From Hyphomonadaceae bacterium (GTDB lineage: Bacteria > Pseudomonadota > Alphaproteobacteria > Caulobacterales > Hyphomonadaceae): a stretch of 33,996 nucleotides of DNA. This document shows positions 1 through 33,996 of this stretch, piece after piece. Each line of letters opens with the position of its first letter. Position 1 is the stretch's first letter. Below the pieces are notes generated by a model. It saw only the letters and a list, made by a program, of their open reading frames with translations, searched no databases and was not told where the DNA came from. The DNA is taken from contig JALEGE010000037.1 of assembly GCA_022760335.1 (NCBI GenBank), forward strand, positions 1 through 33,996. Reading direction: 5' to 3'. A program made the position numbers and the translations under genes.

Positions 1-34
1 GACCTATACCGGTCTCAACACAAAACCACGCCAT

Positions 35-1417
35 ATGATGATCCTTCCCTCGCCCCAAAACACCTCTACTGGCACTGGCCCGGACCTGACCCTGTTATGG
101 GCGAACCTGTCGCAATGGTGGCAGGAGACACTCACTTCGCTCACCTCCTGGGACACTGTCTGGCAAGGCGCGGCAATCCTGATCGCCGGGGGTCTTGCCT
201 ATCTTCTGTCGCGCTATCCCCGCAGGCGGCTTTTGAAATCAGCCGAAAATCGCGGGCAGGTGGATGTCATTACCCGGGCCTATACATCCCTCGCCGGGGT
301 GCTTTGGCCGATCTTCACGGTCATATTGCTCTGGGTGGCGGTTGCGGCCTTTGACGCTCTGGATGGCCTGGAAAATGGCGCCTTGCGGGTTGTTGCCAGC
401 CTGTTGAATGCCTGGATTGTTGTGCGCGTGGTTACCTCGAATATGCGTGAGGGCTTTGCCGCGCGCGCGATTGCTGTCCTCGCCTGGTCGGTCGCCGCGC
501 TCTATATACTGCGTTTGCTCGATCCCGTGACCGGGGCCATGGAAGCGGCCACTTTCACGATAGCCGGTCAGACCTTCTCCCTGCTGCGCATCGTCACCAG
601 TGTTGTCATCGCCATTCTGGCGCTTTGGCTCGGGCGGCTTGCTGGCGATGCCGCACAGAGCCAATTGCGCGCCGCGCCCAATCTGAACCCGTCTATCTCA
701 GGCCTGTTGGGGCAGGTACTGAAAGTCGGATTCATGACCGGCGCGATCCTGTTTGCAGTTTCCACGCTGGGCATCGATTTAACCGCGCTCGCTGTCTTCA
801 CCGGCGCTCTGGGCGTGGGCATTGGTTTCGGACTTCAGTCGATCTTCTCGAATTTCATCTCGGGCATTATCATTCTCTTCGAACGCTCGATCAAAGTCGG
901 CGATTTCATCGAGCTGCAGTCTGGCGTTACCGGTTCAGTGCGCGAGATCAATATCCGATCCACCCTGGTCACCACCAACGACAATGTCGATATCCTGGTG
1001 CCGAATGAAGAGTTTATCAAAGCTCAGGTTATCAACTGGACCCTGCGCGAAGCGCGCCGGCGCATCCGCATTCCCTTTGGCGTAGCCTATGGAAGTGACA
1101 AGGACCTGGTGAAGAAAGCCGGTCTTGAAGCCGCCGCTGAAGTGGCCTGGACCTATACAGCTGATCCAACGCGCGCACCCACAGTCTGGCTGGTCGGTTT
1201 TGGCGATTCCAGTCTCGATTTCGAGCTCGTCGTCTGGCTCACCGAAGAGGCCGTGTCCAAGCCGGCGCGCGTGAATGCCGACTATTACTGGGCTCTGCAT
1301 ACGGCCCTCTACAAATACGAACTTGAGATCCCGTTCCCGCAGCGCGACATCAATTTCCGCAATGCTGCTGGCGTAAGACTGATCCCGGAGGACATGCCCG
1401 AAGGCTCGGAAACATAG
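35..1417 (+). CDS. MscS-family mechanosensitive ion channel with extra N-terminal helices
   Basis: 460 residues. This is an inner-membrane channel that opens on membrane tension or osmotic downshock. About six or seven hydrophobic segments can be seen (roughly residues 46-60, 85-107, 115-132, 143-160, 183-203, 225-245, and the pore helix). The pore-lining helix is glycine/alanine rich (GALGVGIGFGLQSIFSNF), and is followed by the conserved stretch FERSIKVGDFIEL and the cytoplasmic beta domain with VPNEEFIKAQVINW. That is the MscS signature. The protein is longer than E. coli MscS (about 286 residues) because of the added N-terminal helices. Two ATGs in tandem (35, 38) are possible starts. The stop lies 3 bases from the converging stop of the TadG-like gene, so there is no room for a separate terminator. 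The family call is firm; the physiological stimulus is inferred. Confidence 0.93.
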   Translation: MMILPSPQNTSTGTGPDLTLLWANLSQWWQETLTSLTSWDTVWQGAAILIAGGLAYLLSRYPRRRLLKSAENRGQVDVITRAYTSLAGVLWPIFTVILLWVAVAAFDALDGLENGALRVVASLLNAWIVVRVVTSNMREGFAARAIAVLAWSVAALYILRLLDPVTGAMEAATFTIAGQTFSLLRIVTSVVIAILALWLGRLAGDAAQSQLRAAPNLNPSISGLLGQVLKVGFMTGAILFAVSTLGIDLTALAVFTGALGVGIGFGLQSIFSNFISGIIILFERSIKVGDFIELQSGVTGSVREINIRSTLVTTNDNVDILVPNEEFIKAQVINWTLREARRRIRIPFGVAYGSDKDLVKKAGLEAAAEVAWTYTADPTRAPTVWLVGFGDSSLDFELVVWLTEEAVSKPARVNADYYWALHTALYKYELEIPFPQRDINFRNAAGVRLIPEDMPEGSET

Positions 1418-1420
1418 GTC

Positions 1421-2899
1421 TCAGCGCGTGATGCGCAGTTTGGAGAGGTCGCTGCCGACTTGTTCGAACGCGGTGGTCAACGCCGTCTGGGTCGGTGCAT
1501 ACCAGTACTTGCCAGGATCGGAGGCGCAGGCGCGATACATTTCGCGCGTATCCGATCCCACACTTGAGGTGAAAACCACGGTGTAAACGACAATTCCTTG
1601 CGATTTCGCGGTTTCACACAGGTCAAAAATCCGCCGGTTCAGCTTTCCGCGCGTGGAATTGTCCGTCGTCCCATTGGCGCGGACATAGCCGGGCGCGGAG
1701 CTGAAAATTGCCTTGGCATTTGAGCCATCCTCATTCCAGCGGCCATAGGCGGTGTAGTCCGAGGCGCTGGGATGGCTGGAATTCGGGCTGGTGCCTTCCT
1801 GGTTGGAGGCCCCGCCGCCGGGAAAGTTATAGAAACTGCTTTCCCCGTCGGTCATCAGAACAATTGCGCGGCGCCAGCGTGGGCTGGTCCAGATCGGCTG
1901 ATTGTTCTTCACATCCAGATGATTGGCCGATTCAGTATAAGGCGCGCCAGGCGAGAGCACGCGAATGCCCCAGGCCATGCCAATATCCGTCAGCGTCCCG
2001 CCGCGGTTCCAGGCCGTCATGGCAGACAGCGCGGCATCGACCTGCGACTTGTAGCTGGTCAGCGGCAGGATCTCACTCGGGCAGCCAATATTCGGGCCGG
2101 TGATCTGGTTTGAATTCTTGACCCCGCCGGGAACAATGCTGACCCCATCACCCGGCGTGTAATTATTGTCGACGCCATCGGGATAGTAATAGGGCGTCCA
2201 CGGCGCCGTACTGGCGGGCGTGTCAGCGAGACTGTCACTGCCCCAACGCTCCGAGACGCAGCCCTTCCAGGCTGTCTCCTCTGTCTGGGAGGACAGGCCA
2301 TAGGGGCGCGGCACAGCGATCAGATCATCTGCCACCGATCCCGGATTCACCGCCGCCGCATAAGGCACGATCGCAAAGCGCAGATCATCCTCCTGCGTCT
2401 TGCCGTCGAAGACATCATCGACCAGCGCCTGGGCCGCCCCGCGCAGCGAGCCGATATTGTTGCTGCTCCACATCGAGCCGGTATTGTCGAGCACCAGCGC
2501 CACCATCAATCCGCCGCCGGCGCGCTTGACCTCGGTCTGCGCGCTGAGGGTCAGCTTGTCGCGCGCGAAGACCTGCACGAAATAAGTGTCGAGATCGAAA
2601 TTGCCGACCACGACCACATCTTCGGTGGTCGCCGTCACATCCACCAAATTCACCGTGGCGCCTGACATGTCGAAATTGCGCGCCACGAAATCCGTCGCCA
2701 GGGCATCGAGCGCGGCGTCATCATCATAGGTCGTTCCCACCGCCAGGGCGGCAGCATCCAGCGCGGCCTGGAACTTGTCGCGGGCGAGAAAGGCACGCGA
2801 GCCATCCACGGCCAGGCCCACCATGACGAACATCATGGCCGAGATCAGGGCCATGGGCACGGCAATGCCCGCACGCGTGTCCCGCAAAAACCGGTTCAT
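1421..2899 (-). CDS. TadG-like pilus-associated protein with von Willebrand factor A domain
   Basis: 492 residues. TadG-type proteins go with the Tad/Flp pilus secretion machine and sit in the inner membrane facing the periplasm. A short basic N-terminus is followed by a hydrophobic helix at about residues 11-30, as in TadE/TadG N-terminal domains. A VWA domain begins near residue 131. Its metal-site motif reads DNTGSMW (Asp138), with a later GGTLTDIGMAWG threonine segment and an LMTDGESS aspartate, so the MIDAS appears complete. The start codon overlaps the stop of the upstream TadE-like gene by 4 bases (ATGA), implying translational coupling in a three-gene set. The Tad ATPase, platform, secretin and pilin genes are not in this window. 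Confidence 0.9.
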   Translation of the reverse strand: MNRFLRDTRAGIAVPMALISAMMFVMVGLAVDGSRAFLARDKFQAALDAAALAVGTTYDDDAALDALATDFVARNFDMSGATVNLVDVTATTEDVVVVGNFDLDTYFVQVFARDKLTLSAQTEVKRAGGGLMVALVLDNTGSMWSSNNIGSLRGAAQALVDDVFDGKTQEDDLRFAIVPYAAAVNPGSVADDLIAVPRPYGLSSQTEETAWKGCVSERWGSDSLADTPASTAPWTPYYYPDGVDNNYTPGDGVSIVPGGVKNSNQITGPNIGCPSEILPLTSYKSQVDAALSAMTAWNRGGTLTDIGMAWGIRVLSPGAPYTESANHLDVKNNQPIWTSPRWRRAIVLMTDGESSFYNFPGGGASNQEGTSPNSSHPSASDYTAYGRWNEDGSNAKAIFSSAPGYVRANGTTDNSTRGKLNRRIFDLCETAKSQGIVVYTVVFTSSVGSDTREMYRACASDPGKYWYAPTQTALTTAFEQVGSDLSKLRITR

Positions 2900-3519
2900 G
2901 GCTCCACCTCGCCGACCGCCTCTTCGCCATTATTCTCACCGACAGTGGAATCCCCGTCATTCACCCAGTCGGCGCCATCATCATGGATCTGGCCATCAAT
3001 CGCGATCAGGCGGGTCACACGCGGACGGAAATAGACCGCGTCATCAATATTCATCCGACCCGCGCCGATGATCTGGCTGATCGGGGTCTCATAGCTGAAC
3101 CGGGCCGAGACCCGGATCACACTCTCGCCCGGCGCGCCGAGGCCGGCGGCATCGCTGATATTGAAGCTCGGCGGGGTATCGCCGCGATGGCGTCGCCAAA
3201 GCAGCTCCGGCGCGCCATCGGATTTGAAGCCGATCGAGGACACATCCAGATGCAGATTGCCCGACAGGCTGCCGGACCGGATCATCTGGCTCGCCACGGC
3301 GTAGATCTCGTCAATATCGCTGCTGAACAGCTCATCCTCGCGCGAGAGATAATCGCCGGCTTGCTGCAGATAGCGTTGATATTCATCAGCCGCCCTGAAG
3401 CGTAATGTCATCTCGATCAGGCCATAGATCATCACCCCCAGAATCGGGGCGATCAGCGCGAACTCCAGCGCTGCTACACCGCGCGTATCCCGCGTGAGCA
3501 AGTTCCGCCCGCCCGCCAT
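2896..3519 (-). CDS. TadE-like pseudopilin (second of pair)
   Basis: 207 residues. It has a TadE/TadF-type N-terminus: a basic leader (NLLTRDTRG) followed by ALEFALIAPILGVMIYGLIE, the prepilin-like segment with glutamate near position 5 of the hydrophobic stretch. The rest is a periplasmic domain with no recognisable catalytic motif and an acidic C-terminal tail. It overlaps the upstream TadE-like gene by a single base and the downstream VWA gene by 4 bases, so the three are almost certainly one transcript. By family knowledge it is a minor pilin or assembly factor of a Tad pilus. Whether it is closer to TadE or TadF cannot be decided from the sequence alone. Confidence 0.85.
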   Translation of the reverse strand: MAGGRNLLTRDTRGVAALEFALIAPILGVMIYGLIEMTLRFRAADEYQRYLQQAGDYLSREDELFSSDIDEIYAVASQMIRSGSLSGNLHLDVSSIGFKSDGAPELLWRRHRGDTPPSFNISDAAGLGAPGESVIRVSARFSYETPISQIIGAGRMNIDDAVYFRPRVTRLIAIDGQIHDDGADWVNDGDSTVGENNGEEAVGEVEP

Positions 3520-4034
3520 CAGAAGGGCTCGTTCCGCGCGACCGAATAGCCGACAATGATCGCCGGGCTACCTTCGGGCTGAAACACATCCTGCATGAAG
3601 GGCGTCACGAAACGGTAAGGTGTGGCCACACGCATGGTGGTCACCTGGCTGGCTGTGCCGGGCTGGAAGACGAAATTGGTCGGCTCGCCCTGGCTGTTGA
3701 AGGTCGCGGTGGGAAAGCTCACCGCCGAGAGGGTGGATGCCGAACGAACATCGAAGAACACATCCTCACAGCGGATCAGGAAGATCGCATCATCGCAGTA
3801 TTCGGTCTGGAAATAGGCTTGGGGGTCGCCGGCATCCTGCACTTCGCCCGTCTGCACATTGCGGCTGGCTTCATACAGGACATGCTTCAGGAAGCTCGTC
3901 TTGAAGTAGAACAGGCTGTACTCGACAACTGCCACCACCATGAACAGCATCACCGGCGCCACCAGAGCGAACTCCACCGCCGTGGCGCCGCCCCGATTGC
4001 CGATGAAACGCCGCTTTCCGGTCTGCTTGCTCAT
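3519..4034 (-). CDS. TadE-like pseudopilin (first of pair)
   Basis: 171 residues. The leader RRFIGNRGG is followed by ATAVEFALVAPVMLFMVVAV, a classical TadE pseudopilin processing region and hydrophobic helix with the conserved glutamate. Two cysteines (in TEYCDDAIFLIRCEDV) could form a periplasmic disulfide. It is the first gene of the minus-strand TadE/TadE/TadG set and is divergent from hrcA across a gap of about 216 bases. I place it in the Tad/Flp pilus system from the N-terminal motif and the adjacent TadG-like protein. The main tad/cpa cluster must lie elsewhere. Confidence 0.87.
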   Translation of the reverse strand: MSKQTGKRRFIGNRGGATAVEFALVAPVMLFMVVAVVEYSLFYFKTSFLKHVLYEASRNVQTGEVQDAGDPQAYFQTEYCDDAIFLIRCEDVFFDVRSASTLSAVSFPTATFNSQGEPTNFVFQPGTASQVTTMRVATPYRFVTPFMQDVFQPEGSPAIIVGYSVARNEPF

Positions 4035-4104
4035 CGCGCCAGGCCTCTATCGGACTGCGCCTGTTGGACCGCGCAGTTCCAAGCGTCAGGTCTAGCCCAG
4101 CAGA

Positions 4105-4130
4105 CTTGAAGTGGGCTTGACGAACATATC
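4105..4130 (+). promoter_or_regulatory. possible sigma-32-like promoter for hrcA-grpE
   Basis: CTTGAA at 4105-4110 and CATATC at 4125-4130 are separated by 14 bases. This resembles alphaproteobacterial heat-shock promoters (CTTGAA, then about 13-15 bases, then a C-rich CAT-type -10). The start site would lie about 110 bases upstream of the hrcA ATG. No CIRCE element (TTAGCACTC-N9-GAGTGCTAA) is present. The match is by eye and the -10 is imperfect. Confidence 0.28.
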
Positions 4131-4166
4131 TCAGTTTTCAGAGCCTGCTTCAGCGCACGCTAACCA

Positions 4167-4207
4167 TAGCGGCCTGCGACGCCGCGCCCCGCTTGGGCCG
4201 CAGGCTA
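4167..4207 (+). promoter_or_regulatory. stem-loop in the hrcA leader
   Basis: CCTGCG (4173-4178) can pair with CGCAGG (4199-4204), extended by TAG/CTA across a small bulge. Alternatively GCGGCC (4169-4174) pairs with GGCCGC (4196-4201). The two pairings are mutually exclusive. No U-tract follows, so it is not a terminator. Its function is unknown; it sits between the candidate promoter and the hrcA start. Confidence 0.35.
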
Positions 4208-4250
4208 ATGCTTGAAAAGCCGCGCGCCCGCACTTACTGCCAATAAGGTC

Positions 4251-5342
4251 ATGGACACGTCTGCGTCGACGCATTCTCTTCTACAAAGCCTGGACGCGCG
4301 CTCGCGCGATATCTTTCGCACGATTGTCGAATCCTATCTCAGCACCGGCGAGCCTGTGGGCTCGCGCACTCTGTCGCGTTCCGGCATCTCGCTGTCGCCG
4401 GCCTCGATCCGCAATGTGATGTCCGATCTCACAGAGCTCGGCCTGATCGATGCGCCGCATATTTCCGCAGGACGCCTGCCGACCCATGCGGGCTTGCGCC
4501 TTTTCGTCGACGGCTTTCTGGAAACCGGCGATCCTGGCGTCGAAGACAAGCTGGCGATCGAGCAGCGCCTTGGCGAGGCGGGCCGAGATCTGAAAAGCGT
4601 GCTCTCGGAAGCCTCAACCCTGCTGTCCGGCATCGCCCATGGCGCCGGACTCGTCTCTGCGCCCACGCGCGATGTGCCCGTGCGCCATGTGGAGTTTGTT
4701 CCGCTCTCAAACGGGGATGCGCTCTGCGTTTTGGTCACCGAGGATGGCGATGTCGAAAACCGCATCGTCAAGCTGCCCGCCGGCCTGCCCGCCACGGCCC
4801 TGATCGAGGCGAGCAATTATCTCAATGCCCGCATGAAGGGCCGGTCGCTCGCAGACGTGCAGGGCGAGGTACGCGACGAACTCACTGAACGCCGCGCCGC
4901 CCTGGACGAGGCCACGACCAGCCTGGTTGAACAGGGCCTGGCGGAATGGAGCGGGGCCAGCGATGCTCAGGAACCGCGCCTTATCGTGCGCGGTCACGCC
5001 AATCTTCTGGAAGATGCTGAAGCGGCCGAAGATCTCGACCGCGTCCGTCAGCTGTTCGATGTGCTGGAACGCCAGCAAAGCATGCTGGAAATCCTTGACC
5101 AAACGCGCATGGCCGAGGGCGTGCGCCTGTTCATCGGATCTGAAAACACGCTGTTTCCGCTTTCGGGTTCAAGCGTGATCGTCGCCCCCTATATGAATGC
5201 TCAACGACACGTCATCGGCGCGCTCGGGGTTATCGGCCCCACGCGCCTCAATTATGCAAGGGTGATCCCCATGGTCGACTACACCGCACGCGTGGTGAGC
5301 CGCATCCTGGGTGCGCCCACCACACAGGATGGACCGAGATGA
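4251..5342 (+). CDS. hrcA: heat-inducible transcription repressor HrcA
   Basis: 363 residues from the ATG at 4251. A TTG at 4212 would add 13 residues without family support, so I prefer the ATG. HrcA binds CIRCE operators and represses chaperone genes, with GroEL feedback. The N-terminal winged helix-turn-helix reads SPASIRNVMSDLTELGLID, followed by SAGRLPTHAGLRLFVDGF, the strongly conserved HrcA signature. The C-terminal half has the GAF-like dimerisation region (LFPLSGSSVIVAPY, GALGVIGPTRLNYARVIPMV). The stop overlaps the grpE start by 4 bases (ATGA). No CIRCE site lies upstream of this gene, so it does not appear to repress itself through that element. Confidence 0.96.
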   Translation: MDTSASTHSLLQSLDARSRDIFRTIVESYLSTGEPVGSRTLSRSGISLSPASIRNVMSDLTELGLIDAPHISAGRLPTHAGLRLFVDGFLETGDPGVEDKLAIEQRLGEAGRDLKSVLSEASTLLSGIAHGAGLVSAPTRDVPVRHVEFVPLSNGDALCVLVTEDGDVENRIVKLPAGLPATALIEASNYLNARMKGRSLADVQGEVRDELTERRAALDEATTSLVEQGLAEWSGASDAQEPRLIVRGHANLLEDAEAAEDLDRVRQLFDVLERQQSMLEILDQTRMAEGVRLFIGSENTLFPLSGSSVIVAPYMNAQRHVIGALGVIGPTRLNYARVIPMVDYTARVVSRILGAPTTQDGPR

Positions 5343-5905
5343 ACGAGGATGTGAAACCCGATCCCGAGATCGAGGAGATCTCAACAGACAATGCGGAATC
5401 CGGCGCGGAAACTGAGACAGAGACGGTCGACCCTGTCGCCGCACTTGAGGCCGAAAAGGCCGACTTGCAAGACAAGCTGCTGCGCGCCATCGCCGAGGTC
5501 GACAATGTCCGCAAGCGCGCCGCGCGCGAAACGGCAGATGCTCGTGTCTTCGCCATTGAGCGCTTTGCTGGTGACCTGCTCTCGGTGTCTGACAATCTCT
5601 CGCGCGCGATGGAAGCCCTTGGCAACGAGGAACGCGAGGCTCTGAGCGAGGCCGGGAAGAGCCTGATGGGCGGAATCGAGATGACCCAGAAGGAGCTGCA
5701 CACCGTGCTTGCCCGCCATGGCGTCACGGCCGTGGATGCCGCACCGGGGGCGAGCTTCGATCCCAATCTGCACCAGGCCGTCAGCCAGATCCCTTCAGAC
5801 CAGCCCTCGGGCACCATAGCGCAGTGTTTTCAGAATGGCTGGAAGATCGGTGACCGGACCCTGCGCGCGGCCATGGTGGCGGTCTCCACCGGCCCGGCCA
5901 GTTAG
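5339..5905 (+). CDS. grpE: nucleotide exchange factor GrpE
   Basis: 188 residues. This is the nucleotide exchange factor for DnaK, acting as a cytoplasmic dimer. An acidic N-terminal tail (about residues 1-30) is followed by a long coiled coil (AALEAEKADLQDKLLRAIAE, then DNVRKRAARE), and a C-terminal beta domain ending with the conserved FDPNLHQAVS and FQNGWKIGDRTLRAAMVAVS. It overlaps hrcA by 4 bases. The next gene, trpF, starts only 4 bases after its stop, so a heat-shock gene feeds straight into a tryptophan gene. Confidence 0.97.
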   Translation: MNEDVKPDPEIEEISTDNAESGAETETETVDPVAALEAEKADLQDKLLRAIAEVDNVRKRAARETADARVFAIERFAGDLLSVSDNLSRAMEALGNEEREALSEAGKSLMGGIEMTQKELHTVLARHGVTAVDAAPGASFDPNLHQAVSQIPSDQPSGTIAQCFQNGWKIGDRTLRAAMVAVSTGPAS

Positions 5906-5909
5906 GGCT

Positions 5910-6539
5910 TTGGCCAGGGTCAAGATCTGCGGGTTGAAAGACCCTGACATGGTCCGGCTCACGGCGGGCGCCGGGGCCGACTGGATCGGCTTTGTCTTTT
6001 TCGAACGCTCGCCGCGCGCCGTGACGACGGAGGCCGCAGAGACCCTGCTGCTCTCTGTGGGCAATGCCAGTCCTGTCGCCTTGCTGGTCGATCCGGATGA
6101 TGCGCTGGTTGACCGCGTGACCATGCTTGGGATCGGTGTGCTGCAACTACATGGCCAGGAAAGCCCGGCGCGGCTTGCCGAGATCAAGGCCCGCACGGGG
6201 GCGCAGATCTGGAAGGCAGTTGGCGTCCATGAGGCTGGGGATTTGCTCCCACTTGGCGATTTCACCGCCGCCGATCGCCTGCTTGTTGATGCAAAACCGC
6301 CCAGGGGCGCAGACCGTACCGGCGGGCATGGACATGCTTTTGACTGGTCGGTCCTGAACGGCTGGATAGCGCCCAAACCCTGGTTGCTTGCCGGCGGCCT
6401 GACACCGGAAAATGTCGCCGCGGCCATCGCCCAAACCAGCGCGACGGCTGTGGATGTCTCTTCCGGCGTGGAACGCGCACCCGGCCTGAAGGATGCCGCT
6501 CGGATCCGGGCCTTCATAAAGGCTGCAAAATCGTCATAA
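5910..6539 (+). CDS. trpF: phosphoribosylanthranilate isomerase
   Basis: 209 residues from a TTG start at 5910, 4 bases after the grpE stop. It catalyses the Amadori rearrangement of N-(5-phosphoribosyl)anthranilate to CdRP in tryptophan synthesis. The open frame runs back to 5835 inside grpE, but homology begins at RVKICGLKDPDMV, which carries the catalytic cysteine, so the TTG is the best start. The (beta/alpha)8 landmarks are LLVDAKPPRGADRTGGHGHAFDW-type phosphate-loop residues at mid-length, LAGGLTPENV, and the catalytic Asp in VDVSSGVE. Length is normal for the family. It is probably co-transcribed with hrcA-grpE. No leader peptide or trp attenuator precedes it. Confidence 0.95.
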   Translation: MARVKICGLKDPDMVRLTAGAGADWIGFVFFERSPRAVTTEAAETLLLSVGNASPVALLVDPDDALVDRVTMLGIGVLQLHGQESPARLAEIKARTGAQIWKAVGVHEAGDLLPLGDFTAADRLLVDAKPPRGADRTGGHGHAFDWSVLNGWIAPKPWLLAGGLTPENVAAAIAQTSATAVDVSSGVERAPGLKDAARIRAFIKAAKSS

Positions 6540-6599
6540 AAAACCTCTTGTTCCCTTTGTGTTCTCTGTTATCTTCCCCTTACAGACAAGGAGAATACG

Positions 6600-6983
6600 A
6601 TGTTTCCGGAACAATTGGTCACTATAGCCACCAAGCTGGTAGAATGCTGCAATTCGCGCCAGGAGGCTGAAGCACTGAACACATTGTATGACGAGGCCTG
6701 TGTGTCGGTGGAAGCTGCCGCCATGGGCGATGGCGGGCGCGAAGCGGTCGGTTTGGACGCTATTCGCGGCAAACATGACTGGTGGTTCGGCGCTCACGAG
6801 GTCCATTCTGCCAGCGCCGAAGGCCCGTACCTGTTCGGCGATGACAAATTCTCGCTGATCTTCGACATGGATGTCACCAACAAGGAGTCCGGCCAGCGCA
6901 TGCAGATGCGCGAGGTGGGCCTTTATACGGTGAAGGACGGCAAGATCATCCGTGAGGAGTTCTTCTATCCGCCGATGGGATAA
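6600..6983 (+). CDS. SnoaL-like / NTF2-fold protein
   Basis: 127 residues with a strong ribosome-binding site (AAGGAG, 7 bases before the ATG). The pattern fits a SnoaL-like cone-fold protein: an N-terminal helix (QLVTIATKLVECCN), then a strand-rich middle with DAIRGKHDWW, and a final sheet with EVGLYTVKDGKIIREEFFY. That ending, a strand with DGKI followed by a strand rich in E and F, is typical of SnoaL/DUF1486-type proteins. Such proteins are often small-molecule isomerases, cyclases or binding proteins of unknown substrate. It lies between trpF and trpB on the same strand. I see nothing that ties it to tryptophan metabolism beyond position, and the substrate is unknown. Confidence 0.75.
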   Translation: MFPEQLVTIATKLVECCNSRQEAEALNTLYDEACVSVEAAAMGDGGREAVGLDAIRGKHDWWFGAHEVHSASAEGPYLFGDDKFSLIFDMDVTNKESGQRMQMREVGLYTVKDGKIIREEFFYPPMG

Positions 6984-7061
6984 GCACTGCACCGGTCCAT
7001 GCTTTTCAAGTCTGCAATCAAGGTCTAGGTACGGAGCTGTTTTCAAAGAAAGCCGCGCGCA

Positions 7062-8273
7062 ATGGATGTAAGAAACACTTGGGACCAATGGCCCGACGAG
7101 CATGGCCGTTTCGGCGAGTTTGGCGGGCGCTATGTCGCCGAAACGCTGATGCCGTTGATCAAGGATCTTGAGGCTGAATACCGGACTGCACAACAGGATC
7201 CGGCCTTTGCTGCGGAGATGGAGGATCTCTGGACCCATTATGTTGGCCGGCCCAGCCCGCTCTATTTTGCAGAGCGCCTGACTGAACATTTTGGCGGCGC
7301 AAAAATCTATCTCAAGCGCGACGAGCTCAACCATACCGGTGCGCACAAGATCAATAATTGCCTCGGCCAGGTGCTGCTGGCGCGGCGCATGGGCAAGACC
7401 CGCATCATCGCCGAGACAGGCGCGGGCCAACATGGCGTGGCCACCGCCACGGTCTGCGCCCGTTTTGGTCTGCCCTGCGTGGTGTTCATGGGCGCCACCG
7501 ATGTCGAACGCCAGAAGCCAAACGTCTTCCGCATGCGCCTGCTCGGCGCGGAAATCGTGCCGGTTACATCAGGTACCGGCACGCTGAAGGATGCCATGAA
7601 CGAAGCCCTGCGCGACTGGGTGACGAATGTCGAGGACACATTCTATGTCATCGGCACTGCGGCCGGCCCGCATCCCTATCCTGAGCTGGTGCGCGACTTC
7701 CAGTCGGTGATCGGCCGTGAGGCACGGGCACAAATTCTGGAGCGCGAAGGCCGCCTGCCCGATGCGGTGATGGCCTGTATCGGCGGTGGCTCAAACGCGA
7801 TTGGCCTGTTCCATCCCTTTATCGAGGATGAAAGCGTACGATTGATCGGTGTGGAAGCGGCCGGCCATGGCATTGAGACCGGCCAGCATGCCGCCGCCCT
7901 GAATGGCGGCGAGCCTGGTATCCTGCACGGCAACAAGACATATCTCTTGCAGACCAAGGACGGCCAGATCCTGGATGCCCATTCCATCTCTGCCGGGCTC
8001 GACTATCCCGGCATTGGCCCGGAGCACGCTTTCCTGCGCGATACCGGCCGGGCCGAGTATCTCTCCTGCACAGACACCGAGGCGCTGGACGCTTTCCAGC
8101 TCTGCACACGTCTGGAAGGCATCATCCCGGCGCTGGAGCCATCCCACGCTCTCGCCCGTACTGGCGAAGTGGCGAAGGCGCTTGGCCCGGATGGTCTGAT
8201 GATCCTCAATATGTGCGGGCGCGGCGACAAGGACATCTTCTCCGTCGCAGACCATCTGGGCATGGAGATTTGA
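7062..8273 (+). CDS. trpB: tryptophan synthase beta chain
   Basis: 403 residues. This is a PLP enzyme that condenses indole with L-serine to give tryptophan, in an alpha2-beta2 complex with TrpA. The N-terminus [17 protein letters not shown] is typical. The PLP lysine is Lys96 in [12 protein letters not shown]. The phosphate-binding loop [10 protein letters not shown] and the C-terminal [12 protein letters not shown] are intact. Length is normal. Unlike the usual arrangement, trpA does not follow directly: a GH12-like lipoprotein gene begins 4 bases after the trpB stop. Confidence 0.98.
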
Positions 8274-8277
8274 GCGC

Positions 8278-9096
8278 ATGTTCCGGCAAGCTCTTCTGAC
8301 AAGTCTTGCCGGACTTTCGATCTCAGCCTGCGGTGCCCCCCAGACGTCTATAGCTGCAGACTCGCCTGGTGCGGATATCCTCGACTGTGAGGACTATGCC
8401 TCGGTGCCCACTGAAACCGGCATTCTTTATAACAATGTCTGGAACAAGCACGCTGCGGGTGACCAGCCGTTTCGTCAGTGCTTAATCCAGGAAACAGGCG
8501 GGCAACTCCGGATGGGCTGGCTCTGGGATTGGCCAAGCCGGCCCCGGGCCGTTTTCGGACAACCACAGATCAAGATTGGTGCCTCACCCTGGGCGCCAGA
8601 ACCTGCTTTCGGGACAGATCTTCCCGCCCAACTGAGCAGGCTGAACACCCTGAATCTGCGCCATCGTGTCAGCATATACTCTGATGGCAACTACAACCTG
8701 GTCACCACGCTGTGGCTTGGCGACGGTCCTGTCCCCACACAAAACGCCATACGCGCTGAAGTGATGATCTGGACACTGGCAACACCGGGTCAATTCAATC
8801 CGGGAGGGCGCCGGATTGGACAGGTAGAATCCGGGGGTGAGACCTGGCAGGTCTGGCTGGAACCGGAATGGACCGATCCATCCGGCATTCATGATACGCG
8901 TTGGACCTATCTGGCATTCCAGCGCGAGGCCACCTCTCCTGAAGCTGAAATCGATGTCCACGCCTTGCTTCAACACGGCATTCGCCAAGGATATCTTTCG
9001 GAAGACTGGTACGCTTATGATTTGGAACTGGGCATGGAAGTCATGGGCGGGCAGGGTCGGGCTTTTGTCGACCACTTCGAGATAGAAATCGACTAG
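8278..9096 (+). CDS. putative glycoside hydrolase family 12-like lipoprotein
   Basis: 272 residues. A short N-terminal hydrophobic stretch ends in ISAC (Cys18), a lipobox, so it is probably a membrane-anchored lipoprotein. The mature part matches the layout of GH12 endoglucanases/xyloglucanases: Cys37, YNNVWN (51-56) and Cys68 parallel the conserved disulfide around YxxxNNLWG. The segment AEVMIW carries the expected nucleophile Glu161. LGMEVMGGQG carries the expected acid/base Glu254, followed by the final strand VDHFEIEI. Both catalytic positions are present, so activity on a beta-glucan is plausible but untested. It starts 4 bases after trpB and precedes a VOC remnant and trpA, an unusual place for an exported glycanase. 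An inactive carbohydrate-binding relative is the main alternative. Confidence 0.72.
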   Translation: MFRQALLTSLAGLSISACGAPQTSIAADSPGADILDCEDYASVPTETGILYNNVWNKHAAGDQPFRQCLIQETGGQLRMGWLWDWPSRPRAVFGQPQIKIGASPWAPEPAFGTDLPAQLSRLNTLNLRHRVSIYSDGNYNLVTTLWLGDGPVPTQNAIRAEVMIWTLATPGQFNPGGRRIGQVESGGETWQVWLEPEWTDPSGIHDTRWTYLAFQREATSPEAEIDVHALLQHGIRQGYLSEDWYAYDLELGMEVMGGQGRAFVDHFEIEID

Positions 9097-9099
9097 ACA

Positions 9100-9267
9100 A
9101 TGATCTCCCACATCACGCTCGGCACGACAGACAAGGCGCGCGCGGACGCCTTTTATGCACCAATCATGGACGCGTTGGGTCTGCCTCGGCGCAACATTCT
9201 TGCCCTGCCTATAGCCTATGCGAATGCAGACTTTACGCGCTGGGTAGTGGACAGTTGCGGTGAATAG
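9100..9267 (+). pseudogene. truncated VOC (glyoxalase/bleomycin-resistance) protein, N-terminal remnant
   Basis: A 55-codon frame starts 3 bases after the GH12-like stop. The first 31 residues (beginning MISHITLGTTDKARADAFYA and ending in LGLPRR) match the first beta-alpha unit of VOC-superfamily proteins, which are normally about 120-130 residues. The remaining 24 residues do not look like the family, and a stop follows. No ribosome-binding site is evident, so any translation would depend on coupling to the upstream gene. It reads as the stub of a gene lost by deletion just upstream of trpA. It shares about half its first 31 residues with the fragment at 24114-24260. Confidence 0.7.
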
Positions 9268-9284
9268 GCCATAAGGCGTGCGCC

Positions 9285-10109
9285 ATGCCCACATCCCGCA
9301 TTTCCGCCCGTTTCGAAAAAGCCCGCACTGAGAGCCGTGCTGCGCTGGTCGCCTATCTCATGGCCGGTGATCCGGACCTGGAAACGAGCTTCCAGGCCAT
9401 GTGCGCCCTGCGCGACAATGGCGCTGACATTATCGAACTCGGCGCCCCGTTCACCGACCCGATGGCTGACGGTCCCTCCATCCAGTTGGCCGGCCAACGA
9501 AGCCTGGCCGCCGGCACGACACTTACTGATGTGCTCGCCCTTGCCCGTCGCTTCCGTGAAAGCGACCAGGACACGCCGCTGATCCTGATGGGTTATGCCA
9601 ATCCGGTCCACCATATGGGCTATGGCGCCTTCGCCGATGCGGCCGCGACGGCCGGTATCGACGGCGTGATCAGTGTGGACCTGCCGCCGGAAGAAGATGC
9701 GCCCTTGCGCACACCACTGTCTGCGCACGGCATTTCCGTGATCCGCCTGGCCACACCGACAACCACGCCAGAGCGGATGAAGACCGTGGCCGAAGGCGCT
9801 TCGGGCTTTCTCTATTTCGTCTCGGTGACGGGCGTGACCGGCGCTGGCGCGGCCGATCCGGCAGCGATTGCGCCAAAGATCGAGATGGCCCGGACTATCT
9901 CCGGATTGCCCGTCTGTGTCGGCTTTGGCGTGCGCACAGGCGATCAGGCCGCCGAGATGGCAAAGATCGCCGACGGGGTTGTGGTTGGCTCGGCTTTCGT
10001 AGACCATGCGGCCAAGGCTCTGGAATCGGGGCGCTTTGCAGACGCACCTGTGGGGATGGGCCGTCTGGCAAGAGAACTCAGTGAGGCTATCGCGGGGGCG
10101 GCCTCTTAG
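9285..10109 (+). CDS. trpA: tryptophan synthase alpha chain
   Basis: 274 residues. It cleaves indole-3-glycerol phosphate to indole and glyceraldehyde 3-phosphate and channels indole to TrpB. The catalytic Glu51 and Asp62 sit in IIELGAPFTDPMADGPSIQ. The flexible loop region (YFVSVTGVTGA) and the phosphate-binding GFGVRTGDQA and VGSAFVDH segments are present. Length is normal. It is separated from trpB by about 1 kb holding the GH12-like gene and a VOC remnant, and is followed by accD after about 43 bases. Confidence 0.98.
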   Translation: MPTSRISARFEKARTESRAALVAYLMAGDPDLETSFQAMCALRDNGADIIELGAPFTDPMADGPSIQLAGQRSLAAGTTLTDVLALARRFRESDQDTPLILMGYANPVHHMGYGAFADAAATAGIDGVISVDLPPEEDAPLRTPLSAHGISVIRLATPTTTPERMKTVAEGASGFLYFVSVTGVTGAGAADPAAIAPKIEMARTISGLPVCVGFGVRTGDQAAEMAKIADGVVVGSAFVDHAAKALESGRFADAPVGMGRLARELSEAIAGAAS

Positions 10110-10152
10110 GTGATGGGTAAGGGCCGATGGCCCGCGTGCAGGATATCTGACG

Positions 10153-11145
10153 ATGAACTGGCTTACCAATTTTCGCCCGCCTGGACTGAAATCCTGGCTC
10201 AACAAGAAAGATACGCCGGAAAACCTCTGGGTGAAATGTCCCACCAGCGGTGAGCTGGTCTACAAGAGCGATCTTGAGGAGAGCTGGTACGTCACTCCCG
10301 CCGGAGCGCATTTGCGCATCTCACCGCGCCGGCGTTTCCGCCTGCTGTTTGATGATGAGCGCTGGGAGCCGATTGCGCTGCCCGAAGTGCCGGCCGATCC
10401 ACTGAAATTCCGCGATGACAAGCCTTATCCGTCGCGTTTGAAATCCGCACGCGCCAAGATTTCCCACCGGGAAAAGGAAGAAACAGTCGAGGGTGGCGCA
10501 CCGATTTCCCAGGATGACTGTATGGCGGCCGCCTTCGGCAAGATCGAAGGCACCCCAACGGTCGTGCTGGTCCAGGATTTCGCCTTTATGGGTGGCTCAT
10601 TGGGCATGGCCGCCGGCGAGGCCTTCATTGCCGCCGCGCAGCTGGCTGTGGCGCGTAAGGCCGCCTTCGTGGTGTGTACTGCCTCTGGCGGCGCGCGCAT
10701 GCAGGAAGGCACACTCAGCCTGATGCAGATGCCGCGCACCACGCTGGCGATTGATGAGGTCCAGGAAGCCGGGTTGCCCTATATCGTGATCCTCACCGAC
10801 CCGACCTCGGGTGGGGTTTCGGCCTCTTATGCCATGCTTGGCGACGTCCATATCGCCGAGCCCGGCGCGATGATCGCCTTTTCCGGCCCACGCGTGATTG
10901 AGCAGACCATCCGCGAGAAACTGCCTGATGGCTTCCAGCGTTCGGAAGTCCTGCGCGAAAAGGGCCAGGTGGATATCGTTTCTCATCGCCACGACCTGAA
11001 AGCGACACTGGCGCGCGTCCTGTTTCACCTGATGCCCAAACTGCGCCGCGCCAGCGACCGGGAAGTGCCGAATGTCGCGGCTCCCGCCGTGGATGTTGAG
11101 CCCGGCGCATCGTCAGGAACGGAGCCGAGTGAGGCCGACGATTGA
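10153..11145 (+). CDS. accD: acetyl-CoA carboxylase carboxyltransferase subunit beta
   Basis: 330 residues. AccD joins AccA to move CO2 from carboxybiotin to acetyl-CoA, making malonyl-CoA for fatty acid synthesis. The crotonase-like core is clear: VVLVQDFAFMGGSLGMAAGE, TASGGARMQEGTLSLMQM, LTDPTSGGVSASYA and FSGPRVIEQTI. The N-terminal zinc ribbon is degenerate: Cys29 is kept, but the other three cysteine positions are Ser32, Thr48 and Gly51. From memory this is common in alphaproteobacterial AccD, so the gene is not damaged. The stop overlaps the TTG start of folC (TTGA). Confidence 0.97.
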   Translation: MNWLTNFRPPGLKSWLNKKDTPENLWVKCPTSGELVYKSDLEESWYVTPAGAHLRISPRRRFRLLFDDERWEPIALPEVPADPLKFRDDKPYPSRLKSARAKISHREKEETVEGGAPISQDDCMAAAFGKIEGTPTVVLVQDFAFMGGSLGMAAGEAFIAAAQLAVARKAAFVVCTASGGARMQEGTLSLMQMPRTTLAIDEVQEAGLPYIVILTDPTSGGVSASYAMLGDVHIAEPGAMIAFSGPRVIEQTIREKLPDGFQRSEVLREKGQVDIVSHRHDLKATLARVLFHLMPKLRRASDREVPNVAAPAVDVEPGASSGTEPSEADD

Positions 11146-12392
11146 GCGATCCAGCCTCGCGGCTGTCTGCCGCGCTCGCCGCCTTGCAGGGACACTACCC
11201 CCGCGAGATTGAACTTTCCCTTGGCCGTATCGAATACTTGCTTGAGCGGCTCGGCAATCCACAGCACAGCCTGCCGCCAACCATTCATGTCGCGGGCACC
11301 AATGGCAAGGGATCAACTTGCGCGTTCCTGCGTGCCATGGCCGAGGCTGCCGGGCTCAGCGTGCATGTCTTCACCTCGCCGCATCTGGTGCGCTTCAATG
11401 AGCGCGTGCGCCTGGCCGGAAACCTGATCAGTGATACAGCCTTCGCCGAAGCGCTGGAGCGCGTGCGCAAGGCTCTCAATACCGATCCGATCACACATTT
11501 CGAGGCCACCACCGCTGCGGCTTTGCTGGCTTTCAGCGAAACTCCAGCCGATCTGCTGATCCTGGAAGTCGGTCTTGGCGGACGCTATGACGCAACCAAT
11601 GTGATCCCCCCACCTGCCGTGGCCGTGATCTCCCCGGTCGATTATGATCACAAGCAATTCCTCGGCGAAGATCTGAAAGGCATCGCGGGTGAGAAGGCCG
11701 GCATCATCAAACCCGGGACGCCCGTGGTGACAGCCATCCAGGCGCCCGAAGTGAGCGGCGTGATCGAGGAGACCGCCAAGCGCCAGGGCGCACCGCTGCA
11801 CCCTCTCGCCATCAGTGAGATCTTCGAAATGCCCGAAGACCTGGCCCTGCTCGGCGGCCACCAGCGGGCCAATGCAGCGCTCGCGGCCAAAGCCCTGAAG
11901 CTGTGGGGCAACCCGGCAATCACGCAAACCGCAATATGGCAAGGTGCACGCAGGGCCGTCTGGCCTGCGCGGATGCAGCGCCTGGCGCCAGGACCTGTCA
12001 CGGCGGCAGCCAGCGAGGCAGATGTCTGGCTGGATGGCGGACACAATCCCCATGCGGCACGTGCCGTGGCAGACCTGCTCAGCAACATGTCCGGCCAGAC
12101 CCATCTCGTCACCGCCATGATGGCGAGCAAGGATGCAAATGGCTTTTTCGATAGCTTCCGAAATGAAGCGCCAAAGGTCTTCACATGCCCCAATAGCGAA
12201 GGCCACCATGGCGCCGAACCGGCCGAATTGGCCGCGCAGGCTCGCGCTGCAGGACTGCAAGCCGAAGCCTTTGCCGATTTCGACGCCGCGCTGGCAGCCG
12301 CCGCTGCAGATAGCCCCGCGCGCATTCTGATCTGCGGCTCGCTTTACCTCGCCGGAGATGTGCTGCGGGCCAATCTGGAAATTCCTGAATAA
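11142..12392 (+). CDS. folC: bifunctional folylpolyglutamate synthase / dihydrofolate synthase
   Basis: 416 residues from a TTG start that overlaps the accD stop. It adds glutamate to dihydropteroate and to tetrahydrofolates, using ATP. The P-loop GTNGKGST is at 52-59, followed by FTSPHLVRFNERVRL. LEVGLGGRYDATNVI and SPVDYDHKQFLG are Mur-ligase/FolC signatures, and the C-terminal ligase domain contains DVWLDGGHNPHAA. Length is normal. The accD-folC pairing is common in Proteobacteria. Translation is probably coupled to accD. Confidence 0.97.
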   Translation: MSDPASRLSAALAALQGHYPREIELSLGRIEYLLERLGNPQHSLPPTIHVAGTNGKGSTCAFLRAMAEAAGLSVHVFTSPHLVRFNERVRLAGNLISDTAFAEALERVRKALNTDPITHFEATTAAALLAFSETPADLLILEVGLGGRYDATNVIPPPAVAVISPVDYDHKQFLGEDLKGIAGEKAGIIKPGTPVVTAIQAPEVSGVIEETAKRQGAPLHPLAISEIFEMPEDLALLGGHQRANAALAAKALKLWGNPAITQTAIWQGARRAVWPARMQRLAPGPVTAAASEADVWLDGGHNPHAARAVADLLSNMSGQTHLVTAMMASKDANGFFDSFRNEAPKVFTCPNSEGHHGAEPAELAAQARAAGLQAEAFADFDAALAAAAADSPARILICGSLYLAGDVLRANLEIPE

Positions 12393-12452
12393 ACGCGAGG
12401 CCTACGCAAGAAGCGGGTGGCGACAGCAAGGAACACCTGCCAATTTGGGGCC

Positions 12453-13340
12453 ATGTCCAAGATACTTTCCATGCCCCTTGATGAACGCTCGGCCGCCTAT
12501 ACGCGCATGGCCGAGGCCCTCTCATTTCTCGGCGACACCTGGGCCGAGCAGCCAGACCTTTCCACCTGCGCTGCCGCCGTGGGCCTGTCACCAACCCATT
12601 TCCAGCGCGAGTTCAGCCGTTGGGCCGGACTAAGCCCCAAACAATACCAGTCTACTCTGGCCCATGGTGTGGCTGGCGAGGCTCTGCGCGAGGGCGCCAG
12701 CGTTCTGGAGGCCAGCTTCGAAGCGGGTCTTTCCGGCCCAGGGCGCCTGCATGATCTCTTCATCGCCCATGAAGGCCTCACCCCTGGCGAGGCCAAATCA
12801 GGCGGTGATGGCGTCACCCTGAAGCTCGGCAAGGCGCCCACGCCTTTTGGCATGGGTCTCTGGCTGATCAGCCCGCGCGGCCTTGTGGCCCTAGGGTTTA
12901 TCGACGATAATCCAGCCGAAAGGACAGGATTTGAGCATCAGGGCCGGCGCGAAAGCGAAGCAGAGGCCGATCTCATCGCGCGTTATCCCGGCGCGGCGGT
13001 TGAGCGTGATGACAACGCCGCGCGAGAACTCGCTGCAAATGTGTTCGACAAAGGTGAGGCGCTGCCCGTCGCGCTCTATGGCACGCCTTTCCGCCGCCAG
13101 ATCTGGCGGGCCCTTCTGGAGATTCCCGCCGGTGTAACGCAAACCTATGGCGCGCTCGCCAGAATGGCTGGCCATCCCAAGGCCGCCCGCGCGGTCGGGG
13201 CAGCGGTGGGGGCCAATCCGATCAGCTGGTTCATTCCCTGTCACAGGGCCTTGGCGTCAGACCGCAGGCTGCATAATTATCATTGGGGGGTCGACCGCAA
13301 GCGTGCCATGCTCGCCTATGAGGCTGCGCACGCAGAGTAA
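12453..13340 (+). CDS. AraC-type regulator fused to O6-alkylguanine-DNA alkyltransferase
   Basis: 295 residues from ATG 12453; a GTG at 12417 would add 12 residues. The N-terminal half is an AraC/XylS DNA-binding domain (AAAVGLSPTHFQREFSRWAG, then a second helix-turn-helix). The C-terminal half is a one-step DNA alkyltransferase with the acceptor Cys263 in WFIPCHRAL, preceded by GVTQTYGALARMAGHPKAAR and followed by HNYHWGVDRKRAML. It would repair O6-alkylguanine and may regulate genes. Compared with E. coli Ada it lacks the N-terminal zinc/methylphosphotriester domain with its Cys38 switch, so it cannot sense phosphotriester damage in the Ada way. Confidence 0.9.
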   Translation: MSKILSMPLDERSAAYTRMAEALSFLGDTWAEQPDLSTCAAAVGLSPTHFQREFSRWAGLSPKQYQSTLAHGVAGEALREGASVLEASFEAGLSGPGRLHDLFIAHEGLTPGEAKSGGDGVTLKLGKAPTPFGMGLWLISPRGLVALGFIDDNPAERTGFEHQGRRESEAEADLIARYPGAAVERDDNAARELAANVFDKGEALPVALYGTPFRRQIWRALLEIPAGVTQTYGALARMAGHPKAARAVGAAVGANPISWFIPCHRALASDRRLHNYHWGVDRKRAMLAYEAAHAE

Positions 13341-13396
13341 GGCCGGCCCACCAGAAGGCGTTGCATCCGGCAACGTTAGATGAAAAGCCCAGCCTG

Positions 13397-13882
13397 ATGC
13401 GTCTCGACCCGGTCTATGAAGTTCCAGATCTCCTGATCCTGCTGCCTCTGCTCTTCCTCGCCTGGGGGGGCTTTATCGCCTGGCGCTGGTATCGCACCTT
13501 TCAGGCGGCAAGTACGTTCTACGCCCTGAAGCGACAGCAGGGTGAGCTGGACAGCCATGTGAGCGAGGAAGATTTCCGCGCCGGATATATCGAAGCTGAA
13601 GCGCCTCGCGCCGCAACCTATGCCTTCGCCGCCGCGCTGGTCTGCGCCTTGCTGATCCCGCCCGGTATCGCGATCTTCAGCCAACTCTGGTATGAAGTCT
13701 GGACCTTGACGGGCCGATATGAACCCACGGCCACGGGCACCATGATCCACACTTTCGGGACATTCCTGTTCTGTGTCGCCCTGATGGTGGCTGTGCTTTA
13801 TGTTTCGATGAAGCGATATTATTCCAATCTCCCGCCACGTCTGTCTGAAGTGATCCGTCAGCTCAATGGAGCCGTCTCATGA
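13397..13882 (+). CDS. hypothetical three-helix membrane protein
   Basis: 161 residues from ATG 13397; a TTG at 13361 gives 12 more residues of no clear value. Three hydrophobic segments are visible: near the N-terminus (LLILLPLLFLAWGGFIAW), in the middle (ALVCALLIPPGIAIFSQL), and near the C-terminus (FGTFLFCVALMVAVLYV). There is a basic turn after the first and a polar C-terminal tail. I recognise no family motif. Its stop overlaps the start of the VOC gene by 4 bases (ATGA), so the two are probably translated together. Confidence 0.78.
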   Translation: MRLDPVYEVPDLLILLPLLFLAWGGFIAWRWYRTFQAASTFYALKRQQGELDSHVSEEDFRAGYIEAEAPRAATYAFAAALVCALLIPPGIAIFSQLWYEVWTLTGRYEPTATGTMIHTFGTFLFCVALMVAVLYVSMKRYYSNLPPRLSEVIRQLNGAVS

Positions 13883-14352
13883 GCATCCGCTATCTGCACA
13901 CCATGATCCGCGTCAGTGATGTGGACGCCTCACTGCGCTTTTTCCGCGACGGGCTGGGGCTCACCGAAGTCACACGCTATGAGAGCCAGCAGGGCCGGTT
14001 CACACTGATTTTCCTCGCCGCGCAAAGCGATATCGACCGCGCCGGCGGCATTCCCGAAGGCATGCGCCCGACCCAGAGCCATATTCCCATGGTCGAGCTG
14101 ACCTATAATTGGGACCCGGAAGCGTATACTGGCGGGCGCAATTTCGGACATCTCGCCTATCGCGTGGAGAATATCTACGAGGCGGTCGAGCGCCTCGCAG
14201 AAATGGGCGTCACCATCAACCGCCCACCGCGCGACGGCCACATGGCCTTTGTCCGCTCACCCGATGGCATCTCAGTCGAGCTGCTGCAGGAAGGCGAACC
14301 GCTGGCGCCGAAAGAGCCCTGGGCCAGCGCGGAGAATATCGGCGCCTGGTAG
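13879..14352 (+). CDS. VOC-family protein, glyoxalase I-like
   Basis: 157 residues. It has two beta-alpha-beta-beta-beta units: the first starts LHTMIRVSDVDASLRFFRDG, the second NFGHLAYRVENIYEAVERL. Metal ligands expected of lactoylglutathione lyase are present: His8 in the first strand, a Glu in MVELTYNW, a His in FGHLAY, and a Glu in SVELLQ. The family converts the methylglyoxal-glutathione hemithioacetal to S-lactoylglutathione, using Ni or Zn. The complete ligand set favours a real glyoxalase I over a generic VOC protein, though substrate is not proven. It is coupled to the upstream membrane-protein gene. Confidence 0.85.
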   Translation: MSIRYLHTMIRVSDVDASLRFFRDGLGLTEVTRYESQQGRFTLIFLAAQSDIDRAGGIPEGMRPTQSHIPMVELTYNWDPEAYTGGRNFGHLAYRVENIYEAVERLAEMGVTINRPPRDGHMAFVRSPDGISVELLQEGEPLAPKEPWASAENIGAW

Positions 14353-14369
14353 GGGGGGATCCGGAGAAA

Positions 14370-14858
14370 TCAACGCAATACTTCCAACAAGACATTGTCC
14401 TGGGTGCGGATCGTATATTGCTCACCCCGGACAAGCTGGTCCTGCATTTCGGGTAATACTGTCACCATACCATGCAGGCCACCGGGCGCTGCATGGCACA
14501 CGTCCTCAAATTGAAGACAGCTTGGCGGGAGTGTCGCCCATGCAATCCTTTGATTCTCCTCGGCGCCGGAGTAGAGAGCAACCGATTCTGTATACTCATC
14601 TGCTGCCAGAGACGCTTTCTCATCATTGAGCGTCATAACCGTCATGGCCGTGTGAACGACGAAAACAAACAGGCCAATTCCCAGCGCGAGCAGCGCCGAA
14701 CGCGGATTCTCAACTCCTCCGGCCAGCCATTTCAATGGCGGCCGGGACAGCACACCTGGAAAGACAAGACCAAGAAGGACAATCACCAGTATCGGTGCAA
14801 AGAGCTGCCAGAGAAAAACATCCAGGAAAGTAAGGTCCGCGACCGAAAAGATCCTCAC
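14370..14858 (-). CDS. hypothetical membrane-anchored protein
   Basis: 162 residues from a GTG start, supported by a purine-rich GGGGGA about 8 bases upstream. Two hydrophobic segments lie at about residues 13-36 (LFAPILVIVLLGLVFPGV) and 56-76 (LLALGIGLFVFVVHTAMTVM). A soluble C-terminal part with two cysteines (CLQFEDVC) follows. It resembles no family I can name. It converges on the VOC gene with a 17-base gap, and lies downstream of the dienelactone-hydrolase-like gene, 26 bases from its stop. Confidence 0.65.
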   Translation of the reverse strand: MRIFSVADLTFLDVFLWQLFAPILVIVLLGLVFPGVLSRPPLKWLAGGVENPRSALLALGIGLFVFVVHTAMTVMTLNDEKASLAADEYTESVALYSGAEENQRIAWATLPPSCLQFEDVCHAAPGGLHGMVTVLPEMQDQLVRGEQYTIRTQDNVLLEVLR

Positions 14859-14884
14859 GCGCTCATCCCCCGCCTCAACAATCG

Positions 14885-15778
14885 CTAGGATTGTAGATGC
14901 TTGCCAAAAAAGTCCAGCGTACGCGACCAGGCGAGCCTGGCCATGTCCGCATCGAAACGCGCGGTGGTGTCATTGTGGAAACCGTGATTGGCGCCCTGAT
15001 AGACATGCACTTCATACGCCGCCCCGGCGGCCTCAAGCGTCGCCTGATAGGCTGGCCAGCCGGCATTCACGCGCTCATCAAGGCCGGCCAGGTGAATCTG
15101 CAATGGCACTTTCACCATCGCGGCCTCCTCCGCACTCGGCCAGCCGCCATAATAGGGCACCGAACAGGAAAGCCAGGGCTGGCGCACGGCCATGTAATTG
15201 GTAATCGCGCCGCCAAAGCAGAAGCCGACACAGCCGATCTTGTCGGTGGTCGCTTCATGGCCCTTCAGGAAATCGGCCGCCGCCATGAAATCGGCGAGCA
15301 TTTCAAACCGGTCGCGCTGGCCCTGCAGCGCGCGGCCATCATCATCATTTCCGGGATAACCGCCCAGCGGATAAAGCGCATCGGGTGCGAAGGCGACATA
15401 GCCGGCGGCCGCCACACGCCGCGCCACATCCTTGATATGCGGGTTGAGCCCCCGGTTCTCATGCACGACGACCACACCGCCAACCGGCGCGGTGACACCC
15501 GCCGGGCGGACCAGATAGCCCATCATCTCGCCGGCACCGTCAGGCGAGGCATAGGGCACCATTTCGGCGGAAATATCGCTGTCGGCTTCGCTGGTCTGCT
15601 GCTTGTCATAGTCCGGCATCACACAGGCCGCGAGCGAGGCGACCGTGGCGCCGCCGACCGCATATTTGCCCAGCCCGGCAAAGAAATCGCGCCGCGAAAT
15701 CTGCCCGTGGGCATAGGCGTCATAAAGATCCAGCGCGCCTTGTGGCACAGGGCTTTGGGCGGTGTCTGTGCGGTGCAA
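14885..15778 (-). CDS. exported dienelactone hydrolase-family protein
   Basis: 297 residues from a TTG start preceded by AGGGAG 6 bases upstream. The N-terminus has a twin-arginine motif (ISRRDFFAG, Arg29-Arg30) and then LAAC (Cys52), so it is probably Tat-exported and possibly a lipoprotein. The alpha/beta hydrolase domain has the dienelactone hydrolase catalytic Cys187 in GFCFGG, Asp234 in GLDERV and His265 in ANHGFHND, with Glu108 in HENRG. The family hydrolyses cyclic esters or lactones; the substrate here is unknown. It is the last gene downstream of the 2-oxoacid dehydrogenase operon, about 90 bases after lpd, and could be on the same transcript. Confidence 0.9.
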   Translation of the reverse strand: MHRTDTAQSPVPQGALDLYDAYAHGQISRRDFFAGLGKYAVGGATVASLAACVMPDYDKQQTSEADSDISAEMVPYASPDGAGEMMGYLVRPAGVTAPVGGVVVVHENRGLNPHIKDVARRVAAAGYVAFAPDALYPLGGYPGNDDDGRALQGQRDRFEMLADFMAAADFLKGHEATTDKIGCVGFCFGGAITNYMAVRQPWLSCSVPYYGGWPSAEEAAMVKVPLQIHLAGLDERVNAGWPAYQATLEAAGAAYEVHVYQGANHGFHNDTTARFDADMARLAWSRTLDFFGKHLQS

Positions 15779-15867
15779 GAGCGTCTCCCTCGTTACGTGG
15801 AAGAGACACTAGTGCGCTTGCCGGGCATGCCAAATAACATCCCGGTGTAAGGGCCAGTTCGGCCTGG

Positions 15868-17295
15868 CTAGCGCGCGGCGATATGGATCGGGTGGCCGAG
15901 GGCGGCAAGGGCTGATTCCATTACCGTCTCACCCAGTGTCGGGTGGACATGGATTGTGCTGGCAATGTCTTCCAGCACCGCGCCCATCTCGATCGCCAGG
16001 GCGAACTCGCCTGCAAGCTCGGCCACATGCGCGCCGACCGCGTGAATGCCGAGCACGACATGGTCGCTCGCGCGAGCGGTGACACGAACAAAACCTTTGG
16101 ACTCGCCAGCATCCATGGCGAGCGCCCGGCCCGAAGCGGCCATCGGGAATTTCCCGGTGACCACGTCTTCGCCCGCCGCCTTCGCCTCATCCGGTGTCAG
16201 GCCGACACCGACCAGTTCCGGCTCGGTGAAGCACACTGCCGCGATGGCACGCGGATCGAATTTGCGCTTCACGCCGGCAATGATCTCTGCGGCCGCCTCG
16301 CCCATGGCGGTGGCGCGGTGGGCCAGCATTGGCTCACCGGTGATATCGCCAATCGCATATACCCCGCGCATGGCCGTCTCGCAGCACTCGTTCACCTTTA
16401 TAAACGGCCCGTCCATATCCACGGCCATGTTTTCAAGGCCCCAGCCCTGCGTGCGCGGGCGCCGGCCCACGGCAACGAGGATTTTATCCGCGCGCACCGT
16501 GCGGGCCTGTCCTTCGGAATCCTCGAATTTCAGGACGGAATCGCCACTTTTCGTGCCTTTTCCCGTGGCTTTCGCGCCAAGATGCACCTCGACACCATGA
16601 TCCTTCAGCCAGGCCGAGACGGGGCGGGTGAGTTCCTTGTCATATGAGGGCAGGATGGATGGACCCATCTCAACGAAGGTCACCTTCGAGCCGAGCTTGG
16701 CAAAGGCGATGCCGAGTTCCAGGCCGATATAGCCCGCCCCGACCACAGCGAAATGCTCCGGCACCTCCTCAAGATCCAGCGCGCCGGTCGAGCTGATCAC
16801 CGTCTCGCCATCGAATGGCAGGAAGGGCAGCTCGGTTTCCTCCGAACCATTGGCGAGGATGACATTCTCCGCCGTGATCTCAAGGATGCCGTCTTCGGTC
16901 TCGACTGTGCAGGTCTTGGCCGTGCTGAAACTCGCCCAGCCCTGGACATGTTCGACTTTCGCAGCCTTGAGCAGGCCCGCCACGCCGCCCGAAAGCCGGT
17001 CGACAATGCCATCCTTCCAGGCTCTGAGGCCCGCCATATCGAGGCTGGGTTCGGATTCCAGAGTGATCCCCATGACCCCGGCACCGCCACCCACATGATG
17101 GCGCATCTCGTCCAGTTTCGAGGCGGCATGGATGATCGCCTTGGAGGGGATACAGCCGCGGATGAGGCAAGTGCCACCCAGCCGCCCGGCCTCGACAAGA
17201 ATTGTCTTCAGGCCCAGCTGGCCGGCGCGGATCGCGGCCGGATAGCCGCCGGGACCGCCGCCGATCACGAGGACGTCGCAGGTTTTCTTGGTCAT
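15868..17295 (-). CDS. lpd: dihydrolipoyl dehydrogenase (E3)
   Basis: 475 residues. This flavoprotein reoxidises dihydrolipoyl groups of the E2 subunit with NAD+. The FAD-binding VIGGGPGGYPAAIRAGQLG is at the N-terminus. The redox disulfide is Cys43/Cys48 in GGTCLIRGCIPSKA; the IRG version is typical of the enzyme paired with branched-chain complexes. The NAD-binding GAGYIGLELGIAFAKLGSKV and the C-terminal catalytic HVHPTLGE are intact. It follows the E2 gene after about 150 bases that contain palindromic repeats. It may be dedicated to this complex or shared with others. Confidence 0.97.
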   Translation of the reverse strand: MTKKTCDVLVIGGGPGGYPAAIRAGQLGLKTILVEAGRLGGTCLIRGCIPSKAIIHAASKLDEMRHHVGGGAGVMGITLESEPSLDMAGLRAWKDGIVDRLSGGVAGLLKAAKVEHVQGWASFSTAKTCTVETEDGILEITAENVILANGSEETELPFLPFDGETVISSTGALDLEEVPEHFAVVGAGYIGLELGIAFAKLGSKVTFVEMGPSILPSYDKELTRPVSAWLKDHGVEVHLGAKATGKGTKSGDSVLKFEDSEGQARTVRADKILVAVGRRPRTQGWGLENMAVDMDGPFIKVNECCETAMRGVYAIGDITGEPMLAHRATAMGEAAAEIIAGVKRKFDPRAIAAVCFTEPELVGVGLTPDEAKAAGEDVVTGKFPMAASGRALAMDAGESKGFVRVTARASDHVVLGIHAVGAHVAELAGEFALAIEMGAVLEDIASTIHVHPTLGETVMESALAALGHPIHIAAR

Positions 17296-17339
17296 TCTTG
17301 ATCGGTCCTTATCTCGCGCCCCTTCCCCTCTTCGGGGTA

Positions 17340-17426
17340 CTTCCCCCGCAAGCGGGGGAAGATTAGATCGTTCTGTCGTCTTGCACTCTTCCCCCGTTTA
17401 CGGGGGAAGTGGCCCGCGCATGCGGG
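17340..17426. repeat. paired GC-rich palindromes between E2 and E3 genes
   Basis: Two 22-base perfect palindromes with 2-base loops lie at 17340-17361 (arms CTTCCCCCGC) and 17388-17409 (arms CTTCCCCCGT), 26 bases apart. A third shorter hairpin follows at 17413-17426 (CCCGC/GCGGG). The overall pattern resembles dispersed intergenic REP-like elements seen in alphaproteobacterial genomes. Within a transcript the hairpins could slow 3' decay or adjust the amounts of E2 and E3. No U-tract follows, so they are not ordinary terminators. Confidence 0.8.
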
Positions 17427-17445
17427 TCGAAGGGGGCGCTTTAAC

Positions 17446-18711
17446 TTACATAAACAGCCGTGCCGGGCTTTCCAGCAGGGCACGGATTTTCTGGATCAGG
17501 ATGGCGGCCTCATAGCCATCGACGATGCGATGATCAAAGCTGGAGCTCAAATTCATGAACAGGCGCGGCACAACGCGACCGGCGCCATCGAAGACCGGGC
17601 GCTCGACCATCTTGTTCACGCCGATAATCGCGGTCTCCGGCGTGTTGATCAGCGGCGTGGTGACAACGCCCCCGATTGCGCCGAGCGAGGTGATAGTGAT
17701 GGTGGAGCCGGAAAGCTCCTCCCGGCTCGCCTTGCCATCGCGGGCGGCGGCGGACAGGCGCGAAATTTCGCTGGCCATCTGCCAGACACTGATCGCCTCG
17801 GCATGGCGCAGGACCGGGACGACGAGGCCGCTTTCGGTCGCGGTGGCAACGCCGATATGGGCGGCCTCGTGGACACTGAGCGTGCCGGCCTCGGCATCGT
17901 AATGCGCATTGGCCTGCGGAACGTCGGGCAGCGCGCGGGTGAGCGCGGTGGCGAGGAAGGGCAGGAGCGTGAGCTTGGGCTGACCCTCGGCGCGATCGGC
18001 ATTGAGAGATTTGCGCAGGGCCTCGACCTCTGTGACATCCACCTCCTCGACATAGGTAATCATCGGCACGCGCCAGGCCGCTTCCATGTTCTGGGCGATC
18101 TTCCGGCGAAGGCCGATCACCTTTTCCTCACGTACACCGGTGCGTTTCTGGCGCGCCGGGTCAGTCGGAGCAGCGGTGCGCGTAACCGCGCGGCCACCGG
18201 CGGCGACGAAGTCTTCCAGATCCTGGCGTGTTACGCGGCCCGCCGGGCCGGAGCCTGCCACGCTGGCAAGATCCACATCCAGTTCCAGCGCGCGGGCACG
18301 CACGGCGGGGCTGGCGAGTACGCGGGCGCTGGGTTGTGGCGGATCGAGTTGCATCGGCGCGGGAGCGAGTTTGGGTTTTTCCGGCGCTTTGGGCGCGGGG
18401 GCTTCGGCCTTGACCTGTTCGGGCGCAGCTTCGGTGGCCGTAGGTTCTGCTTCCGGCGCATCCACATCGCCCTCGGTCGCGATGACAAGGATTTCGGTGC
18501 CCACCGCGATCATGTCGCCCGGCTCGCCATGGATCGAGACCACCTTGCCGGAGACCGGCGCGGGGATTTCCACCGTGGCCTTGTCGGTCATCACATCGAC
18601 CAGATCCTGGTCTTCCTCGACCATGTCCCCCGGCTTCACATGCCAGGCGACAATCTCGGCCTCGACGACACCTTCGCCGACATCGGGCATGCGCAGCTTG
18701 TAGTCTGACAT
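17446..18711 (-). CDS. bkdB: 2-oxoacid dehydrogenase E2, dihydrolipoyl acyltransferase (branched-chain type)
   Basis: 421 residues from ATG 18711, whose codon overlaps the E1 beta stop (TGATG). The frame runs 22 codons further upstream, but the protein clearly begins MSDYKLRMPDVGEGVVEAEI. Domains in order: a lipoyl domain with Lys44 in VMTDKATVEI; a Pro/Ala-rich linker; a subunit-binding domain (ASPAVRARALELDVDLASVA); and the catalytic acyltransferase core ending in FDHRIVDGYEAAILI, with catalytic His and Asp. It moves the acyl group from E1-bound thiamine diphosphate to CoA. The single lipoyl domain and E1 alpha/beta partners favour a branched-chain complex over pyruvate dehydrogenase. Confidence 0.95.
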   Translation of the reverse strand: MSDYKLRMPDVGEGVVEAEIVAWHVKPGDMVEEDQDLVDVMTDKATVEIPAPVSGKVVSIHGEPGDMIAVGTEILVIATEGDVDAPEAEPTATEAAPEQVKAEAPAPKAPEKPKLAPAPMQLDPPQPSARVLASPAVRARALELDVDLASVAGSGPAGRVTRQDLEDFVAAGGRAVTRTAAPTDPARQKRTGVREEKVIGLRRKIAQNMEAAWRVPMITYVEEVDVTEVEALRKSLNADRAEGQPKLTLLPFLATALTRALPDVPQANAHYDAEAGTLSVHEAAHIGVATATESGLVVPVLRHAEAISVWQMASEISRLSAAARDGKASREELSGSTITITSLGAIGGVVTTPLINTPETAIIGVNKMVERPVFDGAGRVVPRLFMNLSSSFDHRIVDGYEAAILIQKIRALLESPARLFM

Positions 18712-19727
18712 CAGGCAAACTCCACGGTTTTCTTCAGGGCGCGGGCGACGCGCTCCTGGCCGGGGAAATAGCTCCATTCATGGGCGTGCGGATAGGGGGT
18801 GTCCCAGCCGGTGACACGCTGGATCGGCGCTTCGAGGGAATAGAAACAGTCTTCCTGGATCTGCGCGGCGAGCTCGGCGCCGAAGCCGGAGGTGCGCGGG
18901 GCCTCGTGCAGGATCACGCAGCGCCCGGTCTTGGCAACAGAGCGCGCGACCGTGTCGATATCATAGGGGATGAGCGTGCGAAGGTCGATGATTTCCGCAT
19001 CCACGCCTTCGGCCTCGGCGGCGGCCAGCGCGACATGCACCATGGTGCCATAGGCGATGACGGTGACATCCGCGCCTTCGCGCACCACATTGGCCACGCC
19101 CAGCGGCACGGTGTAATTGCCCTCCGGCACCTCGCCTTTGGGATGGTCTTTCCAGGAAGATTGCGGCTTGTTCGGGTCGCCATCGAAGGGGCCGTTGTAA
19201 AGCCGCTTCGGCTCGAAGAAGAGCGCGGGATCGTCGCTCTCCACGCAGGAGATCAAGAGGCCCTTGGCGTCATATGGGTTGGACGGCATGGCGACGACCA
19301 GGCCGGGAATATGGGTGAAGAAGGCTTCCGGGCTCATCGAATGGGTCTGGCCGCCATAGATGCCGCCGCCACAGGGCGTGCGGATCGTCACCGGCGCGGT
19401 GTACTGGCCGACCGAGCGGTAGCGGATGCGGGTGAGTTCGGAAATGATCTGATCGAAGCCCGGGAAGATATAATCAGCGAACTGGATCTCCGCGATCGGG
19501 CGCATGCCATTGGTGGCCATGCCCATGGCCATGGCGATGATCGCGCCCTCATTGATCGGCGCATCGAAGACGCGGGATGAGCCGTATTTCTCCTGCAGAC
19601 CGCGCGTGACGCCGAAAACGCCGCCGAAATAGCCGACATCCTCACCGAAGGCGAGCACGCGCTCGTCTTCAGCAAGTTTCACATCCATGGCGCTGGTCAG
19701 CGCCTGCATCATGTTCATCTGGGGCAT
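18711..19727 (-). CDS. bkdA2: 2-oxoacid dehydrogenase E1 beta subunit (branched-chain type)
   Basis: 338 residues from ATG 19727, which has AAGGG 7 bases upstream; a GTG at 19745 is a poorer choice. With E1 alpha it decarboxylates branched 2-oxoacids using thiamine diphosphate. The transketolase-like landmarks FGEDVGYFGGVFGVTRGL, RVFDAPINEGAIIAMAMG and IRTPCGGGIYGGQTHSMSPE, and the C-terminal DLRTLIPYDIDTV and ILHEAPRTSGFGAEL, match branched-chain E1 beta. It overlaps the E2 start by one base and follows E1 alpha after a gap of about 136 bases containing a long inverted repeat. Confidence 0.96.
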   Translation of the reverse strand: MPQMNMMQALTSAMDVKLAEDERVLAFGEDVGYFGGVFGVTRGLQEKYGSSRVFDAPINEGAIIAMAMGMATNGMRPIAEIQFADYIFPGFDQIISELTRIRYRSVGQYTAPVTIRTPCGGGIYGGQTHSMSPEAFFTHIPGLVVAMPSNPYDAKGLLISCVESDDPALFFEPKRLYNGPFDGDPNKPQSSWKDHPKGEVPEGNYTVPLGVANVVREGADVTVIAYGTMVHVALAAAEAEGVDAEIIDLRTLIPYDIDTVARSVAKTGRCVILHEAPRTSGFGAELAAQIQEDCFYSLEAPIQRVTGWDTPYPHAHEWSYFPGQERVARALKKTVEFA

Positions 19728-19751
19728 TTCATGACCCTTAACCACTATAAG

Positions 19752-19843
19752 CCCTCATGGTGAGCGGAGACGAACCATGGGGACGGGCTGCAAAACCGAA
19801 CTTCAAACTCTGGCACATCCTTCGTCTCCGCTCAGGATGAGGG
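19752..19843. repeat. long inverted repeat between E1 alpha and E1 beta genes
   Basis: The 23-base left arm at 19752-19774 (starts CCCTCATGG, ends GAGACGAA) is the reverse complement of the right arm at 19821-19843 (ends GGATGAGGG), except for two central bases, with a 46-base loop. The right arm also forms its own small hairpin (CACATCC at 19814-19820 with GGATGTG at 19842-19848). The CCCTCATCCTGAG core is familiar from dispersed alphaproteobacterial intergenic repeats. Being inside an operon it may act as an mRNA processing or stability element. Confidence 0.8.
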
Positions 19844-19863
19844 ATGTGCGGGAACCAGGTGGA

Positions 19864-21093
19864 TCAGACCCCCAATTCCTGGCGCTGGCGGCGCAGATGC
19901 CAGGGCTGGGCGGTGAAGACATCCTCGAACATGGTCGGCACCGGGGCGTGGGGGCCTTCCTCCAGCGTGCCGTAGGTCAGCGCCTCTTTCCAGGCATCGG
20001 ACACCATCTGTTTCGCCTCGGCCACCCAGTTTTCATGCTGGTCAGCATCCCATTCGCCGAGTTTGATGAGATGGGCGCGCAGGCGCTCGACCGGGTCGCC
20101 GAGCGGCCAGGCTTCATACTCATCCTTGGGGCGGTAGCGCGAGGGGTCATCGGAGGTCGAATGCGCCTCGCCGCGATAGGTGTAGCTCTCGATCAGGGTC
20201 GGGCCGCCGCCATTGCGAGCCCGCTCGGCGGCCCATTGCGTCACCGCCGCGACGGCAAGATAGTCATTGCCGTCCACGCGGATGCCCGGAATGCCATAGC
20301 CGATCGCCTTGGCCGCAAAGCTCGCCGCCTTGCCGCCGGAAATCGAGTTGTGCATCGAGATGGCCCACTGATTGTTGGCCACATTGAGCACCACCGGGGC
20401 GTTATAGGTCGAGGCCAGCGTCATGGCGGCGTGGAAATCGCCCTCGGCCGTGGTGCCATCGCCGATCCAGGAGCAGGCAATGGCGGTCTCGCCCTTCAGC
20501 GCGCTGGCCATGGACCAGCCGACGGCCTGGGGAAACTGCGTGCCGAGATTGCCCGAGACGGAGAACCAATTGAGGTCCTTGCGGGTATAGTGGACCGGCA
20601 GCTGGCGGCCTTTCAGATTGTCGCGCGAATTGGAAATGCAGTGGCACATCATGTCCACGAGCTCGGCGCCGCGCTGGATCAGCGCGCCCTGCTGGCGATA
20701 GGAGGGGAACAGCATGTCTTCATCGGCAAGCGCTTGGGTGGCGGCGATCGAGACGGCCTCCTCTCCCAGCGATTTCATGTAGAAGCTGAGCCGTTTGGTC
20801 CGCTGCATTTTCAGCATGCGATTGTCGTATTCACGCGTGAGGACCATGGTCTTCAGACCTGCACGCAGCTCCTCCGGCGCGATTTCGGGCGCCCAATCAC
20901 CCACCGCATTGGCCTTTTCATCGAGCACGCCGACCAGGCCAAAGGCAAGATCGCGGATTTCGGCGGCTTCGGCCAGAATGTCCGGTTTCGCGTGATGGCC
21001 CGGACGCGGCAGGCCGAGTTTTGAGAAGTCCGGCGTATCCCCGGGACGGAAGGCCGGTGCGGGAACGGAGATTCTCGGTTCTGCCTTGCCCAT
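19864..21093 (-). CDS. bkdA1: 2-oxoacid dehydrogenase E1 alpha subunit (branched-chain type)
   Basis: 409 residues from ATG 21093, preceded by AGAGG about 10 bases upstream; the frame stays open to 21171 but the extra residues look unrelated. It binds thiamine diphosphate with E1 beta and catalyses oxidative decarboxylation of branched-chain 2-oxoacids from Val, Leu and Ile. The cofactor motif runs from SWIGDGTTAEGDFHAAMTLA to VLNVANNQWAIS. SLGEEAVSIAA, SYRQQGALIQRG and YRGEAHSTSDDPSRYRP, the last being the conserved serine loop, fit the BCKDH type. It is the first gene of the operon. Confidence 0.95.
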   Translation of the reverse strand: MGKAEPRISVPAPAFRPGDTPDFSKLGLPRPGHHAKPDILAEAAEIRDLAFGLVGVLDEKANAVGDWAPEIAPEELRAGLKTMVLTREYDNRMLKMQRTKRLSFYMKSLGEEAVSIAATQALADEDMLFPSYRQQGALIQRGAELVDMMCHCISNSRDNLKGRQLPVHYTRKDLNWFSVSGNLGTQFPQAVGWSMASALKGETAIACSWIGDGTTAEGDFHAAMTLASTYNAPVVLNVANNQWAISMHNSISGGKAASFAAKAIGYGIPGIRVDGNDYLAVAAVTQWAAERARNGGGPTLIESYTYRGEAHSTSDDPSRYRPKDEYEAWPLGDPVERLRAHLIKLGEWDADQHENWVAEAKQMVSDAWKEALTYGTLEEGPHAPVPTMFEDVFTAQPWHLRRQRQELGV

Positions 21094-21141
21094 GGATGGT
21101 TGACCTCTGACTCTTATATTAGACGATTTATTATTTTCCAT

Positions 21142-21171
21142 ATTATGGCATTTAAGGGGTATATCCTTCAA
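21142..21171 (-). promoter_or_regulatory. candidate promoter of the 2-oxoacid dehydrogenase operon
   Basis: Read on the minus strand, TTGAAG (21171-21166) and CATAAT (21147-21142) are 18 bases apart, a fair match to a housekeeping promoter. The predicted transcript start is about 40 bases before the E1 alpha ATG. The surrounding 200 bases are markedly more AT-rich than the rest of the window, as expected for a control region. Confidence 0.38.
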
Positions 21172-21271
21172 GCAAGAGACAAAAATAACGCACGTCTTTC
21201 AATAATCTCCGATTTCAGCGAAAATTATTGCCATATTACAGACAGACGGTCCCAGAAACGGAGAATTCCGC

Positions 21272-21287
21272 TTCAACAAATGTTGAA
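21272..21287. promoter_or_regulatory. palindrome, possible operator upstream of E1 alpha
   Basis: Arms TTCAACA and TGTTGAA, separated by two bases, form a 16-base palindrome. It lies about 100 bases upstream of the candidate promoter of the 2-oxoacid dehydrogenase operon and about 20 bases past the folD stop. A second inverted pair, CAATAAT and ATTATTG, lies between it and that promoter. No T-run follows, so a regulator site (for example for an Lrp/BkdR-type protein) is a better guess than a folD terminator. No regulator gene is adjacent. Confidence 0.3.
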
Positions 21288-21307
21288 ATTGCTGCAATGC
21301 GAAGAGG

Positions 21308-22195
21308 TTACAGGCCCTCGGGAACGTCCCAGCCGCGCCGTGCGCAGGCCGCCAGGACCGTGTTGCGCAGGAGGCAGGCAATGGTCATTGGCCCAACCCC
21401 GCCCGGCACCGGCGTGATATGCCCCGCCACCGCCGCACAGCCGCTATAGTCAGCGTCGCCGACCAGGCGGGTCTTGCCCTTGCCCTTCTCTGGCGCCGGT
21501 ACGCGATTGATACCGACATCGATGAGAGCCGCACCCGGCTTGACCATGTCCCCCGTCACCAGGCCAGGGCGACCGACAGCCGGCACCAGAATATCGGCCT
21601 GACGGCACACGGCCGCGAGGTCTGTCGTGCGTGAATGTGCGATGGTGACGGTGCAGTTCTCAGCGAGGAACAACAGCGCAGCAGGTTTGCCCACCAGGAT
21701 GGAGCGGCCAATCACCACGCAATGCTTGCCGCTGAGGTTCTCGCCCAGCGCGCGCTTGGCGAGGATAACACAGCCGCTCGGCGTGCAGGGGACAAGACCC
21801 GGCTTGCCGAGAGCAAGGCGCCCCGCATTGGTCTCTGTGAGACCGTCGACATCCTTGGCAGGGTCGATCTTTTCAATGGCGGCAGCCTCATGCAGGTGCC
21901 TTGGTAACGGCAGTTGCAACAAGATGCCGTCCACGTCCGGATCAGCATTGAGATCACTGATCAAATTCTCGACTTCGAACTGCGTTGCGTCGGCCGGGAG
22001 ATGCCTGCGTATGGAGACCATCCCGGCCTCCTCGGTTTGGCGAACCTTGTTGCGGACATAGACTTGGCTGGCGGCATTGTCGCCGACCAACACAACAGCC
22101 AAGGTCGGCGCCTTGGGCAAGATGGACACGGCCCGCTCCACGCCGGCGCGCACATCTTCCGCAATCGCTTTTCCGTCGATGATGTTAGCCGCCAT
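21308..22195 (-). CDS. folD: methylenetetrahydrofolate dehydrogenase / methenyltetrahydrofolate cyclohydrolase
   Basis: 295 residues. FolD interconverts 5,10-methylene-, 5,10-methenyl- and 10-formyl-tetrahydrofolate with [20 protein letters not shown] contains the catalytic Tyr46 and Lys50. [26 protein letters not shown] and PCTPSGCVI are signature segments, and [14 protein letters not shown] is the nucleotide-binding turn. The C-terminus has [14 protein letters not shown]. The start overlaps the end of the DUF167 gene by 11 bases, so it belongs to a yggT-DUF167-folD transcript. Confidence 0.97.
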
Positions 22196-22475
22196 GGCCC
22201 AGCAACTCCTTCAGTCGCGCGGCGGCGCTTTCGCTGAGATCCGCCAATTCGACGCGTTTAATACGCGATTTGCCGCCCGCGACCACCACCACTTGCCGTT
22301 TCGCCACACCCAGTACCTTGGCCAGCAAGGCTTCAACCGCCGCGTTCGCCTTGCCGTCTTCTGGTACTGCTCGCACCCGCAACTGCAAGAGCAGACGCCC
22401 CTCTGCGTCCAGGTCTGGCCCGACAATCTCGTCCCGGCTGGCGCGGGGCGCGACGCGGACGGTCAGCATTGGCAT
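22185..22475 (-). CDS. DUF167 (YggU-family) protein
   Basis: 96 residues. It is a small basic/acidic alpha-beta protein matching the DUF167 pattern: [14 protein letters not shown], then [20 protein letters not shown], then [19 protein letters not shown]. The biochemical role is unknown. In many Proteobacteria this gene sits beside yggT, as here: its ATG directly follows the yggT stop. It overlaps folD by 11 bases. Confidence 0.93.
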
Positions 22476-22793
22476 CTACCAGGCTCGTAACCCGAACAGA
22501 ACAGGCAGTAACCAGTCGCGCAAGAATAACAGGATCAAGGCCAAAACAAAGATCGACAGATCCAGCTGTCCCAACGGCGGGATCACACGGCGGATGGGCG
22601 CAGCCAGAGGTTCGACAACACTGGAAAGGAGCGAATAGATCTGCCGCGCAGTTGGATTGTGCAGTGAAACCACCCCGCCCACCACAAGCCAGCCAAAGAT
22701 CACATAGGCCAGCAGGATAAAGAAGACCAGCGTGAGGATCGGCGCCAGGAAATAGATATAGAGTGGCGCGAGGGGCTGAAGCATTTGAAACAT
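22476..22793 (-). CDS. YggT-family membrane protein
   Basis: 105 residues with two hydrophobic helices (about residues 14-40, FLAPILTLVFFILLAYVIFG, and 80-98, IFVLALILLFLRDWLLPVLF). The loop between them holds the family signature NPTARQIYSLLSSVVEPLAA, then PIRRVIPPLGQLDLS. YggT proteins are inner-membrane and have been linked to osmotic shock survival and to cell division or shape in various bacteria; the mechanism is not settled. It is the first gene of the transcript leading to folD, and divergent from an MFS transporter across 83 bases. Confidence 0.93.
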   Translation of the reverse strand: MFQMLQPLAPLYIYFLAPILTLVFFILLAYVIFGWLVVGGVVSLHNPTARQIYSLLSSVVEPLAAPIRRVIPPLGQLDLSIFVLALILLFLRDWLLPVLFGLRAW

Positions 22794-22876
22794 CTCCGAA
22801 AGTTCGGCTCAGATTGACGCATAGATAGGCACGAATCCCGATTGGCAAGGCGTCAGACCGGGTCTAGATCTGTTCG

Positions 22877-24109
22877 ATGGCAGATACCAGTCCATCCCTG
22901 ACAGGTCATGAAGAAGCGCCCCTGCGCCCACTCACACGGGTTCAGATGTGGTTGGTTGCCTTCGCGCTTGTCTCGATGGGTGTCGGCATGACCATTAGTT
23001 TTGTGGTCGCCTCGCCATTGGCGCGCGAGGCCGGGTTGACCGAACTACAGGTGGCCGGCCTTTTGACGGCATCAGCTTTTATCTATGCCTATCTCACACC
23101 GGCATGGGGACGACTGGCCAACCGCGTCGGCCGCAAGCGAATCATGGTCTTCGCGCTCTATGCCATGGCAATTTGCAACACGCTGTTCATCTTCGCCCTG
23201 GATGCCGCCCTGAAAGGCCTTGTGGCGGGCCTGTCGGCTTTTCTTCTCTTGGCAATAGTACGCATGTTCTTTGGATTGCTCGCACCCGGACTGCAACCTG
23301 CAGCACTGGCGGCAATCACCGATGCGACGACGCCCAGAAACCGCGCCGCCGGCATGGGATTGATTGGTGCGGCCATTTCCATTGGCTCCATTCTTGGCCC
23401 GGCAGGCGCAGCCGTGCTCGCCGAGTTTGGTCCTTTGGCCCCGATCTGGGGGTCTGTGGTGTTCTCCCTGATCGCCGGGACCGTCTTGGCCTTCTCGCTA
23501 CCACCAACCCGCAAAGGCCAGCTCTCCACTCGACCTTCACCGCTTAAAATGACCGACCCGCGCGTGCGTCCGCACCTTTTGTTCCTGTTTTGCTATTTCA
23601 TTGCCGTGGGCGCCATTCAGCAAACCCTGGCCTGGCTGGTGCAGGACCGCTTCGGCTTTAATCGAGCCGAAGCGGTGCAAATGACAGGCCTGATCTTTGC
23701 GAGTATGGCCGTGATGCTGGTCTTCATACAGTTCGGTTATGTTGCCCGACGCAAGCCAGACCCATTAAACATGCTCCCAATCGGGCTCAGCCTTGTTGCC
23801 GCGGGCTATATCCTTGCTCTGATGCCGGGCCCATACTGGCTTCTTGCTCTGGCCTTCGCTGTGATTGGCTCCGGTGCGGCCCAGGTGATACCAGCAGCCA
23901 ATGCCTTGGCCACTCTGTCGGTTTCACCGGCAGAGCAAGGCGCCGCCGCAGCGCTTGTAGCTGCAGCTCCACCCGCTGGTTTCGTGGTCGGACCGCTACT
24001 GGGCGCAGGCCTCTACATGCTTAGCCCGGTGTTACCCTTGACCGCATGCACAGTCGCAATGGGCCTATTCCTGGCCTATACGCTACTGTTTCTACGGCGC
24101 GCTGAATGA
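22877..24109 (+). CDS. MFS transporter, drug:H+ antiporter type
   Basis: 410 residues with about 12 hydrophobic segments. The MFS motif A lies between helices 2 and 3 (GRLANRVGRKR, residues 78-88), and a proline/glycine-rich helix 5 (GAAISIGSILGPAGAAVLAE) resembles the antiporter motif C seen in TetA-type exporters. Family knowledge suggests efflux of a small hydrophobic compound; the substrate cannot be read from the sequence. A short palindrome (AGACC-G-GGTCT, 22855-22865) lies just before the start. The stop is 4 bases from the end of a converging VOC fragment. Confidence 0.9.
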   Translation: MADTSPSLTGHEEAPLRPLTRVQMWLVAFALVSMGVGMTISFVVASPLAREAGLTELQVAGLLTASAFIYAYLTPAWGRLANRVGRKRIMVFALYAMAICNTLFIFALDAALKGLVAGLSAFLLLAIVRMFFGLLAPGLQPAALAAITDATTPRNRAAGMGLIGAAISIGSILGPAGAAVLAEFGPLAPIWGSVVFSLIAGTVLAFSLPPTRKGQLSTRPSPLKMTDPRVRPHLLFLFCYFIAVGAIQQTLAWLVQDRFGFNRAEAVQMTGLIFASMAVMLVFIQFGYVARRKPDPLNMLPIGLSLVAAGYILALMPGPYWLLALAFAVIGSGAAQVIPAANALATLSVSPAEQGAAAALVAAAPPAGFVVGPLLGAGLYMLSPVLPLTACTVAMGLFLAYTLLFLRRAE

Positions 24110-24113
24110 GCCA

Positions 24114-24260
24114 TCAGCCCACCGGCCCGCCTGGCGTGCCCCAGGCGATATACATCTCTTCTTCCATCATGCGCGGTACACCAAGTTCGGCGGCAAGCGC
24201 ATCATAAAATTTCGCCGCGCGCTCCAGGTCATTGGTGCCCAGCGTCACATATCCAATCAT
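24114..24260 (-). pseudogene. truncated VOC-family protein, N-terminal remnant
   Basis: A 48-codon frame reads MIGYVTLGTNDLERAAKFYD and ends in WGTPGGPVG. This is the first third of a VOC/glyoxalase-like protein (normally about 120-130 residues), ended by a stop where family members would continue. The stop is 4 bases from the stop of the converging MFS gene, so the missing part was probably removed when the two regions were joined. The start is well formed, so a 48-residue peptide could still be made, but half a VOC fold is not expected to function alone. Confidence 0.72.
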
Positions 24261-24319
24261 GCCTCATCCTCCGATCAGCGATCGGAACATTCTTGAGTGC
24301 ACAACCGTAAAGTCTGGCG

Positions 24320-25093
24320 CTACATCGCGCTGATGCCGCCATCCACTTTCAGCTCGATGCCGGTGACCAGCTTGCTCTCATCGCTGGCGAGATACAGTAC
24401 GGCATAGGCGATATCATCCGGTTCGCCGACACGGCCAAGCGGGATCTGGCGGGCTAGCTTGGCCAGGCCTTCCTCCTCGCCGAACAGCTCTTTCACCCCG
24501 TCCAGGATCGGCGTGTTGATGAACACCGGGTGCACCGAATTGCAGCGGATCTGACCACCCGTTCTGGCGCAATGCAGGGCGATTGACTTCGACATGTGCC
24601 GCACCGCCGCCTTGGCAGTGTTGTAGGAGATATAATTTGCACTCGCGACGATGCCGGCGATGGAGGAGATATTCACGATCGAGCCCATGCCATGATCACG
24701 CATCAGCGGAATGGCATATTTGCAGCCGAGAAAGATGGAATCCACATCCACGGCCTGCACCTTGCGAAAGGTCTCATAAGGCTCGTCTTCCACCGAAGCC
24801 ATGGAGCCGATGCCGGCATTGTTCACGAGCACATTCAGCCCGCCCATGGCATCATGCGCGGCCTGCAGCACGTCCTGCCAGCGCTCGCCATCGGTGACAT
24901 CGTGCTGGAAGGCAAAGGCGGTGCCGGCGCCATGTGCGGCGTTGATTTCGGACGCCACGGCCTCGGCGCCCGCGCCATTGATGTCGGTCACTGCAACCTT
25001 GGCGCCCTCGCGCGCCAGCATTTTCGCCGTCGCCTCGCCAAGCCCCTGCGCGCCGCCCGTGACCAGCGCCATCTTCCCATCCACGCGTCCCAT
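24320..25093 (-). CDS. short-chain dehydrogenase/reductase (SDR)
   Basis: 257 residues with an excellent ribosome-binding site (AGGAGGAAGA upstream). This is a classical NAD(P)-dependent SDR: cofactor-binding TGGAQGLGEATA near residue 12, NNAG at about 90, and catalytic Ser and YNTAK in the middle. The C-terminal DESKLVTGIELKVDGG is as in glucose-1-dehydrogenase or cyclopentanol-dehydrogenase-like members. An aspartate after the second strand (VTDINGAG) favours NAD over NADP. The substrate is unknown. It follows the pterin dehydratase gene after 88 bases on the same strand. Confidence 0.92.
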   Translation of the reverse strand: MGRVDGKMALVTGGAQGLGEATAKMLAREGAKVAVTDINGAGAEAVASEINAAHGAGTAFAFQHDVTDGERWQDVLQAAHDAMGGLNVLVNNAGIGSMASVEDEPYETFRKVQAVDVDSIFLGCKYAIPLMRDHGMGSIVNISSIAGIVASANYISYNTAKAAVRHMSKSIALHCARTGGQIRCNSVHPVFINTPILDGVKELFGEEEGLAKLARQIPLGRVGEPDDIAYAVLYLASDESKLVTGIELKVDGGISAM

Positions 25094-25181
25094 GGCTCTT
25101 CCTCCTGTCTGTTTTTATCAGCAGGAAAGGCGTGTCCGTTCGACAGCCGATCGTCAAGCCGGGGCGTTGGGGAAACCTGGG

Positions 25182-25472
25182 TCAGAGTTTTTCCGCAAGT
25201 GCATCCATGAAATCGGCCAGTTCGGCATCCTTTTCGGTCACCCCGCCGGCATCATGCGTGGTCAGCACAACATCCACGGTTGAATAGACATTGAACCATT
25301 CCGGGTGATGGTCCATCTGCTCGGCCTTCAGAGCCGATGCAGACATGAAGGCCCAGGCGGTCTTGAAATCAGCAAATTTGAAGCGCTTTGCCACCGCCTC
25401 GCGCTCCTCTTCGGCGCGCGCCCAGCCGGGACGGGCCGCGAGGAAATCCCCGGCTCCGAGTGTCTTGGCCAT
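25182..25472 (-). CDS. phhB: pterin-4-alpha-carbinolamine dehydratase
   Basis: 96 residues. It dehydrates 4a-hydroxytetrahydrobiopterin, recycling the cofactor used by aromatic amino acid hydroxylases, and also appears in moonlighting roles. The segment [14 protein letters not shown] leads to the active-site motif [16 protein letters not shown] with His55 and His56, then the third histidine in [13 protein letters not shown] (His73). All three family histidines are present. No phenylalanine hydroxylase gene is in the window. It lies 11 bases after an unknown lipoprotein gene. Confidence 0.95.
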
Positions 25473-25483
25473 TTCGGTCTCCT

Positions 25484-26056
25484 TCAGTCGACAGGCTCAT
25501 GCAGGAAATAGCGCCAGGAGCCGGTTTCGGAAATGGCCGTGCGCTCGCCCGGATAGGGATGACCCTCGGCCAGCTCCTGCATGCCGCTTGGCCCGATCAG
25601 CGCCAGCAGGCGGGCCTGATCGCGATGGGAGAGCCTTTCTGGCGCGAGATCGGCCACATCGCGCGCTGCAAGGTCCGGCCAGATATACCAGATCTCTTGT
25701 CCAACCTGGCGGGCACCATAGGGCATGCCGAACAGCTCGATCAGATGCATGTTCGGATCCCAGCCCGTACGGCGCATCAGATCCCAATGAGAGTAATGAT
25801 CCGCACCCCCGAAATTCGACAGAAAGTTCGGCTCTGCATCGGCCTTGTAAGACAGGCGCCGGATCGAACCGGCCTCGGAGATTAGCAACAAGCTCTCACG
25901 CGTGGCGATCACGGCTTCGGGCAATTCAGGTGGGGCCGCTGGCGTTTCGGTTTCGAACAGGCTTTCAGATGGCGGCGGTGCACCGGCCGGATCGCGCGCA
26001 GCCTCGCCGCAACTCACAAGGCAGATCGCCAAAACAAAGCCCACGCAGCGGTGCAT
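25484..26056 (-). CDS. hypothetical lipoprotein
   Basis: 190 residues. The N-terminal hydrophobic stretch ends in CLVSCGEA, a lipobox with Cys16, so it is probably a lipoprotein. A Pro/Ala/Glu-rich linker (about residues 20-48) follows, then a compact domain with aromatic clusters ([31 protein letters not shown]). I do not recognise a family. It sits between a HAD hydrolase gene (30 bases upstream) and phhB (11 bases downstream) on one strand, apparently in the bioB operon. Confidence 0.7.
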
Positions 26057-26086
26057 ATCCCGCCTCTACGCCAGGTGCGCCGGGAG

Positions 26087-26734
26087 TCAAACCGGAAAAC
26101 CGGTCGCCGCATTCAGATCGGCCAACAATTGCGCCTCGCTCACCGCCTTGATGGTGGTCATGCCCATGGCGCGGGCAGGTTTCAGGTTTATCCCGAGATC
26201 ATCGAGATAGACACAGTTTGCCGGATCGACATCCAGCGCCTCGCACATCAGCGCATAGATGCGTGGATCGGGCTTGCGGATGCCGATCTTGGAGCTTTCG
26301 ATGACATGATCAAAGAGGGTCATGACCTCGGCGACGGCGGCAGCCTTGCCCTCGTCGGAACTCATGCCGGCGCCCTTGCCGATGGGCGCATTGTTCGTGA
26401 TGCAGCCGACTTTGACGCGCGCCTTGCAGGCCTTCAGTGCCTCCACCACAGCAGGGCGGACCTGGCCCGAAAGCAGCCCCAGGACGTCTCTGCCCGGCAC
26501 GTCATGACCGAGCGCGCGCGCCTCGGCCGCGAAGAGGGCATCGAATTCCGCGCCGGTCACCTCCGAGCGCTCCAACCGCGCCCAGGCATTTGTGTCACCA
26601 TTCAAGGCGTTGACCGACCGGATGAAATCCTTCGGCAGACCATTCTCGGCCTCATAGACATTGAAGGCCTCAAAGGGCGAGGAGGTGATAACCCCGCCAA
26701 AATCCCAGATCACGGCCTGGATATCACCGGCCAT
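26087..26734 (-). CDS. HAD-superfamily hydrolase, subfamily IA (epoxide hydrolase N-domain-like)
   Basis: 215 residues. Motif I is VIWDFGGVI, with nucleophile Asp11 and glycine in place of the usual second aspartate, as in the DFGGV branch of HAD-IA hydrolases. Motif II is the T in CITNN; motif III is the lysine in GIRKPDPRIY; motif IV is YLDDLGINLKPA. The four-helix cap lies between motifs I and II. The family dephosphorylates small metabolites or dehalogenates; the substrate here is unknown. It starts 2 bases after the bioB stop, so the two are coupled. Confidence 0.9.
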   Translation of the reverse strand: MAGDIQAVIWDFGGVITSSPFEAFNVYEAENGLPKDFIRSVNALNGDTNAWARLERSEVTGAEFDALFAAEARALGHDVPGRDVLGLLSGQVRPAVVEALKACKARVKVGCITNNAPIGKGAGMSSDEGKAAAVAEVMTLFDHVIESSKIGIRKPDPRIYALMCEALDVDPANCVYLDDLGINLKPARAMGMTTIKAVSEAQLLADLNAATGFPV

Positions 26735-26736
26735 GA

Positions 26737-27741
26737 CTAGCGCGCATCCAGCAGCGTCTTACGGGCCCCGCCCTTGGGCATGTCTTCCAGCGCGGCGGCC
26801 TCAAAGCCAAGCTGGCCCATCAGGCCGGCATCCTCGTCGATATCGGGATTGTCCGTGGTCAACAGCCGGTCGCCGACGAAGATGGAATTGGCACCGGCCA
26901 GCAGGCAGAGCGCCTGGCCCTCCTCGCTCATCTCCTCGCGGCCCGCCGACAGGCGCACCCAGCTTTCCGGGAACACGATGCGGCAAACGGCGATGGCGCG
27001 CGCCATTTCAATGACGCTGACCTTGGCACTGCCGGCCAGCGGCGTGCCCTCGATCGGTACCAGCATGTTCACTGGCACGCTTTCGGGATGCGGGGAGAGT
27101 TTCGCCAGTTCATGGATCAGACCGACCCGATCCTCCCGGCTCTCGCCCATGCCGAGAATGCCGCCGCAGCACAGCTTCAGCCCGGCCGTGCGCGCACGCC
27201 CAAGCGTTTCCAGCCGGTCGTCATAGACCCGCGTCGTGACCACCTGATCATAGTATTCCGGCGAAGTATCGAGATTGTGGTTGTAATAATCGAGGCCCGC
27301 GGCCTTCAGCGTCTCGGCCTGGCCGTCTTCCAGCATGCCAAGCGTGACACAGGTCTCCAGCCCTTCGGCCTTCACCGCCTCGATCATGGCGGCAACCTTG
27401 GGCACATCGCGATCCTTCAGGCTGCGCCAGGCCGCGCCCATGCAGAACCGGTCGGCACCATTTTCCTTGGCCGCGCGGGCCGCTGTGACGACCTCCTCCA
27501 ACGGCAACAGTTTTTCCGCCTTCAGCCCGGTGTCAAAATGGGCTGACTGGCTGCAATAGCCGCAATTTTCCGCGCATCCGCCCGTCTTGATCGAGAGCAG
27601 CTGGGACTTCTGCACCGCCCCATCGGCCCAATTCTGAGACTTCACAGCCAGCGATTTCGCGATCAGGGCATCCAGCGGCAATTCGTACAGTGTGCGGATT
27701 TCCTCACGGGTCCAGTCATAGCGGGGCTTTGTCTCGGTCAT
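26737..27741 (-). CDS. bioB: biotin synthase
   Basis: 334 residues from ATG 27741, which has AGGAG 6 bases upstream; the frame extends 7 codons further but without support. This is a radical SAM enzyme that inserts sulfur into dethiobiotin. The SAM-cluster cysteines Cys56, Cys60 and Cys63 lie in [13 protein letters not shown]. Further hallmarks are [13 protein letters not shown] (with the substrate-binding asparagine), [11 protein letters not shown] and the arginine segment [12 protein letters not shown]. No other bio genes are in the window and no BioR-type box (TTATMKATAA) precedes it. A hairpin overlaps its ribosome-binding site. Confidence 0.97.
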
Positions 27742-27745
27742 GCAT

Positions 27746-27774
27746 GTCTCCTGTCGGCGCATTGCGTAGGAGAC
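27746..27774 (-). promoter_or_regulatory. hairpin covering the bioB ribosome-binding site
   Basis: On the minus strand GTCTCCT (27774-27768) is the exact complement of AGGAGAC (27752-27746). The latter is the bioB Shine-Dalgarno sequence, 4 bases from the start codon. The 15-base loop contains a smaller CGCA/TGCG hairpin. In mRNA this 7-base stem would block ribosome entry unless opened. It resembles no known riboswitch; a role is inferred from position only. Confidence 0.45.
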
Positions 27775-27931
27775 TTGGACGCGGGAGGCAAGCCGGATCG
27801 GGCCTGTGTTTCGCGCCCTGGGCGAAGCGGATATCGGAAACTCGCGCCTTGGCGGGAATGAGCGCCGCTAACATTGACTGGCGGCCGTCTTGGCCAAATC
27901 TTCTCGCTACAGGCCAGAAAGGTTCACCGCC

Positions 27932-28474
27932 ATGAAATATGCCCTCATCGCCGCTGCCGCGCTGCTCGGACTGATCCTGCCGGCCGCGGCGCAATCGCCC
28001 GCCGACCCGGCTAGTCAGACCCAGTTTCACATCATCAATGCAGATGTCGTGGAAGTGGTCGTCGCCCCGCATGATGGCGCGATCCGGCGTATCCAGGCCG
28101 AGCTCGCCGTGCGCGGTTTCAATCCCGGTCCGATTGACGGCATTCTCGGCCCGCGCACCATGACCGCCCTGCGCACCTATCAACGCGACCAGGGCCTGAT
28201 CGAAGGCCTGCTCACCGTGGAGACGCTCTCACGGCTCGGCATTGCGGTGAACCGCCCGGTTCAGCCTCACCGGGATCTGGAAGCGGCGCCCGCGCTTAGC
28301 GGTGGGCCGTCCGGACCCGTGCAGAAGACCGAGCGGGCGTCAGACGCGCCCGTTGCCGAGGCAGAGCCGGTGCAGGTCATCCCGACCCGGGCCAGCCTGC
28401 CGAACTATGTCGGCATCAAGGGCACGTCGAGCACGATCGAGCCCCTGGACTGGCCGGGCCGTACCGGCAATTAG
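27932..28474 (+). CDS. exported peptidoglycan-binding-domain protein
   Basis: 180 residues from ATG 27932 (AAAGG upstream). The N-terminus is a clean signal peptide (MKYALIAAAALLGLILPAAA, likely cut after AQS or just before), so it is periplasmic. A PG_binding_1 domain covers about residues 47-85: AIRRIQAELAVRGFNPGPID followed by GILGPRTMTALRTYQRDQGL, the three-helix repeat that binds peptidoglycan. A Pro/Ala-rich low-complexity tail follows, without a catalytic domain. Its stop overlaps the converging SDR stop by 4 bases. Confidence 0.87.
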   Translation: MKYALIAAAALLGLILPAAAQSPADPASQTQFHIINADVVEVVVAPHDGAIRRIQAELAVRGFNPGPIDGILGPRTMTALRTYQRDQGLIEGLLTVETLSRLGIAVNRPVQPHRDLEAAPALSGGPSGPVQKTERASDAPVAEAEPVQVIPTRASLPNYVGIKGTSSTIEPLDWPGRTGN

Positions 28475-29253
28475 CGCGGCGCCATGCGGATGGCGCCATC
28501 CAGGCGCACATCCTCGCCATTGAAATAGCCATTGCGGATCATCTCGGTCGCAAGCGAGGCATATTCGGCCGGAACGCCGAGCCGGGCCGGATGCGGCACC
28601 ATGGCGCCGAGCGCCTGGCGCACATTCTCCGGGGCACCCGCCAGCAGCGGAGTATCGAAAATGCCCGGCAGGATCGTGTTTACGCGGATCAGCTCGCGGG
28701 AGAGGTCGCGCGCAATCGGAAGCGTCATGCCGACCACGCCGCCCTTGGAGGCAGAATAGGCCGCCTGGCCAATCTGCCCGTCCTCGGCCGCCACGGAAGC
28801 AGTGTTCACAATCGCCCCGCGCTCGCCGTCAATCGGGTCCAGGCTCAGCATGCCTGCGGCCGATTTGGCGATGCAGCGGAAGGTGCCAACCAGATTGATC
28901 TGAATGATCAGATCGAACTTATCGAGTGGGAAATGTTTCGCCTCACCTGTTTCCTTGTCGCGCGAGGCCGTCTTGATGGCATTGCCGGTACCAGCGCAAT
29001 TCACCAGGATGCGCTCCTGGCCAATGGCCGCGCGGGATTTTTCAAAGCCCGCATCCACACTGGCATCATCGGTGACATTCACCTTGCAGAATACACCGCC
29101 GAGCTCGGCCGCCAGCGCCTCGCCCTTTTCTTCGTTCAGATCAAAGAGGGCCACTTTCACGCCATACTCGGTGGCAAGCTTTGTCGCGGTAGCGGCGCCC
29201 AGACCAGACGCCCCGCCTGTAATGACAGCGGAAATAGAGGAATCGAGTTTCAT
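28471..29253 (-). CDS. SDR, 3-hydroxyacyl-CoA dehydrogenase type II-like
   Basis: 260 residues. Cofactor motif TGGASGLGAATA, VNCAG in place of NNAG, and catalytic YSASK. The insertion GNAIKTASRDKETGEAKHFP and the sequence ERGAIVNTASVAAEDGQIGQ followed by AAYSASKGGVVGMTLPIARD are characteristic of the HSD17B10/type II 3-hydroxyacyl-CoA dehydrogenase group. These oxidise short branched 3-hydroxyacyl-CoAs, for example in isoleucine breakdown, which would fit a genome with a branched-chain 2-oxoacid dehydrogenase. The specific substrate is inferred. Good GGGAG ribosome site upstream. Confidence 0.92.
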   Translation of the reverse strand: MKLDSSISAVITGGASGLGAATATKLATEYGVKVALFDLNEEKGEALAAELGGVFCKVNVTDDASVDAGFEKSRAAIGQERILVNCAGTGNAIKTASRDKETGEAKHFPLDKFDLIIQINLVGTFRCIAKSAAGMLSLDPIDGERGAIVNTASVAAEDGQIGQAAYSASKGGVVGMTLPIARDLSRELIRVNTILPGIFDTPLLAGAPENVRQALGAMVPHPARLGVPAEYASLATEMIRNGYFNGEDVRLDGAIRMAPR

Positions 29254-29319
29254 GACTGTAGTATCTCCCTTGAAGTGTTTCGATGATTGGCGATCTACTC
29301 TCTAGACACGGAGTGGCCA

Positions 29320-29733
29320 ATGACTGACGCTAGGGAAATTCAAAGGGAAGCCGGAGAGCCAGAGCGTGCAAAACTCCCCCTAGCCATAAACCGAAACTTT
29401 CGCACAGCCCGGCGGCGGTTTCTGCCAAAGCTCCTGAAAGTCGCGGGCAAAATTCCTTTTGCCGATGATCTGGCGGCTGCATATTACGCGGCCATAGACC
29501 CAGCTACGCCGCGCAAGGCCAAGGGCGTATTGCTCGCCGCGCTGGCCTACTTCGTTGTGCCGACCGATGCTGTGCCCGATGTGGTCGCCGGGCTCGGTTT
29601 CACCGATGATGCAACAGTTCTCGCCACCGCTCTCGGCATTGTTGGCGCGCATGTGAAGGAAAATCATCGCCGCGCTGCACGCCGACTGTTGGGAATCAAA
29701 GAGCCATCGATCCAACCTGCCGATGAGGCCTAG
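29320..29733 (+). CDS. DUF1232 (YkvA-like) protein
   Basis: 137 residues from ATG 29320, with GGAG 7 bases upstream. The core segment KGVLLAALAYFVVPTDAVPD followed by VVAGLGFTDDATVLATAL is the DUF1232 signature: a helix, a PxDxxPD turn, then a GFxDD turn and a second helix. A basic N-terminal part and a short C-terminal tail flank it. The family has no settled function and is thought to be membrane-associated. It converges on the J-domain gene, sharing a CTAG at the two stops. Confidence 0.9.
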   Translation: MTDAREIQREAGEPERAKLPLAINRNFRTARRRFLPKLLKVAGKIPFADDLAAAYYAAIDPATPRKAKGVLLAALAYFVVPTDAVPDVVAGLGFTDDATVLATALGIVGAHVKENHRRAARRLLGIKEPSIQPADEA

Positions 29734-30350
29734 CGCTTCGACTTCATCAGCCCCGCGGCCTTGAGCGCTTTGCCGGCCCGCAAGACGCGCTGGAGCTTGT
29801 GCTCGCTGGAGCGGTCGCCCTGATTGCTGTCCGGGTGGAAGCGGCGGACATAGTCGCTGTAGCGCTCGCGAATCTGTTCGGGCGTGGCATCTGCGGCAAG
29901 GTCAAGCTCGTTCAAGGCACGGATCTGCAGCCGGGTCCGACCTCGGGCAGCTTCGCGCGGGGCGCCGGCCACGCCATCCTCGAAAATCTCACGTCCACGC
30001 CAGCGGCGCCGGTCATGCAGGTGCGCCGCCTTCTTGCCGCCGGTTGGCCCGGTGCCGAACTTCCAGGTCTTCTTGTGGCCGTAGCGCGCACTTTCCTCAA
30101 ACGCCTTCAACTCGCCTTCGGTGAGATTGTCGAAGAAATTGAAATTGCGATTATATTCCCCGGCATGACGCTGGCAGAACCAGTGATATCCGCGGGCATT
30201 GCGCTTGGGCGCCTTGAACTCGCCGGCCAGATCACAACTCTTGTGTTCACACATGCGGGTTTTGGTCGCTTTTTCACGCGAGACATCGTCAGCCGGAGGC
30301 TTTACGCGAATGTCGCGGAATTTGACCCGGTATGGAAAAGCGTCATCCAT
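29730..30350 (-). CDS. J-domain protein with N-terminal Cys/His motif
   Basis: 206 residues from ATG 30350; another ATG at 30359 is equally possible, and neither has a clear ribosome site. The N-terminal part has Cys34, Cys39, Cys59 and His62 (CEHKSC, then WFCQRH), a likely metal-binding finger. The C-terminal part is a J-domain with HPD at about 172-174 in RRFHPDSNQGD, which would stimulate the ATPase of a DnaK-type chaperone. It lacks the Gly/Phe and zinc-centre regions of DnaJ itself, so it is a specialised co-chaperone, in a family I recall from alphaproteobacteria. It is divergent from bolA with about 38 bases between starts. Confidence 0.88.
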   Translation of the reverse strand: MDDAFPYRVKFRDIRVKPPADDVSREKATKTRMCEHKSCDLAGEFKAPKRNARGYHWFCQRHAGEYNRNFNFFDNLTEGELKAFEESARYGHKKTWKFGTGPTGGKKAAHLHDRRRWRGREIFEDGVAGAPREAARGRTRLQIRALNELDLAADATPEQIRERYSDYVRRFHPDSNQGDRSSEHKLQRVLRAGKALKAAGLMKSKR

Positions 30351-30388
30351 GGCAGACATATTAGCGGCGCAAAGCGAGGTGACCAGAA

Positions 30389-30676
30389 TTGACAAGCAGA
30401 ATGGAAAGGATTCGTAAAAAACTAGAAGAGGCGTTTACCCCGGTTCGCCTCGAAGTGACAGATGATTCCGCGCGCCATGCCGGACATGCCGGCAGTTCCG
30501 AGGCTGGCGAGACCCATTTCAATGTCACCATCATCTCCGATGCTTTCGCAGATTTGAGCCGGGTCCAGATCCAGCGCACCATTCATATGGTGCTGGGAGA
30601 GGAATTTGAAACCGGACTGCACGCCCTCAGTCTGAAGGCCAGCGTGCCACAACCGGATGAAGGCGAAGACACCTAA
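30389..30676 (+). CDS. bolA: BolA-family protein
   Basis: 95 residues from a TTG start. AGGTGA lies 6 bases before the TTG, whereas the in-frame ATG at 30401 has no such site, so I prefer TTG. BolA proteins partner monothiol glutaredoxins in iron-sulfur cluster handling and stress responses. MERIRKKLEEAF, the short variable loop, then GETHFNVTIISDAFADLSRV and QIQRTIHMVLGEEFETGLHAL match the family. The invariant His is in IHMVL and another in LHALSLKA. Converges on an esterase gene, with the stops overlapping (CTAA). Confidence 0.95.
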   Translation: MTSRMERIRKKLEEAFTPVRLEVTDDSARHAGHAGSSEAGETHFNVTIISDAFADLSRVQIQRTIHMVLGEEFETGLHALSLKASVPQPDEGEDT

Positions 30677-31656
30677 TTCTCGGTCGGTTTCAGCGCGCCG
30701 AGTGCCCGGCCCGCGACCACACCACAATCATGGATCGCCTCACGAACAGCATTCGAGACCGCTGTCATATTCATGAAGCCATGCACCATGCCTGGATGTT
30801 CGCGGATTGTAACCGGCACACCGAAGCTTGCCAGCTTGTCGGCATATGCACGCCCCTCATCCTTCAGCGGATCCCAACCGCAGAGCACAAAGTGCGCCGG
30901 CGGCAACCCGCGGAAGTCCTCATCCTCGGCAAAGAGCGGTGAAACGCGCGGATCCATACGGTCGGTCTTGTGCTCGATATAAGCATCGCGAAAATAGTCA
31001 TAGAGATTGGGCGAGATGAAAAATCCGCCTTCCTGGAAGGTGAGCTTTTTCGAGCGGATATCAACAAACTGCACCAGCGGATAAAGCAGGAGCTGATAAG
31101 CCGGCATCGGCCCACCCTGCCGGTTCATTTCCTGGCAGACAAAAGCCGCGAGATTGCCACCGGCACTGTCCCCGGCCACAGCGATACGTTCCGGATCGAA
31201 TTTCAAATGGTCGGCATGACCAATGATCCAGGACCAGGCCGCCTCAGCGTCCAGATGGGCGAGGGGAAACTTGTGCTCGGGCGCGAGGCGATAATCGATG
31301 GAAATCACCCGGCAGCGCGCGGCATGCGCAAGCCGTCGGCAGATCATGTCATGGCTGTCGAGATCTCCGAGCACGAACCCACCGCCATGAAAGAAAACGA
31401 TCGCCGGCCCTGCACCAATTCCAGCAGCGAGCGGCACATAAAGCCGTGCCTGCAGCGTACCATCCGCACCTTCCACGGGCAGGTTCGACATTTCCGCCAA
31501 CATGGGTGCATCGGATTCGATTGCGCGGCTGGCGCGATAGAAACTCTGGCGCAAGCGATCTGTCGTTTGCACCCAGTCGAGACCGGAAAAATCCGGGACA
31601 ATAATCTCCGGAAATTTGACCTGGTCCAGGAAAGCGCGGATCGTCTTTTCAATCAT
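30673..31656 (-). CDS. alpha/beta hydrolase, hormone-sensitive lipase (family IV) esterase
   Basis: 327 residues from ATG 31656; a TTG 12 codons earlier is possible, and neither has a convincing ribosome site. The oxyanion-hole motif FFHGGGFVLGD is typical of HSL/family IV esterases. The nucleophile Ser is in GDSAGGN, the acid in CGWDPLKDEG and the His in GMVHGFMNM, so the catalytic triad is complete. There is no signal peptide, so it is probably cytoplasmic and acts on short acyl esters. Divergent from the isomerase-like gene with 46 bases between starts. Confidence 0.93.
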   Translation of the reverse strand: MIEKTIRAFLDQVKFPEIIVPDFSGLDWVQTTDRLRQSFYRASRAIESDAPMLAEMSNLPVEGADGTLQARLYVPLAAGIGAGPAIVFFHGGGFVLGDLDSHDMICRRLAHAARCRVISIDYRLAPEHKFPLAHLDAEAAWSWIIGHADHLKFDPERIAVAGDSAGGNLAAFVCQEMNRQGGPMPAYQLLLYPLVQFVDIRSKKLTFQEGGFFISPNLYDYFRDAYIEHKTDRMDPRVSPLFAEDEDFRGLPPAHFVLCGWDPLKDEGRAYADKLASFGVPVTIREHPGMVHGFMNMTAVSNAVREAIHDCGVVAGRALGALKPTEN

Positions 31657-31702
31657 GGGGTCGAAGATGGCCCTGGTTGGCGGGGAGGCCAAGAGAGAAA
31701 AA

Positions 31703-32347
31703 ATGAAAACTGTTGAAGTCTTCTGGTCGTTCAGATCGCCGTATTCCTATCTCGCAACCCGGCGCCTGCGCAGCTTGCCGGATCGCTGGCAGATTCGGGT
31801 GCGTCCACGTGTGGTCTATCCGATTGCAATCCGCACACCGGAATTCTTTCAGCGAGTCGCGCCGCAATGGACGCCCTATCTCTTGCGCGACATCTTCAGA
31901 CTGTCAGAATATCTTGGCTTGCCCATGGCCCGGCCGAATCCAGATCCTGTCTCGATGAACATGGCCACGCGCGAAATCGCCAAGGATCAGCCTCATATCC
32001 ATCGTTTAAGCCGCTTGGGCGTGCTCGCTTGCGAAACAGGTGACGCCGCCGGCTGGGCCTTCCTTGATGAGGTTTCAACCCTGATCTGGTCTGGCCAGGC
32101 CTGGACTGAAAGCATGCACCTGGCCAATGCGGTCGCGCGCGCCGGACTCGACCTCGCAGATCTGGACACCAGAGCGGAAGCCGAAGAAGACCGCATCGAG
32201 CGCGAGATTGAGATCAGCCAGACCGAACTCGACAAGCACCACTGGGGCGTCCCGACCATGGTTCTGGAAGACGAGGTCTTCTTCGGTCAAGACCGGATCG
32301 ATCTGCTGGAATGGCGCTTGGAGCAACAAGGCGTCCCGCGCCTCTAA
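31703..32347 (+). CDS. 2-hydroxychromene-2-carboxylate isomerase-like (DsbA/GST-kappa fold) protein
   Basis: 214 residues from ATG 31703 (AAGAGAG upstream). The N-terminus EVFWSFRSPYSYLATRRL matches the kappa-GST/HCCA isomerase active-site strand, where a serine replaces the redox cysteines of DsbA. The C-terminal HHWGVPTMVLEDEVFFGQDR, with the cis-proline VPT and FGQDRID segment, is also diagnostic. In naphthalene breakdown the family isomerises 2-hydroxychromene-2-carboxylate using glutathione; here no aromatic degradation genes are near, so it may be a general glutathione-dependent isomerase. Confidence 0.88.
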   Translation: MKTVEVFWSFRSPYSYLATRRLRSLPDRWQIRVRPRVVYPIAIRTPEFFQRVAPQWTPYLLRDIFRLSEYLGLPMARPNPDPVSMNMATREIAKDQPHIHRLSRLGVLACETGDAAGWAFLDEVSTLIWSGQAWTESMHLANAVARAGLDLADLDTRAEAEEDRIEREIEISQTELDKHHWGVPTMVLEDEVFFGQDRIDLLEWRLEQQGVPRL

Positions 32348-33216
32348 AAGCCCATATTGCGGACCTGACTAAGGCCCTGTCGGAATTCCGGCATATCAAA
32401 CATGGTCGCCCAGGCACGTGCCTTGGTGCCATCTGGCAGCTCGCGCACTTCGCGCAACAGGCTCTCACCGACTGCACAGACATCCACATTGCGCAATGCG
32501 GCTGTGTCTTTACCATTGGTCATGGCCAGCTGCATGATCGCTGGGTCACTCATCATCGACATCATCAGACCCTGAAAAGCCTGCTCATCCTGACGATTGA
32601 TCTTGCCGTGGCGCTGGGGCGAGCGTTTAGCACGTTCGATCATTTCCAGGATGTCGGCCTGCCAGCCAACAGAGCTCATATACGCCGTCTCCAGACTGAG
32701 GCCATGGCGTGCAAGCCAGCGCTCCATTTCCGGTTGGGACATGTTCTCCACACCGACATAGCTTGAGCCCTTGCAAAGCGCATGATTGGCCCGGCGCGCC
32801 GCACCGACTTCCGCGAGTGCAGTATCCAGCATCTCGTTCAGGTCGTTTGCGGAGACATGCGCAAGATGCTCGGCATTGTTCATGATCACCCAGCCAGCTG
32901 CCTCACCCACGGTCTTCAGTTGATCTTCCCGGTTTCCTGCCGAAGTGTATTCCGCCTCCAGGCGCGAATAGGCCGATGCATCTAGCCGGTTCAGCGCGGT
33001 CAGGAAACGCTTCTCTTCTGGCGAACGCATCATTTCTGACAGCGCACTGTCAGTTGGCAGGGCTGCGCGACTTGAAAGCCCATCCCCGGATTTCCCGGAA
33101 AACAGATCGCCGCCAAACCAGGCGAGCAGAAAGGCCAAACCGACAACGACGAGGGTGACACCGCCAAAAACAAGGTTTCCAGCGCCAGAGCTGGACGAAC
33201 CACGTGCGTCATACAT
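32344..33216 (-). CDS. hypothetical membrane-anchored protein
   Basis: 290 residues from ATG 33216, with GGAGG about 7 bases upstream. A short Ser/Gly-rich N-terminus is followed by one hydrophobic helix (about residues 13-35, NLVFGGVTLVVVGLAFLLAW) and a mostly helical remainder of about 250 residues. I see no catalytic motif. Cysteines at about 148 (ANHALCKGSS) and 247 (DVCAVGES) could pair if the domain is periplasmic. The family is unknown to me. Its stop overlaps that of the isomerase-like gene by 4 bases. Confidence 0.75.
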   Translation of the reverse strand: MYDARGSSSSGAGNLVFGGVTLVVVGLAFLLAWFGGDLFSGKSGDGLSSRAALPTDSALSEMMRSPEEKRFLTALNRLDASAYSRLEAEYTSAGNREDQLKTVGEAAGWVIMNNAEHLAHVSANDLNEMLDTALAEVGAARRANHALCKGSSYVGVENMSQPEMERWLARHGLSLETAYMSSVGWQADILEMIERAKRSPQRHGKINRQDEQAFQGLMMSMMSDPAIMQLAMTNGKDTAALRNVDVCAVGESLLREVRELPDGTKARAWATMFDMPEFRQGLSQVRNMGF

Positions 33217-33329
33217 GAAAAGGCCTCCGGGGACGTGACGTACCGGAACCCTACAACACTTAGTTTTCTCAATTCTTACTATAGATTGTGCAGTTCTCTC
33301 GAGTGTCTTTCAGACCTGAAGCAAATACT

Positions 33330-33996
33330 TCAACCCACCCGGCGCTCCACACCCTGCCAATACGGTTCCCGCAGATCTCGGCGCAAGACTTTGCCAGAGG
33401 GATTGCGCGGCAAAAGGTCAGTGAAGTCGACACTTTTTGGCGCCTTGTAGCTGGCAATTCGCGATTTGGTCCAGGCGATGATATCCTCCGGGGAAGGCGT
33501 TTCGCCCGGCTTGGCAACGATGATAGCTTTCACCGCCTCGCCCCAAGTTTCGTCCGGGACACCGATCACGGCAACATCCGCCACGCCCGGATGGCCGAAA
33601 ATCGCATTCTCGACCTCAGCCGGATATACATTCTCTCCACCTGATACGATCAGGTCCTTCAACCGATCATGGATGTAGAGAAAACCGTCCTCATCGAAAT
33701 ATCCGGCATCACCTGTATGAAAAAAGCCGCCGCGAAGAGCTTCTTCGGTGGCTTCAGGACGGTTCCAGTAGCCTTTCATTACAAAATCTGCAGCGATAAC
33801 GATCTCGCCAACTTCGCCCGTGGCCACGTCATTGCCCTCTGGGTCAACGCACCGCACGACAGTGCCAGGATAGGGCACACCACACGAGCGCAGTTTGCCC
33901 CAGGCCGGGTCATGGGCCTCAGGCGGCAGATAGGTTCCCGCGCCGGTCGTCTCTGTTAGTCCATAAAGTTGGGTAAACCGGGCGTCCATCAAATCC
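33330..33996 (-). CDS. acyl-CoA synthetase / AMP-binding enzyme (C-terminal part, cut by window edge)
   Basis: About 222 residues of the C-terminal half are visible; the gene continues past the window end. The ANL superfamily motifs are QLYGLTETTG, GEIVIAADFVMKGYWNRPEA, HTGDAGYFDEDGFLYIHDR, the hinge RLKDLIVSGGENVYPAEVE, and the C-terminal PRNPSGKVLRRDL with the catalytic lysine. The enzyme activates a carboxylic acid with ATP and loads it on CoA. It resembles medium- or long-chain fatty acid CoA ligases; the substrate pocket lies outside the window. Confidence 0.93.
   Translation of the reverse strand, partial: DLMDARFTQLYGLTETTGAGTYLPPEAHDPAWGKLRSCGVPYPGTVVRCVDPEGNDVATGEVGEIVIAADFVMKGYWNRPEATEEALRGGFFHTGDAGYFDEDGFLYIHDRLKDLIVSGGENVYPAEVENAIFGHPGVADVAVIGVPDETWGEAVKAIIVAKPGETPSPEDIIAWTKSRIASYKAPKSVDFTDLLPRNPSGKVLRRDLREPYWQGVERRVG

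Follow-up and report, generated by a model that had tools for sequence, protein, structure and literature searches.

The window analysed here, a stretch of 33,996 nucleotides from a genome of the Hyphomonadaceae, carries between trpB and trpA a gene whose product is assigned to GH12 by its sequence family and predicted fold. We consider it likely that this gene, for a lipid-anchored beta-glucan hydrolase of GH12 fold, was acquired horizontally and inserted singly behind trpB, in a slot that takes up cargo throughout the host family, and that a deletion left a scar beside it. A strange gene pairing thus becomes a readable history of gene gain and loss, with a slot, a sister species that has the earlier content, and a scar.

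The genes lie on the + strand in the order grpE, trpF, a SnoaL-like gene, trpB, the GH12 gene, a 55-codon ORF, trpA, accD and folC. The features used below are the following:

5835-6539, + strand: trpF, phosphoribosylanthranilate isomerase, start uncertain (PF00697, 134.6 bits)
6600-6983, + strand: gene for a SnoaL-like protein, between trpF and trpB (PF20409, 60.9 bits; synteny)
7062-8273, + strand: trpB (TIGR00263, 644 bits)
8264-8267, + strand: GGAG within the final trpB codons, 10 nt upstream of the GH12 start codon ATG and a candidate ribosome-binding site for that gene
8278-9096, + strand: GH12-family lipoprotein gene, 272 aa (PF01670 above cut-off; fold match to 2jen)
8320-8331, + strand: lipobox I15-S16-A17-C18 (by motif; the Cys is shared by 13 of the 15 other clade members)
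8707-8709, + strand: Thr144 codon, at the auxiliary Asp position of the other GH12 proteins compared (by alignment; Asp according to PMC3597598)
8758-8760, + strand: Glu161 codon, expected nucleophile (AEVMIW; aligned with GH12 structures)
9037-9039, + strand: Glu254 codon, expected acid/base (LGMEVM; aligned with GH12 structures)
9100-9195, + strand: what is left of a VOC/glyoxalase-family gene, its initial 32 codons (81% identity with the complete VOC gene of the sister species)
9196-9267, + strand: what is left of cutA, its final ~23 codons with the stop, joined in frame to the VOC remnant (74% identical to the CutA end of the sister species)
9285-10109, + strand: trpA (TIGR00262, 237 bits)
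10153-11145, + strand: accD-type carboxyltransferase gene (PF01039)
11142-12392, + strand: folC-type Mur ligase family gene (PF02875, PF08245)

Family, predicted fold and surroundings of the GH12 protein

The initial annotation had described a GH12-like lipoprotein beginning 4 nt past the trpB stop at 8273, and the ORF, the lipobox and the cysteine pair C37/C68 around YNNVWN were all confirmed. Residues 52-271 matched PF01670 with 55.3 bits (E 1.3e-14), the curated cut-off being 27 bits. Among solved chains, the closest were 2jem and 2jen (profile search, E 4e-37), both of the Bacillus licheniformis xyloglucanase. An AlphaFold2 model computed from this protein and 19 relatives (pLDDT 89.2) showed the beta-jelly-roll of GH12. 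Its top fold matches were all GH12 proteins, the best being 2jen (Z 30.4, rmsd 2.0 A, 228 residues), and GH11 xylanases ranked lower (Z about 21). The two catalytic glutamates proposed earlier, Glu161 and Glu254, lie on model strands 158-168 and 248-271, respectively; they align with those of GH12 structures and are invariant, as are C37 and C68, across the 20 aligned sequences. The N-terminus, MFRQALLTSLAGLSISAC18G, satisfies the lipobox pattern [LVI][ASTVI][GAS]C by motif match, and its +2 residue is Gly and not Asp, that is, without the classic inner-membrane retention signal. The protein is predicted to be exported and is probably anchored in the outer membrane.

The flanking genes were also as annotated, with clear TIGR00263 and TIGR00262 matches for trpB and trpA. 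The GH12 gene is a non-trp gene set between trpB and trpA, which run in the same direction, and the order trpF-trpB-trpA-accD-folC is otherwise conserved. With trpF, the SnoaL-like gene, trpB, trpA, accD and folC as neighbours, the locus is not a polysaccharide utilisation locus. Neither promoter nor terminator scans detected a + strand site in the trpB-trpA interval; the terminator numbers were near chance. The SnoaL-like gene is 83% identical in the sister species and also precedes trpB in three genomes from a different genus of the host family; the trpF-trpB junction therefore takes cargo as well.

The trpB-trpA slot and the deletion scar

The trpB-trpA spacing was surveyed in 60 of about 100 loci of the Hyphomonadaceae, with ORFs called mechanically. 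In 55 of these 60 loci the gap measured 317 nt or more (median 728), so that the 1011 nt of the window are ordinary within the family. CutA was encoded between trpB and trpA in 48 of the 60, the scar described below being counted. VOC and GFA genes recurred in the slot, together with unrelated genes, several of them with lipobox signals. The two trp genes stood side by side in five loci of the same order but of other families, and the split of trpB from trpA is therefore a trait of the host family. The earlier premise that trpB and trpA usually adjoin, which had made the position of the GH12 gene seem unexpected, holds for those five loci but fails in the Hyphomonadaceae, where a wide gap is normal. 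The surprise largely dissolves because the two genes normally stand apart there, and since the slot routinely carries unrelated genes, the odd position can be explained without any connection of tryptophan to sugars. Tight adjacency is evidently not needed in a family that as a whole keeps the subunit genes apart. No literature turned up on cutA or on cargo genes in the trp operons of the Hyphomonadaceae, and what resembled GH12 in two marine papers proved to be other families such as GH127 and GH129.

Two other loci illustrate the range of cargo. One (L071, genome G034) has genes for a cytochrome c' lipoprotein and a cytochrome b561 between trpB and cutA. In another (L056, genome G005), VOC and cutA are separated by a reverse-strand ORF of 422 aa whose product resembles a cyclopropane fatty acid synthase, and slot cargo can therefore face against the operon.

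In the sister species (G088), whose trpB is 96% identical to that of the window, trpB is followed by a VOC/glyoxalase-family gene, then by a GFA-family gene, cutA and trpA. Positions 9100-9267 of the window form a 55-codon ORF, missed by the initial annotation, that reads in a single frame through the start of the sister VOC gene and then the end of the sister cutA. This comparison of the two sequences shows it to be a deletion scar. The stretch directly before trpA was spared by the deletion and is nearly identical in both species. We rejected relocated copies of the missing genes: the genome of the window (215 contigs, 3.5 Mb, 97% complete, reported contamination 0.55%) gave no CutA1 match, and identity reaches only 44% for its nearest other VOC protein and 42% for its nearest other GFA protein, so the three genes have not simply moved.

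Origin, relatives and active site

GH12 was found in one of 105 genomes of the host family, in four of 398 genomes of the order, and in one of 385 genomes of a class sample, again that of the window; the trpB-GH12-trpA arrangement is known from this genome only. The third-position GC of the gene (0.597) was the lowest among the full-length genes measured, the others ranging from 0.64 to 0.81. It looks horizontally acquired, and its rarity in the host family, its low third-position GC and its absence from the sister species support the recent insertion that the initial annotation had offered as one possibility.

Searching with the single protein returned no loci, and searching with a four-member alignment returned 23. 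The close relatives, 33-44% identical (tblastn), belong to marine Pseudomonadota of the genera Erythrobacter, Sphingorhabdus, Marinifaba, Marinimicrobium and Paraglaciecola, plus Parvularcula dongshanensis, and are mostly lipoproteins. The tree separated this marine clade from relatives in Chlorobiaceae with full support, although the placement of the window protein inside the clade was not firm. We recovered no relatives in phage records or viral contigs, and the plasmid collection held only GH12 genes of 23-29% identity. Trp genes were near none of the 23 loci. Immediately before the GH12 gene stood nusG (three Erythrobacter loci), tamB (Sphingorhabdus), pgpA (three Paraglaciecola loci) or lgt (Marinimicrobium); the other loci had a HAD, GNAT, alpha/beta hydrolase or LysR gene or an unnamed one there. 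This upstream gene was co-directional in 14 of the 15 loci read in detail, with a gap of 3 to 12 nt in six; this is a plain count, over upstream genes that are only partly independent. Co-directional neighbours are common in bacteria. The GH12 gene looks like a passenger that would rely on the transcription of its upstream neighbour.

Some of these loci deserve separate mention. GH12 comes straight after core genes in four of them, trailing tamB by 12 nt in L107 (4896-5735) and nusG by 5-8 nt in L105, L106 and L108 (~4930-5800). Two Chlorobiaceae loci (L123, L124) have tandem GH12-like genes preceded by recurring ORFs of ~424, 146 and 225-234 aa. In Gilvimarinus, Microbulbifer and a Paraglaciecola MAG (L119, L120 and L116), the GH12 match either spreads across two frames or has no single open frame; these cases may be pseudogenes or reflect errors of sequencing.

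Besides the two glutamates, GH12 has been described as having a strictly conserved Asp that forms a hydrogen bond with the nucleophile (PMC3597598). In the window protein, Thr144 stands in place of this Asp, 17 residues ahead of the nucleophile, the same spacing as for the auxiliary Asp elsewhere. In the alignment, this position is Thr or Ser in every one of the 16 marine clade members, whereas the Asp is kept by the four Chlorobiaceae relatives and by those solved GH12 chains that appear in the alignments. This replacement across a whole clade, read from aligned sequences, is new here and is the one odd feature of the gene. The auxiliary Asp is no criterion of PF01670 membership by sequence, the class defined by the full triad being narrower than PF01670; the assignment to the family by sequence and fold thus stands, and the claim that the protein operates with the usual triad does not. 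Loss of the Asp may weaken or alter catalysis. The clade offers a test of whether this residue is truly essential. It is conceivable, if rather doubtful, that the lipoprotein clade represents a catalytically distinct branch of GH12 (e.g. transglycosylases, or enzymes acting on an unlisted marine glucan) and at the same time a promoter-less passenger that settles immediately after housekeeping genes with constitutive expression. The trpB-trpA slot would then be one site of this kind.

Proposed scenario, alternatives and known systems

We propose that a GH12-fold gene of the endo-beta-1,4-glucanase or xyloglucanase type was inserted alone, directly behind trpB. In the same event or later, a deletion would have taken most of the VOC-GFA-cutA block, leaving the 55-codon in-frame scar before trpA. 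Read-through of the trpFB(A) transcript would supply its mRNA, and translation would rely on the GGAG at the end of trpB, which would give steady, low expression. The lipoprotein would cut external beta-1,4-linked glucan or xyloglucan, and GH3 enzymes, genes for which are present in the genome, could finish the products. As trpA would have kept its own start region, its balance with trpB would be maintained, as in the many relatives with a split trpB-trpA. The protein is most likely a lipid-anchored hydrolase of beta-1,4-glucan or xyloglucan made by read-through of the trp transcript, and no role in tryptophan synthesis is supported. A BcsZ-like role in the making of bacterial cellulose is not favoured because no BcsB was found in the genome.

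The initial annotation had also raised a link between surface glycans and the operon, in which the gene would be kept there because the supply of tryptophan or indole is coupled to the processing of surface glycans, for example in attachment. The 4-nt spacing on the same strand, the intact reading frame and the conserved catalytic glutamates speak for such coupling. We nevertheless regard it as very improbable: the gene is missing from the 104 other genomes of the host family, the slot holds many unrelated genes, and the relatives trail nusG, tamB, pgpA, lgt, a LysR gene and others that differ from clade to clade. Since these relatives sit behind unrelated genes and never near trp, no trp-glycan link is supported. 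An artefact of assembly or contamination that placed a foreign gene in the operon can be given hardly any weight. The draft state of the genome, the restriction of GH12 to a single genome and the low third-position GC would fit, but the gene lies inside a 34-kb contig of an assembly with little reported contamination, and it is flanked by trpB on one side and by the VOC/cutA scar and trpA on the other, collinear with the sister species.

The remaining alternative concerns the activity of the protein. The uniform Thr/Ser, set against the Asp of the Chlorobiaceae proteins and of the aligned GH12 structures and against its described strict conservation and hydrogen bond to the nucleophile (PMC3597598), could mean that the clade has lost or changed its hydrolase function and consists of transglycosylases, very slow hydrolases or glucan-binding lipoproteins. 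We think this unlikely, as both catalytic glutamates, the NN-W-N motif and many aromatic residues are invariant, as expected for an enzyme, and the clade members come from marine genera. Several of these genera are known for polysaccharide degradation. The insertion of a beta-glucan hydrolase gene into the cargo slot, followed or accompanied by the deletion, is our preferred reading.

Among known systems, the marine lipoprotein clade resembles the window protein in its usual lipobox, the same Cys pair and the Thr or Ser at the auxiliary Asp position, but differs in its gene neighbours (nusG, tamB, lgt, pgpA and others, never trp). The best match in both sequence and fold is XG12 of B. licheniformis (2jem, 2jen), at about 24% identity: E161 aligns with the nucleophile position of XG12 (Q in 2jem, A in 2jen) and E254 with its acid/base Glu. 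XG12 differs in having the auxiliary Asp (YDIWL) at the position of Thr144, and no trp operon is known to contain it. Non-trp genes lying between trpB and trpA, as in the window, are known from Burkholderia, Flavobacterium and a Sargasso Sea contig, and have been discussed as possible morons (PMC2395257). Those insertions are genes of unknown function, whereas the cargo of the window is identified, and, unlike them, the slot of the Hyphomonadaceae is a family-wide habit with cutA as its usual resident.
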